Assembly: GCF_001693385.1 (NCBI RefSeq)
Contig: NZ_CP016428.1
Coordinates: 186,001 to 250,000, forward strand
Direction: 5' to 3'
Origin: Bradyrhizobium icense
GTDB taxonomy: Bacteria; Pseudomonadota; Alphaproteobacteria; Rhizobiales; Xanthobacteraceae
Length of the DNA: 64,000 bases
The notes beneath the pieces are model-generated. The model did not search any database. It saw only the letters and a program-made list of their open reading frames with translations, and had not been told where the DNA came from. The position numbers were made by a program, and so were the translations under genes. Positions 1 to 64,000 of this stretch are shown piece by piece. Positions within the stretch are counted from its first letter, which is position 1, and each line of letters starts with the position of its first letter.

Positions 1-95
1 CCCCCGGCAACTCAACCGCGCACCAAGGCGCCACTTATTGACGATTTGCCGAGCGTCCACGGCCGCGCTTCAAATGAGCGTCACGAGCAGCACCC

Positions 96-899
96 TCAAT
101 CATTCACCTCACGCCCAAACGCCCCGTGGCGTCCAACGCCCGACGCAAAGCGCGCTGCGCCGGCTAATGTTTCGCCTGAGCCGATCACCTCCAGGCCGCC
201 GCGCATTTCGTTGCTAATCGCTTCCTCTTCCGACAGATCCCATTGCCGCAGCGCCGACAGCCGGTCGGCGCGCAGGCAGGTCTGCGGGAAGCGCGCGATT
301 TCCCGCGCCAGCGCAATCGCCTGAGCGACCGCCTCGCCGCGGCCAACGACGCGGTTGGCGAGCCCCATGCGCAGCGCCTCCTGCGCGCCGACCGGACGTC
401 CAGTGAGGATCAAATCGATCGCCTGCGAATGGCCGATTAGCCGCGGCAGCCGGATGGTACCGAGATCAATCAAGGGCACGCCGAAGCGGCGACAGAAGAT
501 GCCAAAGGTCGCGTCTTCCGCGACCACGCGCATGTCGGCCCATAGCGCGAGCTCCATCCCGCCGGCGACCGCAAAACCTTCGACCGCAGCGATGACCGGC
601 TTCGACAGCCGCAGCCGGCTCGGCCCCATCGGTGCGATCGAGTCGTGTCCGCCGATCTCGCGCCTCTTGTTGGGATCGCCCGCCGCGACTGCCTTCAGGT
701 CCGCGCCGGCGCAGAAATAGCCGCCGGTGCCGGTGAATACGGCAACCGAGGCCGCCTCGTCGGCGTCGAATGCGAGAAACGTGTCGTAGAGTTTTCGCGC
801 CGTCGCGCCATCGACGGCGTTGCGGCAATGCGGGCGGTTGATGGAAACGATGGTCACGGGACCATCGCGCTCGACGAGCACGGTCTCGGCTTCGGACAT
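96..899 (-). CDS. Enoyl-CoA hydratase/isomerase (crotonase) family protein
   Basis: This 267-residue protein has the crotonase fold signature: an N-terminal SINRP segment, the oxyanion-hole stretch GGYFCAGADLKA and the helix AVAGGMELA, which keeps the first catalytic Glu. The position of the second catalytic Glu of classical hydratases (QPEI in typical enzymes) reads FCRR here, so plain hydration of enoyl-CoA is uncertain; isomerase or another CoA-thioester chemistry is possible. I chose the ATG at 899 because AGGGAGCG lies just upstream; an in-frame extension to 983 runs into a repeat and is unlikely to be translated. The family is certain, the substrate unknown. It is cytoplasmic and stands alone, next to a palindromic repeat. 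Confidence 0.9.
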   Translation of the reverse strand: MSEAETVLVERDGPVTIVSINRPHCRNAVDGATARKLYDTFLAFDADEAASVAVFTGTGGYFCAGADLKAVAAGDPNKRREIGGHDSIAPMGPSRLRLSKPVIAAVEGFAVAGGMELALWADMRVVAEDATFGIFCRRFGVPLIDLGTIRLPRLIGHSQAIDLILTGRPVGAQEALRMGLANRVVGRGEAVAQAIALAREIARFPQTCLRADRLSALRQWDLSEEEAISNEMRGGLEVIGSGETLAGAARFASGVGRHGAFGREVND

Positions 900-967
900 G
901 GGGCGCTCCCTGGATATTATTTCCTGGAAGCTTGGCATTAGACGCGAGGGTGACGCAATCCCAACGC

Positions 968-1085
968 CGTCATTGCGAGCCAACGGGTCGCGCGAATGCG
1001 CGCCCGATGACAGGCTCCGCGAAGCAATCCATACTTTCCGGGCGGCGGGATGGATTGCTTCGTCGCTGCGCTTCTCGCAATGACG
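968..1085. repeat. Palindromic intergenic repeat, family A copy 1
   Basis: The outer ends are CGTCATTGCGAG and its inverse CTCGCAATGACG. Inside lie a second inverted pair, GAAGCAATCCAT and ATGGATTGCTTC. The element sits between the crotonase start and the purC stop. Near-identical copies occur at 3047-3121 and 29593-29711; the copy at 29593 shares the whole left arm including the CGCGCGAATGCGCGCCCGA segment. It looks like two REP-type units in inverted orientation. Confidence 0.85.
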
Positions 1086-1088
1086 CGG

Positions 1089-2003
1089 TTAGATACTCAA
1101 CTCATCCCCCGTCACCCGCCGGTACGCTTCGAGATAGCGCTTGCTGGTCTCCTCCACCACGCTGGCCGGCAGCGGTGGGGGCGGGGCGTCGCCGTTCCAG
1201 CGGCCGGCGCGGCGCTCGGCGTCGAGATAGTCGCGCAGCGGCTGCTTGTCGAAACTCGGCTGCGGCCGGCCGGGCTTGTAGACGTCGGCGGCCCAGAACC
1301 GCGAACTGTCCGGCGTCATCACCTCGTCGATCAGGATGATTCGATCGTCGGCCGCCCTGCCGAACTCGAATTTGGTGTCGGCGATGATGATGCCCTGATG
1401 GCGCGCGATCCGTTCGCCGAAATTATAGACCGTGCGCGCCATGCCCTCGAGCTTCTCGGCGATGTCGCTGCCGACGATCTCGCGCATGCGCGCGACCGTG
1501 ATGTTTTCGTCATGACCAGTCTCGGCCTTGGTCGCCGGGCTGAAGATCGGTGGCTCGAGCTTTCCGCTTTCGAGCAGGCCTTCCGCCAGTTCCTCGCCCG
1601 CAAGCGTGCCGGAGGCCGCATACTCCTTCCAGGCGGAACCGGAGATATAGCCGCGGATCACGCATTCGACCGGAAATACGGTGGTGCGCCGGCACAGCAT
1701 TGCGCGCCCGAGGATGTCGGCGCGGTGGTCCTTCAGGCCGGGCACCTTGTGGATGATCTCGTCGGCGTCGGCGCTGATCATGTGGTGCGGCACCACGCCT
1801 TCGAGCTGGCGGAACCACCAGGCGCTGATCTGGGTCAGCACTGCGCCCTTCATCGGAATGGTTTCCGCCATCACGACGTCGAACGCGCTGATGCGGTCGG
1901 TGGTGAGTAGCAGCACGTAGTCGCTGCCGACGGCATAGATATCGCGCACCTTGCCGTGGCCGATCCGGGGCAGGGGCAAGTCGCTGGCGAGCATTGCGTT
2001 CAT
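1089..2003 (-). CDS. purC: Phosphoribosylaminoimidazole-succinocarboxamide synthase
   Basis: SAICAR synthetase joins CAIR and aspartate with ATP in de novo purine synthesis. The 304-residue protein shows the family's N-terminal GKVRDIY motif, the DRISAFD motif and the conserved [13 protein letters not shown] segment, followed by ADTKFEFG and the [13 protein letters not shown] region. The length fits the longer form of PurC found in some bacteria. The start at 2003 has no strong Shine-Dalgarno; a second ATG three codons in (1994) is an alternative. It is transcribed alone; the next minus-strand gene upstream is the pirin. Confidence 0.97.
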
Positions 2004-2072
2004 ATGGTCAGGCTTTCAAACAGGCTCGCGCGCTGGCGCGCGGGCCCCGATAAGAGAAAGCGGAGCAATAGC

Positions 2073-2990
2073 TCACTCCGGCAGCGGAATGAACTCATGT
2101 TCTTGCGGAACGGCCGCAAACCGCCCGGTTTTCCAATCCTGTTTGGCCTGCTCGATCCGCTCCTTGCTGGAGGAAACGAAATTCCACCAGATGTGCCGCG
2201 GACCTTCCAGCGCATCGCCGCCGAGAAACATCATGCGCACCGGCGTGACTGCTTTCACCGTGATGCGATCGCCGGGGCGGAAGATCAGGAGCCGCGGTCC
2301 TTCGTAGCGCTCGTTGGCGATCTCGACCTCGCCGTCGACGAGATAAATCGCGCGCTCTTCATGGTCGGGGTCGAGCGGCACGGAGGTAGCAGCCTGCGCC
2401 GTCACTTCGGTATAGAACCAGGGCGAGACCATGCCGACCGGCGATTGCACGCCAAAGCCGTGGCCCGCGATGATGCGCGCGGTGAATCCGCTCTCCCTCA
2501 CGGTCGGCAGCGCCTCGGCGGCGTAATGCTGGAACGACGGCGCGATCTCTTCCGAGCCCGCCGGCAGCGCGATCCAGCTCTGCAGGCCGAGCATCTTCTG
2601 GCCGTCGCGGCGCTGCACGTCGGGCGTGCGTTCGGAATGCGCGATGCCGCGGCCCGCCGTCATCAGGTTCATCGCGCCGGGCTGGATCTCCTGGATGTTG
2701 CCCTCGCTGTCGCGGTGCATGATCGAGCCGTCGAACAAATAGGTGACGGTGGCAAGTCCGATATGCGGATGCGGGCGGACGTCCATGCCCTTGCCGGCCA
2801 TGAACTGCACGGGACCGAAATGGTCGAAGAAGATGAAGGGCCCGACCATCTGCCGCTTGCCATGCGGCAGCGCGCGCCGCACCGCAAAGCCATCGCCGAG
2901 ATCGCGGGTGCGCGGCACGATGATCAGATCGAGCGCGTCGCAGCTTTTGGGATCGCCGAGCACGGGATCGTTGGAGGGTTGCCAGCTCAT
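2073..2990 (-). CDS. Pirin family protein
   Basis: A two-cupin pirin of 305 residues. The N-terminal cupin carries the metal-binding HPHIGLATVTYL motif and the family hallmark MTAGRGIAHSERTP. Pirins are cytoplasmic iron-binding cupins, some with quercetin dioxygenase activity and others acting as redox-sensitive partners of metabolic enzymes; the sequence does not tell which applies. I chose the ATG at 2990, which opens with MSWQPSND and has GGAGTCCCC just upstream. A longer reading to 3071 crosses repeat sequence and is rejected. Confidence 0.93.
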   Translation of the reverse strand: MSWQPSNDPVLGDPKSCDALDLIIVPRTRDLGDGFAVRRALPHGKRQMVGPFIFFDHFGPVQFMAGKGMDVRPHPHIGLATVTYLFDGSIMHRDSEGNIQEIQPGAMNLMTAGRGIAHSERTPDVQRRDGQKMLGLQSWIALPAGSEEIAPSFQHYAAEALPTVRESGFTARIIAGHGFGVQSPVGMVSPWFYTEVTAQAATSVPLDPDHEERAIYLVDGEVEIANERYEGPRLLIFRPGDRITVKAVTPVRMMFLGGDALEGPRHIWWNFVSSSKERIEQAKQDWKTGRFAAVPQEHEFIPLPE

Positions 2991-3046
2991 GGGGACTCCT
3001 TGATGTTTGCGGCGATCATAGCAGGAATTGCGGCGCGGCCTATCCA

Positions 3047-3121
3047 CGTCATTGCGAGCGAAGCGAAGCAATCGTCTCGCCTTGGGGATAGATGGATTGC
3101 TTCGCTACGCTCGCGATGACG
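3047..3121. repeat. Palindromic intergenic repeat, family A copy 2 (short form)
   Basis: Begins CGTCATTGCGAGCGAAGCGA and ends with the near-inverse CTACGCTCGCGATGACG, with GAAGCAATC and GGATTGCTTC inside. It is shorter than the copies at 968 and 29593, lacking their CGCGCGAATGCGCG middle. It lies between the pirin and the MmgE/PrpD gene. Confidence 0.85.
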
Positions 3122-3191
3122 GCGGTAGGCACGTGCACAGACCTCTCCCACAAGGGGAGACGGCACGCCGTCGATGTGGTGCTAGCTCGAT

Positions 3192-4562
3192 CTATTGCCG
3201 CCCCAACTGCGTGGCCTTCTCGACGCGGTCGAACCGCTCCAGCGACAGGATCGCGTCGGCGAGCTGGTCGGCGCGGCCGTTCAGCACGGGGCGGGCGAGC
3301 GTGAGAAACTTCTGCTGCATCGCCTGCGCGTCCGGAAACGTATCCGGCTCGCCGGAGGGATCGGCATAGAGCCGCTCGTGCACGCCGTCGTCGGTGGTGA
3401 TCGAGACGCGCGCGCCGAAGGGGTGGGTGCGGCCGATCTCGAGGCGGTCGTCCTGCACCACGTCGAACTTGTCGGCGAGCGCGTTGACGGCGGCATCGCC
3501 GAGCCGCGCGTAATCGTCCCAGCCGAAACGGCCCTGGTCGAGCGCCAGCGCGCCGGTGAAGAACATCGAGAACTGTCCGCCGACGATCGAGGTCGGATGC
3601 CGCTTGGTGGCGGCATCTCCCGTCAGCGTGATGCCGTTGCGGTGCAGACCGATCTCGACCCGCTTGATCTGGTCCGGCGTCAGATTGTGTTCCCTGCGCA
3701 TCGCGATCAGCGCATCCAGCGCGGCATGGGTGTAGCGGCAGCTCGGGTAGGGCTTCACGCCAATCTTGAGCGTCTCATAGGTCCTGCCGAGGCTTGCGAC
3801 GGCCTTGTCGGGATGAGCGTCGTCGCTGTAGCCGACGAGGAGGCCGTGCTTGCCCTCGACCGACTCGGTCGAGCCGACAAAATTGTTGCGCGCCAGCGTC
3901 GCAGCAATCACGCCGTTCATCGCGGCGGCGCCGACCTGGTAGCGCTTGTTCCAGGCGCCGTTGACCAGAAACTGCAGCGAGCCCGCGGCCTGGCTGCCGG
4001 AAACGCCGAAGGCGGAGATGATCTGGTCCTTCGACAGGCCGAACAATTTCCCCGCCGCGGCTGCCGCGCCATAGGTTCCCGCCGTCGCGGTCGGATGAAA
4101 GCCGCGTGCATAATGCGAGGTCGGATCGAGCGCATTGCCGAGCCGGCAGCACACTTCATAGCCGGCCACGATCGCCGTTAGCACGTCGCGCCCGGATGCG
4201 CCGACCATTTCGCCGACCGCAAATGCCGCCGGCACCACGGGCGCGCTCGGATGCAGCGAGGAGTCGGCATGCGTGTCATCGAAATCGAGGGAATGGCCAA
4301 GCGCGCCGTTGAGCAGCGCCGCCACCGCGGGCGTCCATGTCTTGCTGTCGCCGAACACGGTCGCTTCGCCCTTGCCGTCCAGCGCCAGCGCTTCCAGCAT
4401 CTTCAGCAGCGAGGGCGTTGACTCCGCATCGCGCCGCGCCCGGATCGTGCTGCCGAGGAAATCCAGCGTCAGCACCTTGGCGCGCTCCAGCACCTCGGGC
4501 GGAATGTCTGCAAATTCCAGGTCGGCGACATAGGCTGCGAGCGTTGCGGTTTCGTGGGCCAT
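3192..4562 (-). CDS. MmgE/PrpD family protein
   Basis: A 456-residue member of the MmgE/PrpD family, which includes 2-methylcitrate dehydratase (PrpD) and cis-aconitate decarboxylase. Recognisable segments are the N-terminal helix ERAKVLTLDFLGSTI, the conserved GHSLDFDDTHADSSLHPSAP stretch, and the KPYPSCRYTHAALDA motif. The length matches the family. No prpB or prpC lies nearby, so a methylcitrate-cycle role is not supported; the substrate is unknown. The ATG at 4562 is preceded by GAGGAAACACG. Confidence 0.92.
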   Translation of the reverse strand: MAHETATLAAYVADLEFADIPPEVLERAKVLTLDFLGSTIRARRDAESTPSLLKMLEALALDGKGEATVFGDSKTWTPAVAALLNGALGHSLDFDDTHADSSLHPSAPVVPAAFAVGEMVGASGRDVLTAIVAGYEVCCRLGNALDPTSHYARGFHPTATAGTYGAAAAAGKLFGLSKDQIISAFGVSGSQAAGSLQFLVNGAWNKRYQVGAAAMNGVIAATLARNNFVGSTESVEGKHGLLVGYSDDAHPDKAVASLGRTYETLKIGVKPYPSCRYTHAALDALIAMRREHNLTPDQIKRVEIGLHRNGITLTGDAATKRHPTSIVGGQFSMFFTGALALDQGRFGWDDYARLGDAAVNALADKFDVVQDDRLEIGRTHPFGARVSITTDDGVHERLYADPSGEPDTFPDAQAMQQKFLTLARPVLNGRADQLADAILSLERFDRVEKATQLGRQ

Positions 4563-4973
4563 CGTGTTTCCTCGTTTTGCCGGGCAGGGTAGGCGGGCCG
4601 ACTTGACCTTTCAAGCCGCCTCCCGTCGCGGGCATCAGCCATGCCTGGTGTCATCTAGCACAGGCGCGGCGTGCAGTTTCCGGAGTGCAGTGCATGATGG
4701 CCTTCGCAAAACGCATGCTTGGAGCGAGCGTCGGCCGGCTGAAGGCGACCCGTGACTGCATGCTTGGTACCGTCGGCGCGCTCCACGGCGGCGCCCCAGA
4801 GAGGTGCCGCTCCCGGCCAACATGCAGGCAAGCTGGCGCGGCCGCTGTCCAATGTGAACCAGGCGATCGTCGACTATATGCGCGCGGCAGCCGCCATCCT
4901 GCAATGCGGTGCGAGACGGCGGCAGCGATCGGCGCCGAAGCGAAGCGTTAATCGACGTGCGGTGATACCGGCC
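4563..4973. other. Intergenic region without a convincing gene
   Basis: About 410 bases between the MmgE/PrpD start and the DUF2867 stop. Short readings on both strands are arginine/alanine-rich and show no family features or ribosome binding site. I see no tRNA, terminator or long inverted repeat here. Confidence 0.5.
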
Positions 4974-5447
4974 TCAGGCCGCAACCTGCCGCAGCAGGGC
5001 GGGCACGATCAGCCGATGAAACGGCATGATGATCGCAAGATAAGCTCGCCCGAGCCAGTTATGCGTCTTGACCAGCGTCGTCGCCGTGACCTGCCTGACG
5101 TCGCCGGGCGCCGTCACGTCCACCACGACGCGAAAGTCGAGATGGCGATCGTTGAAGCCGGCGATAAGTCGATCCGGCGTTTCGCTGACGACCGGAAAAA
5201 TCCCGATCATGTCGCGGGGCACATTCGGATTGACACCTGACGTTTTCAACCCGAGCGGAGAAACCAGCAAATTCCGCAGCGTCAACAGCGCCTCGGCCCA
5301 TCGCGGCTGCCGCGCCATCATGCGCTCCGCGGCGCGGCGGGCGTCGAGATTGCGGTCGGCGATTTCAATGCAGAAGGCATCCGCGAATTGCGCGCCGGCC
5401 AGCAGCGCATCGGCATCGACGGAAGGTGCGATTTCGCGGACGGTCAT
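4974..5447 (-). CDS. DUF2867 domain protein
   Basis: A 157-residue cytoplasmic protein that I recognise as DUF2867-like, with the run ADRNLDARRAAERMM and a C-terminal THNWLGRAYLAIIMPFHRL. The function is unknown. Its ATG overlaps the stop of the upstream MATE exporter as ATGA, so the two are translationally coupled and form a two-gene operon. That coupling is the only functional hint: it may act with or be regulated alongside the exporter. Confidence 0.85.
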   Translation of the reverse strand: MTVREIAPSVDADALLAGAQFADAFCIEIADRNLDARRAAERMMARQPRWAEALLTLRNLLVSPLGLKTSGVNPNVPRDMIGIFPVVSETPDRLIAGFNDRHLDFRVVVDVTAPGDVRQVTATTLVKTHNWLGRAYLAIIMPFHRLIVPALLRQVAA

Positions 5448-6850
5448 GGAGACGCCAGTCTGTTCGCCAATAGCCGGAATCGCAAGACCAGCAGAATGGC
5501 GAAGACAACGGTGCCGATCGACAATCCGATCCAGACGCCGCTGGCGCCAAGCGATGTCCAGAACCCGAGTACGCAGGCGGAAGTAAAGCCGATCAGCCAG
5601 TAGCTGAAGGTGGCGAATAGCAGCGGCACGCGCGTGTCATTCATTCCGCGCAGCGCACCGGCGGCGATGGTTTGGATACCGTCCGCGACAAAGAAGGTAG
5701 AGCCGATCAGGAGCAGGGTCGCCGTCAGTGTCGCAGTCGCGTCTACGGCCTCGCCGAGGAAGAGTTCGGCGATAAGGAACCGTCCAAGAATCACGGCGAG
5801 CGTCATCGTGGCCATGAACGTGGCGCCGAGCAGTATCGCCACATAACCTGCGCGCCTGACGGCGTCGCTGTTGCGGCGCCCGACCGCATGACCGACCCGC
5901 ACAGTCGCTGCCATACTGATTCCGAACGGCACCATGAAAAGGATGGCTGCGATCTGTAGTGCAATCTGGTGCGCAGCGAGTGCTGTGGTGCTGATCAGAC
6001 CCATCAGCAGGCCGGCAGCGCCGAACAGCCCGTACTCCAGCAGAAACGCCATCGAGATCGGCGCGCCGACGATCGCGAGCTTCGCCATCAACGGCCAGTC
6101 GATGCGCCAGATGTTGCCGAGCACGTGATATTTCCTGAACGGCGGGCGTAGCGCGGTGAACCACAGCCCCGCGAGAAACGTGCCGAGATTGACCATGCTG
6201 GTCGCAAGGCCCGCGCCGAATAGCCCAAGTTCGGGCAGGCCCCATTTCCCGTAGAGCAGCAGATAGACCAGCAACGCGTTGGCCGGGATCGCGGCCAGTG
6301 TGATCCATAGCACCGGCTCGGGCCGGTTCACCGCGCTCATGAAGCCGCGAATCGCGATGAACCACAGCGCCGGCAGGATGCCCCAGGCAAGGCCGAACAG
6401 ATATTGCTGCGCGGGCCCGGCGGCAGTCGGCGCCTGGCCGAGCGCGATCAGGATCGCCTCGCCGCGAAATGGCAGTGCCATCAGCGGCAGCGCGATCAAC
6501 AGCGCCGCCCACAAGCCGACGCGCAGCGCGCGTCGTACCATGCGCGGATCGCGAGCGCCGAAAGCCTGCGCCGCCAGCGGTGCCACGGCCGATACCAGGC
6601 CCATGCCGAAAGTGAAGGCGACGAAGAACACCGTATGGGCGAGGGCTGCCGCGGCCACTGTTTCGCTGCCGAGCCGACCGATGAATGCCAGATCGGTCGT
6701 CATCATCGCGATCTGTCCGAGCTGAGTCAGTGCGAGCGGCACCGCGAGTTTTAGCGTCTCGGCAAGTTCAATCGCGAGATGGCGGCCGGGCACGGCCGCA
6801 GAGGCAGGCGGCGCAACGCTTGCGCGGTCGATTTTTTCGAGCGAGGTCAT
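5444..6850 (-). CDS. MATE family efflux transporter
   Basis: A 468-residue inner-membrane protein with about twelve hydrophobic segments in two similar halves, matching MATE (NorM/DinF type) sodium- or proton-driven drug exporters. The first half has the typical LGQIAMMTTDLAFIGRLGSE stretch after the first helix. The substrate cannot be inferred. The ATG at 6850 begins MTSLEKID. It overlaps the following DUF2867 gene by four bases. Confidence 0.94.
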   Translation of the reverse strand: MTSLEKIDRASVAPPASAAVPGRHLAIELAETLKLAVPLALTQLGQIAMMTTDLAFIGRLGSETVAAAALAHTVFFVAFTFGMGLVSAVAPLAAQAFGARDPRMVRRALRVGLWAALLIALPLMALPFRGEAILIALGQAPTAAGPAQQYLFGLAWGILPALWFIAIRGFMSAVNRPEPVLWITLAAIPANALLVYLLLYGKWGLPELGLFGAGLATSMVNLGTFLAGLWFTALRPPFRKYHVLGNIWRIDWPLMAKLAIVGAPISMAFLLEYGLFGAAGLLMGLISTTALAAHQIALQIAAILFMVPFGISMAATVRVGHAVGRRNSDAVRRAGYVAILLGATFMATMTLAVILGRFLIAELFLGEAVDATATLTATLLLIGSTFFVADGIQTIAAGALRGMNDTRVPLLFATFSYWLIGFTSACVLGFWTSLGASGVWIGLSIGTVVFAILLVLRFRLLANRLASP

Positions 6851-6904
6851 TGCAGCAGACTAATACCGGCGAAGGTCGAAAAAATGACGCCGGCGTCCAC
6901 CGGC

Positions 6905-8218
6905 CTAATGGCCGTCGCGTGCCGGCACTCGGGTGATTCTGGCGCCCAGCGCATTGAGCCGCTCCTCGATGCGCTCATAGCCGCGCTCGATCTGGTCGGC
7001 GTTGTTGATGGTCGAAGTGCCTTCGGCGGCCACCGCCGCCAGCAGCATAGCCATGCCGGCGCGGATGTCGGGGGAGGTCATCGGCGCGCCGCGCAGCCGG
7101 CTCGGGCCGGCCACGATCGCGCGATGCGGGTCGCACAGCACGATACGGGCGCCCATCGAGATCAGCTTGTCGACGAAGAACATCCGCGACTCGAACATTT
7201 TTTCGAACATCAGGATCACGCCGTCGCATTGCGTCGCGGTCACGATCGCAATCGACATCAGGTCGGCCGGGAAGGCCGGCCACGGCTGGTCCTCGAGCTT
7301 CGGCACATGCCCGCCGAAATCGTCATGGATCTTCATGGTCTGCCCTGAGGGCACCACGAGATCGTCGCCCTCGACGCCGCAGACGATGCCGAGCCGCTCA
7401 AACCCCATCCGGATCGAACGCAGATGCTCGACGCCGGCCTTGGCGATGCGCAGTGGCGAGCGCGTCACCGCGGCGAGCCCGATCAGCGAGCCAACCTCGA
7501 TATGGTCGGGCTGGATCGAATAGTTCGTGCCGCCGAGCGTTGCCGGGCCGTGCACGATGATGGTGTTGGTGCCGATGCCCTCGATCTTGGCGCCAAGCGC
7601 GACCAGGAAATGCGCGAGATCCTGCACATGCGGCTCCGAGGCGGCGTTTCGCAAATAAGTGGTGCCATGGGCGGCAACCGCCGCGACAAGTGCGTTCTCG
7701 GTGGCGGTGACGCTCGGCTCGTCGAGAAAGACGTCGGCGCCCTTGAGGCTGCTCGCGCGGAATTCCAGCCGGTGGGTGGCCGTGACGGTGGCACCTAACT
7801 GCTCGAAGGCGAGGAAATGGGTATCGAGACGGCGGCGTCCGATGACGTCGCCACCGGGCGGCGGCAGCGCCACCTCGCCGCAGCGGGCCAACAGCGGTCC
7901 CGCCAGCAAGATCGAGGCGCGGATCCGCGCGCAGAGTTCGGGATCGAGATCGGCGGCGCGGACCTCCTTGGCGTGGATCGCAAGCGTATTGCGCGCCTGC
8001 CATTCGGCCGAAGCGCCGACCGAGCGGATCAGTTCGACCAGCGTTTCGGTGTCGCGGATCCGCGGTACGTTTTCCAGCGTGACGGGATGCTCGGTGAGCA
8101 GCGCAGCGGCGATGATCGGCAGCGCCGAATTCTTGTTGCCGGACGGCTCGATCGTTCCCGAAAGCCGGTGGCCGCCTTCAACGATGTACTGAATGGGCGG
8201 CACGGGCGTTTTGTCCAA
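6905..8218 (-). CDS. murA: UDP-N-acetylglucosamine 1-carboxyvinyltransferase (MurA type) with Asp in place of the catalytic Cys
   Basis: A 437-residue EPSP-synthase-fold enzyme of the MurA family, which transfers enolpyruvate from PEP to UDP-GlcNAc in the first committed step of peptidoglycan synthesis. It has the substrate-binding SGNKNSALPIIAAALL near the N-terminus and RASILLAGPLLARCG before the active-site loop. That loop reads PPPGGDVIGRR, with Asp (GAC codon near 7855) where E. coli MurA has Cys115 in GGCTIG. Cys-to-Asp variants in other bacteria are active and insensitive to fosfomycin. I prefer a TTG start at 8218 because CAGGAGACTGCG places GGAG six bases upstream; the only longer reading (to 8263) lacks such a site. 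It could be a paralogue beside a second murA elsewhere. Confidence 0.9.
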   Translation of the reverse strand: MDKTPVPPIQYIVEGGHRLSGTIEPSGNKNSALPIIAAALLTEHPVTLENVPRIRDTETLVELIRSVGASAEWQARNTLAIHAKEVRAADLDPELCARIRASILLAGPLLARCGEVALPPPGGDVIGRRRLDTHFLAFEQLGATVTATHRLEFRASSLKGADVFLDEPSVTATENALVAAVAAHGTTYLRNAASEPHVQDLAHFLVALGAKIEGIGTNTIIVHGPATLGGTNYSIQPDHIEVGSLIGLAAVTRSPLRIAKAGVEHLRSIRMGFERLGIVCGVEGDDLVVPSGQTMKIHDDFGGHVPKLEDQPWPAFPADLMSIAIVTATQCDGVILMFEKMFESRMFFVDKLISMGARIVLCDPHRAIVAGPSRLRGAPMTSPDIRAGMAMLLAAVAAEGTSTINNADQIERGYERIEERLNALGARITRVPARDGH

Positions 8219-8660
8219 CGCAGTCTCCTGACTGTGATGCTTAAAATTCCACAACGGAATCAACGATCAATAGGATTGCCATAACACATAAAGCTATCTC
8301 GGGGTAATGCAATCCTCTCGCGCTACCGTTCTAACAATGGAGTCTCACACGTCCAAGAATTTGCGCTCGCGAGGGTCGGTATCCGCGAAAGCCTTGCTAA
8401 GCTGACCAGTAGAGGGGCGATGTATCGCAGATCGAAAGGGGGAAACCTCGAGGTGGTCAAATGCACTGAGGTTGCGTGGTTGTTGCTAGCCAATCGACAG
8501 CGGCTGCGCGCGACATTTAATTAATTGTGGCATTGAGAGTGCGAATCTCTACTGCACCCACCATTTAAGCTGTTGTGATAGCGGCATTGTTCTTCTGCCT
8601 TTGCCCAATCGTTAGGAATTCGGACGGTCACCCTAGGAATTCGCAAGCAGGCTTTGCTCG
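8219..8660. other. AT-richer intergenic region with a tRNA-3'-end-like sequence
   Basis: About 440 bases of visibly lower GC than the surroundings. At 8535-8563 the plus strand has a short stem AGAG/CTCT around the loop TGCGAAT, followed by a segment ending CACCCACCA, like the T-arm and CCA end of a tRNA. No matching 5' half can be found upstream, so it is not a tRNA gene. It could be a degenerate attachment-site relic or chance. No protein gene is apparent. Confidence 0.35.
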
Positions 8661-9314
8661 ATGGTGAATTTGCAAGAATTATCCCCGCCCGTCATTGGGC
8701 AGCTCATAACGTCCACGTTCGGTTTAGCACGGCTCAAATTTCCGGAACTTAGCCAAAGGTGGACTACTGCATCTTGGCGGACTGGCTCAAGAATCCCCGG
8801 CTCGCTCGCCATGGTGTCTGTGCAGCGTGTCGGCGAACTCGATCTGCTTTGTCGTGCGCTAGAAGTTGAACTCGTCGAACATCCTCCAAAGCCGGAGGAG
8901 ATGGATCTTCGTGACAACTACTTGTTCATGTACTCTGAGCTTTGGATAGGTGCCGCTTACGCCGTCTCATTTGCGCTTAAGGACCGAAAACTCCTTTTGG
9001 ATGACGCAAACTTTGTTGAATTGGCGGAAGACTTGCGGTTGGTGCGCGTGCAGATAGAAAAGCACCAGATAGCGTCAGATAGAGCTTTGAAGGAGCCGTT
9101 GCCGCTATCTACAGGTCCAGATCCGCGGGGCGAGGCACCTGAACAATTCTATACTTACGATAAATCTGATCCTCGTCGAGCGCATATTGGACGAACGGGT
9201 GTTTCGGATAGGCGCTCGATAATGTGGGAGGTAATCGAAGCAAAGACGCAGACGATGCGATGGATTGAGCGGCGAACGGTCGCAGACAAAATGTTGGATG
9301 TATTTTCCAAGTGA
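8661..9314 (+). CDS. Unrecognised protein, AT-richer than its neighbours
   Basis: An open frame of 217 residues that I do not recognise. It has no signal peptide or clear membrane segment. The middle is acidic and leucine-rich (LDLLCRALEVELVEHPP, then LAEDLRLVRVQIEKHQ) and looks helical; the C-terminus has RRSIMWEVIEAKTQTMRWIE. Codon use is less GC-biased than in gyrB or the MurA gene on either side, and it is the only plus-strand gene in a run of minus-strand genes. Both points suggest a transferred gene. The ATG at 8661 lacks a good ribosome binding site, so the start may be further in. Confidence 0.6.
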   Translation: MVNLQELSPPVIGQLITSTFGLARLKFPELSQRWTTASWRTGSRIPGSLAMVSVQRVGELDLLCRALEVELVEHPPKPEEMDLRDNYLFMYSELWIGAAYAVSFALKDRKLLLDDANFVELAEDLRLVRVQIEKHQIASDRALKEPLPLSTGPDPRGEAPEQFYTYDKSDPRRAHIGRTGVSDRRSIMWEVIEAKTQTMRWIERRTVADKMLDVFSK

Positions 9315-9338
9315 CCTGCGGCACGGGCGCGTCCTGCC

Positions 9339-12147
<2,809 letters not shown>

Positions 12148-14310
12148 TCAGTACATCTGCAGGGGTAACACATCGCCGCCCGGGCCGATCATTAGGCCCC
12201 AGGTATCGTTAGCGGTGACTTCGATGAAGTTGTTGCGCGCCGGCCTGCCCGCGATTTTCAGCGCATACCGGTATTTGCCCGGCGGCAGATCGATCATCGG
12301 CGGCCTTGCCGATTGCGGTCCGCCGGCGCCGGCGGCGATCCTGATCGTCTGCTTGTTGATCGAAACCGTGGCGTCGCTCTCGCCGATATTGCCGAACATC
12401 AGTTTGGACTGGCCCGGCTTCGGCACGACATCGGCTTTGGCGGCGGTCGCCGGATATTTTTGCGCAAGATTGACCGACGTCTCGCCGTTCCTGCGGCCGA
12501 GTTTCAATGTGGCAGGACCGTCGGGCGAAGCAAATGCGAGTTGCACCTGGTCGGGCTTCACGATGGCGCCTTCGGCCGTCTCCTGCCAGCCTCGCTTGGT
12601 GAGTTCGCGACGGTAGAAGGCGAGCACCGTGTCGAGTTCGGCTGGGATACTGGCCTCGAGCTCCCTGCGGAACGGCGCATCGCTGCCGGGCATTTTGCCG
12701 GTACCCATCGAAGTCATGGTGCGTTGCTTCGGCACTGGCAAGGCGGAATCCGGATCGGCATCGAGCGTTTCTGCCACGGCCTTGCCGGCCGATCCGCTTG
12801 ACGCCTTAGTACCTTCCGGCCCGGCGTTTGCCATAACGAGCGCCGATCCACCGGCGCTGACGCGGACCTTCGGGCCCATCTGCATGGCGGTGAGCGACAG
12901 CGTCTTGCGGCCTTTGGAAAATCCCATCACGGCCATATTGGGTTGGTTGATGACCGATGGCTTCTCCCTCCAGCCCTGCGAGTGCAGGGAGCCGCGGTAG
13001 AATGCTGCGACCGCCTTCACGCTGGAAGCGGAATTGAATTCGAGCCTGCCGTCGGCGCCGTCGAACTTCACGTTCTCCGCATTCTCCGGCAAGGGCACCG
13101 GTGTCGAACTGTCGGCAAGCGCACGCAGCGGCGCATCCGACAGATTGGCGGCTTGCGCGACCCGCCGCGCCTCGTCGGCGGCGATTACCTGCTTGGCCAT
13201 CGCTGCAGCGTCGTTCATGAACTTCTCGTCGGCTTGCTTCTTCGCCTTGGCGCGTGCGGCCATTGCCGCTTCGCTCATCTGCGTGACGAGGCTGACGACG
13301 GTCAGATCGTATTTGCGCCCGAGCGTCAGCGTCGCGGTCTGCTCGGCAGAGGAAAAATTCAAGGTGACATTATCCGGCGTGACGACCGCGCCCTTCGTCT
13401 CTTCGGTCCAGTTGCGGCTTGCGAGTTCGCGGCGATAGAAGGCAAGCGTTGCGGGAAGCTCGGCAACGACGGCGACCTCGAGCTGGCGGCGGGCGGAATC
13501 GGAGCCGCCTAAACTCTTTGCGGTCCTGGTCGGCTTCGGCTTGGGCAGGCCGGCCATTTCGGAATCGGCTTCCAGCGTCTGCGGCAAGGCGAACGGCGCA
13601 ACCCGGATTTCAACCCCGGTCCGGCCGTCGCTTCGCCGCTGCAGGGTCAGCATGACCGGCCGCTGCCGATAGAAGCCGTCGCCGTCGTCATGGGTGTAGT
13701 AGGCGCGGACGCCGTTCTCTACGGTCTCGCTGAATTCCGCGTTCGGCCATCGCGCAGCCGCCTCAGTGGCGGTGAGCTGCTTCCAGCCGATCGCGGCCAT
13801 CTCCTTGCGGAAGAAGTCGAGCGTCGCGTCAAAGGCGGCCGGCGCGATGCAGCCGAGATAGGGCCGGTGCTGGTCAAACACGATGCCGGTGGCCTCGGGC
13901 GGAAACGGTAGGTTCGAGGTGATCCGGTCGGAGTTGTAGTGCACGACCGATTGATCGGGGCGGCCGAGTCCCTGGGTGAGACGTACGCTCAGCCCCTGCT
14001 GCGCCTTCTTGAAAGTGAGGATAGTGCTCTTCTCGTCCAGCGGCCGCAAAAATTGTACCCAGCCGTCGGCGGCGAGCAGCTTTCCGGTGGCTTCAGTCGT
14101 GATCGCGACGGCGGTGCCGACGCCGTAACTCAGGCTATGGGGCTGGGTACGAGAAGCATCTTCTACGGCGCCTTCCAGCCGAGGCAGCGTACGGACGTCG
14201 ACGATGCCGTTGTCGGCCCTTGCAGTAAGCGGCATGGCGGCGGTGATCGCGAAAATCAGCGGCAGCAGTCGTCTTCCGGCCGGCAGGATTCCCTGCGCGA
14301 TCTCAGGCAT
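12148..14310 (-). CDS. Secreted protein of unknown function with about five internal repeats
   Basis: A 720-residue protein with an N-terminal signal peptide (hydrophobic LLPLIFAITAAMP, cleavage likely after TARA near residue 32). The rest consists of diverged copies of a roughly 70-residue unit with the pattern FYRREL...GW followed by a two-strand stretch such as ATLTLGRK. I place copies at about residues 62-112 (partial), 145-238, 272-342, 414-486 and 544-616; the third and fifth are the most alike. An Ala/Lys-rich helix (350-390) separates copies three and four. The end (640-720) resembles a small beta domain with DLPPGKYRYALKI. I chose the second of two close ATGs, where GGAG is spaced six bases upstream. 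Probably periplasmic; no function can be assigned. Confidence 0.85.
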   Translation of the reverse strand: MPEIAQGILPAGRRLLPLIFAITAAMPLTARADNGIVDVRTLPRLEGAVEDASRTQPHSLSYGVGTAVAITTEATGKLLAADGWVQFLRPLDEKSTILTFKKAQQGLSVRLTQGLGRPDQSVVHYNSDRITSNLPFPPEATGIVFDQHRPYLGCIAPAAFDATLDFFRKEMAAIGWKQLTATEAAARWPNAEFSETVENGVRAYYTHDDGDGFYRQRPVMLTLQRRSDGRTGVEIRVAPFALPQTLEADSEMAGLPKPKPTRTAKSLGGSDSARRQLEVAVVAELPATLAFYRRELASRNWTEETKGAVVTPDNVTLNFSSAEQTATLTLGRKYDLTVVSLVTQMSEAAMAARAKAKKQADEKFMNDAAAMAKQVIAADEARRVAQAANLSDAPLRALADSSTPVPLPENAENVKFDGADGRLEFNSASSVKAVAAFYRGSLHSQGWREKPSVINQPNMAVMGFSKGRKTLSLTAMQMGPKVRVSAGGSALVMANAGPEGTKASSGSAGKAVAETLDADPDSALPVPKQRTMTSMGTGKMPGSDAPFRRELEASIPAELDTVLAFYRRELTKRGWQETAEGAIVKPDQVQLAFASPDGPATLKLGRRNGETSVNLAQKYPATAAKADVVPKPGQSKLMFGNIGESDATVSINKQTIRIAAGAGGPQSARPPMIDLPPGKYRYALKIAGRPARNNFIEVTANDTWGLMIGPGGDVLPLQMY

Positions 14311-14439
14311 ATTCATCTCCGGTATTTGCGAGTTGCGAACGAGGGTGCACGGCTGCACGGGCCGCGGGGCCGGCGCCGGTTCCCCTAACCTAGTCGTGCC
14401 GGCGCGGGATTAGGTTCAAGATGGCCCTATTGGCCGCGC

Positions 14440-15576
14440 TCAGGCACGGCGGCTCACCCGGCCAGACTCGACGTCGAAAATCTCGCCGGTCGCTCCGATA
14501 TCGACGAACGCCGCTGGATCGGCACCGGTCATCCAGACCTGTGCGCCGAGCTTTGCCAGTTCATCGAACAGCGCCTTGCGCCGGCTGGGATCAAGATGTG
14601 CGACGACTTCGTCGAGCAGCAATAGCGGCACGATCCCGGTCATCTCGGCAACCAGGGTGGCATGGGCCAGCACTAGCCCGATCAGCAGCGCCTTTTGTTC
14701 GCCCGTGGAGGCGTCGCGCGCCGGCATGTTCTTCGGCGCATAGACCACCTGCAAGTCCGTGAGATGGGGACCATCCAGCGTGCGGCCGGCCGCGGCGTCG
14801 CGGGCACGGTTGGCGCGCAGGATCTCGCGGTAGCGATCCTCGACCGCGGTTGCGGATTCGTTGACCAGCGCGTTTTCCATCCAGCCGTCGAGCATGATCT
14901 GCGCCGATGGAAAGGCGGAGGCCGCGCCGCGTTCGCGCAGCATCGCAGCCAGTCTGGTTACGGTCTGGCCGCGCGTGGCGGCAACCGCAACAGCGAGCTC
15001 GGCGGTTTCGCGCTCGATCGCTTCGCACCAGTGGTCGTCATAATTGCGCACTTCGAGCAGGCGGTTGCGCGAACGCAGCGAGCGCTCCAGCGCCGAGACG
15101 CGGCTGGAATGCTCGCTGTCGATCGCCAGCACCAGACGGTCGAAGAAGCGCCGCCGCTCGGAAGCTGCGCCGAGGAACAGCCCGTCCATCGCCGGCGTCA
15201 GCCATACCATGCGCAAATGATCGCCGAATGCGGTTGCCGAGCTCACCGGCTCGCGGTCGATCCGGCAGCGGCGGCTGGAGGCGGCGTCCGCGGTCGGCGC
15301 ATCGATGCCGGTGCCAAGCGTGGCAAGCCCCAGCGCGCCCTCGACCTCGGCCGACACCGCCCAGGAGCCGTCACCCTGATTGTCGGCAACATCCTCCAGC
15401 GTCGCGCGCCGCAGGCCACGTCCCGGCGACAGAAACGAGATCGCCTCCAGGCAATTGGTCTTGCCGGCGCCGTTCGGCCCCACCAGCACCACCATATCGC
15501 CGCGCACCTGCACGCTCGCCGCGCGATAATTGCGGAAGTGCGTGAGCGACAGGCGATGGATGCGGGAGGGGGTCAT
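14440..15576 (-). CDS. recF: DNA replication and repair protein RecF
   Basis: RecF is an SMC-like ATPase that helps load RecA at single-strand gaps and restart stalled forks. The 378-residue protein has the N-terminal LTHFRNYRAASV, the Walker A box GPNGAGKTN, and near the C-terminus a signature-like ASTGEQKALLIGL and the Walker B LLLLDEVVAHLD. The order dnaA-dnaN-recF-gyrB is the common bacterial one. Only seven bases separate its ATG from the end of the upstream GIY-YIG cassette, and they contain no Shine-Dalgarno sequence, so translation may now be weak or depend on coupling. Confidence 0.98.
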   Translation of the reverse strand: MTPSRIHRLSLTHFRNYRAASVQVRGDMVVLVGPNGAGKTNCLEAISFLSPGRGLRRATLEDVADNQGDGSWAVSAEVEGALGLATLGTGIDAPTADAASSRRCRIDREPVSSATAFGDHLRMVWLTPAMDGLFLGAASERRRFFDRLVLAIDSEHSSRVSALERSLRSRNRLLEVRNYDDHWCEAIERETAELAVAVAATRGQTVTRLAAMLRERGAASAFPSAQIMLDGWMENALVNESATAVEDRYREILRANRARDAAAGRTLDGPHLTDLQVVYAPKNMPARDASTGEQKALLIGLVLAHATLVAEMTGIVPLLLLDEVVAHLDPSRRKALFDELAKLGAQVWMTGADPAAFVDIGATGEIFDVESGRVSRRA

Positions 15577-15583
15577 GCCAAGC

Positions 15584-15614
15584 TGTCATTGCCGGGCTTG
15601 ACCCGGCAATCCAT
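15584..15614 (-). repeat. Terminal repeat of the GIY-YIG cassette, recF side
   Basis: A 31-base sequence that is the exact reverse complement of 15920-15950. It is itself a hairpin: ATTGCCGGG, a five-base loop CTTGA, then CCCGGCAAT. It lies nine bases beyond the stop codon of the GIY-YIG gene and seven bases from the recF start. Confidence 0.95.
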
Positions 15615-15622
15615 CGTCCGCG

Positions 15623-15910
15623 CTAGCGGGCAATATCTTCGTATAAATCCCGCCAGTCGGGATTGCCCGCCACGATCAGATCGATTTTCCACTCGCGCGA
15701 CCAATGCTTGATGTTCTTCTCGCGTTGAAGCGCGACAGCAATTGTTTCGTGCGCTTCGAAATACACCAGTGTCTTGACGCCGTACCGTTTGGTGAAACCG
15801 TCTGCCAGACCTTCCCGGTGCTCGTATACACGCCTGATCAGATTGTTTGTTACACCGATGTACAGCGTTCCGCCTGGTTTGCTCGCGAGGATGTACACCC
15901 AATAGGTCAT
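15623..15910 (-). CDS. GIY-YIG domain endonuclease-like protein
   Basis: A 95-residue stand-alone GIY-YIG domain of the small YhbQ/UPF0213 type. It shows the YWVYILAS strand, the second signature strand GTLYIGVTNN, the catalytic Arg region LIRRVYEHREG, and a later QREKNIKHWSREWK segment containing the expected catalytic Glu. The length is that of a bare nuclease domain with no DNA-binding module. No Shine-Dalgarno precedes the ATG at 15910. Perfect inverted repeats flank the gene, which suggests that the protein and repeats work together, perhaps by nicking the hairpin ends. Small GIY-YIG proteins are common in rhizobial genomes and their role is not established. Confidence 0.93.
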   Translation of the reverse strand: MTYWVYILASKPGGTLYIGVTNNLIRRVYEHREGLADGFTKRYGVKTLVYFEAHETIAVALQREKNIKHWSREWKIDLIVAGNPDWRDLYEDIAR

Positions 15911-15919
15911 TTTTGTTTG

Positions 15920-15950
15920 ATGGATTGCCGGGTCAAGCCCGGCAATGACA
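15920..15950 (+). repeat. Terminal repeat of the GIY-YIG cassette, dnaN side
   Basis: Exact reverse complement of 15584-15614, with the same internal ATTGCCGGG / CCCGGCAAT stem. It begins nine bases upstream of the GIY-YIG start codon and ends eight bases from the dnaN stop codon. Confidence 0.95.
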
Positions 15951-15958
15951 GTTGGAGC

Positions 15959-17077
15959 TCAAACCCGCATCGGCATCAGCACGTAGAGGGCGCCTTTGTT
16001 GTCCTTGTCCTGCACCAGGGTCGGCGAGCCAGGGTCGGCGAGGCGGAGCACGGCGACGTCGCCTTCGATCTGGGCGGCGATGTCGAGCAGGTAGCGTGAG
16101 TTGAAGCCGATATCGAGCGCGTCGGAGGCGTATTCGACTTCGAGCTCTTCGGTGGCGCTGCCGGAATCCGGATTGGTCACCGACAGCACGAGCTTGCCGG
16201 CGGACAGCGCAAGCTTCACGGCGCGGCCGCGCTCGCTGGAAATGGTCGAGACGCGGTCGACGGCGGCCTCAAAGTCCTTCTTGTCGACGATCAGTTCCTT
16301 GTCGTTGTTCTGCGGAATGACGCGGCCGTAGTCCGGGAAGGTTCCGTCGATCAGCTTTGAGGTCAGCACGACGTTGCCGAGGGTGAAGCGGATCTTGCCC
16401 TGCGAAAGTTCGATTTTGACTTCGGCTTCATTGTCCTCGATCAGCCGCAGCACCTCGCCCACCGTCTTGCGCGGCACGATCACGCCGGGCATGCCGGTGG
16501 CGCCGGAGGGCAGTGCCAGATCGATCTGCGCCAGCCGATGTCCGTCGGTTGCAACCCCGCGCAGTGTCGCGGCCTTGGCGCTGCCGGCGGTGTGCAGGTA
16601 GATGCCGTTGAGGTAATAGCGGGTCTCTTCGGTCGAGATCGCAAACTGCGTACGGTCGATCAGACGCTTGACGTCGGCAGCCGCGAGCGAGAACGAATGC
16701 GTCATCTCGCCGGCGGCGAGATCGGGGAAATCGCTTTCGGGCAGGGTCTGCAGGGTGAAGCGCGAGCGGCCGGCACGGATGGCCATGACCGAGCGGTCGC
16801 CATCGGCCTCCAGCACGATCTGCGCGCCGTCGGGCAGTTTGCGGACGATGTCATAAAACATATGCGCCGGCACGGTGGTGGAGCCGGCCGTTCCGGTCTC
16901 CGCTGCCAGCGTTTCGGTCACCTCGAGATCGAGGTCGGTCGCCTTCAGCGACAGCCTGGCGTTTTCGGCGCGGACCAGCACATTGCCGAGGATCGGGATG
17001 GTGTTGCGGCGCTCGACCACGCGATGGACGTGACCCAGCGATTTCAGCAGTTGCGCGCGTTCGACGGTGACCTTCAT
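15959..17077 (-). CDS. dnaN: DNA polymerase III beta subunit (sliding clamp)
   Basis: The ring-shaped processivity clamp, 372 residues, in three similar domains. It begins MKVTVERAQLLKSLGHVHRV, has the middle-domain segment TQFAISTEETRYYLNGIYLH and ends with the clamp-binding pocket residues in ALYVLMPMRV. I start at the ATG at 17077; an in-frame upstream codon at 17119 adds non-conserved residues. It lies downstream of dnaA, separated by 327 bases containing two tandem palindromes. Confidence 0.99.
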   Translation of the reverse strand: MKVTVERAQLLKSLGHVHRVVERRNTIPILGNVLVRAENARLSLKATDLDLEVTETLAAETGTAGSTTVPAHMFYDIVRKLPDGAQIVLEADGDRSVMAIRAGRSRFTLQTLPESDFPDLAAGEMTHSFSLAAADVKRLIDRTQFAISTEETRYYLNGIYLHTAGSAKAATLRGVATDGHRLAQIDLALPSGATGMPGVIVPRKTVGEVLRLIEDNEAEVKIELSQGKIRFTLGNVVLTSKLIDGTFPDYGRVIPQNNDKELIVDKKDFEAAVDRVSTISSERGRAVKLALSAGKLVLSVTNPDSGSATEELEVEYASDALDIGFNSRYLLDIAAQIEGDVAVLRLADPGSPTLVQDKDNKGALYVLMPMRV

Positions 17078-17287
17078 TGCAATACCCGCCAGAGATGGAA
17101 AAGCCGGGCGGCCCGTCAAGGCAGCGCCGCGGCATTGGAAACCCGAAAAGCCGGATCAGGACCGGATTTGATCAAACCCCCGGGGGGACCGCAAGGTGGC
17201 GCGGATGGGGCGCCGGTGCAAGGGAGCAGGCCGCCGTTCCCCCACTTTTGCGGCGAAAAATGGCGGCAGAAAAAAATTCTCCCGCCC

Positions 17288-17313
17288 CCCAACTCGGGTT
17301 TACCCGAGTTGGG
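17288..17313. repeat. Palindrome 1 between dnaA and dnaN
   Basis: A 12-bp stem: CCCAACTCGGGT, a TT centre, then ACCCGAGTTGGG. On the minus strand it follows dnaA by about 90 bases and is followed, some twelve bases later, by a T7 run, so it could help terminate dnaA transcription, though the spacing is too long for a standard intrinsic terminator. Its core mirrors the neighbouring palindrome at 17324-17351 with compensated substitutions. Confidence 0.75.
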
Positions 17314-17323
17314 CATCATAATT

Positions 17324-17351
17324 ATCGAAGTCGGATAAATCCGACTTCGAT
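17324..17351. repeat. Palindrome 2 between dnaA and dnaN
   Basis: A 13-bp perfect stem: ATCGAAGTCGGAT, an AA centre, then ATCCGACTTCGAT. Together with palindrome 1 it fits the common pattern AA(C/G)TCGG(G/A)T-NN-A(C/T)CCGA(G/C)TT: where the two copies differ, both arms differ together. It may be a protein-binding site, part of an attenuator between dnaA and dnaN, or members of a dispersed repeat family. Confidence 0.75.
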
Positions 17352-17404
17352 TGGATCAGGGCGGGAGAGGCTGGGGAGGAGCAAGGTCCTGTTCCAGCTG
17401 GCCG

Positions 17405-18835
17405 CTATTCCTGCAACTGCCGCTTCAGCGACTCGACCTCTTCGGACAGTGCGGTGTCCCGGGCCACCAGTGCCTCGATCTTGCGCACGGCGTGCAGCAC
17501 CGTGGTGTGGTCGCGTCCGCCGAACCGGCGTCCGATCTCGGGCAGCGAGCGGAGCGTCAGCGTCTTCGCCAGATACATCGCGACCTGGCGCGGCCGAACC
17601 ACATTCGCGGTGCGCCGCGACGAGAGCAGGTCCGAACGGCTGACATTGTATTGCCGGGCCACCACCCGCTGGATGTCCTCGATCTTGATGCGCTTGGGTT
17701 CCTGCGGACGGATCAGGTCGCGCACCTCGCGCTCGGCCATTTCCAGCGTCACGGGCTGGTTGTTGAGCTTGGAGTGCGCGAGCAGGCGATTGATGGCGCC
17801 TTCGAGATCGCGTCCGTTATGGGTGATGGTGCGCGCCAGATAATCCAGCACCGCTTCCGGCACGTCGAAGCTTGCGTGATGCGCACGCGCAGCCGCTACG
17901 CGCGATTTCAATATGCCGAGCCGCAGCTCTTCGCCGAGCGAACCCATCTCGACAACGAGACCGCCAGCCAGCCGCGAACGCACGCGGTCGTCGAGGCTCT
18001 CGAGATCGGAGGGCGGGCGGTCGGCGGCGATCACCACCTGTCGTCCGGCATCGATCAGCGCGTTCAGCGTGTGGCAGAACTCGGCCTGGGTCGACTTGCC
18101 CTGCAGGAACTGCAAGTCGTCGATGACAAGCACGTCGATGCCGCGCAACGCTTCCTTGAACGCCAGCGCCGTCTGCGTCTTCAGCGCTGCGACGAAGCCG
18201 TACATGAATTTTTCAGCGGTGAGATAGAGCACCTTGCGCTCGTTCCCCGAATTGCCAGCCCATGTCACGGCCTGCAGCAGATGGGTTTTGCCGAGGCCGA
18301 CGCCGGCGTGGATGTAGAGCGGGTTGAACATCACGGGATCGCCGCGGCGTCCTTCTGCAACCTGGCGCGCCGCCGCATGGGCGAGGGTATTCGAGCGACC
18401 GATTACAAAACTTGCAAAGGTCAGGCGTGGGTCGAGCGGCGAGCCGCCGAGCGCATCATGGCTGGCGGACACCGGCGCAGTGGCAGTCGCGCGCAATTCA
18501 GGCGCCGGCCGGCCATTGGTCTGCTCGATACGGCGTTGATCGGCCGGCGCGGTCGGCTCCTTGGCCGGAGCGGCGGATCGCATCGCCGTGCGTACGGTGA
18601 GGTCGATCCGGTGCACTTCCGGCATCTCGGCCTGCCAGCAGGTCAGGACACGGTCGGCGTAATGCGCCTGGATCCAGCTCTTGAGGAAGCGGGTCGGCAC
18701 CGACAGATGGACGCTTTCGTCCTGCACGCCTTCGAGGTCCATGCGCGCAAACCAGCTCGTGTAGACGTCCTCGCCCACACTCGTCCGCAACCGCCCCTTC
18801 ACGCGCGACCAGCGATCTTGTTCCGTATTTGTCAT
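17405..18835 (-). CDS. dnaA: Chromosomal replication initiator DnaA
   Basis: The initiator ATPase that binds DnaA boxes and opens oriC. The 476-residue protein has the four-domain layout: an N-terminal oligomerisation domain ([16 protein letters not shown] onward), a Pro/Ala-rich linker around residues 90-130, the AAA+ domain with Walker [14 protein letters not shown] and Walker [14 protein letters not shown], and the C-terminal DNA-binding domain with the signature [16 protein letters not shown]. Translation starts at the ATG at 18835. Upstream is a 1.3-kb gene-free region with a consensus DnaA box, the likely origin. Confidence 0.99.
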
Positions 18836-20097
18836 TGCCTGAGAACTTTTCTGAATGAGTAATAGTGTCTTGCGAAATCGGCTGGCGCGACCTTGCAGGT
18901 TTTCTGCCAGACGTGACCTCGGCGCGGCGCTTCAACCACCAGACATGGATCGGGCGTTCGGCGGGATCGCCGTTGCACAGATCAGAGGTTGGATGGAGTG
19001 AGAGGCTGCCGCGAGGTCAGCGCGTACTCGACGCGCCGGGCGGAGTTCGCATGGGGGGCGGGCTAAAAGCGTTGCTCAGGGATTCTAAAGCGGTCTCGAT
19101 GGAAATGAGCGTGCCGAATGTCGCGTTGATTTCGTAAAGCATAGTACCTCCCCCTCTCGCCGCGAGAACGCGCAGCGAGCAACCAGATCACCAGTGTTTT
19201 CAAAGCCAGTCTGCCGCTTCCGAACATCCGCTTGTTCGACCGCTGCGTCCGCCGCGTACCTCAGTCTGTCGTCTTCAACACGTTCGCGAGCTACGCGTTC
19301 CCAATCGCTGCATCGTCGGTAAGCATCTTATTCCCCTTGTCCGGAACGCGCTTGAAACGTGAGCGCCACGCCGGGAAATTTAGACACAGAACGACCGTTC
19401 CCATATTGCTATGAGTTACCAACTCAGCTTCGCTTGGAAAGCGTCGCTAACGCGCACACCGCCGCCGATTTGCACGTCCGCTCTTGGGTCTCATACCGCG
19501 CTGGTCAGGAGAGCCTTGAGCGTCGCGAACGAGTAACAAATACACCAAGCGTGATTTCTGACAATCCGTGATTCGACGATGTCGCGTGACTCTTTGGCTA
19601 TGTTGCAACACTGCAAATGCGACACTCCACACCAAGTTTTTGAATCAGCGCAGAGAATCCCGCGGCGCGAACGAGCGTGACAATTTTCGCCGCACTCGCA
19701 AAATTTTTTAAGAAACCGTTACAATCGTGGTTACCGGGACCAATTTTCAAAACGCTTGTCCTCGCTATGTGGATAAGTGATTAGCGAGACGAAGTTTTTC
19801 GGAATTGTTTTTGCAGGGTAACCCGCGCCAGCGATGCTGCGGAAGAAGCAGGCGTTGTCTGATCAGGTCAGCCGCCGCGATCGCGTTTCGCGCAAATGCG
19901 CATGGCAACGCCGGTGCAATAAGTTGCACCTCGTAAAACCACGGGTGCCCGAAATATGACACGCAACGCGGTGGTCAGCAACGAGACGATTGAATTGTCA
20001 CGGTCGATCCGGCAGGTGCCTTTCAATGTGTGCCCAAAATCCAACAGGTGGCACGTTCGTGACGAGATGAATTTTGCGCACGCGCCCGGCATGACTG
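18836..20097. other. Gene-free dnaA-rpsT region, candidate chromosomal origin
   Basis: A 1.26-kb non-coding region upstream of dnaA, clearly lower in GC than its flanks between about 19320 and 19830. It contains one perfect DnaA box (19768-19776), an AT-rich run at 19698-19760 that could unwind, four GANTC sites (near 19081, 19571, 19643 and 19656) that could be CcrM targets, and a TGAGTT-ACC-AACTCA inverted repeat at 19412-19426. I find only the one consensus box, so origin status rests on position and composition. The dnaA promoter must also lie here. Confidence 0.5.
19768..19776 (-). promoter_or_regulatory. Consensus DnaA box
   Basis: The plus strand reads TGTGGATAA, so the minus strand carries the perfect box TTATCCACA. 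It lies about 930 bases upstream of dnaA, next to an AT-rich stretch. It could serve in origin function, dnaA autoregulation or both. Confidence 0.7.
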
Positions 20098-20127
20098 AAA
20101 AAGAAAAGCCCGGCGAAGCCGGGCTTT
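20098..20127 (-). terminator. Intrinsic terminator of rpsT
   Basis: On the minus strand a 10-bp stem, AAAGCCCGGC and GCCGGGCTTT with a TTC loop, is followed at once by TTTTCTTTTT-like sequence. It lies 23 bases past the rpsT stop codon. Confidence 0.9.
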
Positions 20128-20150
20128 GACGAATATCTATTTCTGTCAGT

Positions 20151-20417
20151 TCACTTTGCGAGCTTGGCGATCGCATGCGTCAGGCGGGATACCTTCCGAC
20201 TCGCATTGTTCTTGTGAATGATGTTGCGCTGCGCTGCCTGCATCAGTTCCGGTTCCGCGCGCTTCATCGCTTCGAGCGCTGCATTGCGGTCGCCGCTCTT
20301 GATCGCTTCCTCGACGGTGCGGACCGCGCCGCGCATCTGGGTGCGGCGCGACTTGTTGACGATGGTGCGGCGGGCAATCTTGCGGGTCGCCTTTTTGGCG
20401 GAAGTGGTATTGGCCAT
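20151..20417 (-). CDS. rpsT: 30S ribosomal protein S20
   Basis: The 88-residue S20 protein binds 16S rRNA early in small-subunit assembly. The sequence is lysine/arginine/alanine-rich and opens [18 protein letters not shown], with the conserved [10 protein letters not shown] and the C-terminal [19 protein letters not shown]. The frame stays open far upstream (to 21338), but that part overlaps genes on the other strand and is not coding; the ATG at 20417 is the family start. A strong terminator follows. Confidence 0.98.
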
Positions 20418-20789
20418 GTTCTCAACTATCCTTCGGCTGTCATCGCTCGGGTGGTCGGCCCTTGAGCGCGCCGGCCGTTCAAATTGCGTGATCGCTGGTT
20501 GTATTTTCCAAGGTGTTCGTAACCTAAGCCGTTCTTGAGGATGCCATGGACGGAAGCCAAAATGCTCCCGCAAGCGGCGCTGCTCAAAGAACAGCGGCGG
20601 CGGGATTGCGCCCGCCGCCATTGGGGGTCTTATAGAGGGCGCGTCCTGCACCGTCAACGCCTTCCGGCCTCCCCGAAAGGCCGGAAAGGCGGCGGAAAGG
20701 GGCGCGTAAGGTGCTGACAAGGTTGAATTTCCGGGGTGTCCCCGGTATTGGCTGACGGCCTTTTGGGGGCGACAGATATAAGGTGATAC
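20418..20789. other. Intergenic region upstream of rpsT
   Basis: About 370 bases between the divergently transcribed rpsT and a small membrane-protein gene. It should hold both promoters. A CCGGCCT...AGGCCGG inverted repeat lies near 20667-20690. No gene is apparent. Confidence 0.4.
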
Positions 20790-21107
20790 ATGATCCGCGG
20801 TTTTTTCCGGCTTATCGGCCTGCTCCTTCTGGCCGGCGGATTCATCTTCATGGTCTATGACGGTGCCCGTTTCGTTGCCGACCAGACCCTGCGGTTTACC
20901 CGGTTCGGCCAGTTCTGGAACGACGTCCATCAGTCCAGCCAGCTTGCGCTTCGGACCTGGGTCGAGGGTACCGCGCCCTGGCTTTGGAACAGTGTCATAA
21001 GGGTCCTGCTGGATCAGCCGGTTTTCGCCGTGCTGGGCGTGGTCGGCATTCTGCTCATGATCCTGTTCCGGCCCCGCAAGCCGCTGATCGGCTATTCGCG
21101 GGACTAA
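20790..21107 (+). CDS. Small membrane protein of unknown function
   Basis: A 105-residue protein with two predicted membrane segments: residues about 5-22 ([19 protein letters not shown]) and about 80-97 ([15 protein letters not shown]). A polar, Trp-containing stretch lies between them ([20 protein letters not shown]). The C-terminus is positively charged ([12 protein letters not shown]), so it probably ends in the cytoplasm. AAGGTG precedes the ATG with good spacing. I do not recognise a functional family. Confidence 0.75.
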
Positions 21108-21231
21108 CCCGGCCGGCGCCCGCCCCGGGGCCAGGTAACAGGGCTGCGGTAACAGGCGTAAAGACATATATAGAAGTCCAACCGGCCGATGCCGTCGTCG
21201 CGTCCGCCGATGTCCCGCCTGGAGGTGCTCC

Positions 21232-21888
21232 ATGTTGTTCATGCGCAAGACCACCGCGTTGCCGAGTGCAGCCGAGGCGCTGCCGGGCCGTGCCACTCCG
21301 ATACCGACCGCGACCACGCATTTCGTTAACGGCCGCAAGCTGCAGCCGCCCTATCCTGGGGGCCTCGAACAGGCGGTGTTTGGCCTCGGCTGCTTCTGGG
21401 GCGCAGAGCGCAAGTTCTGGGAGCTCGGCGACGGCATCTATGCGACCGCGGTTGGCTATGCCGGCGGGCATACGCCCAATCCGACCTATGAAGAGGTCTG
21501 TTCGGGCCGTACCGGCCATACCGAAGTGGTGCTGGTCGTGTTCGATCCGAAGAAGGTCTCCTACGAGCAGCTCCTGAAGACGTTCTGGGAAAATCACAAC
21601 CCGACGCAGGGCATGCGGCAGGGCAACGATGTCGGTACTCAGTATCGCTCGGCGATCTACACGTTCGGCGACGCGCAGCGGCAAGCCGCCGATGCGTCGA
21701 AGGCTATGTACCAGAAGGCGCTGGCGGCGAAGGGGCTGGGTGCCATCACCACCGAGATTGCGCCAGCGGGCGATTTCTATTTCGCCGAGGACTATCATCA
21801 GCAATATCTCGCCAAGAACCCGGCGGGCTATTGCGGATTGGGCGGTACCGGCGTGTCCTGCCCGATCGGCGTCGGCGTGAGTGCTTGA
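21232..21888 (+). CDS. msrA: Peptide-methionine (S)-S-oxide reductase
   Basis: MsrA repairs oxidised methionine (S epimer) in proteins using thioredoxin. The 218-residue protein has the catalytic [13 protein letters not shown] motif with the nucleophilic Cys, the [19 protein letters not shown] segment, the [19 protein letters not shown] motif and likely resolving cysteines near the C-terminus ([11 protein letters not shown]). A non-conserved leader of about 40 residues precedes the domain and does not look like a signal peptide. GGAGG lies six bases before the ATG. Confidence 0.97.
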
Positions 21889-21899
21889 TTCTTGCTTCT

Positions 21900-21931
21900 C
21901 TCCCTCTCCCCGTGAAGAACGGGAGAGGGAG
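21900..21931. terminator. Long hairpin after msrA
   Basis: CTCCCTCTCCCCGT pairs with ACGGGAGAGGGAG around a GAAGA loop, with one bulged C. It starts 12 bases after the msrA stop codon. There is no T-run, so it may be a dispersed repeat or a transcript-stabilising hairpin and not an intrinsic terminator. Confidence 0.5.
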
Positions 21932-22017
21932 CTTTGAGCGCCGGCGTCGCGCCCCACCTTCCAAAACCCTTTATTAACCATACCCGGTGCAAGACTAGAG
22001 CTGTCTCGCTTTGAGGG

Positions 22018-22779
22018 ATGGCTCTGGTGCGGGTTGTGCACGCGTTTCGAATACCGATCACTGCGATCATCACTGCGCTCGCTCTGTCGGGCTGCATGCG
22101 CACGACCGGGCCGGTTGCGGTCGCACCGCCGGGCGATCTCGACCAGATGGCCTATGGCCAGCCCAACAGTCCGCCGCCGCGGACGGCCGCGGCCGATTCC
22201 GGCGGCGGCGCCATCGGCGCACTTCGCGCCGCCTTTGCTTCAGCGCCGCGTGCAGCATCAGCACCCGCCGTCGTTGCCGCGCCGGTCGCTTATGCCGAAC
22301 CCGCGCCCGTGCGATACGACGCGGCCTATCATCTCGATGCCGGCGACAAGCTGCGCGTCGTCGTCTATGGCCAGGAGGGACTAACCAACACCTACGCGAT
22401 CGACGCTGGCGGCGCGATCACGATGCCGCTGATCGGCTCGGTGCGGGCGCGCGGCCGCACCACGGCGGGACTGGCGGAAGAGATATCAGCGAAATTGCGC
22501 CGCGGATTCATCAGGGAGCCTTCGGTCGCGGTGGAGATCGAAGCTTATCGGCCGTTCTTCATTCTCGGCGAAGTCGCAGCCCCGGGGCAATATCCCTACG
22601 TGCCGAACATGACGGTCGAGAGCGCGGTGGCGATCGCCGGCGGCTTCTCGCCGCGCGCCCGCCGCGACAGCGTCACGGTCACCCACACCGATGCCTCGGG
22701 AACGTCGCGCTTCGTCGTACCGCCCGGCAGCCCGATCAGCCCCGGCGATACCGTGCTCGTCAGCGAGCGCTGGTTCTAG
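22018..22779 (+). CDS. Polysaccharide export outer-membrane lipoprotein (Wza/GumB type)
   Basis: A 253-residue lipoprotein: an N-terminal hydrophobic stretch ends in the lipobox ALSGC (Cys at residue 26). A Pro/Ala-rich linker (about 30-98) precedes the polysaccharide-export domain, which begins YHLDAGDKLRVVVYGQEGLT and ends with VAVEIEAYRPFFILGEV; an SLBB-like segment GQYPYVPNMTVESAVAIAGG follows. Such proteins form the outer-membrane exit channel for capsule or exopolysaccharide. No polymerase or chain-length genes are adjacent, so it is an orphan here. Confidence 0.9.
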   Translation: MALVRVVHAFRIPITAIITALALSGCMRTTGPVAVAPPGDLDQMAYGQPNSPPPRTAAADSGGGAIGALRAAFASAPRAASAPAVVAAPVAYAEPAPVRYDAAYHLDAGDKLRVVVYGQEGLTNTYAIDAGGAITMPLIGSVRARGRTTAGLAEEISAKLRRGFIREPSVAVEIEAYRPFFILGEVAAPGQYPYVPNMTVESAVAIAGGFSPRARRDSVTVTHTDASGTSRFVVPPGSPISPGDTVLVSERWF

Positions 22780-23163
22780 AACGCGAAGCCTTTCCATCAT
22801 CGCATGGTCATTCTGACACCGCTCCTTTCCTGAGCATTGGTGTCAGGCAAATGCCTTGCATTTGACCAAGAAAATTCACCATCCGTTTCGCGCAGAGGTG
22901 GCCACTCCGTTCTGCACCATGTCGCGGGAGTAATCTGACAAACTGGTCTAACTTGCAGTGGCAGACGTGCGGTTTCGCACGTGCCTGGAGTTCTTTTGGT
23001 GTCCTGCATCAGCGTCGGGCCGCTCCGGTGCGATGAATTGGCGCTATGCGCTGAATACGTTCGAAACCATGTTCCATCTTGCGCTGCAGCGATGTAGAAA
23101 GCCGTCGTTCAAATCTAGGCGCGCCGGTTTGTCGGTAGAGTGCCTGCAATCCGGAGTGTGACC
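22780..23163. other. Intergenic region without a gene
   Basis: About 380 bases between the export lipoprotein and a Bug-type binding protein. Short frames exist on both strands without ribosome binding sites or family features. It presumably carries the promoter of the downstream gene. Confidence 0.4.
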
Positions 23164-24171
23164 ATGAACTATCATTTGCCGGTCCGCGTGGTGCGTGCGA
23201 TGACTGCGGCAGCGTTGCTCGCTTCCATCGCCGTGACCGCTTTGTGCGCCTCTTCGCATCAAGCATCGGCGGCGGATCCCTATCCGAGCCGCCGCATCAC
23301 CTTCGTGGTGCCCTATCCTGCGGGCGGCGCCACCGATGTCCTGGCCCGCTTGCTGGCCAACAAGCTGCAGGAGTCGTGGAAGCAGACCGTCCTCGTGGAG
23401 AATAAGTCGGGCGGCGGCGGCGTGGTCGGCAACGACCACGTGGCCAAGGCGCAGCCCGACGGCTACACCGTGCTGATCGGCATTACGCAGATCATTCAGG
23501 CGCCGAGCCTCGTTTCGAAATTGCCCTACGACGTCTTCAAGGATCTCGCGCCGGTCACCCAGATTGCGCTGTCGACGATCGTTCTGGTGGTCCCCGAGCA
23601 GCAGCCGATCAAGTCCGTCAAGGAGCTGATCGATTATGCCAAGGCGAACCCCGGCAAGCCTTACGGCACCTTCGGCAACGCCACGACGTCTCACCTCTAC
23701 GGCGAATTGCTCAAGAAGACCGCCAATATCGACATGACCCATGTCCCCTATCGCGGCTCGGCGCCTCTCACGAACGACTTGCTCGCGAACACGGTTACCT
23801 CGGCGTTCCAGGACCTGACCACGGCGAGCGCGCAAATCAAGGCGGGCAAGCTCAGGCCGTTGGCGGTTGGCGGCGAAAAGCGCCGGACTGCCTTGCCCGA
23901 CGTGCCGACGATGGCCGAACTCGGTTACCCCGGCTTTGAAATCGAAGGCTGGCTCGGCGTGTTCGTACCCGCCGCAACGCCCAAGGAGATTGTGAAGAAG
24001 CTTTCCGATGAGCTCGCCCGCATCATCGCCTCGCCCGAGGGCGTCGCCGGGATCGAGACGCTCAGCCTCGTGCCGGTGGGTGGATCGGCGGAAGCGTTCG
24101 AGAAAGTCCTGCGCCGCGACTACGAGAAATGGGCCGATGTCGCGAAGGCCACCGGCGTCAAGGGCGAGTGA
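23164..24171 (+). CDS. Tripartite tricarboxylate transporter substrate-binding protein (TctC/Bug family)
   Basis: A 335-residue periplasmic protein. The signal peptide ends near ASAADPYPSR. The Bug-fold landmarks follow: ITFVVPYPAGGATDVLARLL at the ligand site, VENKSGGGGVVGNDHV, AQPDGYTVLIG, and the hinge MTHVPYRGSAPLTNDLL. The family binds carboxylates and similar small anions. No TctA/TctB membrane partners lie nearby, which is usual for Bug proteins in this group. I start at the ATG at 23164; an in-frame upstream codon at 23140 adds eight residues without support. Confidence 0.94.
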   Translation: MNYHLPVRVVRAMTAAALLASIAVTALCASSHQASAADPYPSRRITFVVPYPAGGATDVLARLLANKLQESWKQTVLVENKSGGGGVVGNDHVAKAQPDGYTVLIGITQIIQAPSLVSKLPYDVFKDLAPVTQIALSTIVLVVPEQQPIKSVKELIDYAKANPGKPYGTFGNATTSHLYGELLKKTANIDMTHVPYRGSAPLTNDLLANTVTSAFQDLTTASAQIKAGKLRPLAVGGEKRRTALPDVPTMAELGYPGFEIEGWLGVFVPAATPKEIVKKLSDELARIIASPEGVAGIETLSLVPVGGSAEAFEKVLRRDYEKWADVAKATGVKGE

Positions 24172-24187
24172 GGCTTTAGTTGATGTC

Positions 24188-24313
24188 CGTCATTCCGGGA
24201 TGGTCCGAAGGGCCAGACCTCAGATGCGCAATTGCGCATCGGGGAATCTCGAGATTCTGGGGTGCGCAATTGCGCACCATAGTTCACGCGAAGACGCGCG
24301 CCCCGAAGTGACG
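24188..24313. repeat. Palindromic intergenic repeat, family B copy 1
   Basis: Begins CGTCATTCCGGGATGG and ends CGAAGTGACG. Inside are three nested palindromes: GATGCGCAATTGCGCATC, AATCTCGAGATT (one base off here) and GTGCGCAATTGCGCAC. Related copies lie at 27795, 33353 and 62570. The element runs into a 9-bp hairpin (24308-24328) at the end of the following hydrolase gene. Confidence 0.85.
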
Positions 24314-24324
24314 CCCTCCGGGCG

Positions 24325-24996
24325 TCACTTCAAATGGTTCTCAAAAAACGCCAGGCTCCGCGGCCAGGCGATGTCTGCGCTGGCCTTGTCGTAGCTGGAC
24401 CGTTCGTCGCAGTGAAAGCCGTGCTGCGCGCCGGGATAGATATGGACTTCGACCTCCGGCCGCTTGGCCTTGATGGTTTCGACGTCGGTTAGCGGAATGC
24501 CCGCATCCTTTTCGCCGAAATGCAGTTGCGTCGGCACTTGCGGCTTGTCGTCGGCAAAGCGGACGACGGCGCCGCCGTAATAGCCGACCGCGGCAGATAG
24601 GCCCGACAGCTTGGTCGCTGCCGCATAGGCGATGCTGCCGCCGAGGCAGAAGCCGATGATGCCGACCGCGCCGACATCCCTCACGGCGTCGATCGCGGCC
24701 TGGGTATCGCGCAGCATCGCGGCCCAATCCGGATTGGCGATGAATTTTCGCGCCGTCGCAATCTCGTCGGGCGAATAGCCGCATTGGAAGTTGGGTTGGG
24801 TGCGATCGAAGATCGACGGCGCGATCGCGACATAGCCTTTGGCCGCGAGACGGTCGCAAACCGAGCGAATGTGGTGATTGACGCCAAAAATCTCCTGGAT
24901 CACCACGATGGCCGCTTTCGGCGCACCTGCAGGATCGGCGCGATAGCCGCCCAGTTTGAAACCGTCCGAGGCCGTCAGTTCGATATCCTGTCCCAC
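24325..24996 (-). CDS. Dienelactone hydrolase family protein
   Basis: A 223-residue alpha/beta hydrolase of the dienelactone hydrolase family. The nucleophile is Cys in GIIGFCLGGSIAY; the expected Asp lies in FGEKDAGIP and the His in PGAQHGFHCDE. Family members hydrolyse dienelactones and other lactones or esters. It begins at a GTG (24996); no in-frame ATG lies nearby. The next gene upstream is the small secreted protein, 62 bases away, so these minus-strand genes may share a transcript. Confidence 0.93.
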   Translation of the reverse strand: MGQDIELTASDGFKLGGYRADPAGAPKAAIVVIQEIFGVNHHIRSVCDRLAAKGYVAIAPSIFDRTQPNFQCGYSPDEIATARKFIANPDWAAMLRDTQAAIDAVRDVGAVGIIGFCLGGSIAYAAATKLSGLSAAVGYYGGAVVRFADDKPQVPTQLHFGEKDAGIPLTDVETIKAKRPEVEVHIYPGAQHGFHCDERSSYDKASADIAWPRSLAFFENHLK

Positions 24997-25058
24997 GGGT
25001 CATCCATTTGCGTTTGAGTTGCACGAAGTCGATTGGGTAAAGGCTTGTCCAACCGCGG

Positions 25059-25403
25059 CTACTGCCACATCCAGTTGTGACCCCAGTCGCCCTTCCAGCC
25101 GGCCAACCTGCCCTTACGGAATTGCAGAAAGAGCCGGTCTTTCTTGTAGAACAGTCCGCTGCCGCCGATGTTGCGGAACGCGAGGAAGATTTCATCGCCC
25201 CGCCGGCCGCGGACGTAATTGAGCGGGACGCCGAGTGCGTGCGCGGCCGCATTGGCATCCATGCCGAACGCCAGCGGGATGTTGTTCGACAGCGTCTCGG
25301 TGAACGGTGGTGGGTAGGGGCCGCCGATCGGCGGCAAGTGCTGCGCGGCAGCTTGCGTGACGCCGCTTGCGATCAGGGCGAGGACAACAGCGGCTGTCTT
25401 CAT
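25059..25403 (-). CDS. Small secreted protein of unknown function
   Basis: A 114-residue protein with a clear signal peptide (MKTAAVVLALIASGVTQAAA, cleavage before QHLPPIG). The mature part has a Pro-rich start and then a compact domain with GRRGDEIFLAF, LFYKKDRLFLQFRKGRLAGW and a Trp-rich end. It overlaps the alpha/beta hydrolase upstream by four bases, so the two are translationally coupled. I do not recognise a named family. Confidence 0.8.
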   Translation of the reverse strand: MKTAAVVLALIASGVTQAAAQHLPPIGGPYPPPFTETLSNNIPLAFGMDANAAAHALGVPLNYVRGRRGDEIFLAFRNIGGSGLFYKKDRLFLQFRKGRLAGWKGDWGHNWMWQ

Positions 25404-26188
25404 GATGCGGCTTTCTGTGGTGCCTTGGCGTTGAGGCCATCGAGGAACGGCAGCACGGCGTCGACGAAGGCCTGCGGCTGGTCGATGTTGACGGCGTGGC
25501 CGGCGGCCGGGATCACCACCTTCTGCGCACCGGGAATCCTGGCCGCCATGTAGTCGGAAGCGGCGAGGAACGGCGTGTCGTCGGCGCCGACCACGATCAG
25601 CGACGGCACCTTGATATCGGGCAGGGATTCGATCACGCGGGCATCGCGCTGGGTCAGCATGCCGCGCGCGGCGCGTGCCAGGCCCGATGCGTCGCGATGG
25701 GTGACGCTGGAGCGTTCGCGGCTGGCCGATTTCAGGACCTCCAGGCCCTCGCGCTCGAAGCGGTCTCCGGTGTCGTATGCGCGCTTGTTCCAGACCTCGC
25801 GTGCCTCGTCCTTCTTGAAGCCGGGGCCGGTGTCGATGATCAGCAGCGCGCGGACGCGCTCGGGATGGGCGCGGTAGAACGCCAGCGACATGTAGCCGCC
25901 GAGCGAGAGCCCGCCGATGACTGCCTGCTCGGCGCCGACGGCATCGAGCAGCGCCGCCATGTCGGCCACCGTCAGCGCTTCGCTATAGGCTGCGGGGTCG
26001 TCGGGATAGTCCGACTGGCCATGGCCGCGCATGTCCCACAGAACGAGCTTGTGATGCTTCGATAGCGCAGCGATCTGCCCCTGCCACATCCCACAGGTCG
26101 ACGAATAGCCGTGGGTCAAGAGCAACGGTGGGCCGGAGCCGTGAACCTCGTAATAGATGCGAACTCCGTCACGATCGATTGTCGGCAT
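25400..26188 (-). CDS. Alpha/beta fold hydrolase
   Basis: A 262-residue alpha/beta hydrolase. The N-terminal GSGPPLLLTHGYSS holds the oxyanion HG motif, the nucleophile elbow is GGLSLGGYMSL (Ser), and the C-terminal GHAVNID carries the likely catalytic His; the Asp is likely in VVGADDTPF. The domain order matches 3-oxoadipate enol-lactonase-like and related esterases. The substrate is unknown. AGGGAGCC precedes the ATG at 26188, and the stop overlaps the start of the small secreted protein. Confidence 0.93.
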   Translation of the reverse strand: MPTIDRDGVRIYYEVHGSGPPLLLTHGYSSTCGMWQGQIAALSKHHKLVLWDMRGHGQSDYPDDPAAYSEALTVADMAALLDAVGAEQAVIGGLSLGGYMSLAFYRAHPERVRALLIIDTGPGFKKDEAREVWNKRAYDTGDRFEREGLEVLKSASRERSSVTHRDASGLARAARGMLTQRDARVIESLPDIKVPSLIVVGADDTPFLAASDYMAARIPGAQKVVIPAAGHAVNIDQPQAFVDAVLPFLDGLNAKAPQKAAS

Positions 26189-26680
26189 TGCGGCTCCCTA
26201 GGAGTTCCCGTGCAATTGTCGGCCTCATCCTAACGCGATCTGATCGGGATTGGGAAATGCGGAAAGCGAGGGTGGTGCCTGCGCATTGTTATGACCTTGT
26301 TGACGGCAGCCCGCATTGCTCCATCGCGAACTGTGAGCAAAGCGGCGACGAGCATCGGCTCGCGATCTCGGCCGCTTCAATGTTTCAACCTTATCCTCCT
26401 TCATGTTCGACAGAACCCGTAAGCCAATCCGGCAAGTGCAGTTGCCGCACGAATGCCCGCAGCAAGCATGGCGTCTGACGCGGCGCGAACACGCGCGATC
26501 GCGCTCGTCATCCGCTTTCTCAGATGATGACGCCGTGGGACGGCGCGCGGCGGCGCATCACGAACCGCTAAAATTTTAGCGTTCACATTAGGCTGTATTC
26601 ACAATGCCTCTTAAGGCCCGGGGAACTCCTTATCCGCTAGCCTCGGTTGCAAGTCATCATCGCTAGGGGTCTGGGGTTTC
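26189..26680. other. Intergenic region upstream of the HD-GYP gene
   Basis: About 490 bases between divergent genes. The only marked signal is the 16-bp palindrome at 26566-26581. I see no supported gene or RNA. Confidence 0.4.
26566..26581. promoter_or_regulatory. 16-bp perfect palindrome upstream of the HD-GYP gene
   Basis: CGCTAAAATTTTAGCG, about 100 bases before the HD-GYP start codon. The AT centre and GC ends resemble a regulator-binding site. Which protein would bind it is unknown. Confidence 0.4.
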
Positions 26681-27778
26681 ATGACATCCGCAACCAACAA
26701 AGCTTCGACGAGGCGCCGGCTGCTGCTCGCTTCGGATCGGAGCGATCAAAGCAGCGAACTCGCCAGCATTCTGCGATCCGTCGGCCAGGTCGACACCATC
26801 GCGACGTCTGACATTCCCGACAGCCCGGAACGGGACCTGGCGGGCATCGTGGTCGACATCAACCTGCGTTCCGCCGAGAGCGTGCAACTGGTGCGCAACA
26901 AGCTGCGAGCTGAGGCCTATCGCGAGATGCCGCGGCTGTTCGTGCTGGCGGATGCGCTGCATCACGGATCGATGCAGGCCTGGGCGCTCGGCGCCACCGA
27001 CACGATCGCGCGGCCGTTCGACGCGCAAGGCATCCTGCAGCGGATCCGCGCCGCGTTTCCGGACAGCGACGGATTTGACGAGACCGATCGCGGCAAGGCC
27101 CTGAACAGGGGCGTCGAGGCGGCGCATGCCGTGATGGTCAAGATCTTCGAAAAGCTTCCGGCCGGCGTTCCCCTAAAGTTCAGCGACATCATCGAGGCCG
27201 AGAACAAGATTCTCAAGGCGATCAGGCATTCATCCTTGCGGGAATGGCTGACGGCGGTCGGCTGCCACCACACCGGCAGCTACCGCCATTGCCTCTTCGT
27301 CACCGGCTTTGCGGTCGCGTATGCGCAGCATCTCGGCATGCGCGACGACGACCAGCGCCGTCTCGCCCGCGCAGCACTGTTGCACGACGTCGGCAAGGCA
27401 TTCATTCCGGTGGCGATCCTGGACAAGCCGGGTCCGTTGACCCTGGAAGAGATGGAAGAGATGCGCCAGCATCCGCGCCGCGGCTATGACGCGCTGGCCG
27501 CCCAAGGCGGCTTCCCGCCCGAAATGCTGGACGTGGTGCTGCACCACCATGAATTCCTCGATGGCACAGGCTATCCCAACGGCCTGAGCGGCAAGGAGAT
27601 CAGCGACATCGTGAGGCTGACCACGATCGTGGATATCTACGCCGCCCTCGTCGAGAAGCGCGCCTACCGGCTGCAGTTCACCCACGCCCGGGCCTACGGC
27701 ATGATGGAAGAAATGGGCGACAAGCTCGACCAGCATCTGCTGCACGCCTTCCGCCCGGTGGCGTTCGGGTATTATTGA
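26681..27778 (+). CDS. HD-GYP domain protein with a degenerate receiver domain
   Basis: A 365-residue cytoplasmic protein. The N-terminal 125 residues fold like a response-regulator receiver (RRRLLLASDRSD, then AGIVVDINLRS), but the usual Lys near its end is Arg (DTIARPF) and the switch Thr/Ser is Ala, so phosphorylation is doubtful. The C-terminal half has the HD-GYP signature: HHTGSYRHCLFV, LLHDVGKAFIP, HHHEFLDGTGYPNG and VDIYAALVEKRAY. HD-GYP proteins hydrolyse cyclic di-GMP. No histidine kinase is adjacent. Confidence 0.92.
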   Translation: MTSATNKASTRRRLLLASDRSDQSSELASILRSVGQVDTIATSDIPDSPERDLAGIVVDINLRSAESVQLVRNKLRAEAYREMPRLFVLADALHHGSMQAWALGATDTIARPFDAQGILQRIRAAFPDSDGFDETDRGKALNRGVEAAHAVMVKIFEKLPAGVPLKFSDIIEAENKILKAIRHSSLREWLTAVGCHHTGSYRHCLFVTGFAVAYAQHLGMRDDDQRRLARAALLHDVGKAFIPVAILDKPGPLTLEEMEEMRQHPRRGYDALAAQGGFPPEMLDVVLHHHEFLDGTGYPNGLSGKEISDIVRLTTIVDIYAALVEKRAYRLQFTHARAYGMMEEMGDKLDQHLLHAFRPVAFGYY

Positions 27779-27794
27779 GCGTCCGATTCTCCGC

Positions 27795-27891
27795 CGTCGT
27801 TCCGGGATGGCCCGAAGGACCAGACCCGAAATCTCGAGATTCTCAGGTGCGCAATTGCGCACCATAGTTCGCTTCGCGCCCCGGAATGACG
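27795..27891. repeat. Palindromic intergenic repeat, family B copy 2
   Basis: Begins CGTCGTTCCGGGATGG and ends CCGGAATGACG, with AATCTCGAGATT and GTGCGCAATTGCGCAC inside. It lacks the GATGCGCAATTGCGCATC unit of copies 1 and 4. It lies between the convergent HD-GYP and acyl-CoA synthetase genes. Confidence 0.85.
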
Positions 27892-27904
27892 GGCCGTTCG
27901 GCAC

Positions 27905-29485
27905 TCACCCCAGCATCTTCCGCAACTCCGCCTTTGCCACCTTTTCCAGCGTCGAGCGCGGCATGTCGTCGACGAAGTGAATCTCGCGCGGCACCTTGAA
28001 GTCGGCGAGCCCGCTGCGGCAGGCGGCCATCACGGTGTCGTGCAGATCAGGCGGGGCGCCCGCCACACCGGCCTGCGGAATGATGAACACGACGGGCACT
28101 TCGTCCAGCATCGGGTGCTTCTTCGCTACCACCGCGGCCTCACGCACGCCGGGCACGACCGCGATCACCTGCTCGATCTCGGAGGCCGCGACGTTCTCGC
28201 CGCCGACCTTCAACATGTCCTTGGTACGGTCGCCGAACTTGATGAAGCCGTTATCGAGCAGCGTGACGCGGTCGCCGGTGATGAAGTAGCCGTGCTCGTC
28301 GAAACTTTCGCGCGTGGCTTGTTCGTTGTGCAGATATTCTGAAAACAGCGACAGGCCGGGAATGCCCCTGATCAGGAGATTGCCGGTGCCGCCGACTTGT
28401 GTCGGCGTGCCGTCGTCCTCGACGATGCGGATCTGATATTCCGGCGCCGCACGGCCGATCGACATCGGCGTATTGGGCTGGTCGACCTCGCCGACGATGC
28501 CGTGTGTGATGGTTTCCGTCATGCCCCACCAGCCGATCGTCTTGACGCCGAATGCCGCAAACGGCGGCGGCTCGGATACCGCAGTGCCCCACAGCCGGAA
28601 TTTGTGGTTCTTCGGAACCTCGTGTTCCAGCAGCGCCTTCATGCAGAAGGGAATCGTCGAGGTCCAGGTGCAGTTGTGCTTGAGCGCCACGCCCCAGAAG
28701 CGGCTGGCCGAAAACCGCGGCTGAATCACGCAGGTTGCGCCGACCCAAAGCGATGCCAGCATCGAATAGGCGAGCGCGTTGGTGTGAAACAGCGGCAGAT
28801 AGGTCTGGTGCACGTCGCCCGCGTGCAGGTCTTCATGTGCGGCGTTGATCTTGGCGCCCCACAATGCGTTGGCATGCGTCCACAGCACCGCCTTCGGCCG
28901 TGACGTGGTGCCGGAGGTATATTGCACGCTGCACGGCGCGAACGGATCGGTTAAGCGGCGCGACCGGTCGGCGCTGTCGGTGAAGAGTTGCTCAAAGCTG
29001 TCGCCGCGCGACGTGCCTCGCGCCGGCGTACTGCCAGCGTCGTGCGAGATCACGGCGATCCAGCGCAGGCCGCGGCAATTGGCCGAGATCAGCTCGGCAT
29101 AGGCTGGCTGGGTGATGGCGGCGACCGCGCCGCAATGACCGGCGAAATATTCCATCTCGGCTGCCGCCGAGCGGGTGTTGGTGGTGACCGCGATCGCGCC
29201 GAGTTCGACGCAGGCGAACCAGGTCAGCATGGCCTCGATGCAATTGTCGAGATGGATCAGGACGTATTCGCCGGGCTTGACGCCGCGTTTGGCGAGGCCA
29301 GCGGAAAGTTGGCCAACCCGCTCGTGGAATTCGCCGTAAGACCAACTTCGCGCGGGCCCCTCGAATGGCGCCCAGATCAGGAACGGATGGCTGCGGCGAC
29401 TCTCGGCGCGCATCCGCAGCAGCCACGGCACGTCGAGTCCTGCGAATGGTCCGACAATGCCCGGTGCGGCCTGTGAAAGTGGCAT
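27905..29485 (-). CDS. AMP-binding acyl-CoA synthetase family protein
   Basis: A 526-residue adenylate-forming enzyme. It has the P-loop motif QYTSGTTSRPKAVLWTH, the WGMTETITHG motif, the GDRVTLLDNGFIKFGDRTKD hinge and the C-terminal LEKVAKAELRK with the catalytic Lys. It resembles the carnitine/crotonobetaine-CoA ligase (CaiC) branch, but the acid substrate cannot be settled. GGGAGG precedes the ATG at 29485. It probably feeds a beta-oxidation-like pathway. Confidence 0.93.
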   Translation of the reverse strand: MPLSQAAPGIVGPFAGLDVPWLLRMRAESRRSHPFLIWAPFEGPARSWSYGEFHERVGQLSAGLAKRGVKPGEYVLIHLDNCIEAMLTWFACVELGAIAVTTNTRSAAAEMEYFAGHCGAVAAITQPAYAELISANCRGLRWIAVISHDAGSTPARGTSRGDSFEQLFTDSADRSRRLTDPFAPCSVQYTSGTTSRPKAVLWTHANALWGAKINAAHEDLHAGDVHQTYLPLFHTNALAYSMLASLWVGATCVIQPRFSASRFWGVALKHNCTWTSTIPFCMKALLEHEVPKNHKFRLWGTAVSEPPPFAAFGVKTIGWWGMTETITHGIVGEVDQPNTPMSIGRAAPEYQIRIVEDDGTPTQVGGTGNLLIRGIPGLSLFSEYLHNEQATRESFDEHGYFITGDRVTLLDNGFIKFGDRTKDMLKVGGENVAASEIEQVIAVVPGVREAAVVAKKHPMLDEVPVVFIIPQAGVAGAPPDLHDTVMAACRSGLADFKVPREIHFVDDMPRSTLEKVAKAELRKMLG

Positions 29486-29592
29486 GATTCCTCCCGTGCC
29501 GCGTTATGGCGGCTTTTGGTTCTTGCTTGGGAGTAGTTCTGCCATCGGAAGGCGCGATGGGCAAATCGGGAATTGCGGTCGCGCTCTCTCCC

Positions 29593-29711
29593 CGTCATTG
29601 CGAGCCAACGGCTCGCGCGAATGCGCGCCCGATGACAGGCTCCGCGAAGCAATCCATACCTGCCGCGGGGAGGGTATGGATTGCTTCGCCGCTACGTTCC
29701 TCGCAATGACG
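29593..29711. repeat. Palindromic intergenic repeat, family A copy 3
   Basis: Nearly identical to copy 1 at 968-1085: ends CGTCATTGCGAG and CTCGCAATGACG, the same CGCGCGAATGCGCGCCCGA segment and the same inverted GAAGCAATCCAT / ATGGATTGCTTC pair. It fills the space between the acyl-CoA synthetase and the VOC protein. Confidence 0.9.
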
Positions 29712-29726
29712 GGAGGGAGTGGCGCG

Positions 29727-30146
29727 TTACTTCACCTCATCCTCATACGACGAAATCTCGATCAAGCTGCCGTCCGGATCCCGGCAATAGACCGAGCGCA
29801 GCGTGCCGCGGGCGCCTTGCTTGGCGACCGGGCCCTCCTCGATCGCGACGCCGTTGGCCTTCAGATGCGCCACGACATCGTCTGGCGTGCTCGACGTCAG
29901 GAAACACAGATCGTCGCTGCCAGCGGTTTCGTGGTCGGCGGTGAACCACTCGACCTTGTCGGCGTCGCGCGGCCGCACGTTGATCTTCTGGTTACCAAAC
30001 ACCAGCGAGGTCCGCGGCGTTTTGCCCGGACCCGGATCGAACACCTTGACCTCCATGCCGAGGATCTTCCGGTACCACTCGGCGGAACGCGCGACGTCCG
30101 ACACATTGATGACGAGATGGTCGAGAGCGTTAACCCTGACGGACAT
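29727..30146 (-). CDS. VOC family protein (glyoxalase/dioxygenase fold)
   Basis: A 139-residue vicinal-oxygen-chelate protein. It starts with the metal-ligand strand ALDHLVINVSDVARSAEWYR, includes RTSLVFGNQKINV and ends with the typical SVYCRDPDGSLIEISSY, where the Glu is the second likely metal ligand. Family members include glyoxalases, fosfomycin resistance enzymes and extradiol dioxygenases; I cannot tell which activity applies. AAAGGATAAGGC precedes the ATG. Confidence 0.92.
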   Translation of the reverse strand: MSVRVNALDHLVINVSDVARSAEWYRKILGMEVKVFDPGPGKTPRTSLVFGNQKINVRPRDADKVEWFTADHETAGSDDLCFLTSSTPDDVVAHLKANGVAIEEGPVAKQGARGTLRSVYCRDPDGSLIEISSYEDEVK

Positions 30147-30296
30147 GCCTTATCCTTTTGTTGTGGTCGAAGACGCTGCGCCCCACTGGCCGCACCGGGG
30201 TTTGTTTGTTACAACGCGCGCCGCGTTCGGTTCAATGGAACCGCGCCTTAATAGAAACGGACCGGGCCTGAACCCGGCCACCAAGGAGAAGTTTTT

Positions 30297-31274
30297 ATGA
30301 TTTCACGTCGCACTGCGATTTGCCTGGCCGCCATCGGCCTTTCCACTGCCGCTTCGATCGGCAGCGTTTCGGCGGCGGATTATCCGACCCGGCCGGTGAA
30401 ATGGGTCGTCGGATATCCGCCGGGCGGCGCGACCGACATCATCGCGCGGCTGATCGGCCAGCGGCTTTCCGAGCGACTCGGCCAGCAATTCGTGATCGAG
30501 AACAAGCCCGGCGCCGGCAACAATATCGCGACCGAATCCGTCATCAATGCCGAGCCGGATGGCTATACATTGCTGCTGGTCAATCCCGCGAACTACATCA
30601 ACGCCACGCTCTACGCCAATCTGAAATTCAACCTCGTGCGCGATCTCGCGCCGATTGCGGCGTTCAATCGCGTGCCGAACGTAATGACGGTCAACAAGGA
30701 CGTGCCGGCCAAGACACCCGCCGAGTTCATCGCACTTGTGAAGGCCAGTCCCGGCAAGGTGAACCTGGCCTCGTCCGGCAACGGCACATCCGTGCATCTG
30801 TCGGGCGAAATGTTCATGGCGATGTCCGGCGCCAAGATGCAGCACGTGCCCTATCGCGGTGCCGCGCCCGCGATCACCGATCTGCTCGGCGGCCAGGTCC
30901 AATTGATCTTCGACAACATGCCCTCCATCCTCCAGCATGTCCGCGCGGGTTCGGTACGGGCGCTGGCCGTCACCAGCACGACGCGGTCGCCGCTGTTGCC
31001 GGAGGTGCCGGTGCTTGCCGACACCATCCCGGGCTACGAGGCGAGTGCGCTGTTCGGAGTCGGCGCACCGAAGAACACGCCCAAGGAGGTCATCGCCAAG
31101 CTGAACAAGGAGATCAACGAGATCCTTGCCGAGCCGGCGATCAAGGCCCGCCTGACCGAGCTTGGCGGCGAACCGCTGATCGGGCCGCCGGAGGCGTTCG
31201 GCAAGATGATCGTGGCCGAAACCGAAAAGTGGAAGAAGGTGATCGAGGAAGCCAAGATCGAAAAAGTGCAGTGA
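30297..31274 (+). CDS. Tripartite tricarboxylate transporter substrate-binding protein (TctC/Bug family)
   Basis: A second Bug-type periplasmic binding protein, 325 residues. The signal peptide ends near SVSAADYPTRP. The ligand-site motif VVGYPPGGATDIIARLIG, IENKPGAGNNIATE, AEPDGYTLLLV and HVPYRGAAPAITDLLGG follow the family pattern. It differs clearly from the one at 23164, so this is not a recent duplicate. AAGGAG lies seven bases upstream. No membrane subunits are adjacent. Confidence 0.95.
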   Translation: MISRRTAICLAAIGLSTAASIGSVSAADYPTRPVKWVVGYPPGGATDIIARLIGQRLSERLGQQFVIENKPGAGNNIATESVINAEPDGYTLLLVNPANYINATLYANLKFNLVRDLAPIAAFNRVPNVMTVNKDVPAKTPAEFIALVKASPGKVNLASSGNGTSVHLSGEMFMAMSGAKMQHVPYRGAAPAITDLLGGQVQLIFDNMPSILQHVRAGSVRALAVTSTTRSPLLPEVPVLADTIPGYEASALFGVGAPKNTPKEVIAKLNKEINEILAEPAIKARLTELGGEPLIGPPEAFGKMIVAETEKWKKVIEEAKIEKVQ

Positions 31275-31357
31275 TCTACCTCACGGAACATTGGCAAGGC
31301 CGCGGTGTTTTATGGCAAAGGCGACGCGGCCTTGCGTCCATGTGAAGGAGATCGAAG

Positions 31358-31612
31358 ATGCGTAACGCAACCGTAGCGGCATTGGCGCTGTCGGCGGCGA
31401 CAGTTGCCACCATCGCGGGCAGTTCACCCGCGGCGGCGTATGACTATCCCTACTGCCTCCAAGGTCGGGGTATCGGCGTTCCCGGCGATTGCTCGTATGC
31501 TACCTACGGTCAGTGCATGGCATCGGCGTCGGGGCGTGCGCTCTACTGCAACGTCAATCCGCGCTTCGCCTACGGACAGCAGCGGCGGATGCGGATTTAT
31601 CGGGATTATTGA
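31358..31612 (+). CDS. DUF3551 family secreted peptide
   Basis: An 84-residue exported peptide of the DUF3551 type common in Bradyrhizobium relatives. The signal peptide ends near SSPAAAYDYPYCLQ; the mature part has the family's Cys pattern (YCLQG, GDCSYATYGQCMASASGR, YCNVNPRFAY). GAAGGAGATCGAAG precedes the ATG with good spacing. The function is unknown. Confidence 0.88.
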   Translation: MRNATVAALALSAATVATIAGSSPAAAYDYPYCLQGRGIGVPGDCSYATYGQCMASASGRALYCNVNPRFAYGQQRRMRIYRDY

Positions 31613-31764
31613 TCGCCCCTTGCGATCCTCCTGCATGATGGCCGGGCGAGAGCGCTGTTTCGCGCTGTACGATCCGGCCATCGGAGTTTCTTCTTCCGCC
31701 ACTCCCGAGTTTGTGATGCACACGCCGGCTTGACGGCGTTTTATTTGCGTCTATACTAAACCAC

Positions 31765-32232
31765 ATGGTTAAGTATCAGGAAGACGTTCTGGATCGCACA
31801 TTTGCCGCGCTGTCCGATCCGACACGGCGCGCGCTGCTGGCGCGGCTCGGCGATCGAGACGGCCTGTCGGTCAGCGAACTGGCGCAGCCGTTTTCGATGT
31901 CGCTGCCCGCGATCATGAAGCATCTCGATGTGCTGTCGGACGCTGGCCTGATCGCGCGCGAAAAGACCGGCCGCACGGTCGCGTGCCGGCTGACCGCCCA
32001 GCCGATGGAGCAGGCGATGGACTGGCTCAACCGCTACCGGCGCTTCTGGTCCGACGCTCTCGATCGCCTTGCCGCTTTTGTGGAGGAAGACCCATGGCCA
32101 CCCAGTCAAGCCTTGCCAAGCCAAACGTCCGCGACGGCGCGCCCGCCGAGCGCCCCAGTCTCACGCTCACGCGCCGGTTCAGCGCGGCGCCCGAAAAGGT
32201 CTACGCCGCGTGGGCCGACCCGCAAAAGCTAG
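31765..32232 (+). CDS. ArsR family transcriptional regulator with a tail overlapping the next gene
   Basis: A winged-helix regulator. Residues 1-110 match the ArsR/SmtB fold: LDRTFAALSDPTRRALLARL, SVSELAQPFSMSLPAIMKHLDVL and the wing REKTGRTVACRLT. No metal-binding Cys pair is evident, as is usual for the ArsR members paired with SRPBCC proteins. The last 45 residues are Pro/Arg/Ser-rich and are read out of frame from the start of the following SRPBCC gene, an overlap of 139 bases. It probably represses its own operon; an ACTAAACCACATGG stretch at the start codon may include the promoter. Confidence 0.9.
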   Translation: MVKYQEDVLDRTFAALSDPTRRALLARLGDRDGLSVSELAQPFSMSLPAIMKHLDVLSDAGLIAREKTGRTVACRLTAQPMEQAMDWLNRYRRFWSDALDRLAAFVEEDPWPPSQALPSQTSATARPPSAPVSRSRAGSARRPKRSTPRGPTRKS

Positions 32233-32573
32233 TGCAATGGTTCGGGCCCGTCTCGGTCGAGGCCGGCTCGGTCAAGGCCGACATCGACCTGCGCGTCGGC
32301 GGCCACTACCGCATCAGTTTCCGCGCCAACGGTACTTACAACGAGGTCGGCGGCGTCTATCGCGAGGTGGTGCCGAACCAGCGGCTGGTTTTTAGCTGGG
32401 CGTGGCATTCCACGCCGGAGCGGGAATCGCTGGTGACCATTTCGATCAGGCCGGAAGGTGGCGGTTCGCTGCTCGTCTTCAATCACGCGCTGTTCGTTGA
32501 TGCCGCCGCCCGCGACAATCACCAGCGCGGCTGGACCGAATGCCTCGGCAAGCTCGAAAGCTACCTGGCCTGA
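32094..32573 (+). CDS. SRPBCC (AHSA1-type) domain protein
   Basis: A 159-residue START-fold protein of the AHSA1/activator of Hsp90 ATPase-like group. The domain begins at about residue 22 (LTLTRRFSAAPEKVYAAWAD) and includes WFGPVSVEAG, DLRVGGHYRISF and the C-terminal NHQRGWTECLGKLESYL helix. These proteins bind hydrophobic ligands. The start ATG lies in TGGAGGAAGACCC with a good ribosome site, inside the preceding ArsR gene. The ArsR-SRPBCC pair is a recurring operon. Confidence 0.92.
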   Translation: MATQSSLAKPNVRDGAPAERPSLTLTRRFSAAPEKVYAAWADPQKLVQWFGPVSVEAGSVKADIDLRVGGHYRISFRANGTYNEVGGVYREVVPNQRLVFSWAWHSTPERESLVTISIRPEGGGSLLVFNHALFVDAAARDNHQRGWTECLGKLESYLA

Positions 32574-32589
32574 ACAAGAGGATCCGATT

Positions 32590-33327
32590 ATGCAACCGCA
32601 CCCCGTCGTCTCTCGGGAAGAATGGATCGCCGCCCGCAAGGCGCACCTTGCGCATGAGAAGGAATACACCCAGGCGCGCGAGCGCCTGAGCGAAGAGCGG
32701 CGCGCGCTGCCCTGGGTCAGGGTCGAGAAGAACTACGTGTTCGATGGGCCCGGCGGCAAAGTCTCGCTCGGGGACCTGTTCAGGGGGCGCAGCCAGCTCG
32801 TGGTACAGCACCTGATGTTCGCACCCGACTGGAACGAGGCCTGCAAGAGCTGCTCGTTCTGGGCCGATGGGTTCGAGCGCATGATCCCGCATCTGGCCGC
32901 CCGCGACACCACGATGGTGGCGATCTCGCGGGCGCCGCTGCAAAAGCTCACCGCATTCAAGCAGCGGATGGGCTGGACCTTCGACTGGCTGTCGTCGGGT
33001 GCAGACGAGTTCAACTACGATTTCGATGTCTCATTCACGCCCGAGCAGCTCAAGTCAGGCGCCACGCTCTACAATTTTGGGACCACTCCGTTTGGAGGCG
33101 AAGAGGCGCCGGGCATCAGCGTGTTCTACCGCGACGAGGCCGGGAACATCTTCCACACCTATTCCTGCTACGCGCGCGGCCTCGACATGATGAACGCCGC
33201 CTATCACTATCTCGACCTCACCCCGCTCGGGCGTCACGAGGAAGGCCTGCCGTATCCGATGGACTGGGTGCGACTACGTGACCAATACCAGCCGTCACAG
33301 GTTCAGGCATCTTGTTGTCATGGTTAG
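32590..33327 (+). CDS. DUF899 family protein (thioredoxin-like)
   Basis: A 245-residue protein of the DUF899 group, which has a thioredoxin-like fold. Recognisable parts are HPVVSREEWIAARKAHL at the start, LFRGRSQLVVQHLMF, and CKSCSFWADGFE, which holds a CxxC-like pair. The C-terminal YLDLTPLGRHEEG is typical. It follows the SRPBCC gene by 16 bases, so it belongs to the ArsR operon. The function is unknown; a redox role is suggested by the fold. Confidence 0.9.
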   Translation: MQPHPVVSREEWIAARKAHLAHEKEYTQARERLSEERRALPWVRVEKNYVFDGPGGKVSLGDLFRGRSQLVVQHLMFAPDWNEACKSCSFWADGFERMIPHLAARDTTMVAISRAPLQKLTAFKQRMGWTFDWLSSGADEFNYDFDVSFTPEQLKSGATLYNFGTTPFGGEEAPGISVFYRDEAGNIFHTYSCYARGLDMMNAAYHYLDLTPLGRHEEGLPYPMDWVRLRDQYQPSQVQASCCHG

Positions 33328-33352
33328 TCGTCGCTAGCCCCACATTCTCAGT

Positions 33353-33447
33353 CGTCATTCCGGGATGATGCGAGAGCACCAGACCCGGAATCTCGAGATT
33401 CTCAGGGGCGCAATTGCGCACCACAGTTCGATGCTGCGCATCTCCCC
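33353..33447. repeat. Palindromic intergenic repeat, family B copy 3 (degenerate end)
   Basis: Begins CGTCATTCCGGGATGATG, contains AATCTCGAGATT and a near copy of GTGCGCAATTGCGCAC (first base changed), and ends in degenerate sequence near CTCCCCGAGATGG. It separates the DUF899 and DUF1428 genes. Confidence 0.8.
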
Positions 33448-33488
33448 GAGATGGCGTCGTATCGACAGAAATACCGGAGAGTAACGCA

Positions 33489-33851
33489 ATGCCTTACGTC
33501 GATGGCTTCATCGTCGCCGTGCCAAAGAAAAATCTCGAAGCCTACTCCCGCCTGTCGAAAAAAGCCGGCAAGATCTGGCGCGAATATGGCGCGCTCGATT
33601 ATCGCGAATGGGTCGCTGAGGACGTCAAGGTCGGCAAGGTCACGTCATTTCCGCGCGCCGTGAAGCTCAAGCCGGGCGAGACCGTCGTGTTCGCCTGGAT
33701 CACCTACAAGTCGCGCGCCCAGCGCGACAAGATCAACGCCAAGGTGATGAAAGACCCGCGTCTCAACGAAATGATGGATCCGAAATCGAAGCCGCCGTTC
33801 GACGGCAAGCGGATGATCTATGGCGGATTCGAGAGCCTGGTGAAGGTGTAG
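33489..33851 (+). CDS. DUF1428 family protein
   Basis: A 120-residue protein of the DUF1428 family (dimeric alpha-beta barrel-like). It opens MPYVDGFIVAVPKKNLEAY and has the family's FAWITYKSRAQRDKINAKVM and FDGKRMIYGGFESL. The function is unknown. DUF1428, DUF899, SRPBCC and ArsR genes often cluster, as they do here, although a repeat element lies between this gene and the others. Confidence 0.92.
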   Translation: MPYVDGFIVAVPKKNLEAYSRLSKKAGKIWREYGALDYREWVAEDVKVGKVTSFPRAVKLKPGETVVFAWITYKSRAQRDKINAKVMKDPRLNEMMDPKSKPPFDGKRMIYGGFESLVKV

Positions 33852-33993
33852 GCGGGATTGCACTTCTGCGTCAGTCGGCAGGACGACCGGTGGAAAGCTG
33901 GGGCCAAGCCCGCTCTGTTCGTTCCACTGTGATATAACTGTCAAACAAGCCAATTAGGAAGTCCGGTATCGCAGCCACGGATACCGGATTGAA

Positions 33994-35151
33994 ATGGCCG
34001 AGATCGAGATTCGGGCGCTTCGCAAGACTTTTGACGGCGCCGAGGTTCTGAAAGGTGTCGATCTCACGATTCAAGACGGGGAGTTCATCTCGCTCGTCGG
34101 GCCATCGGGATGCGGCAAATCCACGCTTCTGCGCGTCATTGCCGGTCTCGAACCGCAGTCATCCGGCGAAGTCCGAATCGACGGTGTCAGCGCCGACGGC
34201 ATCAGGCCGAGCGCGCGCAATCTGGCGATGGTGTTCCAGTCCTACGCGCTTTATCCGCATCTGAGCGTGTTCGACAATATCGCCGTCCCGCTGCGGATGA
34301 AGCGCTTATCCGCGCTGGAGCGGACGCCGTTCCTCGGCCGGCTGATGCCGGGCCGCCGCCGCGCCGAGCGCGTCATTCGCGACGATGTCGAAAGGGTGGC
34401 CGAGCAGCTCGAAATTTCGCCGTTGCTGAAGCGCAAGCCCGGGCAATTGTCCGGCGGTCAGCGCCAGCGCGTTGCCGTCGGCCGCGCTATCGTGCGTCAG
34501 CCACGGGCGTTTCTGTTCGACGAGCCGCTATCCAATCTCGACGCCAAGCTTCGCGTGCACATGCGCGCCGAGATCGCCCAGTTGCACCGCCAGCTCAAGA
34601 CGACCTTCATCTACGTCACTCACGACCAGGCCGAAGCCATGACCATGTCGGGCCGGATTGCCGTCATGATCGGAGGCGAGCTCATTCAGGTAGGTACGCC
34701 CTCGGCGATCTATGAGGAGCCCTGCGACATCCGCGTCGCCGAATTCGTCGGCACGCCGAAGATAAATGCATTTCCCGGTCGTATCCGCAGCGATGGCCGG
34801 CTGGAGATGCTCGGACATGTTCTCCATGTGGCAACGCCGGCGCCGGCGGGAGGGTGTCGCGTCTGCGTCCGGCCGGAGCGGATCGAGTTGGGTTCACACG
34901 GACCGTTTTCCGGCACGGTCGTGCACCTGGAAAACCTGGGATCGGAAGCCTTCGTCCATATCGGCGGCGCGGGCACGGACACGCCGGTGGTCGCGCGCGT
35001 TAACGACCCCAGCCAGTTGCCCGCGATCGGAGCGTCAGCCGGCTATGGCTTTGCGCCCGCTGCAGTTCGCGCCTTCGACGCCGATGGCAAGCGCATCGTG
35101 ACCTCCATCCCGTCGCGCGTCGAGCGGCCGCGGGAGGTCGCCGTTGTCTGA
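33994..35151 (+). CDS. ABC transporter ATP-binding protein (UgpC/MalK type)
   Basis: A 385-residue ATPase of the carbohydrate/glycerol-phosphate importer class. It has Walker A GPSGCGKSTLLRVI, the Q-loop VFQSYALYPHL, the signature LSGGQRQRVAVGRAIVRQP, Walker B AFLFDEPLSNLDAKL and the switch His in YVTHDQAEAMT. A C-terminal TOBE-like domain (about 240-370) includes CRVCVRPERIELG. An insertion around residues 108-125 (TPFLGRLMPGRRRAE) lengthens the helical domain. Its stop overlaps the next gene, which is a defective permease fusion, so this ATPase may lack a working membrane partner here. Confidence 0.95.
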   Translation: MAEIEIRALRKTFDGAEVLKGVDLTIQDGEFISLVGPSGCGKSTLLRVIAGLEPQSSGEVRIDGVSADGIRPSARNLAMVFQSYALYPHLSVFDNIAVPLRMKRLSALERTPFLGRLMPGRRRAERVIRDDVERVAEQLEISPLLKRKPGQLSGGQRQRVAVGRAIVRQPRAFLFDEPLSNLDAKLRVHMRAEIAQLHRQLKTTFIYVTHDQAEAMTMSGRIAVMIGGELIQVGTPSAIYEEPCDIRVAEFVGTPKINAFPGRIRSDGRLEMLGHVLHVATPAPAGGCRVCVRPERIELGSHGPFSGTVVHLENLGSEAFVHIGGAGTDTPVVARVNDPSQLPAIGASAGYGFAPAAVRAFDADGKRIVTSIPSRVERPREVAVV

Positions 35152-36766
35152 CGCCGCTACCACGCTGCAGGGGATGGCGATGGCGCCACGGGTCCGTGCG
35201 CGGGCATTCGCCGGTGCCGACCAGGCAGGGCGATCGCAGGCGGCCTACGCGTTGGCGGCGCCGGCCTTCGTGCTGATGCTGCTGATGCTGATCGGCCCGC
35301 TCGCCGGCGTGATCGCCCTCTCGTTTACGGACTATCAGCTCGGTGCGCCGGCCTTCTCCTGGATCGGCCTCTCGAACTACCACGAGATGTTCGCCGATCG
35401 GGTGTTCTGGATCTCGCTGAAGAACACGTTGACCTACGTCGCCATCGTTGTGCCCGGTGCGGTGGCGCTCGGGCTCGGCGTTGCGCTCCTGATCCAGAGC
35501 GGCGCCGCGCTCAAGAGCTGGTATCGTACCGTCTATTTCCTTCCTGTAATGGCGACGCTGATCGCGATGGCGATCGTCTGGGAATTCATGCTGCATCCGC
35601 AGTTCGGCCTGGTGAACGGACTTTTGCGCGCCGCTGGCCTGCAGGGCCATAGCTGGCTGCAGGACGGCAGCACCGCGCTTTATTCGCTGTGCGCGATCGG
35701 CATCTGGCAGGCGGTGACAAACCAGATGCCCGACGTGAGCTTCCAGGGTCTCAATCGCATCCGCGTGCTGGTCGACAAGAACATTCCTGCCGAACTCGAC
35801 GGCTATATCGCAGCCGAGAAGGATTTCGACAAGCAGGGCTTCCATCAGGCGATGTTCGATATCGGCACCGCGAGCGGCAAGGTCTATGCGCTGCCGTTCG
35901 CGATTTCGTTGCCGATCGTCTACGTCAATGTCGATCTGGCGAAGAAGGCCGGCGCCGATCCGGCCAACCTGCCAAAGACGTGGGACGGGCTGATCGATCT
36001 CGCCAAGAAGATCAAGGCGCTCGGTCCCGACATCAACGGCATCACCTATGCCTGGGACATCACCGGTAACTGGCTGTGGCAGGCGCCAGTGTTTTCGCGC
36101 GGCGGCACGATGCTGAATGCCGAGGAAAACAGGGTGGCGTTCAACGGACCGGAAGGCCAGTTCGCGATCAGGACGCTGGCGCGTCTCGTTAGCGAAGCCG
36201 GTATGCCCAATCTCGATCAGCCCGCGATGCGCGCGGCCTTCGCTGCCGGCAAGACCGGCATTCACATCACCTCGACTTCCGACCTCAACAAGACCACGCA
36301 GATGATCGGCGGCAAGTTCGAGTTGAAGACACATACGTTCCCGGACGTGGTGTCGCCGAACGGCCGGTTGCCGGCGGGCGGGAATGTCGTGATGATTCTG
36401 GCCAAGGACAAGGCCAAGCGTGACGCGGCCTGGGAGGTCGTAAAATTCTGGACCGGTCCGAAGGGCGCGGCGATCATGGCGGAGACCACTGGCTACATGC
36501 CGCCGAACAAGATCGCCAACGACGTCCACCTGAAGGATTTCTACGTCAAGAACCCGAACAACTACACCGCGGTCAGCCAGCTTGCGCTGCTGACCAAATG
36601 GTACGCCTTCCCCGGCGACAACGGCCTCAAGATCACCGACGTGATCAAGGATCATCTCAACTCCATTGTGACGGGTGCACGCACCAAGGAGCCGGAAGCC
36701 GTGCTCGCCGACATGACGAGCGACGTGCAGAAACTGCTGCCCAAGACGGTGGGTTCGGTGCGCTGA
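35144..36766 (+). CDS. In-frame chimera: truncated ABC permease joined to a binding protein lacking its N-terminus
   Basis: A 540-residue fusion. Residues 1-190 are the start of a MalF/UgpA-type permease, with membrane helices near 36-60, 92-116 and 130-148 and a broken fourth at 178-190 (ALYSLCAIGIWQAV). The rest of the permease, including the EAA loop that contacts the ATPase, is missing. From about residue 192 the protein is a sugar-type extracellular binding protein (PDVSFQGLNRIRVLVDKN onward, with GNVVMILAKDKAKRDAAWEV near the end) without its signal peptide and first 75 or so residues. The junction is near base 35715. A deletion removing the permease end, any second permease and the binding-protein start explains this. 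TTG start with GGGAGG six bases upstream. Import by this protein is very unlikely. Confidence 0.85.
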   Translation: MSDAATTLQGMAMAPRVRARAFAGADQAGRSQAAYALAAPAFVLMLLMLIGPLAGVIALSFTDYQLGAPAFSWIGLSNYHEMFADRVFWISLKNTLTYVAIVVPGAVALGLGVALLIQSGAALKSWYRTVYFLPVMATLIAMAIVWEFMLHPQFGLVNGLLRAAGLQGHSWLQDGSTALYSLCAIGIWQAVTNQMPDVSFQGLNRIRVLVDKNIPAELDGYIAAEKDFDKQGFHQAMFDIGTASGKVYALPFAISLPIVYVNVDLAKKAGADPANLPKTWDGLIDLAKKIKALGPDINGITYAWDITGNWLWQAPVFSRGGTMLNAEENRVAFNGPEGQFAIRTLARLVSEAGMPNLDQPAMRAAFAAGKTGIHITSTSDLNKTTQMIGGKFELKTHTFPDVVSPNGRLPAGGNVVMILAKDKAKRDAAWEVVKFWTGPKGAAIMAETTGYMPPNKIANDVHLKDFYVKNPNNYTAVSQLALLTKWYAFPGDNGLKITDVIKDHLNSIVTGARTKEPEAVLADMTSDVQKLLPKTVGSVR

Positions 36767-36838
36767 GATCACGGCCTGGAGATCAATGACCGCTGCGGTG
36801 TGCCGCCGCGGCGGTCGCTAACAGGAGACCATGGTTCG

Positions 36839-37663
36839 ATGAAATTCATCATCCTCACTGACACTCATTTCGTCGCCCGTGGCCGTAAGCTCTACGGGCT
36901 GGATCCCGCCGAGCGGCTTGCCGCGGCAGTTGAGCGGATCAATCGCGATCATCCGGATATTTCCTTCGTGATCGTGACCGGTGACCTTGCCCATTGGGGC
37001 GAGGACGCGGCTTACGAAAATCTCGCCTCGGTCCTGGCACGGCTGACTGCGCCGACCATCCTCCTGATGGGCAACCACGACAAACGCGGTCCGTTTGGCC
37101 ATTTCTTCCCCGGCGTGCCGCGCGACGAGTCCGGCTTCGTGCAGTCCATTCATTCGTTCGATGCTGCCACGGTCGTCACGCTGGATACGTTGAACGAGGC
37201 CGCGCCTGACCACGCCGGATGGCTGTGCGAGGCGCGGCTTGCTTTCCTCGAGCGCGCGCTTGCTTCGGCACCGGTCGACCGTCCGCTGCTGCTGTTTCAG
37301 CACCATCCGCCGTTCGATACCGGGCTACGCTACATGGATGGCATCAAGCTTGCCAATCCCGAGGCCGAATGGGGCGTGATCGCGCGCACGCGAAAGCCGG
37401 ACTATCTGTTCATGGGCCATCTGCACCGGCCGATCTCGGGCATCTGGCGCGGCATTCCCTTCCACATCCAGCGCGCGCTATCGCATCAGGTGGCGTTCGA
37501 CCTTGAGGCAGCGGATCACATTCCCGGATCGCACGAACTGCCGGACTATTCGCACGTCACCGTCAGCGCCGGGCAGGTGGTGATCCACCAATGCTCGTTC
37601 CTCTACGACGGGCCGCTGTTTTCGTTGCAGGACCGCGCCGCAATCGAATGGACCGATCGATAA
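36839..37663 (+). CDS. Metallophosphoesterase (class III phosphodiesterase, CpdA/GpdQ-like)
   Basis: A 274-residue calcineurin-like phosphoesterase with all the metal-binding motifs: DTH near the start, GDLAHWG, GNHD, QHHPP and GHLHRP. Members hydrolyse cyclic AMP or glycerophosphodiesters. The neighbouring importer remnants are of the sugar/glycerol-phosphate type, so a glycerophosphodiester substrate is plausible but unproven. I start at the ATG at 36839 (MKFIILTD) with AGGAG upstream. It follows the chimeric gene by 72 bases and probably shares its operon. Confidence 0.93.
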   Translation: MKFIILTDTHFVARGRKLYGLDPAERLAAAVERINRDHPDISFVIVTGDLAHWGEDAAYENLASVLARLTAPTILLMGNHDKRGPFGHFFPGVPRDESGFVQSIHSFDAATVVTLDTLNEAAPDHAGWLCEARLAFLERALASAPVDRPLLLFQHHPPFDTGLRYMDGIKLANPEAEWGVIARTRKPDYLFMGHLHRPISGIWRGIPFHIQRALSHQVAFDLEAADHIPGSHELPDYSHVTVSAGQVVIHQCSFLYDGPLFSLQDRAAIEWTDR

Positions 37664-37848
37664 GGCTAGCTAACGCCAAGCACGCCGCGATCGGCCGTCA
37701 GCCCGGTCGGGACTGCGCCCGGCGAGGGAATTCGGGCGTGGATGTCGTCACAGCACAAGGTTTCCCGACTTAAGCGGCGATGACTTCAGGCAACAATGAC
37801 TTGCGGCAGCGATCTTCGGCCATGCGCCCGCAAGCTGCATTTCAAATG

Positions 37849-37864
37849 TTGTATCAAAATACAA
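37849..37864. promoter_or_regulatory. Palindrome at the RpiR-type regulator start, likely operator
   Basis: TTGTAT-CAAA-ATACAA, directly before the first possible start codon of the regulator gene. A wider ATGTTG...CAACAT pair (37846-37876) surrounds it. RpiR-family regulators bind inverted repeats near their own promoters, so autoregulation is likely. Confidence 0.5.
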
Positions 37865-37883
37865 GATGTGCAACATATGTTTT

Positions 37884-38759
37884 ATGGCGCAGCCCGGGCC
37901 GAAATCCTCGCCGCTGAACGATTTGTGCAGTGCGCTGCCATCGTTGCCGATGCGGCTGCAACAGGTCGGCCGGTTCGTCGCCGCCAACGACTATGACGCC
38001 ACCACGCGCTCGATGCGCGATCTGGCGGCCGAAGCCGGTGCCGATCCCGCCGCTTTCACCCGGCTCGCAAAAGCACTCGGCTATTCCGGATGGGACGAAT
38101 TGCGCGCTGCGTTGACCGAGGCTCGCCGGCCGGCACAATCTTCGCCGTTTTCGGGTCGCGCCAAGGACGGCCGGAAGGGGCCCAACGCCGAGATGTCGCT
38201 GGTCTCCGACAAGCTGGAAGCCGAGGCGGCAGGTCTTGCGCGTATTTCGGCCGGCTCGGTGGCCAGCGCCGCCAAGGCCCTGCACGCCGCGCGGCGCATC
38301 TGGATCGCCGGCTTTCGGAGCTGCCGCAGCGTTGCGGAATTGCTCAATTATCAGCTTCGCTTGTTCCGGCCGGACGCGGTGCATCTGGTCGGCGGCTCGG
38401 GCCCCGAAGATCTCGATCTCGGTGCATTCCATAGCGGCGATGCCGTCGTGGTCATCGGGTTTGCACCTTATTCGAGGGCAAGCGTGCTGTCGGCCCGCGC
38501 CGCGCATGATTCCGGCGCCACGCTGATCGCGATCGCCGATACGGTTGCGGCGCCGATGGCGGAGGGGGCCGATCACCTGTTGCTCTATGAGGCCGCCGCG
38601 TCGCCCGGATTCTTTCCGAGCCTCACCGGCGCCATCGCCATCGCGCAGTCGCTGGCCGCCGTGACTTTCGTGCTGGGCGGCGCCGGCGCCAAGCGGCGCC
38701 TCGAAGAGACCGAAGGCCGCCTGGCCGCGCTGTCGCAATATGTCGCGGAGAAGGGTTGA
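37884..38759 (+). CDS. RpiR/MurR family transcriptional regulator
   Basis: About 291 residues: an N-terminal helix-turn-helix of the RpiR type (LPSLPMRLQQVGRFVAAN to FTRLAKALGYSGWDEL) and a C-terminal SIS domain (about 115-255; RRIWIAGFRSCRSVAELLNY and GDAVVVIGFAPYSRAS). SIS domains bind phosphosugars; here related amino-sugar or amino-acid ligands are possible. I prefer the ATG at 37884 (MAQPGPKS); the one at 37866 would add six residues and overlap the operator region, and neither has a clear ribosome site. It leads into the aminotransferase, so it probably controls the downstream genes. Confidence 0.9.
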   Translation: MAQPGPKSSPLNDLCSALPSLPMRLQQVGRFVAANDYDATTRSMRDLAAEAGADPAAFTRLAKALGYSGWDELRAALTEARRPAQSSPFSGRAKDGRKGPNAEMSLVSDKLEAEAAGLARISAGSVASAAKALHAARRIWIAGFRSCRSVAELLNYQLRLFRPDAVHLVGGSGPEDLDLGAFHSGDAVVVIGFAPYSRASVLSARAAHDSGATLIAIADTVAAPMAEGADHLLLYEAAASPGFFPSLTGAIAIAQSLAAVTFVLGGAGAKRRLEETEGRLAALSQYVAEKG

Positions 38760-38764
38760 TCGCC

Positions 38765-40114
38765 ATGGAAGCCAGCAAAAGCCGGTTGCTGCACCGAAGT
38801 CTGCGTGAAGCGCCACCAAAGGCCGTCGGTGGCGATGGCGTCTGGCTGATCGCCGAGGATGGCAGGCGGATTCTGGATGCGTCCGGCGGCGCGGCCGTCT
38901 CCTGCCTCGGCCACCAGCACCCTCGCGTGCTCGAGGCCATAACGCGGCAGGCGTCGAAGCTGGCCTTCGCCCATACCGGCTTCTTCTCGTCGGAGCCCGC
39001 CGAAGCGCTGGCCGAGGCGCTCGTCGGCGACGAGCCCGGCGGTCTGGCCTACGCCTATCTTGTCAGCGGCGGCTCGGAAGCGATCGAAGCCAGCATCAAG
39101 CTGGCGCGGCAATATTTTGCCGAAAGCGGTCAGCCGCAACGCCACCGCTTCATCGCGCGGCGCCAGAGTTATCACGGCAATACGCTGGGCGCGCTCGCCG
39201 CGGGCGGCAATGCCTGGCGGCGCGAGCCCTACGCGCCGCTATTGTCGGCGGCCTTCAGCCACGTGACGCCGGCCTTCGCCTATCACGAAAAACGCGATAG
39301 CGAATCCGAGACCGATTTCGTGACGCGACTGGCGGCCGAGCTGGAAGCCGAATTTCAGCGCCTTGGTCCGGATACGGTCGCAGCGTTCATCGCCGAGCCG
39401 GTGGTGGGTGCCACCGCCGGATGCGTGCCGGCGCCGGAGGGATATTTCCGCGCCGTCCGTGAGATCTGCAATCGGCATGGCGCGCTCTTGATTCTGGACG
39501 AAGTGATGTGCGGCATGGGCCGCACCGGCACGCGCCACGCCTGGGAGCAGGAGGGCGTCGCCCCCGATATCCAGGCGATCGCCAAGGGGCTTGGGGGCGG
39601 CTATCAGCCGATCGGCGCGATGCTCGCCGGCGGGCGCATCATCGATGCGATCCGGCAGGGCTCAGGCGCATTCCAGCATGGCCACACCTATCTGGCGCAT
39701 CCGCTCGCCTGTGCCGCGGCGCTTGAGGTGCAGCGGGTGATCGATGACGAGCACCTGCTCGACCGGATCCAGGATCTTGGCCGCCAGCTCGAGCGGCGCC
39801 TGACCGAGCGTTTCGGCAACCACCGCCATGTCGGCGATATCAGGGGGCGGGGCCTGTTCCAGGCGATCGAGCTCGTCGCCGATCGCGCCAGCCGTACGCC
39901 GTTCGATCCCGCGCTCAAGCTCCACCAGCGGATCAAGGCCGCGGCGTTGGAAGGCGGCCTTGCCTGTTATCCCTCAGGTGGAACGTTGGATGGCCGCAGC
40001 GGCGACCACGTCCTGCTGGCGCCGCCCTATATCGCGACATCCGACGACATCGACATGATCGTCGATCGGCTGGGGCACGCCGTCGACTTGGCCTTGAAGA
40101 GTGTTGGCCATTAG
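38765..40114 (+). CDS. Class III aminotransferase (PLP-dependent)
   Basis: A 449-residue aspartate-aminotransferase-fold enzyme of the omega/class III group. Key parts are LVSGGSEAIEASIKLARQ (PLP phosphate site), RRQSYHGNTLGALA, the ILDEVMCGMGRTG motif with the Asp that contacts the PLP nitrogen, and the catalytic Lys in IQAIAKGLGGGYQPIGAM. The amine donor and acceptor are unknown. It begins five bases after the regulator stop, and its stop is followed after ten bases by the remnant of an amino-acid-binding protein, suggesting a lost amino-acid uptake and transamination pathway. Confidence 0.95.
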   Translation: MEASKSRLLHRSLREAPPKAVGGDGVWLIAEDGRRILDASGGAAVSCLGHQHPRVLEAITRQASKLAFAHTGFFSSEPAEALAEALVGDEPGGLAYAYLVSGGSEAIEASIKLARQYFAESGQPQRHRFIARRQSYHGNTLGALAAGGNAWRREPYAPLLSAAFSHVTPAFAYHEKRDSESETDFVTRLAAELEAEFQRLGPDTVAAFIAEPVVGATAGCVPAPEGYFRAVREICNRHGALLILDEVMCGMGRTGTRHAWEQEGVAPDIQAIAKGLGGGYQPIGAMLAGGRIIDAIRQGSGAFQHGHTYLAHPLACAAALEVQRVIDDEHLLDRIQDLGRQLERRLTERFGNHRHVGDIRGRGLFQAIELVADRASRTPFDPALKLHQRIKAAALEGGLACYPSGGTLDGRSGDHVLLAPPYIATSDDIDMIVDRLGHAVDLALKSVGH

Positions 40115-40124
40115 GAGGAGCAGA

Positions 40125-40288
40125 ATGAAGAGGATCATCATCGCTACGGCCTGATCGAGCTTGGTGTCACCGCAGCCAATGCCGATCGAATGGCAAAATC
40201 CAATGTGCCGGCCATCCAGCGGCTGCTCGGCACGTCGGGCGGCACCTGGGCCAAGGGCGGCCTGATGTACGCTCTGCCGTTCAAGTAA
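40125..40288 (+). pseudogene. Internally deleted remnant of an amino-acid ABC binding protein (AapJ type)
   Basis: An excellent ribosome site (TTAGGAGGAGCAGA) leads to ATG and MKRIIIATA, the start of a signal peptide, then a stop after nine codons. In the next frame (40145-40288) the sequence reads ELGVTAANADRMAKSNVPAI, then QRLLGTSGG directly joined to WAKGGLMYALPFK. These match two separate C-terminal segments of AapJ-like binding proteins (ELGVTSAN...RLLGT and the terminal ALWTKGG.QYAPP). So most of the gene, and a piece near its end, have been deleted. Confidence 0.75.
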
Positions 40289-40345
40289 TGAGACGCTGCG
40301 GCGCGGCGGGTTGACACAAGTCGCGCCGCAGCCAGACTGACCCGC

Positions 40346-40987
40346 ATGCGCATTACCCTGATCCACGCCCTGAAACATTCGATCGTGCCGATCGAAGCCT
40401 CCTTCGCCAGGCTATGGCCGGAGGCTCGCCTGATGAATTTGCTCGACGACAGCCTGTCGGCCGATCTGGCCCGTGACGGTGGGCTCACCGACGCGATGGC
40501 CGAGCGATTCCTCGGGCTCGGACGCTATGCGGCCGGCACCGGATCGGATGCGATCCTGTTCACCTGCTCGGCGTTCGGCCCCTGCATCGAAGCTGTCGCG
40601 CGGGCCCACGCCCCGATGCCGGTGCTCAAGCCCAACGAAGCGATGATCGAGCAGGCGGTCGCGCGTGGCCGGAAGATCGGGCTGCTGTCGACGTTCCCGC
40701 CGACGCTGGTCTCGATGCCGCCGGAGTTTCCGTCGCGGGTCGAACTGGTGCCGAAACTGGCGGAAGGCGCGCTGGCCGCGCTCGATCGCGGCGATCGCGC
40801 GACCCATGACCGCCTGGTGGTGGAAGCAGCGAGGAGCTTGCGCAACTGCGACCTGATCGCGCTCGCCCAGTACAGCCTGGCGCCGGCAGCGGACGCGGTC
40901 GCCGAGGCGACGGGACGGCCGGTGCTGACCACGCCCGATAGCGCGGTGCTGAAGCTGATGGCGGTGCTGGGCGTTGAGAGCGGCTAG
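40346..40987 (+). CDS. Aspartate/glutamate racemase family protein
   Basis: A 213-residue protein of the Asp/Glu/hydantoin racemase superfamily. The first catalytic-type Cys is in AILFTCSAFGPCIEA; the second half, where racemases carry the other Cys, reads LIALAQYSLAPAADA with no Cys, so it may be a decarboxylase-like or isomerase-like member and not a true racemase. It ends a cluster of amino-acid-related genes (aminotransferase and binding-protein remnant). The substrate is unknown. Confidence 0.85.
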   Translation: MRITLIHALKHSIVPIEASFARLWPEARLMNLLDDSLSADLARDGGLTDAMAERFLGLGRYAAGTGSDAILFTCSAFGPCIEAVARAHAPMPVLKPNEAMIEQAVARGRKIGLLSTFPPTLVSMPPEFPSRVELVPKLAEGALAALDRGDRATHDRLVVEAARSLRNCDLIALAQYSLAPAADAVAEATGRPVLTTPDSAVLKLMAVLGVESG

Positions 40988-41005
40988 ACTTGTTTCCTTT
41001 TTCGG

Positions 41006-42172
41006 CTAGGTTTGCTCGACACTATCTCTTGCCGCGGACCGTGCGCCAGCGGCAAATGCCGCTCCAATCGCGGCAACAAGCAGAGCAGCTCCTCCCCAAG
41101 AGAGCGCATTCGGGCCGAACCAAATAATCAGGCCACCACCGAACGCGCTGCCGAACATTTGCCCGAGATACGTGGCGGACAGATTCAATGCTGCCGAGGC
41201 TGAAGCCATTTCCGGCGACAGGAGCACCAGCCGTGCCTGCTGAGACGGATGAATAGCGAAGCCGCCAAGCCCCCAAATCGAGATCGCCAGCATCGTAGTC
41301 ATCAGCGAGCCGTACGCCATGGGCCACATCGCAAACGCTGCAATAATGAGGACAAGACAAGCGCCAACCACACGTCCGGCGCCGATGCGATCGATCCCGC
41401 GGCTCGCGAAGTAATTGCCGGCAAGCCCAGCTACCCCGAACCAGCCGAACAGAAGGCCAATTCCCCCCGCATCAATGCCCAGGCTGTCCCTGAGGCTGGG
41501 AGCAAGGTAGGTATAGAGTGTAAATTGACCTGCACACTGGAGAACCGTAGTCAGCAACAACCATAGAACGACTGTTTTGCCCGCCAAAGACCGCCATGCG
41601 CTCCAGTCTGCCGGCGTATTCGGCAGTTTGGAAACCGCGAGTGCGACCCACACCGCGCTCGCGAACGACATTGCTCCGACAAGGCCGAGCGTTACGCGCC
41701 AGCCAAGAACCGCTCCGAGCGCGTTTCCTGCAGGTATCCCGATCACGATCGAGAGCGTGAACCCGAGAAACATCGTGGCGATGGCTCTGCCGCTCTGTCC
41801 GGGCGGCGCTGCAAGACCGGCGGCAGCGATCGAGTGCGGAGTGACGATCGCGGCAGCAAGGCCTGCCAATATGCGCGCCGCTGCAAGCGCGCTGTAGGTC
41901 GGCGCCGCCGCCGCGGCAAACTGCAGGACTCCAAACAAGACAAGCCCCGCCGCAATCAAGCCACGCCGTCCAAAGCGCCTCGTGAGAGATACAAGTAGCG
42001 GCGCCCCGACCGCGAGCGCAAGCGAATAGGCGGACATCAATTGTCCCGCGCCTGCGACTGACGTCCCAAGCTCCCGCGCGATCTCGTTGAGCAGACCGGT
42101 CACCGCGAAAGCGCCGACCCCCACAACGAAGTAGCCGAATGCAAGAGCTGCCGTGGACTGGGTTCTGCGCAC
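41006..42172 (-). CDS. MFS transporter (sugar-efflux/drug-exporter type)
   Basis: A 388-residue membrane protein with about twelve helices. The first half has FGYFVVGVGAFAVTGLLNEI and the loop motif LTRRFGRRGLIAAGL between helices 2 and 3. It resembles the AraJ/YdhP-like exporters. It starts at GTG (42172). It is downstream of the 42808 gene on the same strand, 66 bases away, and both are divergent from an AraC regulator, which may activate them. Confidence 0.93.
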   Translation of the reverse strand: MRRTQSTAALAFGYFVVGVGAFAVTGLLNEIARELGTSVAGAGQLMSAYSLALAVGAPLLVSLTRRFGRRGLIAAGLVLFGVLQFAAAAAPTYSALAAARILAGLAAAIVTPHSIAAAGLAAPPGQSGRAIATMFLGFTLSIVIGIPAGNALGAVLGWRVTLGLVGAMSFASAVWVALAVSKLPNTPADWSAWRSLAGKTVVLWLLLTTVLQCAGQFTLYTYLAPSLRDSLGIDAGGIGLLFGWFGVAGLAGNYFASRGIDRIGAGRVVGACLVLIIAAFAMWPMAYGSLMTTMLAISIWGLGGFAIHPSQQARLVLLSPEMASASAALNLSATYLGQMFGSAFGGGLIIWFGPNALSWGGAALLVAAIGAAFAAGARSAARDSVEQT

Positions 42173-42238
42173 ACGACCTCACGTAAGCTTCGGATGCGGT
42201 CTCCTGGTGATTCGGTCGCTGGACACGTCCGCAGCCGC

Positions 42239-42808
42239 TCACACGCGGCGCGCACGAATATCGACCTGCTTCCGCCAGTTTTTGTGGTCCAAGCTCCGCT
42301 CTGCCGTCCAATGAAAAGACGCCGGTTCAATTTCGGCAAAAGTCCAGCGCATCGAACCGCCTCCTGGATCCGGACCTTCCTGCACGATATCTCGGCCTCG
42401 TGCGCGGCCGGTCTGTTGCGTGAAAACATTGGTCGCAGGGTCATTCCATAGAATGCGCCACGCATCGAGATTCGGATCGTAGATGCGCAGCGTCGTTCCG
42501 TACCAATTTCCTGCCCCGGGGAGTTGTTCAATATCCGGGCGCCGTCGGTTGAGGCGCGGGATCATCCAAACGTCCTGTATGGCGCGGCCTTGCAATATCC
42601 AGCCGGCGTGAATCTCGCCGCGACCGGCGTGGGTGCGCCCGTCCTCAAGTATTGTGGTGACGTCTATCTCCCACTGACCGACGAGCCACGAATAAAGTTC
42701 TAGCTTGGCCTTGCGCTCTGGATCCGGGCCATGGGCGTGGAGCACGCGAGGAAATGACGTGGTAAGCGAGCTTGGCGCTTGAGCATTTGTGGTGTGCGCA
42801 GATGTCAT
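42239..42808 (-). CDS. Conserved hypothetical protein, DUF1579-like
   Basis: A 189-residue cytoplasmic protein. The core (about residues 40-110) reads LELYSWLVGQWEIDVTTI, then GRGEIHAGWILQGRAIQDVW, and NWYGTTLRIYDPNLDAWRI, the pattern of DUF1579-like beta-barrel proteins. The function is unknown. AAGGAGG lies five bases before the ATG at 42808; a second ATG at 42811 is too close to it. It is paired with the MFS exporter and divergent from an AraC regulator. Confidence 0.85.
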   Translation of the reverse strand: MTSAHTTNAQAPSSLTTSFPRVLHAHGPDPERKAKLELYSWLVGQWEIDVTTILEDGRTHAGRGEIHAGWILQGRAIQDVWMIPRLNRRRPDIEQLPGAGNWYGTTLRIYDPNLDAWRILWNDPATNVFTQQTGRARGRDIVQEGPDPGGGSMRWTFAEIEPASFHWTAERSLDHKNWRKQVDIRARRV

Positions 42809-43073
42809 CATAGCCTCCTTTGACTCTAACGATCGCCTCGCAGTGAGCCTCGATCCGAAGAACAGAGGTCGCCGCATGGAACTTGCTCACTGCCAGGGTC
42901 CGGTGCCGCGAAACTGAAGTGCAAGCCTGGGGCGGGATCCGGATCGCTCCTGAAGATGTGGCGCGGCGGCGGTATTCGCTTGGGAAAAATTGCTAAATCT
43001 GGTCTGGCTGGCCGGAACAGCCGTTGCCCCGCTTTCTTGGAGAACCCGAGACCGAATTGTTCGTTCTGGCGTT

Positions 43074-43892
43074 ATGGCACTCAAGATTCAGGTATTGGCG
43101 TCTGGCCCGGGTTGGAGCGTGCGTGACGTGCTCTGCGACTACGGGCCGCACGACCACTCTTTCGTCGAGCAGCACGCCGAAACGGCAATCTCGCCAGTGG
43201 CGCAGGGAAGCTTTCAGTACCGGACGCAGGTTGGAGCCGCGACGCTGGTGCCGGGATCGCTTCTGCTCGGCAATGCCGGCAGCTACTTCGAGTGCGGGCA
43301 CGAGCATGCGCAGGGTGACCGGTGTCTCGCGTTTCATTTCGCGCCGGCATTCTTCGAGAGCATTGCCGCAGGCGTGCCGGGCGCACGCAGGACTACATTC
43401 GTCCATGCCGCCTTGCCTCCGACAAACGAGCTCATTGGTCTACTAGCCGATGCTGAAGTCGCACGCGACCAGCGCGACGAAGCAGCTCTCGAGGAAATCG
43501 GGACCCGACTTGTCGGCGCCGTTCTGATGATCACGGCCGACGAAGTCGCACCTATCCGGACTCCAAGCGCGCATGATGAGAGGCGGATCACCCGGGTCGT
43601 CCGCCGTATCGATGCGCAACCAGATGGAGGGTTACGGCTCAACGCGCTTGCCCGCGACGCTGCAATGAGCCCCTATCATTTTCTGCGCACGTTCCGGCAA
43701 GTGACCGGAATGACGCCGCATCAGTACATTCTGCATATGCGGCTCCACCGTGCTGCGAGGCGGCTCCGCGAGAGCTCGGATCCGATTTCCAGGATCGCTT
43801 TCAAGGCTGGCTTCGAGGATCTCGCCACTTTTAACCGGCGATTTCGCCGATTGATCGGCACAACGCCGAGTACCTACCGCGCGATCGGTTAG
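43074..43892 (+). CDS. AraC family transcriptional regulator
   Basis: A 272-residue regulator. The N-terminal part (1-150) is a cupin-like sensing domain without a recognised ligand. The C-terminal AraC domain has two helix-turn-helix motifs: LNALARDAAMSPYHFLRTFR and ISRIAFKAGFEDLATFNRRF, ending with the typical TTPSTYRA. I start at the ATG at 43074; a longer reading adds residues from the intergenic region. It is divergent from the DUF1579-like gene and the MFS exporter and probably controls them. Confidence 0.94.
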   Translation: MALKIQVLASGPGWSVRDVLCDYGPHDHSFVEQHAETAISPVAQGSFQYRTQVGAATLVPGSLLLGNAGSYFECGHEHAQGDRCLAFHFAPAFFESIAAGVPGARRTTFVHAALPPTNELIGLLADAEVARDQRDEAALEEIGTRLVGAVLMITADEVAPIRTPSAHDERRITRVVRRIDAQPDGGLRLNALARDAAMSPYHFLRTFRQVTGMTPHQYILHMRLHRAARRLRESSDPISRIAFKAGFEDLATFNRRFRRLIGTTPSTYRAIG

Positions 43893-44012
43893 ATATTTCC
43901 CGGTGGGCAACTCGAACAGAAAGCGGGTCCGTGGGCGCTTTTGCTGACAAGGATGCGATTGTGGCTGGTGCGATGAGGCGCATCGGAAGGCGATGCTCGC
44001 CGCTGATCGCGG

Positions 44013-44315
44013 CTAGGCGTCTTTCTTCTTCGCCGGCTTTTTCGCCGCCGCTGCTTCCTCGGCCGCGTTTCTGATTGCCCGCGCGTAACTATCGGCGGTA
44101 TTCTGCGCGGAATTTTGCAGCCGCTTGGCCGCGGCCGTGCCGAGCTCCATCGTGCTCTTGGCAATCAGCCGGAACTGGTCCCGGGTCTCCTTGTCCTTGG
44201 CCTTAGCCGCGCGAGCCATGATCTGGTCGCGCCGTTTCTTCACGGCGGCCATCAGGCTCTTATTCTGCGCTTTTGCGATTTGCCGGATGACGACGTCGAG
44301 ATCGGCTTCAGCCAT
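44013..44315 (-). CDS. Small helical, phasin-like protein of unknown function
   Basis: A 100-residue, highly charged, Ala/Lys-rich protein likely to be all helical (IRQIAKAQNKSLMAAVKKRR and STMELGTAAAKRLQNSAQ). The C-terminal tail AAAAKKPAKKKDA resembles phasin or histone-like tails, so DNA or granule binding is possible. No named family is certain. The ATG at 44315 opens MAEADLDVVI. Confidence 0.8.
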   Translation of the reverse strand: MAEADLDVVIRQIAKAQNKSLMAAVKKRRDQIMARAAKAKDKETRDQFRLIAKSTMELGTAAAKRLQNSAQNTADSYARAIRNAAEEAAAAKKPAKKKDA

Positions 44316-44527
44316 TATGAGTCACTCTTTGCCGCACCATGCCATCCGCAGGGTGCGGGGATCACTGGCGCGCCGTGTTTGAAGGATAGGCGCCATTGTG
44401 TCGCCGCGGCGCTGTCATTTCAAGCGCGATTCTCGCAATCGGACGCCGCAGTTCGACCGCGCAACCCGATAACCGTCGATTAACGTTGTGTTGCTACGAA
44501 TCCGCAACCAACAGGAAAGACACGCGG

Positions 44528-46225
44528 ATGCGTAACCTCACCGTCTATCAGCGTTTTGCGATCATCATTGCAGCGCTGACGATCGTGCTGCTTGGCGTCT
44601 CCGCCCTGCAGATACTGGTGTTGCGCGACGCGGTGCTGGAGGAGCGGCGGACGACGGTCCGTAATCTGGTCGAGGCCGCGACAAAGATTCTCGCCCACCA
44701 TGAAAACGAGGCCAAAGCCGGCCGGATCACTCCGGACCAGGCGCGCCAGATGGCCTTTGCTTCGATCAGCGCCATGCGCTGGGGCGAATACTCCGACTAT
44801 ATCGGGGTCTACGGCACGGGAAGCGCCGATGCCGGCGTCACCTATGTGCATGTCAATCCGAAATACATCAACGTCAACCGCTGGGAGTTCAAGGACAAGA
44901 GCGGCAAGCTGTTGATCCAGGACATCGTGCGGACCGCGCGCGCCGGCGGTGGCTTTGTCGAATATCTCGCGCCCCGCTCCGCCGGTGGCGCCGAGCTCCG
45001 CAAGGTCTCCTATGTCGGGTCCTTCGGCGCGGGCGACAAGCTTCTCGCGCTTCAGGCCGGCGCCTATGTCGACGATATCGACGCGGTAGTCTTCCGCCGG
45101 ATGATCTGGGCCGGGATCGCCGGGCTGGCCGGCTTGGCGCTCGCGGGCTTCGTTGCATTCTGGCTCGGCCGCGGCCTGGTCGTTCCGCTCAACAGGACCT
45201 GCGCGGCGATGGACGAACTGGCCAAGGGCAATCTTGCGACCGAGATTCCCTTCGTCGACCGGACCAACGAGATCGGCCGGATTGCGCGAAGCCTCCAGGT
45301 CTTCAAGGATCATCTGGTCGAAACCACGCGGCTGCGCACCGAACAGGAAACGATGAAGACGCGTTCCGCCGAGGAGCGGCAAGCGGTTCTGTCCCGCATC
45401 GCGGACGAATTCGAGCGCAGCATCGGCGGGGTGATCCGGGGCACCGCCACCGCCGCCGACGAGTTGCAGAATTCCGCTTCGTCGATGTCCACGATTGCGG
45501 TGGGCACGACGGATCAGAGCGCGAAGGTCGCGGCAGCCGCCGAGCAGACGGCGTCGAACGTGCAGACCGTTGCGGCCTCGGCGGAGGAATTGTCATCCTC
45601 GATCCAGGAGATCGCCCGCCAGGTCACCCAATCTTCGTCAATTGCCCAGAATGCGGTCGGGCAGGCCAACCGAACCGAGGCCATGGTCGGCCGCCTGGTC
45701 GAGGCCTCGCAAAAGATCGGCGAGGTCATGGCGCTGATCCAGACCATCGCGGGGCAGACCAATTTGCTGGCGTTGAACGCGACTATCGAAGCTGCGCGGG
45801 CCGGCGAGGCCGGCAGAGGCTTCGCGGTCGTCGCCAACGAGGTCAAGGCGCTATCGTCGCAGACCGCCAAGGCCACCGACGAAATCACCAGCCAGATCCA
45901 GGAAATCCGGGATGCGACCGGCTCTACCGTCAATGCGATCCGCGAGATCGGCACCACGATCGGGCAGATGAACGAAATCACGGGCTCCATTGCGGCCGCC
46001 GTCGAAGAGCAGGGCGCTGCGACCAACGAGATTGCCCGCAGCGTGCAGCAGGCGGCGCAAGGCGCCCAAGAGGTGATGCAAAACATCACGGGCGTGCGCG
46101 AAGCTTCGAGCAAAGTCGACGCCGCCGCGGGCCTCGTGCTCAATGCCGCCGGCCAACTGACGTCGCAATCCGAGCTGCTCAAAGTCGAAACCGGCAAATT
46201 CCTCGGCAACGTCCGGGCGGCGTGA
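44528..46225 (+). CDS. Methyl-accepting chemotaxis protein with a single Cache domain
   Basis: A 565-residue chemoreceptor. A membrane helix (about 8-30), a periplasmic sCache_2-like domain (about 31-185, with [10 protein letters not shown] and [12 protein letters not shown]), a second helix (190-212), a HAMP domain ([20 protein letters not shown]) and the cytoplasmic signalling domain with the conserved tip region [20 protein letters not shown] and [19 protein letters not shown]. Small organic acids are typical sCache ligands. AGGAAAG precedes the ATG. No cytoplasmic chemotaxis genes are adjacent. Confidence 0.96.
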
Positions 46226-46325
46226 CATCTGGCATAAGCTTCCGGTAGTCCGTGGAGCGACTAATATCCATCGGCGCGACGGCCGGCGAAGCAGACATCT
46301 TGCTTGGGGCCGCCAGCTTCCGTAC

Positions 46326-47474
46326 TCAATTCAGCCGCGCCCCGATCCCCGTCAGCACGCGATAATCAGGCTTGGACTGAATGCCGTTGTGCTGGTTGAT
46401 GACCGGCACGCCGACCGAGACAAAGCTGGAGAAGCGATCGAAGCCGATGCGAACGCCGGGCGAGAGATAGACCGTGGTGCCGCCCGAATTGGGATCGGGA
46501 ATGCCGGCGATGCGCTGCTTGTCGTGCCACTCGCCATTGAGCTCGAGAACGAGGTCGAGCGTATAGGGCGTTTTCTTCATGTCGCTGTGGTCGTGGTTGG
46601 CGTGATAAAGACAATGCTCCTGCAATTGATTGCGCGGCTGCATGCAGTACTCGTGCAGTTCCACCTCTTTCGCGGAGCCGGTCGGCCCGACCAGCCGATA
46701 CGACACGGCGGTGCCGAACAGGAAGCGGTCGCCGAGATTGGTGTCCTGCGTGCCCGTGCTGATCAGATAATAGAGACCGCTTACGTCGAACGACCAGCGG
46801 CCGGCGCGCTTGGTGAAGGCGGCGCCGAACAGGCCGTCCCACGAACCCGAGCCCGGCTGGAATTGGGCCTGAAAAAGCTGGCCGGCGGCGTCGCGCTGGT
46901 CGGTGCTGCCAGTCGGCGCCTTGAAGCCGAACAACACGGCGGCCGATGTCCCGGTCTGCGCGTTGTTGTGGAAACGGTATTGCCCGAGCATGGTGACGTC
47001 GCCGAACCCTGCCGAGTTGCCGCGCCGGTTGATGCCGTCGGGACTCATCAGGCTGCCCATGTCGCTCGCACTCATCATGCCCATGTGGCCGCCGCTCAGC
47101 ATGTCCATTCCGGGCTCGCGGATATCCGAGCGGCGGACGCCGGCTGCGCGAACGGCAACGGTCAGGTCGTTGGTGATTCCATAAGCGACCGAAAGCGAGA
47201 CGCTGTCGATCGAGCGGATCGAATGCGCGTGCGTGCCCCGGCTCGCGGCGGCGAGCAGGTCGGCGTCGCTGAGCTGGCCCAGCCGAATGAATTCATAGCG
47301 GATGGACGCGGCGATCAGCCCTTCGGAAAGCGTGTCGGCCGAGATGGTATTGATGGGCCCGCCGCTCCCGGTATTGCCGCCGCCGCCAGGATGATGCGCC
47401 TCGGCGGGAGCAGCGAGGAAAAGCATCATGAACGAAAAGATACCGGCCGCGGGCCGTCCAACATACGCACACAC
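46326..47474 (-). CDS. Outer-membrane beta-barrel-like protein near a copper chaperone
   Basis: A 382-residue exported protein (signal peptide ending AAPAEA before HHPGGGG). The mature part alternates short beta strands and turns with an aromatic-rich end (GVPVINQHNGIQSKPDYRVL), consistent with an outer-membrane barrel. It is rich in His and Met in one loop (MDMLSGGHMGMMSASDMG) and has another His cluster (HANHDHSD), both potential copper ligands. It starts at GTG (47474). It is divergent from a PCuAC-type protein, which supports a metal-related role. The exact family is not certain. Confidence 0.8.
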   Translation of the reverse strand: MCAYVGRPAAGIFSFMMLFLAAPAEAHHPGGGGNTGSGGPINTISADTLSEGLIAASIRYEFIRLGQLSDADLLAAASRGTHAHSIRSIDSVSLSVAYGITNDLTVAVRAAGVRRSDIREPGMDMLSGGHMGMMSASDMGSLMSPDGINRRGNSAGFGDVTMLGQYRFHNNAQTGTSAAVLFGFKAPTGSTDQRDAAGQLFQAQFQPGSGSWDGLFGAAFTKRAGRWSFDVSGLYYLISTGTQDTNLGDRFLFGTAVSYRLVGPTGSAKEVELHEYCMQPRNQLQEHCLYHANHDHSDMKKTPYTLDLVLELNGEWHDKQRIAGIPDPNSGGTTVYLSPGVRIGFDRFSSFVSVGVPVINQHNGIQSKPDYRVLTGIGARLN

Positions 47475-47815
47475 ATACGCCCCCTGTACTCACTGGCTGG
47501 CGATTAGCCATCGCAATCGGGCGCGAGATTGACTGGATCGTGCGAGAAGCGCGGCTTGCTCGGGACGGAAGCGAAGCGGAAAAGCGAACGCGCCATCCCG
47601 AGCCGGGCATCTGTGTGGCTGTCGCTTGTTGGGCGAATGGCGAAAGAGGCGCAATCCGTTGCTTGGTTGTACGGCGGAATTCGCTCGCGCCGCAACGCAG
47701 TGGCCGCAATCACGTACGGCAGCGGCCGCAATCACGGCGAGCGCCAGCCGCAATCGCGTCCGATTGATTCTCTACACGCTTCACTGTCCAGCGCGCGTAT
47801 CGGAGTAGGACAATT
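47475..47815. other. Divergent promoter region between the barrel protein and the PCuAC gene
   Basis: About 340 bases. Three spaced copies of GCCGCAATC occur at 47701-47757, the first two extended to GGCCGCAATCACG. They could be regulator-binding repeats. I see no protein gene. Confidence 0.4.
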
Positions 47816-48334
47816 ATGACAGCCATCGTCAGAGATCTCTTTGTGTTTGTCACAGCGGCCTTGTTTGTCGCAGCAAGTTTGCTTATTGCGAGCGGCGCCG
47901 GCGCGCACGAGTATAAAGTCGGCGCGCTCGACATCGGCCATCCCTGGTCGCGCCCGACCCCGAAGGACGCCAACATCGCCGGCGGCTATCTCACCATCAC
48001 CAACAAGGGGAAGACTGCGGATCGTCTGATCGGCGGCACCTCGCCGGTGGCGAGCCAGATCGAGGTGCACGAGGTGGTCGAGGTGGACGGCATGGCGAAG
48101 ACGCGCCCGCTCGCAAGCGGTCTCGAGATCAAACCCGGCAAGACCGTGGAGCTCAAGCCCGGCGCCTATCGCATTCTGCTGATGGGCCTCAAGGAGCCGT
48201 TTCAGGTCGGCCAGAAGGTGAAGGGTACGCTGGTGTTCGAGAAGGCCGGGCCCGTCGACATCATCTACAACGTCGAGGAAAACGCCGGGGCCGCCGTCAG
48301 TGGCGTCAATGGTGTCGCGCACAAGCACCATTAG
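47816..48334 (+). CDS. PCuAC-type copper chaperone with an altered metal site
   Basis: A 172-residue exported protein (signal peptide ending near SGAGAHEY). The PCuAC fold is plain: DIGHPWSRPTPKDANIAGGY, SPVASQIEVHEVVEVDGMAK and GKTVELKPGAYRILLMGLK. In canonical members the last segment reads GGYHVMLMGLK and supplies the His and Met of the HxM half of the Cu(I) site; here these positions are Arg and Leu, so only the first His and Met remain. A His-rich tail (AHKHH) might substitute. Normal PCuAC proteins deliver copper to cytochrome oxidase. Confidence 0.93.
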   Translation: MTAIVRDLFVFVTAALFVAASLLIASGAGAHEYKVGALDIGHPWSRPTPKDANIAGGYLTITNKGKTADRLIGGTSPVASQIEVHEVVEVDGMAKTRPLASGLEIKPGKTVELKPGAYRILLMGLKEPFQVGQKVKGTLVFEKAGPVDIIYNVEENAGAAVSGVNGVAHKHH

Positions 48335-48517
48335 GATCGGGCTTCACCTCTCGGTTGGATGAGTCTTCATGGCTCGGCATCGTCCTTAACTGCCGAACAA
48401 GCGCAGATCGCGCGCTTCGTCGCCCGTCCAGCGTCTCCCGCGCGACCGGCGCGAGCCTGAACCGTCGGCGCTATCGGCGACGGCTCTGGTCCAACTCATC
48501 ATTTTCAGGCCGAGCGA

Positions 48518-48775
48518 ATGTCAGTCATTACCGCCAACATGCCGCAACCATCGCTGAAGGGAACGCGGGCAAAGTCGCTGTTCGTGGTTGCAATCTTGTC
48601 TGCATCACTTCTCGGCCTCGGGTTAGCTTACTTTGCCGGCACGCGACTGATCCCGTTGGTTGGGCGTGAGGGGACCGAGGTGTCTTTGTTTTCGGCCGAC
48701 AATCGTTCGCAGGACGTTATCTGTTCGAACAGCAATGCTTCGGCCTCGCCACAAACGATCCGTACGAATGAGTGA
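48518..48775 (+). CDS. Possible small membrane protein
   Basis: An 85-residue frame with one hydrophobic segment (about 20-42, SLFVVAILSASLLGLGLAYF) and a polar C-terminal half with a single Cys. AGGCCGAG precedes the ATG at a loose distance. I do not recognise it; it could be a small inner-membrane or exported protein, or a chance frame. Confidence 0.4.
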   Translation: MSVITANMPQPSLKGTRAKSLFVVAILSASLLGLGLAYFAGTRLIPLVGREGTEVSLFSADNRSQDVICSNSNASASPQTIRTNE

Positions 48776-48955
48776 AGCGCTTGGCTCTAGCCTGAATGTT
48801 TGTTGGGACGGCCGAGAGCTGCCCTGTTCCGCAGGTTGCGCGTACGCCATCAACAGTTCGGAAACCACGCGCGCTCTCTTCCAGTCCCGCTAACTAATCG
48901 AAAATCGTTCTGCCGCAAGTTCGTGCCCGGGAAAGGAAATGGGGAGATCCAAACA

Positions 48956-49180
48956 ATGAACGGGCTGGCCATCATGGAAAACGTGCGCCGCTACCGCACC
49001 ATCGCGTCGCTGTGCCGCCAAACCGCGGCCTTCCGGCCGCTTCATAGTGGTTCCCTGCTGGCGCAAGCCATGGAATGGGAACACCGCGCGGTTGCAGAGC
49101 TGGAAGCCTACTACGAGACCTTCTGCCAGGCCGCTTGCGGCAGCACGCCAGCCTACTCCGCAAGCTGCGCCGTGAATTGA
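48956..49180 (+). CDS. Small conserved-looking protein of unknown function
   Basis: A 74-residue protein, MNGLAIMENVRRYRTIASL onward, with a helix-rich middle (LLAQAMEWEHRAVAELEAYY) and three Cys residues. GGGGAG precedes the ATG by nine bases. The pattern of Arg/Glu helices is like small cytoplasmic proteins common in Bradyrhizobium, but I cannot name a family. Confidence 0.65.
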   Translation: MNGLAIMENVRRYRTIASLCRQTAAFRPLHSGSLLAQAMEWEHRAVAELEAYYETFCQAACGSTPAYSASCAVN

Positions 49181-49368
49181 CGGCGGGTGCGTCCAAAGGA
49201 CTTCGTATCGAGCTCGTTAAGGAATTGGTAGCGGCGCGGGTGAGATCCACGGCATTGGGCCCGCCTCCGCCGCCTCAGCCCGGTGACTTGATCGGTTCAA
49301 GTGCCGTCATCCATGGCAATGTGATCGAGATTTCCCGTCGCTCATTCGGTCTTCTGCGACCTGCGATG

Positions 49369-49905
49369 TCAGATCGCAGTCGCTATCAGTCCCACTCGCA
49401 TATCCCTGGCGATATAGACACATGTGTCGTCGGCAAACACACGGCCGTTCGCAATTCCAACAGCCAGTTTGCCGCGCCGTACGTGGCGCATGCTGACCTC
49501 GTAGCGCACGCGCTTGACGTCTGGCTTGATGTCGCCACGGAATTTCACCTCGCCGACGCCGACCGCGCGGCCTTTGCCCGGTGAGCCCGACCAGCCGAGC
49601 CAGTAGCCGATGATCTGCCACATGGCGTCCAGACCGAGGCACCCCGGCATCACCGGATCGCCGCGAAAGTGACAGTCAAAAAACCAGAGCTCCGGCGTGA
49701 TATCGAGCTCGCCGATGACGTGGCCCTTGCCGAATTCGCCGCCGTCCACGCTGATCTCGATGATCCGGTCCATCATCAGCATCGGCTGTGCCGGGAGCTG
49801 AGCATTGCCCGGGCCGAAATAACCGCCCTCGCTCGACTTGAGCAGATCCTCTCTTGTGTAGGACGATTGCGGAGCGTGAAAGTCGCGCGGGTCGGACACG
49901 GTCAT
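49369..49905 (-). CDS. fabA: 3-hydroxyacyl-[acyl-carrier-protein] dehydratase FabA
   Basis: A 178-residue hot-dog-fold dehydratase/isomerase that makes the cis-3 double bond feeding unsaturated fatty acid synthesis. The catalytic His is in FFDCHFRGDPVMPGCLGLDA with the partner Asp in the same motif (GLDAMWQ). The N-terminal PAQPMLMMDRIIEI is typical. I start at the ATG at 49905. No fabB is adjacent; the gene sits one base after a TetR regulator stop, so the two form an operon. Confidence 0.95.
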   Translation of the reverse strand: MTVSDPRDFHAPQSSYTREDLLKSSEGGYFGPGNAQLPAQPMLMMDRIIEISVDGGEFGKGHVIGELDITPELWFFDCHFRGDPVMPGCLGLDAMWQIIGYWLGWSGSPGKGRAVGVGEVKFRGDIKPDVKRVRYEVSMRHVRRGKLAVGIANGRVFADDTCVYIARDMRVGLIATAI

Positions 49906-49906
49906 G

Positions 49907-50548
49907 TCACCTCTGCCGATGTTTGACGAGCGGCGGTTGAACGTCCATGGCCGCTTTTTCGGTGCCGGTGCCGGGCGGCAGGCGCAGGGCGCCGGCCATG
50001 AACGCCCAGATTTCATCCGTCAGTTTGCCGGGATTGGGTCGCTGTTTGCTCATCAAGGCGCCGATCAGGGCCTGGCGAATTCCACCGATCATCAGCGCAA
50101 TGGTGAGCTGAGGATCGATGCGGTTGGGAACTACGCCATCGCGCTGGGCCGCCTGCAGCATCAGCGCGCCGGCAGCAAGCTGCCGGTTGGTGAAGGCGGT
50201 CTCGACATCCAGGACTTCCGGTGCGCGGCTCAGCGCTCCGATGACGAGCGGCGCAAACGGGTGGTCATAATGAAAGGCGATATAGGCGGCTATTCGCTGC
50301 TTTTCTCTCCCCGCCCAGCCTTCCACGCGCGCCTTGAACCCCTTGAACGCAACCTCGTCGAGGCGGCTGTAGAAGGCTTCGACGACAGCGGCGATCAGGC
50401 CGGCCTTCGATCCGAAGTGGTGATAGGCCAGCCCGACAGAAACCTGCGCCCGCTTCGCCACAGCCTGCATCTCCAGATGCCCATGGCTGCGGATGAGCTC
50501 CTTTTCGGCCGCCCGGATCAGCCTTTCTCGCGTCCCGATCGTCGTCAT
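49907..50548 (-). CDS. TetR family transcriptional regulator
   Basis: A 213-residue regulator with an N-terminal TetR helix-turn-helix (RERLIRAAEKELIRSHGHLE and VSVGLAYHHFGSKAGLIAAV). The C-terminal ligand domain is not diagnostic. It is followed by fabA and preceded by an 18-bp perfect palindrome, so it probably regulates fabA and itself in response to fatty acyl compounds, like other TetR regulators of lipid genes. The start may be either of two adjacent ATGs (50548 or 50551). Confidence 0.92.
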   Translation of the reverse strand: MTTIGTRERLIRAAEKELIRSHGHLEMQAVAKRAQVSVGLAYHHFGSKAGLIAAVVEAFYSRLDEVAFKGFKARVEGWAGREKQRIAAYIAFHYDHPFAPLVIGALSRAPEVLDVETAFTNRQLAAGALMLQAAQRDGVVPNRIDPQLTIALMIGGIRQALIGALMSKQRPNPGKLTDEIWAFMAGALRLPPGTGTEKAAMDVQPPLVKHRQR

Positions 50549-50567
50549 CATCCTCGATCCAGCACAC

Positions 50568-50585
50568 TGAATTGAATTCAATTCA
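50568..50585. promoter_or_regulatory. 18-bp perfect palindrome upstream of the TetR-fabA operon
   Basis: TGAATTGAATTCAATTCA, ending 20 bases before the TetR start. The size and symmetry match TetR dimer operators, and its position would block transcription of the regulator and fabA. Confidence 0.65.
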
Positions 50586-50759
50586 ATAGCGCTTTCCGTA
50601 GCCTGACTTCAAGCCAGGAGTTTCCGCCGTATGCCTTCGGAGTTGCGCTCGATGGCCAGCAATGGTCCGCGCGCGGGTGTGTTCGGCGCGCTGGGCGCGA
50701 AACTTCTTATGATCTGCTGCCTTATCAACACATTGTGGATTCAATGAATCTGGACTCTG

Positions 50760-52088
50760 ATGACTGTTGGGTCGATCCGGATGCCGAAGACCTTGCGCCC
50801 GATCGTGTCGTTGCTCCTGGGGCTCGCGTTCCTGCTGGCAGGCAGCGGCCTGCAATTCACGTTGCTGCCGTTGCGCGGCAGCGCGGAAGGGTTTGACGAT
50901 CTTGCGCTCGGTGTCATCAGCTCGGCCTATTACGTCGGTTTCGTCAGCGGCTGTCTGCTCGCGCCTTATCTGATACTGCGCGCGGGACATATCCGCGCAT
51001 TCACAGCGATGGTGGCGGTGGCGGCTGCCGTGGCGCTTGCCTACGCGCTCGCGCCGGTGGTCGTGGCCTGGATAGCTTTCCGCGGCATAACCGGCCTCTG
51101 CTTCGCCGGTCTCTACCTGGTGGTCGAGAGCTGGCTCAACGATCGCGCATCCAACGAGACGCGCGGGCTCGTGCTGTCGGCTTACGTGGTGGTCAATTAT
51201 GGCGCCATCACATTTGGTCAGGCTCTGGTGACGCTCTATCCGATCGCTGAGGCTGGGAACTTCATGGTGGCCGCCATGCTTTCCTCGTTGGCCATCGTTC
51301 CGGTGGCACTGACCCGTGCGGCGCAACCGGCACCGATTACCACCGTCAGCTTTCGCGTCGGACAGCTATACCGCGCGGCACCAGTCGCGCTGGTCGCAAG
51401 TTTCATGATTGGCGCAGCTAACGGTGCGTTCTGGGGCCTTGCGCCGTTGTCGGCCGCTGGCAGCGGCCTCAGCATCGATCAGGTGGCGCTGTTCATGAGT
51501 ACGGCGGTGCTGGCAGGAGCGATCGTCCAGTGGCCGGTAGGCCGCCTGTCCGACCGCGTCGATCGCCGCCTGGTGCTGCTCGTTCTCTTAATCGGAGCCG
51601 CCGCCGCGGGCGTTGCCTCGTGGCTGATCTCCGCATCCGGAATGATGCTGCTGCTATTCGGCATTCTCTTCGGAGCGCTCGCGCTGCCCGGCTATTCGCT
51701 TGCCGCGGCTCATGCCTATGACAAGACCCCGGCGAGTGATGTCGTGCCGATCGCCGCCACGATCCTGCTCACCAACGGCCTCGGTTCAGTGGTCGGACCG
51801 CTCATTGCCGCTGCCTTCATGTCGGCGGAAGGGCCGCGCGCCCTGTTCCTGTTCACCGCGATGGTCCAGGCGTTGCTTGCGGCCTACGTCGTCTATCGGA
51901 CGCAGGTGCAGGTCTCCCTCGCTCCGCCACAGAAGACCGACTTCGATCTTGCCGCGACAGCACTCGTGGGTACGGTGGTCACGCACGATGCGCTGGACCC
52001 GGCCGATCCGTCGATTATTATTCCGGAGGCCTATGCGCGCGCGTCCATGCAAGCCAATGCCGGATCGACTCCATCGTCGGAGAGCTGA
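50760..52088 (+). CDS. MFS transporter (YcaD-like)
   Basis: A 442-residue, twelve-helix membrane protein of the YcaD/MFS exporter type. The N-terminal half has LLAGSGLQFTLLPLRGSAEG and GLCFAGLYLVVESWLNDRAS; the second half begins with LYRAAPVALVASFMIGA and GRLSDRVDRRLVLLVLL. The C-terminal tail (about 395-442) is polar and cytoplasmic. The substrate is unknown. It is divergent from the TetR regulator, whose operator palindrome lies about 175 bases upstream, so joint regulation is possible. Confidence 0.93.
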   Translation: MTVGSIRMPKTLRPIVSLLLGLAFLLAGSGLQFTLLPLRGSAEGFDDLALGVISSAYYVGFVSGCLLAPYLILRAGHIRAFTAMVAVAAAVALAYALAPVVVAWIAFRGITGLCFAGLYLVVESWLNDRASNETRGLVLSAYVVVNYGAITFGQALVTLYPIAEAGNFMVAAMLSSLAIVPVALTRAAQPAPITTVSFRVGQLYRAAPVALVASFMIGAANGAFWGLAPLSAAGSGLSIDQVALFMSTAVLAGAIVQWPVGRLSDRVDRRLVLLVLLIGAAAAGVASWLISASGMMLLLFGILFGALALPGYSLAAAHAYDKTPASDVVPIAATILLTNGLGSVVGPLIAAAFMSAEGPRALFLFTAMVQALLAAYVVYRTQVQVSLAPPQKTDFDLAATALVGTVVTHDALDPADPSIIIPEAYARASMQANAGSTPSSES

Positions 52089-52179
52089 CCTTGGGCTCAC
52101 CGGTTGACGCGGCATCAAGCGCCGCCATCATGAACGCAGACCATGCGGATTCAAGTCGAACTCCATCATTGGAACGGAC

Positions 52180-52356
52180 ATGCATCCGGAGAACCGCAAG
52201 AAACTAGACGATCGCGTGATCAGAGCGGCGGAGGCGGCGCTCACGGTCCAGAAATATGTGAGCCCCGTCGACGTGCTGGTCGGGATCGGATGGCTCGATC
52301 CCGGGACACTCAAGCGCTGGCGGCAGGCGCAGGTCGACGGTCTGGAGCGCCCATAG
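52180..52356 (+). pseudogene. Short frame resembling the N-terminus of a longer Bradyrhizobium protein
   Basis: A 58-residue frame, MHPENRKKLDDRVIRAAEAA onward, with YVSPVDVLVGIGWLDPGTLK and RWRQAQVDGLERP before the stop. The motif resembles a family of roughly 100-130-residue proteins in this group that continue past this point. The stop may have truncated the gene. This identification is from memory and is tentative. The next gene starts 17 bases later. Confidence 0.5.
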
Positions 52357-52373
52357 TGCGGAGGCGGCACCTT

Positions 52374-52805
52374 ATGGAAAAGAACGTAAAGGACTTGTTT
52401 GAGCGCTATGAGAAGCTGTTCCGAATGGCGCTCAGGGATCAAGTGGATATGGACCAAGTGGCGTCTTCATACGCCACTGCGTTCGTTGCTGCCTCTCCGG
52501 CTGGCGTCAGTGTCGGCCGGAATGACGACCACCTGAAGCAGATGATGCAACAGGGGTTTGAAAATTATCGCCGAATCGGTACGAAGAATATGCGACTTCG
52601 TAATGTCCGCATCGCACCTATCGACGAGCACCATTGCCTGGCGCATGTCGCCTGGACCGCCATCTACGACCGTGGCGGCGAACCGGATGTTTCCATTGAT
52701 TTCGAGGTCCATTATCTGGTGCAGCAGCTCGAAGACACACCGAAGATCTTTGGATGGGTGTCAGGGGATGAGCACGCCGTTCTGAAAGAACACGGCATCG
52801 TCTGA
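52374..52805 (+). CDS. SnoaL/NTF2-like protein of unknown function
   Basis: A 143-residue protein with an NTF2/SnoaL-type pattern: an N-terminal helix ([19 protein letters not shown]), then alternating strands including [20 protein letters not shown] and [14 protein letters not shown]. Such folds serve as enzymes or ligand-binding domains. I start at the ATG at 52374, with GGAGGCGGCACC upstream. The true function is unknown. Confidence 0.75.
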
Positions 52806-52888
52806 ATTCCGCTTCCCGCCATTCGCGCCGGGGGTCGCAGGAAATCGTGGACTCGGCGACCCGCGATGGTCATGTCAGCATGACCGGG

Positions 52889-52965
52889 TGGCGCACCCGA
52901 CACGATTCGAACGTGTGACCTTTGCCTTCGGAGGGCAACGCTCTATCCAGCTGAGCTACGGGTGC
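52889..52965 (-). tRNA. tRNA-Arg (anticodon CCG)
   Basis: The minus strand folds into a complete cloverleaf. The 7-bp acceptor stem GCACCCG pairs with CGGGTGC, followed by discriminator G and an encoded CCA. The D-arm contains TAGCTCAGCTGGATAGAGC, the anticodon stem is TTGCC/GGCAA around the loop CTCCGAA (anticodon CCG), and the T-arm contains GTTCGAATC. No interruption is visible. Confidence 0.97.
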
Positions 52966-53137
52966 TTCGGAGCTTCATTTAGCCGATTGGCCGGGCAGGG
53001 GCAACCGGCCCTTCCGAGGCTGGTAAGACGAAGGTGGCACGACGCTGGCCGCATCCGCTAACAAAATTCCGGTCCGTTCGCGTTATTTGGTGGTAATCTT
53101 GCCGCGTTGAACTTCTCGCCATGGATGGGGACGTCCG

Positions 53138-53614
53138 ATGTATAAGAAGGTTCTTCTCGCCTATGACGGTTCGGTCGAGGGGCGGCGCGCGTTGCGGGAG
53201 GGCGCAAAGCTCGCACAACTCTGCGATTCCGAGGTCTTTTTGCTCGCCGTCGTCGAGGTTTCCTCGATCATGACGCCCGAGGCCGGGCTTACCATCCCGA
53301 TCGAACTGCAGACCGAGGATTACAAGTCCATCCTTAACGAAGGCGCCGAGCGCTTGAAAGCGCTGGGATTTACCCCGACCGTGCGGCTTGAGGTCGGCGA
53401 TGCCGGGCAGAAAATCGCCGAGGTCGCCGAAGAAATCGGCGCGCATCTCGTCGTCGTCGGGCACCGCCCGCAGGGGGCGCTCGCGCGCTGGTTCGGCTCG
53501 ATCGGCAGCTATCTCGTCAAGCGCCTGCGCTGCAGCGTGCTGGTGGCTCAGACCGAGATCAGCGACGCCGAGTTCGAGCGGCTGAAGCCGGCGGAAGCGG
53601 TAGCCTCGGGATAG
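53138..53614 (+). CDS. Universal stress protein (UspA family)
   Basis: A 158-residue Usp domain. It begins KKVLLAYDGSVEGRRALREG and carries the ATP-binding C-terminal motif VVVGHRPQGALARWFGSIGS followed by RCSVLVAQ. The G-2x-G-9x-G(S/T) nucleotide motif is largely kept, with GHRPQGALARWFGS. Such proteins help cells survive starvation or redox stress. The gene stands alone between tRNA-Arg and a YccF-type gene on the other strand. Confidence 0.94.
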   Translation: MYKKVLLAYDGSVEGRRALREGAKLAQLCDSEVFLLAVVEVSSIMTPEAGLTIPIELQTEDYKSILNEGAERLKALGFTPTVRLEVGDAGQKIAEVAEEIGAHLVVVGHRPQGALARWFGSIGSYLVKRLRCSVLVAQTEISDAEFERLKPAEAVASG

Positions 53615-53621
53615 TCTGAGC

Positions 53622-54029
53622 TCAGTTCGCGGGAACGATGATCTTGCCGATTGGCCACAGCGCGATCCCGGCAAGTTTTAAGTGTGCCCAGGCAAAGGGA
53701 ATGCCGATGATGGTCACGGCCAGCAGCACCGCCGTGACGACATGCCCGAGCGCCAGCCACCATCCCGCCAGCACCAGCCAGATGATGTTGCCGATCACCC
53801 CGAGCGGTCCGGTGCCGATATCTTCCTGGCCGGTATAGGCGTCGCGGGAAACCGCCGTGAAGCCGAACGGGAACAAGGTGTAGGCAGCGATATTGAACGC
53901 GGCCCGCGCCCAGGGAATCCCGATGATCGTGATCGCCATGACGACGGATGCGATCAGCCAGCCAAACGCCATCCATGCGCCGCCGAGAACGACCCAGATC
54001 ACATTGAGAAGCAGTGAGACCGGTGACAT
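53622..54029 (-). CDS. YccF domain inner-membrane protein
   Basis: A 135-residue inner-membrane protein with two copies of the YccF unit (LLNVIWVVLGGAWMAFGWL and GNIIWLVLAGWWLALGHVV), each followed by the same motif, ITIIGIPWARAAFNIA and VTIIGIPFAWAHLKLAGI. Four membrane helices are likely. The function of YccF proteins is unknown. I start at the ATG at 54029; a longer in-frame reading adds residues with no family match. Confidence 0.93.
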   Translation of the reverse strand: MSPVSLLLNVIWVVLGGAWMAFGWLIASVVMAITIIGIPWARAAFNIAAYTLFPFGFTAVSRDAYTGQEDIGTGPLGVIGNIIWLVLAGWWLALGHVVTAVLLAVTIIGIPFAWAHLKLAGIALWPIGKIIVPAN

Positions 54030-54172
54030 GGCCGCTATCCTATGTTGACGCAATGCTGGCGAAACTGTGCTGCGGGCGAACCCGATTGCCCCAGGCCCTG
54101 CAGACGCTAGACTGATTCCCACGACGATCAAGCAACAAGCGCGCCAAAGAACACGTCAAGGGAGAAACGTTC

Positions 54173-55243
54173 ATGCGTCCGCTCGAATTCGGCTGGTACC
54201 TGCCCACGCATGGCGACACCACGGCCTATGGCCTGATGGAAGCGCAGATTCCGGGGTCTCCTGAACTGTGCGACCGCGTGGTGCAGGCGGCGGAAAAGGC
54301 TGGCTTCGAATATCTGCTGATCCCGGTCGGTTCCGTGTGCTGGGAAGCCTGGATCACGGGTGCATTCATGGCGGCGCGTTCGTCAGCGATCAAGCCGCTG
54401 ATCGCGGCGCGGCCCGGCTACATTAATCCCGTGCTGCTGGCGAAAATGATCTCGACCTTCGACCAAATGTCGGGCGGGCGGATCTGCATCAATCTGATCG
54501 CCGGTCAGAACGAAAGCGAGGTCGAGGGCGAGGGCGTCCGTTATCCGAAGGAAGCGCGCTACGAACTGATGGAAGAGGAAGTCTCGATCCTGAAGGCGCT
54601 GTGGACCACGCGCGGGCCATTGAATTTCGAAGGCAAGTTTCACAAGCTGTCCGGCGCGCATATCCGCCCGCGTCCGCACCAGCAGCCATTTCCAAAATTC
54701 TATCTCGGCGGCGGCTCGCGCCAGGCCTGGGAGCTGTCGGCGAAACATTCCGACGTGCATCTGTTCTGGGGCGATCTGCCGGAAAAAATCGCCTCGAATA
54801 TCGCCGAGATCAGGGAGATGGCGCGCGCGCATGGCCGCGAGAACGACATCGGCTTCGGCATGCGCCTTCAAGTGATCTGCCGCGAGATCGAGGCGGACGC
54901 CTGGGAGGCTGCCGATCAACTGGTGCGGCACGCGACCGAGCGGCAGAAGCAGGAAATGAAGACGCTTTACAACAAATCGGAAGCGAACCAACGCGTGCAG
55001 CAGCTCGCCCGCGAGCATGGCGATCTGCTGTTGCCGCATCTGTGGACCGGCATCACAAAAGTCCGCCCGGGCGCCGGCATTGCCGTCGTCGGCAATCCCC
55101 TCCAGTGCGCCGAGACGCTGCAGCAATTCATCGACGCCGGCTGCCACTCGTTCTGCCTGTCCGGCTATCTCCATGACGAGGAGGCCGAGCGTTTCGGCCG
55201 GCTGATCCGGCCCATTCTTGCCGAGAACAATCGCGGCCGGTAG
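54173..55243 (+). CDS. LLM class flavin-dependent monooxygenase (SsuD-like)
   Basis: A 356-residue TIM-barrel oxidoreductase of the luciferase-like family, close to alkanesulfonate monooxygenase SsuD. Recognisable parts: EFGWYLPTHGDTTAYG at the start, RPGYINPVLLAKMISTFDQM, GRICINLIAGQNESEVEGEG and the flavin-site segment RPRPHQQPFPKFYLGGGSRQ. Such enzymes use reduced FMN to oxidise sulfonates or related compounds. No SsuE flavin reductase or SsuABC transporter lies next to it. GGGAGAAACGTTC precedes the ATG. Confidence 0.94.
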   Translation: MRPLEFGWYLPTHGDTTAYGLMEAQIPGSPELCDRVVQAAEKAGFEYLLIPVGSVCWEAWITGAFMAARSSAIKPLIAARPGYINPVLLAKMISTFDQMSGGRICINLIAGQNESEVEGEGVRYPKEARYELMEEEVSILKALWTTRGPLNFEGKFHKLSGAHIRPRPHQQPFPKFYLGGGSRQAWELSAKHSDVHLFWGDLPEKIASNIAEIREMARAHGRENDIGFGMRLQVICREIEADAWEAADQLVRHATERQKQEMKTLYNKSEANQRVQQLAREHGDLLLPHLWTGITKVRPGAGIAVVGNPLQCAETLQQFIDAGCHSFCLSGYLHDEEAERFGRLIRPILAENNRGR

Positions 55244-55412
55244 GCGGCGTAGAGCGGGCGGCGGATGCCGGCCGTCATGCTGCAGTGCAGCCGAATGCCA
55301 GATGACGCCAGGCGTATTTGCTGCGCCGCGCCGAGGCACACCCTTTATATCGCTCGCGGTGGTGTGTGGGCGGCGCTAAAGTCGGCCCGCGAATTCAACT
55401 GGGTACCGCCAA

Positions 55413-57347
55413 ATGAGTGGATCGAGCTCGGTACTTGCGTGGAGCTCCGCGTTGGAGGACTTCGCGCTGTTTCGAACGCTCAGTTCCGAACAGCGGCTCA
55501 AGGCGCTCAACGCCATGGTCCGCCAGGATCTGGTGCGCGGGCAGATGCTGGTCGCGCAAGGCGGGCCATCGGACTCGCTCTTCCTGGTGCTGCACGGCGC
55601 GCTCGCCGTGCGCAAGACCGGCTATCTCGAACCGATCGCCGAGCTTCGCGCCGGCGAACTGGTCGGCGAGATCGGCTTCTTCGCCAATGTCCCGCGCACC
55701 GCCGACGTGATCGCCATACGCGACACCAGCGTGCTGGCGTTGACGCGTCCGGCCTACCAGAAGCTCGTCGCGGAAGCCCCCGCCATCGTCGAGGCGCTGC
55801 TCGCGGCGCTGGCGCGGCGGTTCGCCAAGGAGACCGCGCGCATCGCGCCGTTCCCCACTTCGCCGAAAGCGCGAACGGTGGCGCTGATCGACGGCGGATT
55901 GGAGCCGCTGCCGGAAGCCTTCGATCGCCGGATGCGCGAGGGGCTGGCTGCGACCCATGCCGAGATCGTCGATGCCGCCCGCCTGCAGGCGATGTTTCCC
56001 GGGCGGGCACTCGATGCGCATGAAGTCACCGAATGGCTCAACAAGCTCGAACACACCGCGCCGCTGGTGGTCTATCTCGGCGGCCGCGAGTCGTCGCCCT
56101 GGGCGCGTAAGGCGATCCGCCAGGCAGATATGGTCGTGTTCGCCTGTCGCGGGGAGGCGCCAGCGGCGGCATTGACCGAAATCGAGGCGTTTGCCTGCGA
56201 GGTTCATTCCGTCTCGGCCCGGCGTCTCGTCCGCATCCATGACCGGCGAAGCGGCGAGGTATCCGGCACCGCGGCCTGGCTCGCCCGGCTGCCGGCCTTC
56301 ATGCATCACCATGTCGCGCTCCAGGACCAGGTCGATATCGACAGCCTGATCCGTTTTCTATGCGGCCGCGCCATCGGCTTCGTCGCTGCCGGCGGCGGCA
56401 GTTTTGGAACCGCGCATGTCGGAATCTACAAGGCGTTTCGCGAACGCGGCGTGATGTTCGATATCTTCGTCGGCACCAGCGTTGGCTCCGCCATGGTGGC
56501 CGGCTTTGCCAAAAATCTCGAAGCCGAGCATCTCGAGCGCGGCACGCACGAAATCTTCGTCAGGAGCCGAAGTTTTCGGCGGCCGACCTGGCCGCGCTAT
56601 GCGCTGCTGGACCACAAGGCGTTCGATCGCGCGCTCGCGCAACAATACGGCCCTGACTGCCGGATCGAGGATTGCTGGCGGCCGTTTGCGGCCATCGCGA
56701 CCAACCTTTCGACCCATAATCTCGAACTGATCCGCACCGGCCCGCTTTGGCAGGCAGTCCGCGCATCGAGTGCGATCCCCGGGCTGTTGCCGCCGTTCTA
56801 CACGAAGGAAGGCGCGATGCTGGTCGATGGCTGTCTCATCGACAATGTCCCGCTGGCGTCGATGCACCAGCTCAAGAGCGGTCCCAACCTGGTCGTGCAT
56901 TTCGGCGAGCCGGCGGCCGAGATGTTCGACGTCGATTATGCATCGCTGCCGGGACGGCTGGAATTGATCGCCGCCATGCTGACGCCGTTCCGCAAGAAGC
57001 TATTGCCGGCGGCGCCGAGCGCGGTGAACGTGCTGTGGCGAAGTCTCGTAGCGCATCAGCGCTACGATACGTTGCCGGTCGGGCCGTTCGACACGGTAAT
57101 GCGGCCGCCGCTTCCGCTCGATATCGATGTGACAGATTTCGATCGCCACACGGAGATCTTCGAAGCTTCCTACCTCTGGGCCAGGGAGGCCATCGCGGCG
57201 CTGGAGGCGGGCGCCAGTTCGGCCATCGCAGCCATCCTCGACGCCGGCGCGCTGGAACGGCGTCAGGCGACGGCCGTCGCAGCCTCCACTCGCCCGCCCA
57301 GCAATCGCCTCGCCTCGGCAGCCGGCTTCGGCGCGCTGAACAGGTAG
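55413..57347 (+). CDS. Patatin-like phospholipase with an N-terminal cyclic-nucleotide-binding domain
   Basis: A 644-residue NTE-type protein. Residues about 15-130 form a cNMP-binding domain (GELVGEIGFFANVPRTADV). A linker follows, and the patatin domain (about 315-520) has the oxyanion motif AAGGGSFGTAHVGIY, the nucleophile elbow VGTSVGSAMV (GxSxG Ser) and the Asp in LVDGCLIDN. Such proteins hydrolyse phospholipids, in some cases under cyclic nucleotide control. Its C-terminal 28 residues are antisense to the EAL remnant. No strong ribosome site precedes the ATG. Confidence 0.92.
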   Translation: MSGSSSVLAWSSALEDFALFRTLSSEQRLKALNAMVRQDLVRGQMLVAQGGPSDSLFLVLHGALAVRKTGYLEPIAELRAGELVGEIGFFANVPRTADVIAIRDTSVLALTRPAYQKLVAEAPAIVEALLAALARRFAKETARIAPFPTSPKARTVALIDGGLEPLPEAFDRRMREGLAATHAEIVDAARLQAMFPGRALDAHEVTEWLNKLEHTAPLVVYLGGRESSPWARKAIRQADMVVFACRGEAPAAALTEIEAFACEVHSVSARRLVRIHDRRSGEVSGTAAWLARLPAFMHHHVALQDQVDIDSLIRFLCGRAIGFVAAGGGSFGTAHVGIYKAFRERGVMFDIFVGTSVGSAMVAGFAKNLEAEHLERGTHEIFVRSRSFRRPTWPRYALLDHKAFDRALAQQYGPDCRIEDCWRPFAAIATNLSTHNLELIRTGPLWQAVRASSAIPGLLPPFYTKEGAMLVDGCLIDNVPLASMHQLKSGPNLVVHFGEPAAEMFDVDYASLPGRLELIAAMLTPFRKKLLPAAPSAVNVLWRSLVAHQRYDTLPVGPFDTVMRPPLPLDIDVTDFDRHTEIFEASYLWAREAIAALEAGASSAIAAILDAGALERRQATAVAASTRPPSNRLASAAGFGALNR

Positions 57348-57477
57348 CTCTGCATCTGCGTGCAGCCGAGCTGGCGCAGCATCTCGCGCTGCTGCTCGGT
57401 CTCGACGCCTTCCGCGGTCGTGGTCATGTTGCGGGCGGCTGCGATGTTCACCACAGCCTGCACGATCGCCGCCGAAC
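57263..57477 (-). pseudogene. C-terminal fragment of an EAL-domain protein
   Basis: Read on the minus strand the sequence gives SAAIVQAVVNIAAARNMT, the motif TTTAEGVETEQQREMLRQLG, then GCTQMQSYLFSAPKPAAE, matching only the last fifth of an EAL phosphodiesterase domain. Its frame has a stop just upstream, near 57480, and no other EAL motif follows. It overlaps the last 85 bases of the patatin gene. A deletion probably removed the rest of the gene. Confidence 0.8.
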
Positions 57478-57694
57478 GTCAGGAAATCCGGTTACCCTTA
57501 ATCGTGGGTCCTTCGGGCGCGATCGCGAGATGAAGCGGTATTTCACTGCTCCTGCCGTTCTATCGTCGGCGATGAAGCGCTCGTCCGCGGCGAGCGTCTC
57601 CCTAGAGCGTTGGCCCATCTGACTGAATCGTCGGGGATTCACAAATCAGCGTTTTAGTGATTCAAGCTGGTCGCCGGACTGGAGGCCGGCGGGC

Positions 57695-58081
57695 ATGGCG
57701 AAACCGCTGTCGATGGATCTGCGCGAACGTGTGCTGGCCTGTATTGGAGGCGGCGTTTCAGGCCGGCAGGCTGCTGAGCGATTTGGCGTCAGCGCGGCGA
57801 GCGTAAGCCGCTGGCGAACGCGCGAGCGGGAGCAAGGCGATGCCCAGCCGAGAGCTCAGGGCGGCGATCGCAAGTCCCACCGGATTGATGCCCATCATGC
57901 GACGATCGTGGCTCTGCTCAAGGCCTCACCCGACATCACCATCGAGGAATTGCGTGATAGCTTGAGCAAACAAGGCTTGTCCTTTGGTTATGGCACGATC
58001 CGACGCTTCTTCGAGCGGCACAAGATCACGCGTAAAAAAAGACCGCCCATGCCACAGAGCAAGATCGCCCGGATGTCTTGA
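57695..58081 (+). CDS. IS630 transposase, N-terminal frame (OrfA)
   Basis: A 128-residue product with the helix-turn-helix DNA-binding region of IS630 transposases: MDLRERVLACIGGGVSGRQA and ERFGVSAASVSRWRTRER, then a second HTH-like stretch ITIEELRDSLSKQGLSFGYG. It ends in a frame switch after an A7 run at 58034-58040. The frame overlaps OrfB by four bases. Transposase should be made as a fusion. Confidence 0.92.
   Translation: MAKPLSMDLRERVLACIGGGVSGRQAAERFGVSAASVSRWRTREREQGDAQPRAQGGDRKSHRIDAHHATIVALLKASPDITIEELRDSLSKQGLSFGYGTIRRFFERHKITRKKRPPMPQSKIARMS
58034..58040 (+). promoter_or_regulatory. Slippery A7 for -1 ribosomal frameshifting
   Basis: Seven consecutive A residues followed by G. 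Reading KKTAHATEQDRPDVLTRRQ in the -1 frame after the run connects OrfA to OrfB without a stop, giving a full transposase of about 320 residues. Confidence 0.7.
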
Positions 58082-58656
58082 CGCGACGCCAGGCCTGGCG
58101 CGAGAGCCAGGGCAAGCTCGACCGGGATCGGCTCGTCTTCATCGACGAGACCTGGGCATCGACCAACATGGCGCGAACACATGGTCGATGTCTGCGCGGA
58201 GAACGCCTGCGGGCCAGCGTTCCTCACGGCCACTGGAAAACAACAACCTGCGTCGCCGCCCTCACCACGCGCGGCATCATCGCGCCCTGGGTGCTCGATG
58301 GTCCCATCAATCGCGATGCCTTTGAAACCTACATCGAAAAGGTGCTCGTCCCCGAGCTCCCGGACGACGCTATTGTCATCATGGACAACCTCTCCAGCCA
58401 CAAAGGGCCCCGCATACGTGAGATGATCGAGGCAGCTGGCGCGACGCTTCTCTACCTTCCGCCCTACAGCCCCGACTTCAACCCGATCGAAAACGCCTTC
58501 GCCAAGCTCAAAGCAAGCTTGCGAAAGGCCGCCGAACGCACCGTCGGCGGCCTTTGGGATGCTATCGGGCGCACCGTCGACACCTACACGCCAGCAGAAT
58601 CCACAAACTACTTCACCGCCGCCGGCTACTTGCAACCTGATAGGCTAACGCTCTAG
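58078..58656 (+). CDS. IS630 transposase, catalytic frame (OrfB)
   Basis: A 192-residue frame with the DDE catalytic triad of IS630: Asp in RLVFIDETWAS, Asp in AIVIMDNLSSHKG, and Glu in PDFNPIENAFAKLK. It is probably translated only as a fusion with OrfA by -1 frameshifting. Its stop codon is formed by the right-hand TA target site plus the next G. Confidence 0.93.
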   Translation: MTRRQAWRESQGKLDRDRLVFIDETWASTNMARTHGRCLRGERLRASVPHGHWKTTTCVAALTTRGIIAPWVLDGPINRDAFETYIEKVLVPELPDDAIVIMDNLSSHKGPRIREMIEAAGATLLYLPPYSPDFNPIENAFAKLKASLRKAAERTVGGLWDAIGRTVDTYTPAESTNYFTAAGYLQPDRLTL

Positions 58657-60422
58657 CGGCGATAGCCGCCGGCGCGCGAGTAGGTGGGGCGGCTTTCCTG
58701 TGCCGGCCGGCTGGCCAGACTGGCGCGTGCCTCGCTGGCGCGCGGGGCCGCCAGCTTGAGGTCTTCAAGGAAGATCGGCTTTGAGAAGTAGTAACCCTGG
58801 GCGTAGCGGATCTTGGTCGCGGCCTGCAGATAGGCCAGTTCCTCGAAGCTTTCGAGCCCTTCGGCGATCACGGTCATGCTGAGCGCTTCGCTCAAGGATT
58901 CGATTGCCCGCAAGATACCCTGGCTGCGCGGGCGCTTATGGATGTCCGTGATGAAGGAGCGGTCGATCTTGATCTCGTCAGCGGTAATGTCGGCCAACGC
59001 CGACAGCGACGAATAGCCGATGCCGAAATCGTCGATCGAGATCTTGACGCCGAGCTTGCGGAAGATCGGGAGGATCTCGTCCTGGAAATGCGTCTTGGTG
59101 ACGAAGGCGTCTTCGGTCACCTCGATCATGAAGCGCTTTGGAAATCCGGTGGCTTCGATCGCCTGGGCGAACGGGCGCATGAACTCGAGATTGCCGGCCT
59201 GTTTGGCTGCGACGTTCATGCTGATCGTGGTGTCGGGGCCGAAGTTCTCGTTGATCAGGTCGATCGATTTGACGATCTCGGCCAGCACGAGGTGAGTCAG
59301 TTCGTCGATCAGGCCGAGTTCGGTAGCAAGATTGATGAAGGTGCTGGGAGCCTGAATCACCCCCTCGTCGTCGCGCAGCCGCACCAGCGCCTCGACGCCC
59401 ATGATCTCCTGGGTCCGGATATCGACCTTGGGCTGGAAAGCGCAGCAAAAACGTTTTTCCAGGATCGCCACCCGCAGCGCCTGCTCGACCTTCATCCGCG
59501 CCAGGGCCTCGCGTTCCATACTGGTGTCGAAGAACGCCGCGGCACCCTTGTTGCCGTTCTTGACGCGGTACATCGCGATATCGGCGTTTTGACGCAACTC
59601 CTCATAGCTGCGCCCGTGCTCGGGATAGAGGCTGACGCCGATCGAAGTCGAGGCGAAGATCTCGGACTGGTCGATGAAAAACGGCGCCTTCAGCCGTTGC
59701 AGGATGAAACGGATGAATTCAGCGACCTCGCTCTCGCTCTGGACCGGGTTGAGCAGCAGCACGAATTCGTCGCCGCTGATCCGCGAGAGGATGTCGGAAT
59801 CGCGCAAGTCGAGTCCCACCCGCTTGGCGATCTCCGCCAGCAGCGCGTCGCCGACCGAATGTCCGTAGTAATCGTTGATGTGCTTGAAATTATCGACGTC
59901 GAGAAAGGCCAACGCGAAAAGGCCCTGTCCGTTGTCGTACTTCAACAGACTGTTGACGCGATGTTCGATCACGCGCCGCGTCGGCAGCCCGGTCAACTCG
60001 TCGTAATAGGCGGAGCGGAACAGATGCTCCTCGAACGCCTTCTGTTCGGAAATGTCGGTCGAACTCGAGATCAGCAGATTGCGCTCGGCGATCCGAACTG
60101 GCCGGTGGGAGGTCAGCAATACCTGCTTGGCCTGGCGACCGGCAATGGATTCTTCCAGCACCACCGGGCGCCCGGAACGCAGCAATTCGAGGCAGGTTTC
60201 GCGGCGATCGTTCAGGTGCGAGGCCTCCGGCGCGGCGGTGGCCATCTGCAGCGCGGCTGCCGCAGCGTCGTTCACCAGCATGAACTCGCCGTTCTCGTCC
60301 TGAACCGTCACGCCGGTCGGAAGCAGCCTGAGGATATCCCTCAGGAGGGTCAGCTCGGATTCGAACGCGCTTTCATCGCCAGCCTGCGTCGCCTGGAAAT
60401 CGTATTTGTGGGCACTATGCAT
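58653..60422 (-). CDS. Diguanylate cyclase/phosphodiesterase with PAS, GGDEF and EAL domains
   Basis: A 589-residue protein. Residues about 25-125 form a PAS-like domain (LRLLPTGVTVQDENGEFMLV), followed by GGDEF with DELTGLPTRR and the active motif RISGDEFVLLL, then EAL with GVEALVRL, ISIDDFGIGYSSLSAL and IAEGLESFEELAYLQ. The GGDEF and EAL key residues are kept, so both making and breaking cyclic di-GMP are possible. I start at the ATG at 60422; an in-frame TTG at 60524 would add 34 residues. The HWE kinase gene lies 149 bases upstream and may share its transcript. Confidence 0.93.
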   Translation of the reverse strand: MHSAHKYDFQATQAGDESAFESELTLLRDILRLLPTGVTVQDENGEFMLVNDAAAAALQMATAAPEASHLNDRRETCLELLRSGRPVVLEESIAGRQAKQVLLTSHRPVRIAERNLLISSSTDISEQKAFEEHLFRSAYYDELTGLPTRRVIEHRVNSLLKYDNGQGLFALAFLDVDNFKHINDYYGHSVGDALLAEIAKRVGLDLRDSDILSRISGDEFVLLLNPVQSESEVAEFIRFILQRLKAPFFIDQSEIFASTSIGVSLYPEHGRSYEELRQNADIAMYRVKNGNKGAAAFFDTSMEREALARMKVEQALRVAILEKRFCCAFQPKVDIRTQEIMGVEALVRLRDDEGVIQAPSTFINLATELGLIDELTHLVLAEIVKSIDLINENFGPDTTISMNVAAKQAGNLEFMRPFAQAIEATGFPKRFMIEVTEDAFVTKTHFQDEILPIFRKLGVKISIDDFGIGYSSLSALADITADEIKIDRSFITDIHKRPRSQGILRAIESLSEALSMTVIAEGLESFEELAYLQAATKIRYAQGYYFSKPIFLEDLKLAAPRASEARASLASRPAQESRPTYSRAGGYRR

Positions 60423-60571
60423 GCCGCGGAGCTTTGCAAAGTCCGTTGTAGTATTGGTTAAGTGGACTTCCGAAAAGCGGCGACAACCGTAGAAGTCGAC
60501 GATTTTCGAGCGGCGTCCGCTCAATCGTCATTAACAGAGTGTCAACACCGAATGAGAGATTTTGCTCGGGT

Positions 60572-61534
60572 CTAGCTTGCCGGGATCTTGCATTGCATCG
60601 TGCAATGAACGCCGGTCTTCAGGTAGCGGACCTCGGTCTTGCCGTCGAACGCGCGCAGCGCCGACTGCAACAGCTTGGTGCCAAAGCCAGGCGGGCCGAC
60701 TTTTTCGATCACGGGGCCTTCGGTTTCATCCCAGGTGAGGTTGAGGCGGTCCTCCGACACGGACCATGACACTTGCAGCAGCCCGCGGGCCGAAGAGAAC
60801 GCGCCGTACTTGCCCGCATTGGTGGCCAATTCGTGGAAGATCAGCGCCAGGCTGACCGCCAGTTTGGCCGGTAGAAACAGCGAGTCGCCATTTAAATTGA
60901 ACCGGACATGGCCGTAGGGCCCGAGCTCGGAACGCAGCATGTCCTTGATGTCGCAACCGCTGCCGTCCAGCCGCGCGATCAAATCGTCGGTCGCCGACAA
61001 TGCGCGGAGGCGGCGGTCGATGCTGCCCCAGATCTGCGGCTGGTCCTGCAGGACCTGGTGCAGCACGGCGTGGATCGTCGACGTCTTGTTTTTGAGCCGG
61101 TGCTGCAACTCCTCGACCAGAAGCTTGCGATATTCCTCTTCCTGGGTCAGACGTTTCGAATCTTCCCGTTGGCGGGCGACGATCGTCCGGTAACGCTCGA
61201 CGCCCCAGATGGCGAGACCGCAAACCGCCCAGAACATCAGCAGCAGCGCAAACCGTGCGGAATCGGCCGTGGCACTGCTGAAATTGACGAAGACGCCGAG
61301 GGCGCCCCCCGCGATGGCCGTTGCGATCCCGATCCTGGCGCCGCCGATGGCGGCGGCCAGGAACACGGCCGGAAAATAAGGCGTGAAGAATACGTCGGGA
61401 CGGATCTGGGCAACACCCCATCGGGCGATTGTCGACAATGCGAGACAGCCGGCCGCGAACACCGTGCTGTAAAGCAGCGGGGGCTGGGAGATTCCCTGCC
61501 AACCTCGTCTGAGCTCGTCGATCAATTTCTTCAT
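60572..61534 (-). CDS. HWE-family sensor histidine kinase
   Basis: A 320-residue membrane kinase. Four hydrophobic segments in the first 115 residues (LLYSTVFAAGCLALSTI, FPAVFLAAAIGGARIGIA and two more) form an N-terminal membrane sensor like DUF4118. A coiled-coil follows, then the HWE phosphoacceptor helix with EELQHRLKNKTSTIHAV, the N-box HELATNAGKYGAFSS and a final W-containing motif LTWDETEGP. HWE kinases regulate stress responses in Rhizobiales. I start at the ATG at 61534; a GTG four codons upstream is possible. Confidence 0.92.
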   Translation of the reverse strand: MKKLIDELRRGWQGISQPPLLYSTVFAAGCLALSTIARWGVAQIRPDVFFTPYFPAVFLAAAIGGARIGIATAIAGGALGVFVNFSSATADSARFALLLMFWAVCGLAIWGVERYRTIVARQREDSKRLTQEEEYRKLLVEELQHRLKNKTSTIHAVLHQVLQDQPQIWGSIDRRLRALSATDDLIARLDGSGCDIKDMLRSELGPYGHVRFNLNGDSLFLPAKLAVSLALIFHELATNAGKYGAFSSARGLLQVSWSVSEDRLNLTWDETEGPVIEKVGPPGFGTKLLQSALRAFDGKTEVRYLKTGVHCTMQCKIPAS

Positions 61535-61720
61535 TTGGATTGTCACTTCACGTGATCAGCGAATCCAAAATATGGCCGATCATACCGAAAATCGGGATTT
61601 CGTGGCGCCGAAGCAGCAAGGCCAGCCGAACGCCGGTGATCGCGACGGAACAAGTTCGCTTGCCTTGTCCGCGAGGGGCGGGAATATTGGCGTCAACGAA
61701 TTCCGACGGGGGGCAACAAC

Positions 61721-62557
61721 ATGGGACGGCTGGACGGCAAGGTAGCGGTGATCACCGGCGCCACGAGCGGCATCGGATTGCACACCGCCGAGCTATTCGT
61801 CGCCGAGGGCGCAAAGATCGTGATCGCCGGCCGCCGCGTGCCGGAGGGCGAGGCGCTGGCCAAGAAGCTCGGCGCCAACTGCATCTTCCGCCAGACCGAC
61901 GTCACGGTGGAAGAACAGATGAACGCGCTGATCGGGCTTGCGGTGGAAAAGTTCGGCCGCATCGATTGCCTGTTCAACAATGCCGGCGGTCCGGCGCAGA
62001 CCGGTGGTATCGAAGGCCTGGAGGTCGAGCGGTTTGATGCCGCGATGGCGACGCTGGTGCGCAGCGTGATGCTCGGCATGAAGCATGCGGCGCCGTACAT
62101 GCGCAAGCAGGGTTCCGGCAGCATCATCAACAACGGCAGCATTGCCGGCCGCCTCGCCGGCTTTTCGTCGTCGATGGTCTATAGCGCCGCGAAGGCCGCC
62201 GTCATCCATCTCACCAAATGCGTGGCGATGGAACTCGGCGAAGCCAACATCCGCGTCAATTCGATTTCGCCCGGCGCGATCGCGACCGGCATTTTCGGCA
62301 AGGCGCTGGGCCTGTCGGTGGAGGCTGCCGAAAAGACCCCGGCCGTGATGCGCGAGGTCTACAAGGCCGCGCAGCCGATTCCGCGCGCCGGCCTGCCCGA
62401 AGATATCGCGCACGCCGCGGTGTTTCTGGCCAGCGACGAGTCCTCCTTCATCAACGGCCATGACCTTGTGGTCGACGGCGCCATGACCGGCGGCCGCAAC
62501 TGGAGCCAGCAGCAGCAGGGCTATGTCACGCTGAAGAAGGCGTTCGATCAGGGTTAG
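61721..62557 (+). CDS. SDR family oxidoreductase
   Basis: A 278-residue classical short-chain dehydrogenase. It has the nucleotide motif VAVITGATSGIGLHTAELF, NNAGG, the catalytic Ser in NNGSIAGRLAGFSSS and the YxxxK in MVYSAAKAAV. It resembles the glucose/ribitol or 2,5-dichloro-2,5-cyclohexadiene-1,4-diol dehydrogenase branch. The substrate is unknown. GGGGGG precedes the ATG. A palindromic repeat lies 13 bases downstream. Confidence 0.95.
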   Translation: MGRLDGKVAVITGATSGIGLHTAELFVAEGAKIVIAGRRVPEGEALAKKLGANCIFRQTDVTVEEQMNALIGLAVEKFGRIDCLFNNAGGPAQTGGIEGLEVERFDAAMATLVRSVMLGMKHAAPYMRKQGSGSIINNGSIAGRLAGFSSSMVYSAAKAAVIHLTKCVAMELGEANIRVNSISPGAIATGIFGKALGLSVEAAEKTPAVMREVYKAAQPIPRAGLPEDIAHAAVFLASDESSFINGHDLVVDGAMTGGRNWSQQQQGYVTLKKAFDQG

Positions 62558-62569
62558 GGGTGAGGGGGT

Positions 62570-62694
62570 GTCATTCCGGGGCGATGCGAAGCATTGAACT
62601 ATGGTGCGCAATTGCGCACCTGAGAATCTCGAGATTCCCCGATGCGCAATTGCGCATCTGAGGTTCGGTGGTAACGCACCATCCCGGAATGACG
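62570..62694. repeat. Palindromic intergenic repeat, family B copy 4
   Basis: Begins GTCATTCCGGGGCGATG and ends CCCGGAATGACG. Inside are GTGCGCAATTGCGCAC, AATCTCGAGATT and GATGCGCAATTGCGCATC. Their order is reversed compared with copy 1, so it is inverted relative to copy 1. It fills the space between the SDR and cupin genes. Confidence 0.9.
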
Positions 62695-62732
62695 GATGCA
62701 AAAAGCTGACGCGCTTGGGAGAGACACGCAAA

Positions 62733-63230
62733 ATGTCTGCAGCATTCAGATTATCGCCGCCATCGGAAGGCCGCCCGTTCTATCTCGCCATCATCGCGGG
62801 CCTGGCCTGCGCCTTCGTCATCGGCAAGGCGCTGCCATCGACGATGGACGCCGTCTCGGCGATCATCGAGCCGCTCTGCGCCAACAGCGTGACCGGTTCG
62901 ACGCAGGATGTTGTCGAGCCGATCTCTTCGCATGCGCTGCCGAACGTGCCGGGCAAGCGCGTCACCATCGTGCGCGTGTTCTACGGCCCGGGCGGCTTTA
63001 CGCCTGCGCACCGGCATGCCGGCTCCGTCACCGCCTATGTCACCAAGGGCGAGATCCGCTCCCAGCTTGCCGGCGGCCCTGTCGAGACGTTCGGGGTCGG
63101 CCAGTCGTTTTTCGAGCCGCCCGGCTCGACCCATCTGGTCTCGGCCAATGCCAGCATGACCGAACCTGCAGAATTGATCGCGGTGTTCGTGGCCGATGAA
63201 GGCGCGCAGCTCACGACGCTGGTGAAGTAG
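62733..63230 (+). CDS. Membrane-anchored or exported cupin-domain protein
   Basis: A 165-residue protein. A hydrophobic segment near the N-terminus (FYLAIIAGLACAFVIGKAL) is a signal anchor or signal peptide. The rest is one cupin: GGFTPAHRHAGSVTAYVTKG holds motif 1 with two His residues, and FFEPPGSTHLVSAN holds motif 2. A metal and small-molecule binding role is likely, enzyme or sensor unknown. GGGAGAGACACGCAAA precedes the ATG. Confidence 0.88.
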   Translation: MSAAFRLSPPSEGRPFYLAIIAGLACAFVIGKALPSTMDAVSAIIEPLCANSVTGSTQDVVEPISSHALPNVPGKRVTIVRVFYGPGGFTPAHRHAGSVTAYVTKGEIRSQLAGGPVETFGVGQSFFEPPGSTHLVSANASMTEPAELIAVFVADEGAQLTTLVK

Positions 63231-63257
63231 GGGCGCTTTGCCCACCCTACACACGTA

Positions 63258-64000
63258 TCACACCGGCTTCACCAGCACCCGCAAGCCATCCCGCGGCTTC
63301 GGGATCGGCCACATCTGCCAGTCCGGCTTGTAGCCGGGCTCCAGCGACACCTCGAGATTCTGCAGGAAATGCCGCGCAAAGCATTTCGCCTGCATATAGG
63401 CAAAGTGCAGGCCGAGGCACATATGCGCGCCGCCGCCGTACGGCACCCACGCAAAACGATGGCGGTTGCGTTGCGCCTCGTCGGTGAAGCGCGTGGGGTC
63501 GAATTTCTCCGGCTCAGGCCAGATCTCCGGCATGTGGTGGGTGAACAGCGGATTGATGCCGACCATGGTGCCGGCCGGAATTGCATAGCCCTTGAAGGTG
63601 AAGTCCCGGATGGCGCGGCGCGGCATCGATGGCACCGGCGGCTTCAGCCGCAGCGCTTCCTTGAAGGCCATCTCGGTGACCTTCATCGCTTCGAGATTAT
63701 CGAACGTCGTGGGGGCGTCGGCGGCGGCGCCTAGGCTCGCAACCTCGTCGCGCAGCTTTTGCTGCCATTCCGGATGGGCGGCCAATTCCCCGACGAACGA
63801 GGTCAGCGACGAGGTCAGGGTGTCGTGCGCCGCCATCATCAGGAAACTCATATGGTCGACGATGTCCTGCGTCGAGAGCAGCGCGCCGTCCTCGTGGGTC
63901 GCCTGGCACAATTGCGAGAACAGATCGTCGCCGCCGCCCTTGGCACGGCGGATCGGAATCTGCTCGGAGAAATAGGCGACGATGCGCTTGCGGCCCTTGA
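63258..64000 (-). CDS. Cytochrome P450, cut by the window edge
   Basis: The C-terminal 246 residues of a cytochrome P450; the start lies beyond base 64000. It has the oxygen-activation helix FLMMAAHDTLTSSLTSF, the ExxR motif in FKEALRLKPPVP, and the haem loop FAWVPYGGGAHMCLGLHFA with the Cys ligand. The substrate is unknown. The frame stays open to the edge, so the gene is real and partial. Confidence 0.94.
   Translation of the reverse strand, partial: KGRKRIVAYFSEQIPIRRAKGGGDDLFSQLCQATHEDGALLSTQDIVDHMSFLMMAAHDTLTSSLTSFVGELAAHPEWQQKLRDEVASLGAAADAPTTFDNLEAMKVTEMAFKEALRLKPPVPSMPRRAIRDFTFKGYAIPAGTMVGINPLFTHHMPEIWPEPEKFDPTRFTDEAQRNRHRFAWVPYGGGAHMCLGLHFAYMQAKCFARHFLQNLEVSLEPGYKPDWQMWPIPKPRDGLRVLVKPV

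What the first reader, a model, noticed from the sequence alone, without database searches (positions are those of the whole stretch)
15584..15950. GIY-YIG nuclease gene between perfect 31-bp inverted hairpin repeats, filling the dnaN-recF gap
The sequence shows a 95-codon GIY-YIG gene with an exact 31-base inverted repeat less than ten bases from each end. Each repeat is itself a 9-bp hairpin (TTGCCGGG-CTTGA-CCCGGCAA type). The unit fills the whole dnaN-recF spacer and follows operon polarity. REP elements and their RAYT transposases are an established single-gene parallel; GIY-YIG enzymes are known to cut DNA at specific sites. My inference is that this is a nuclease-repeat pair that can copy or move, with the hairpins as its substrate. 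I know of no description of such a system.
Basis: partly seen in the sequence, partly recalled or inferred. Interest (0 to 1): 0.85.

Follow-up and report, generated by a model that had tools for sequence, protein, structure and literature searches.

The report
Nuclease gene boxed by its repeats
A tiny gene for a likely DNA-cutting enzyme sits between two copies of a hairpin repeat; most related genes examined sit beside such repeats too, and within its genus enzyme and repeat sequence change together, which makes the enzyme a candidate partner for a large repeat family for which an earlier survey found none.

Summary
In detail: a 95-aa GIY-YIG gene (15623-15910, minus) lies between perfect 33-nt inverted repeats in the dnaN-recF spacer. 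Each repeat is a textbook CGTC-type REP (tag TGTC, 9-bp stem starting AT, 5-nt loop, tail CCA); a 2013 survey said that superfamily apparently lacks a dedicated transposase. Genes of this GIY-YIG subfamily have such a REP within 250 bp in 36 of 47 relatives' loci and 112 of 137 wider loci, against 0 of 27 other GIY-YIG loci. Within the genus protein and hairpin co-vary at unrelated places (0 of 5000 within-genome permutations). Homology between copies at different places mostly stops at or inside the REP edge, and two other members show filled beside REP-free sites. So it is a nuclease-REP module that can insert as a unit. This copy itself looks resident: all 30 close orthologues found in 117 genus genomes are at dnaN-recF. 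The closest known system, recalled and not held here, is the Ssn family of single-strand GIY-YIG nucleases with NTS/dRS3 repeats; a Neisseria gonorrhoeae homologue is 55% identical and lies among dRS3-type repeats. Hairpin cleavage and the chemistry of spread are inferred.

The parts
15583..15615 (+). recF-side repeat arm (33 nt): CGTC-type REP, tag outward, tail CCA towards the gene
15919..15951 (-). dnaN-side repeat arm (33 nt), perfect inverted copy, tag outward
15584..15587 (+). TGTC tag of the recF-side REP (CGTC-tag variant)
   Evidence: sequence; tag rule from PMC3733652
15588..15610 (+). hairpin, 9-bp stem, 5-nt loop
15924..15946 (-). hairpin, 9-bp stem, 5-nt loop
15947..15950 (-). TGTC tag of the dnaN-side REP
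   Evidence: sequence
15623..15910 (-). 95-aa GIY-YIG nuclease (PF01541), REP-associated subfamily
14440..15576 (-). recF, downstream neighbour
15959..17119 (-). dnaN, upstream neighbour (ORF as listed; the true start may be internal)
   Evidence: ORF; name as for recF

Best explanation
The unit is a GIY-YIG REP module: a small site-specific nuclease gene flanked by its own cognate CGTC-type REPs, tags outward. SHOWN: the gene subfamily is specifically REP-associated; within the genus protein clades go with their own hairpin sequence; copies at different places share the REP-gene-REP stretch and as a rule nothing beyond; two other members have filled and REP-free alleles; gene-less REP dimers and single REPs occur at the same sites. 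INFERRED: the protein recognises its REP as a folded single strand and nicks it beside the tag (Ssn-like); in this way it spreads or maintains REPs in trans and now and then moves its own gene; gene-less REP dimers are partly internal-deletion derivatives. At dnaN-recF the module behaves as a resident, RAYT-like copy that is often lost or exchanged.
For: Association: REP (GTC + 6 outer pairs + CC) within 250 bp in 36/47 subfamily loci vs 0/27 other GIY-YIG loci (with 5 pairs 40/47 vs 1/27); 79 REPs per 23.5 kb near vs 6 per 81.3 kb beyond 600 bp; wider best-scoring set 112/137, 262 per 67.4 kb vs 37 per 226.8 kb; flank-to-flank inverted repeat of 14 nt or more in 74/137 vs 0/137 control windows (both control windows complete in 118). 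Co-variation: r=0.58 over 523 pairs in different genomes and places; within-genome permutation 0/5000 (null mean 0.08, max 0.57); hairpins match in 14 of 15 pairs at 80% identity or more, 0 of 128 below 50%. Unit: homology ends within 8 nt of the outer REP edge in 31/51 left and 31/45 right comparisons, beyond it in 1 and 3, short of it in 19 and 11. Sites: 412-nt insertion in G010 vs 2-3 nt in G547 and G555; Azospirillum lipoferum sufB-sufC 617 nt vs 91 and 87 nt without REPs. Internal deletions: G563, G518, G002. REP copies outside the read spacer: median 6.5 in 30 carriers vs 1 in 87 non-carriers.
Against: All 30 close orthologues are at dnaN-recF, none seen elsewhere at E 1e-38. Among 64 genus spacers none is as short as the roughly 50 nt of three out-of-genus spacers; the shortest are 74-77 nt, five of these six with REP arms left, and one (G560) with no REP by the rule. 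The carrier/REP-number link is not significant on the tree (13 independent pairs; on average 4.9 for, 1.2 against; median p 0.22), and three non-carriers hold 20-27 REPs. Both other subfamily copies in the own genome look broken. No target duplication was seen by eye. 11 of 47 and 25 of 137 subfamily loci have no REP by the rule. Cleavage was not tested.
Confidence: 0.55

Rival explanations
1. Host-serving Ssn-type nuclease: it cuts REP-bearing single strands (incoming DNA, lagging-strand hairpins) as a DNA-import or genome-stability factor. REPs are its markers and it does not move DNA.
For: One resident site in all 30 close orthologues found; the Neisseria homologue sits among dRS3-type repeats; recalled Ssn work links the nuclease to transformation.
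Against: Presence on the flank tree is scattered, 18 changes, no more clustered than shuffled labels; filled/empty alleles and copies at different places; copies with stops or fragments occur.
Confidence: 0.27
2. Cargo: REP pairs are MITE-like ends moved in trans by another transposase, and the GIY-YIG gene is a passenger.
For: Gene-less tags-out dimers are common (8 of 16 other copies in the own genome); the protein has no Pfam transposase domain.
Against: A passenger would not be expected to co-vary with the hairpin nor to be tied to REPs across Alpha-, Beta-, Gamma- and Deltaproteobacteria and several other phyla. PMC3733652 reports only a few fortuitous associations of CGTC REPs with transposase genes.
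Confidence: 0.13
3. Chance neighbourhood: REPs act as terminators or gather in intergenic DNA, and a small gene happens to lie there.
For: REPs are intergenic by nature.
Against: 0 of 27 other GIY-YIG loci from the same search have one; tags point outward (61 out, 18 in); co-variation.
Confidence: 0.03

Closest known systems
Ssn family of site-specific single-strand GIY-YIG nucleases with NTS repeats (Neisseria; Chenal ... Veyrier, Nat Commun 2025: recalled, not held)
   Same: Same domain; the Neisseria gonorrhoeae homologue is 55% identical over 89 aa, and all six REPs found in the 3.3 kb around it fit the published dRS3 pattern ATTCCC(N8)GGGAAT (PMC3898611, passages).
   Different: Here the gene is tightly boxed by its REPs, and other members show filled and empty alleles of the whole unit; ssDNA cleavage is untested; any tie to transformation is unknown. 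How far the Ssn paper covers flanking repeats or mobility could not be read.
RAYT/TnpA-REP with GTAG REPs and REPINs (REPtron)
   Same: A gene beside its cognate hairpins, dispersed gene-less tags-out dimers, resident copy.
   Different: GIY-YIG instead of HUH tyrosine transposase; CGTC/TGTC tag instead of GTAG; PMC8266576 states no evidence of tnpA-REP mobility (passages), whereas filled/empty alleles are seen here for other members.
CGTC-tagged REP superfamily (PMC3733652)
   Same: Tag, stem length, AT start, loop, CCA tail and tags-out (HH) dimers all match; passages list CGTC-1 and CGTC-3 in Bradyrhizobium.
   Different: The paper found no associated transposase gene; 'GIY' does not occur in its main text.
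UPF0213 GIY-YIG proteins
   Same: Best solved-structure relatives (1zg2, E 2.6e-11).
   Different: Other small GIY-YIG subfamilies in the relatives' genomes have no REPs (0/27).
GIY-YIG homing endonucleases (recalled)
   Same: Domain; possible self-spread.
   Different: No sign of an intron or intein: the gene lies between two whole genes and is flanked by hairpin REPs.

Membership tests
CGTC-type REP superfamily (the repeats) | Terminal CGTC, TGTC or CCTC tag | tested here: met
   TGTC; rule from PMC3733652
CGTC-type REP superfamily (the repeats) | 8-9 bp stem beginning AT, loop 4-5, tail CCA | tested here: met
   9 bp, ATTGCCGGG, loop CTTGA, CCA
CGTC-type REP superfamily (the repeats) | Dispersed copies, tags-out dimers | tested here: met
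   18 copies; 8 of the 16 others are tags-out dimers
Ssn nuclease family | GIY-YIG domain of the same subfamily | tested here: inconclusive
   55% identity to the Neisseria gonorrhoeae homologue; that this is Ssn is recalled
Ssn nuclease family | Cognate repeat around the gene and dispersed in the genome | tested here: met
Ssn nuclease family | Site-specific cleavage of single-stranded DNA only | not testable with these tools
   needs the protein
RAYT REPtron | HUH tyrosine transposase | tested here: not met
   only PF01541 found
RAYT REPtron | GTAG tag | tested here: not met
   TGTC
RAYT REPtron | REP number goes with presence of the gene | tested here: inconclusive
   median 6.5 vs 1, but tree-corrected pairs not significant
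Classical insertion sequence | Known transposase | tested here: not met
Classical insertion sequence | Target-site duplication | tested here: inconclusive
   none seen by eye at the two filled/empty sites

The most novel reading that the evidence does not exclude
GIY-YIG/CGTC-REP modules are a separate class of hairpin-ended mobile element: a nuclease without a transposase fold that nicks its folded ends and spreads both gene-less REPs and itself. They would be the unidentified source of CGTC REPs in Alphaproteobacteria and well beyond.
Probability: 0.4. Interest if true: 0.85.

Novelty: new variant of a known kind. Interest (0 to 1): 0.66.

Why it matters
PMC3733652 left open who mobilises CGTC REPs. 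The association, the co-variation and the filled/empty alleles name a concrete candidate enzyme and give cognate/non-cognate pairs that can be tested directly in vitro. If right, REPs are also spread by a nuclease unrelated to the RAYT/HUH enzymes, and the Neisseria dRS3 case is one instance of a system found in several phyla.

Tried and rejected
Chance neighbourhood of REPs: rejected. RAYT or ordinary IS: no such Pfam domain. A dnaN-recF spacer in the genus as short as the out-of-genus ones: none among the 64 read; I turned to other members' sites. Gene presence driving REP number: suggestive, not significant on the tree. A solved structure of an Ssn: no match so named. L090 locus for an empty site: no clean case in the listed hits. 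Papers: of the rows listed by the searches (titles and starts of abstracts seen; lists capped at 12-20) none ties GIY-YIG genes to CGTC REPs; passages of PMC12306157 and PMC5082802 did not either. The library lacks the Ssn paper, so I do not claim that this is unpublished.

Weak points of method: the third phmmer query (for L010) was mistranslated, so 2 of the 27 control loci (L010, L088) carry gene bounds from an overlapping wrong frame. 8 of the 82 loci given to one search had no hit and were dropped. The REP rule finds 3 sites in the window and 3 in the window read backwards, so single hits away from genes mean little. A stricter rule (7 of 8 or 8 of 9 pairs, loop up to 14) gives 20/47 upstream, 25/47 downstream, 16/47 both, against 0/27. 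The 137 loci are the best-scoring ones, not a random sample, and include the window's own place (L207). Pairs are not independent; the same few loci recur. One of the 42 loci given to (L081) is of another subfamily and did not enter the 35; four genomes there have one locus and cannot be permuted. The 20 non-filled sites read and the 20 spacers were picked by me from the hit lists. 10 of the 64 spacer rows did not enter the tree (short flanks or repeated genome). Own-spacer REPs were subtracted only for the genomes whose spacer was read.

Full report
What is there. The minus-strand ORF 15623-15910 encodes 95 aa with a GIY-YIG domain matched over nearly its whole profile. It sits 7 and 8 bases inside two perfect 33-nt inverted arms, 15583-15615 and 15919-15951, which with 6 and 7 further bases make up the whole 382-bp dnaN-recF spacer. 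Each arm is TGTC + ATTGCCGGG-CTTGA-CCCGGCAAT + CCA, i.e. tag, 9-bp stem, 5-nt loop, tail. This meets the features of the CGTC REP superfamily of Di Nocera et al. 2013 (PMC3733652, passages seen): tag CGTC/TGTC, stem 8-9 bp beginning AT, loop 4-5, tail CCA, dimers mostly with tags outward; Bradyrhizobium is listed there with CGTC-1 and CGTC-3. [quoted passage not shown] 'GIY' does not occur in its main text. The window's genus is taken to be Bradyrhizobium from its nearest named relatives.

Own genome. The 8.32-Mb genome has five PF01541 hits: the window gene; two more of the same small subfamily, both apparently broken (one with a TAG stop, one whose reading frame departs near its end); one of another small type; and one in a 714-aa ORF, presumably UvrC. 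The two broken copies also lie beside REP-like palindromes, of different sequence. The window's REP has 18 copies with up to 3 mismatches, control 0. Two flank the gene; the other 16 have no GIY-YIG relative within 1.5 kb, and 8 of the 16 are tags-out dimers 47-65 bases apart (2 of the 16 fail the strict hairpin rule and are counted as single).

Association. Of 82 GIY-YIG loci from relatives, 8 gave no protein hit and were dropped. Of the other 74, 47 are of the window's subfamily (60 bits or more) and 27 of other subfamilies. With the rule GTC + six outer Watson-Crick pairs + CC, a REP lies within 250 bp in 36/47 (both sides 27/47) against 0/27; with five pairs 40/47 against 1/27; density (six pairs) 79 per 23.5 kb against 6 per 81.3 kb more than 600 bp away; tags outward 61, inward 18. 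In the 137 loci read from these three calls (best-scoring; one, L207, is the window's own place), 112 have a REP on at least one side and 75 on both; 74 have a flank-to-flank inverted repeat of 14 nt or more, against 0 for windows 700 bp further out (both windows complete in 118 of 137). Loci with a REP include Alpha-, Beta-, Gamma- and Deltaproteobacteria, Omnitrophota, Ignavibacteriales, Nitrospinae, Anaerolineae, Uhrbacteria and Moraniibacteriota (record titles, many of them MAGs). On viral contigs 17 of 37 close relatives (90 bits or more) and 0 of 15 others have a REP.

Co-variation. In 35 genus loci with an outward REP (of 42 given; five-pair rule), pairs from different genomes that share no flanking DNA (523 pairs; 46 flank-sharing pairs excluded) show r=0.58 between protein identity and hairpin similarity. 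Shuffling REPs among the GIY-YIG genes within each genome gave a mean of 0.08 and a maximum of 0.57 in 5000 tries, none reaching the observed value. Share of pairs with matching hairpins (0.7 or more): 14 of 15 at 80% identity or more, 50% of 16 at 70-80%, 30% of 76 at 60-70%, 3% of 288 at 50-60%, 0 of 128 below 50%. The shuffle removes the explanation that any gene near REPs would do, since most of these genomes hold more than one class. Beyond the genus co-variation was not tested.

The unit. Between elements at different places, with REPs about equally spaced from the gene, blastn homology ends within 8 nt of the outer REP edge in 31 of 51 left and 31 of 45 right comparisons, runs beyond it in 1 and 3, and stops short in 19 and 11 (pairs not independent). 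So what is shared is at most REP-gene-REP, with those four exceptions.

Filled and empty sites. (a) The G010 locus: 12 of 117 genus genomes match the 1251-bp query end to end. Of 20 others that I picked and read, 15 have the two flanks 2-14 nt apart (between BLAST anchors), including G547 (3 nt) and G555 (2 nt) with flanks at 93-94% and 90%; G563 has a gene-less REP dimer (110 nt), G518 one REP (79 nt), and three have unrelated content (262-271 nt). The filled state is 412 nt in G010. Polarity (insertion, precise loss or import) is not settled. (b) Azospirillum lipoferum 4B plasmid AZO_p3 has the gene between sufB and sufC (617 nt) with a REP pair on one side and a REP with an imperfect partner on the other; A. 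ramasamyi (97.9%) and A. oryzae (96.3%) have 91 and 87 nt, B510 129, thermophilum 55, all without a REP by the rule.

The window's own site. Among 117 genus genomes 30 carry the close orthologue (85% identity or more; one is a fragment), all at dnaN-recF; six weaker hits (64-66%) lie elsewhere. In the 64 spacers read there are 30 GIY-YIG modules, 15 units with a DUF559 relative (in G012 only a weak piece) between another inverted repeat, 14 with REPs or REP pieces, 1 internal deletion of the module (G002) and 4 others. Outside the genus five spacers were read: G019, G028 and G030 about 50 nt (49-52, extrapolated from partial recF matches), G022 164 and G023 173. On a tree of 518 flank bases (54 rows) presence changes at least 18 times, 13 of them forced by supported branches, which is no more clustered than shuffled labels; the site turns over by loss, gain or recombination, and which of these cannot be told. 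REP copies outside the read spacer: median 6.5 in 30 carriers, 1 in 87 non-carriers (Mann-Whitney p 4e-6), but with 13 independent pairs the difference is not significant, and three non-carriers hold 20-27 copies.

Known relatives. A 2.17-Mb Neisseria gonorrhoeae record filed among plasmids encodes a homologue 55% identical over 89 aa, with six REPs within 3.3 kb, all of the form ATTCCC(N8)GGGAAT; there they are not a tight tags-out pair. The published dRS3 pattern is ATTCCC(N8)GGGAAT (PMC3898611, passages), and PMC3733652 equates Neisseria CGTC-1 with dRS3. From memory, and not from any call, the Ssn paper describes a Neisseria nuclease of this kind as cutting only single-stranded DNA at such repeats (NTS) and reports many homologues with their own sequences. 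If so, the window gene is probably an Ssn homologue and its REP is its site. For RAYTs, PMC8266576 (passages) says there is no evidence of tnpA-REP mobility and that the enzyme acts on single-stranded REP; that is the nearest parallel in behaviour, but not in protein.

Mechanism proposed. The protein binds its REP folded as a single strand (lagging strand or incoming DNA) and nicks near the tag. The invariant residues Y6, Y17, G19, R27, H31, E64 and N83 of 20 aligned members look like the GIY-YIG catalytic set, whose roles are recalled. Release and re-joining at another single-stranded stretch would spread REPs, and rarely the whole module; deletion between the two ends leaves gene-less dimers. 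Steps after recognition are inference.

Verdict. A real, ordered and widespread nuclease-REP module. The pair as such probably belongs with Ssn; mobility as a unit and the identity of its sites with CGTC REPs are what this work adds. This particular copy is a resident, not visibly a jumping one.

Noticed in passing
L032 (G001) 247-732 and the same dnaN-recF spacer in 15 of 64 genus spacers read: A DUF559 endonuclease-like gene (PF04480, 114 bits in G001; relatives in all 15, weak in G012) lies between inverted repeats of a different family (67 nt, 85% in G001): a second, unrelated nuclease-repeat unit at the same spacer. In G012 and G500 it lies next to a remnant of the GIY-YIG module's REP.
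   Followed up: partly
L038, L044 (G009, G014), dnaN-recF spacer: A third palindromic repeat (CCGTAGGGTGGGCAAAG...CTTTGCCCACC) fills the spacer.
   Followed up: no
L039, L304, L307-L309 (G010, G555, G547, G585, G528), dnaN-recF spacer: Spacers of 74-75 nt that keep an outer REP arm and tag on each side, as if DNA between the two hairpin loops had been lost.
   Followed up: no
L292 (G532), dnaN-recF spacer, 1672 bp: About 1.3 kb is inserted near the dnaN-side REP of the module.
   Followed up: no
L009, L012 (own genome); L003, L095, L116, L117, L120, L121: Copies of the GIY-YIG gene that look broken (stops, frameshifts or missing ends).
   Followed up: partly
L082, L086, L087 (both sides), L078 (upstream): Subfamily members without a CGTC-type REP but with other palindromes near the gene; possibly other hairpin classes.
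   Followed up: no
window 29593-29625: CGTCATTGCGAGCCAACGGCTCGCGCGAATGCG, resembling another REP class of the genus.
   Followed up: no
NZ_CP119142.1 and NZ_CP119140.1: Neisseria gonorrhoeae records of 2.17 Mb filed as plasmids, apparently chromosome-sized.
   Followed up: no
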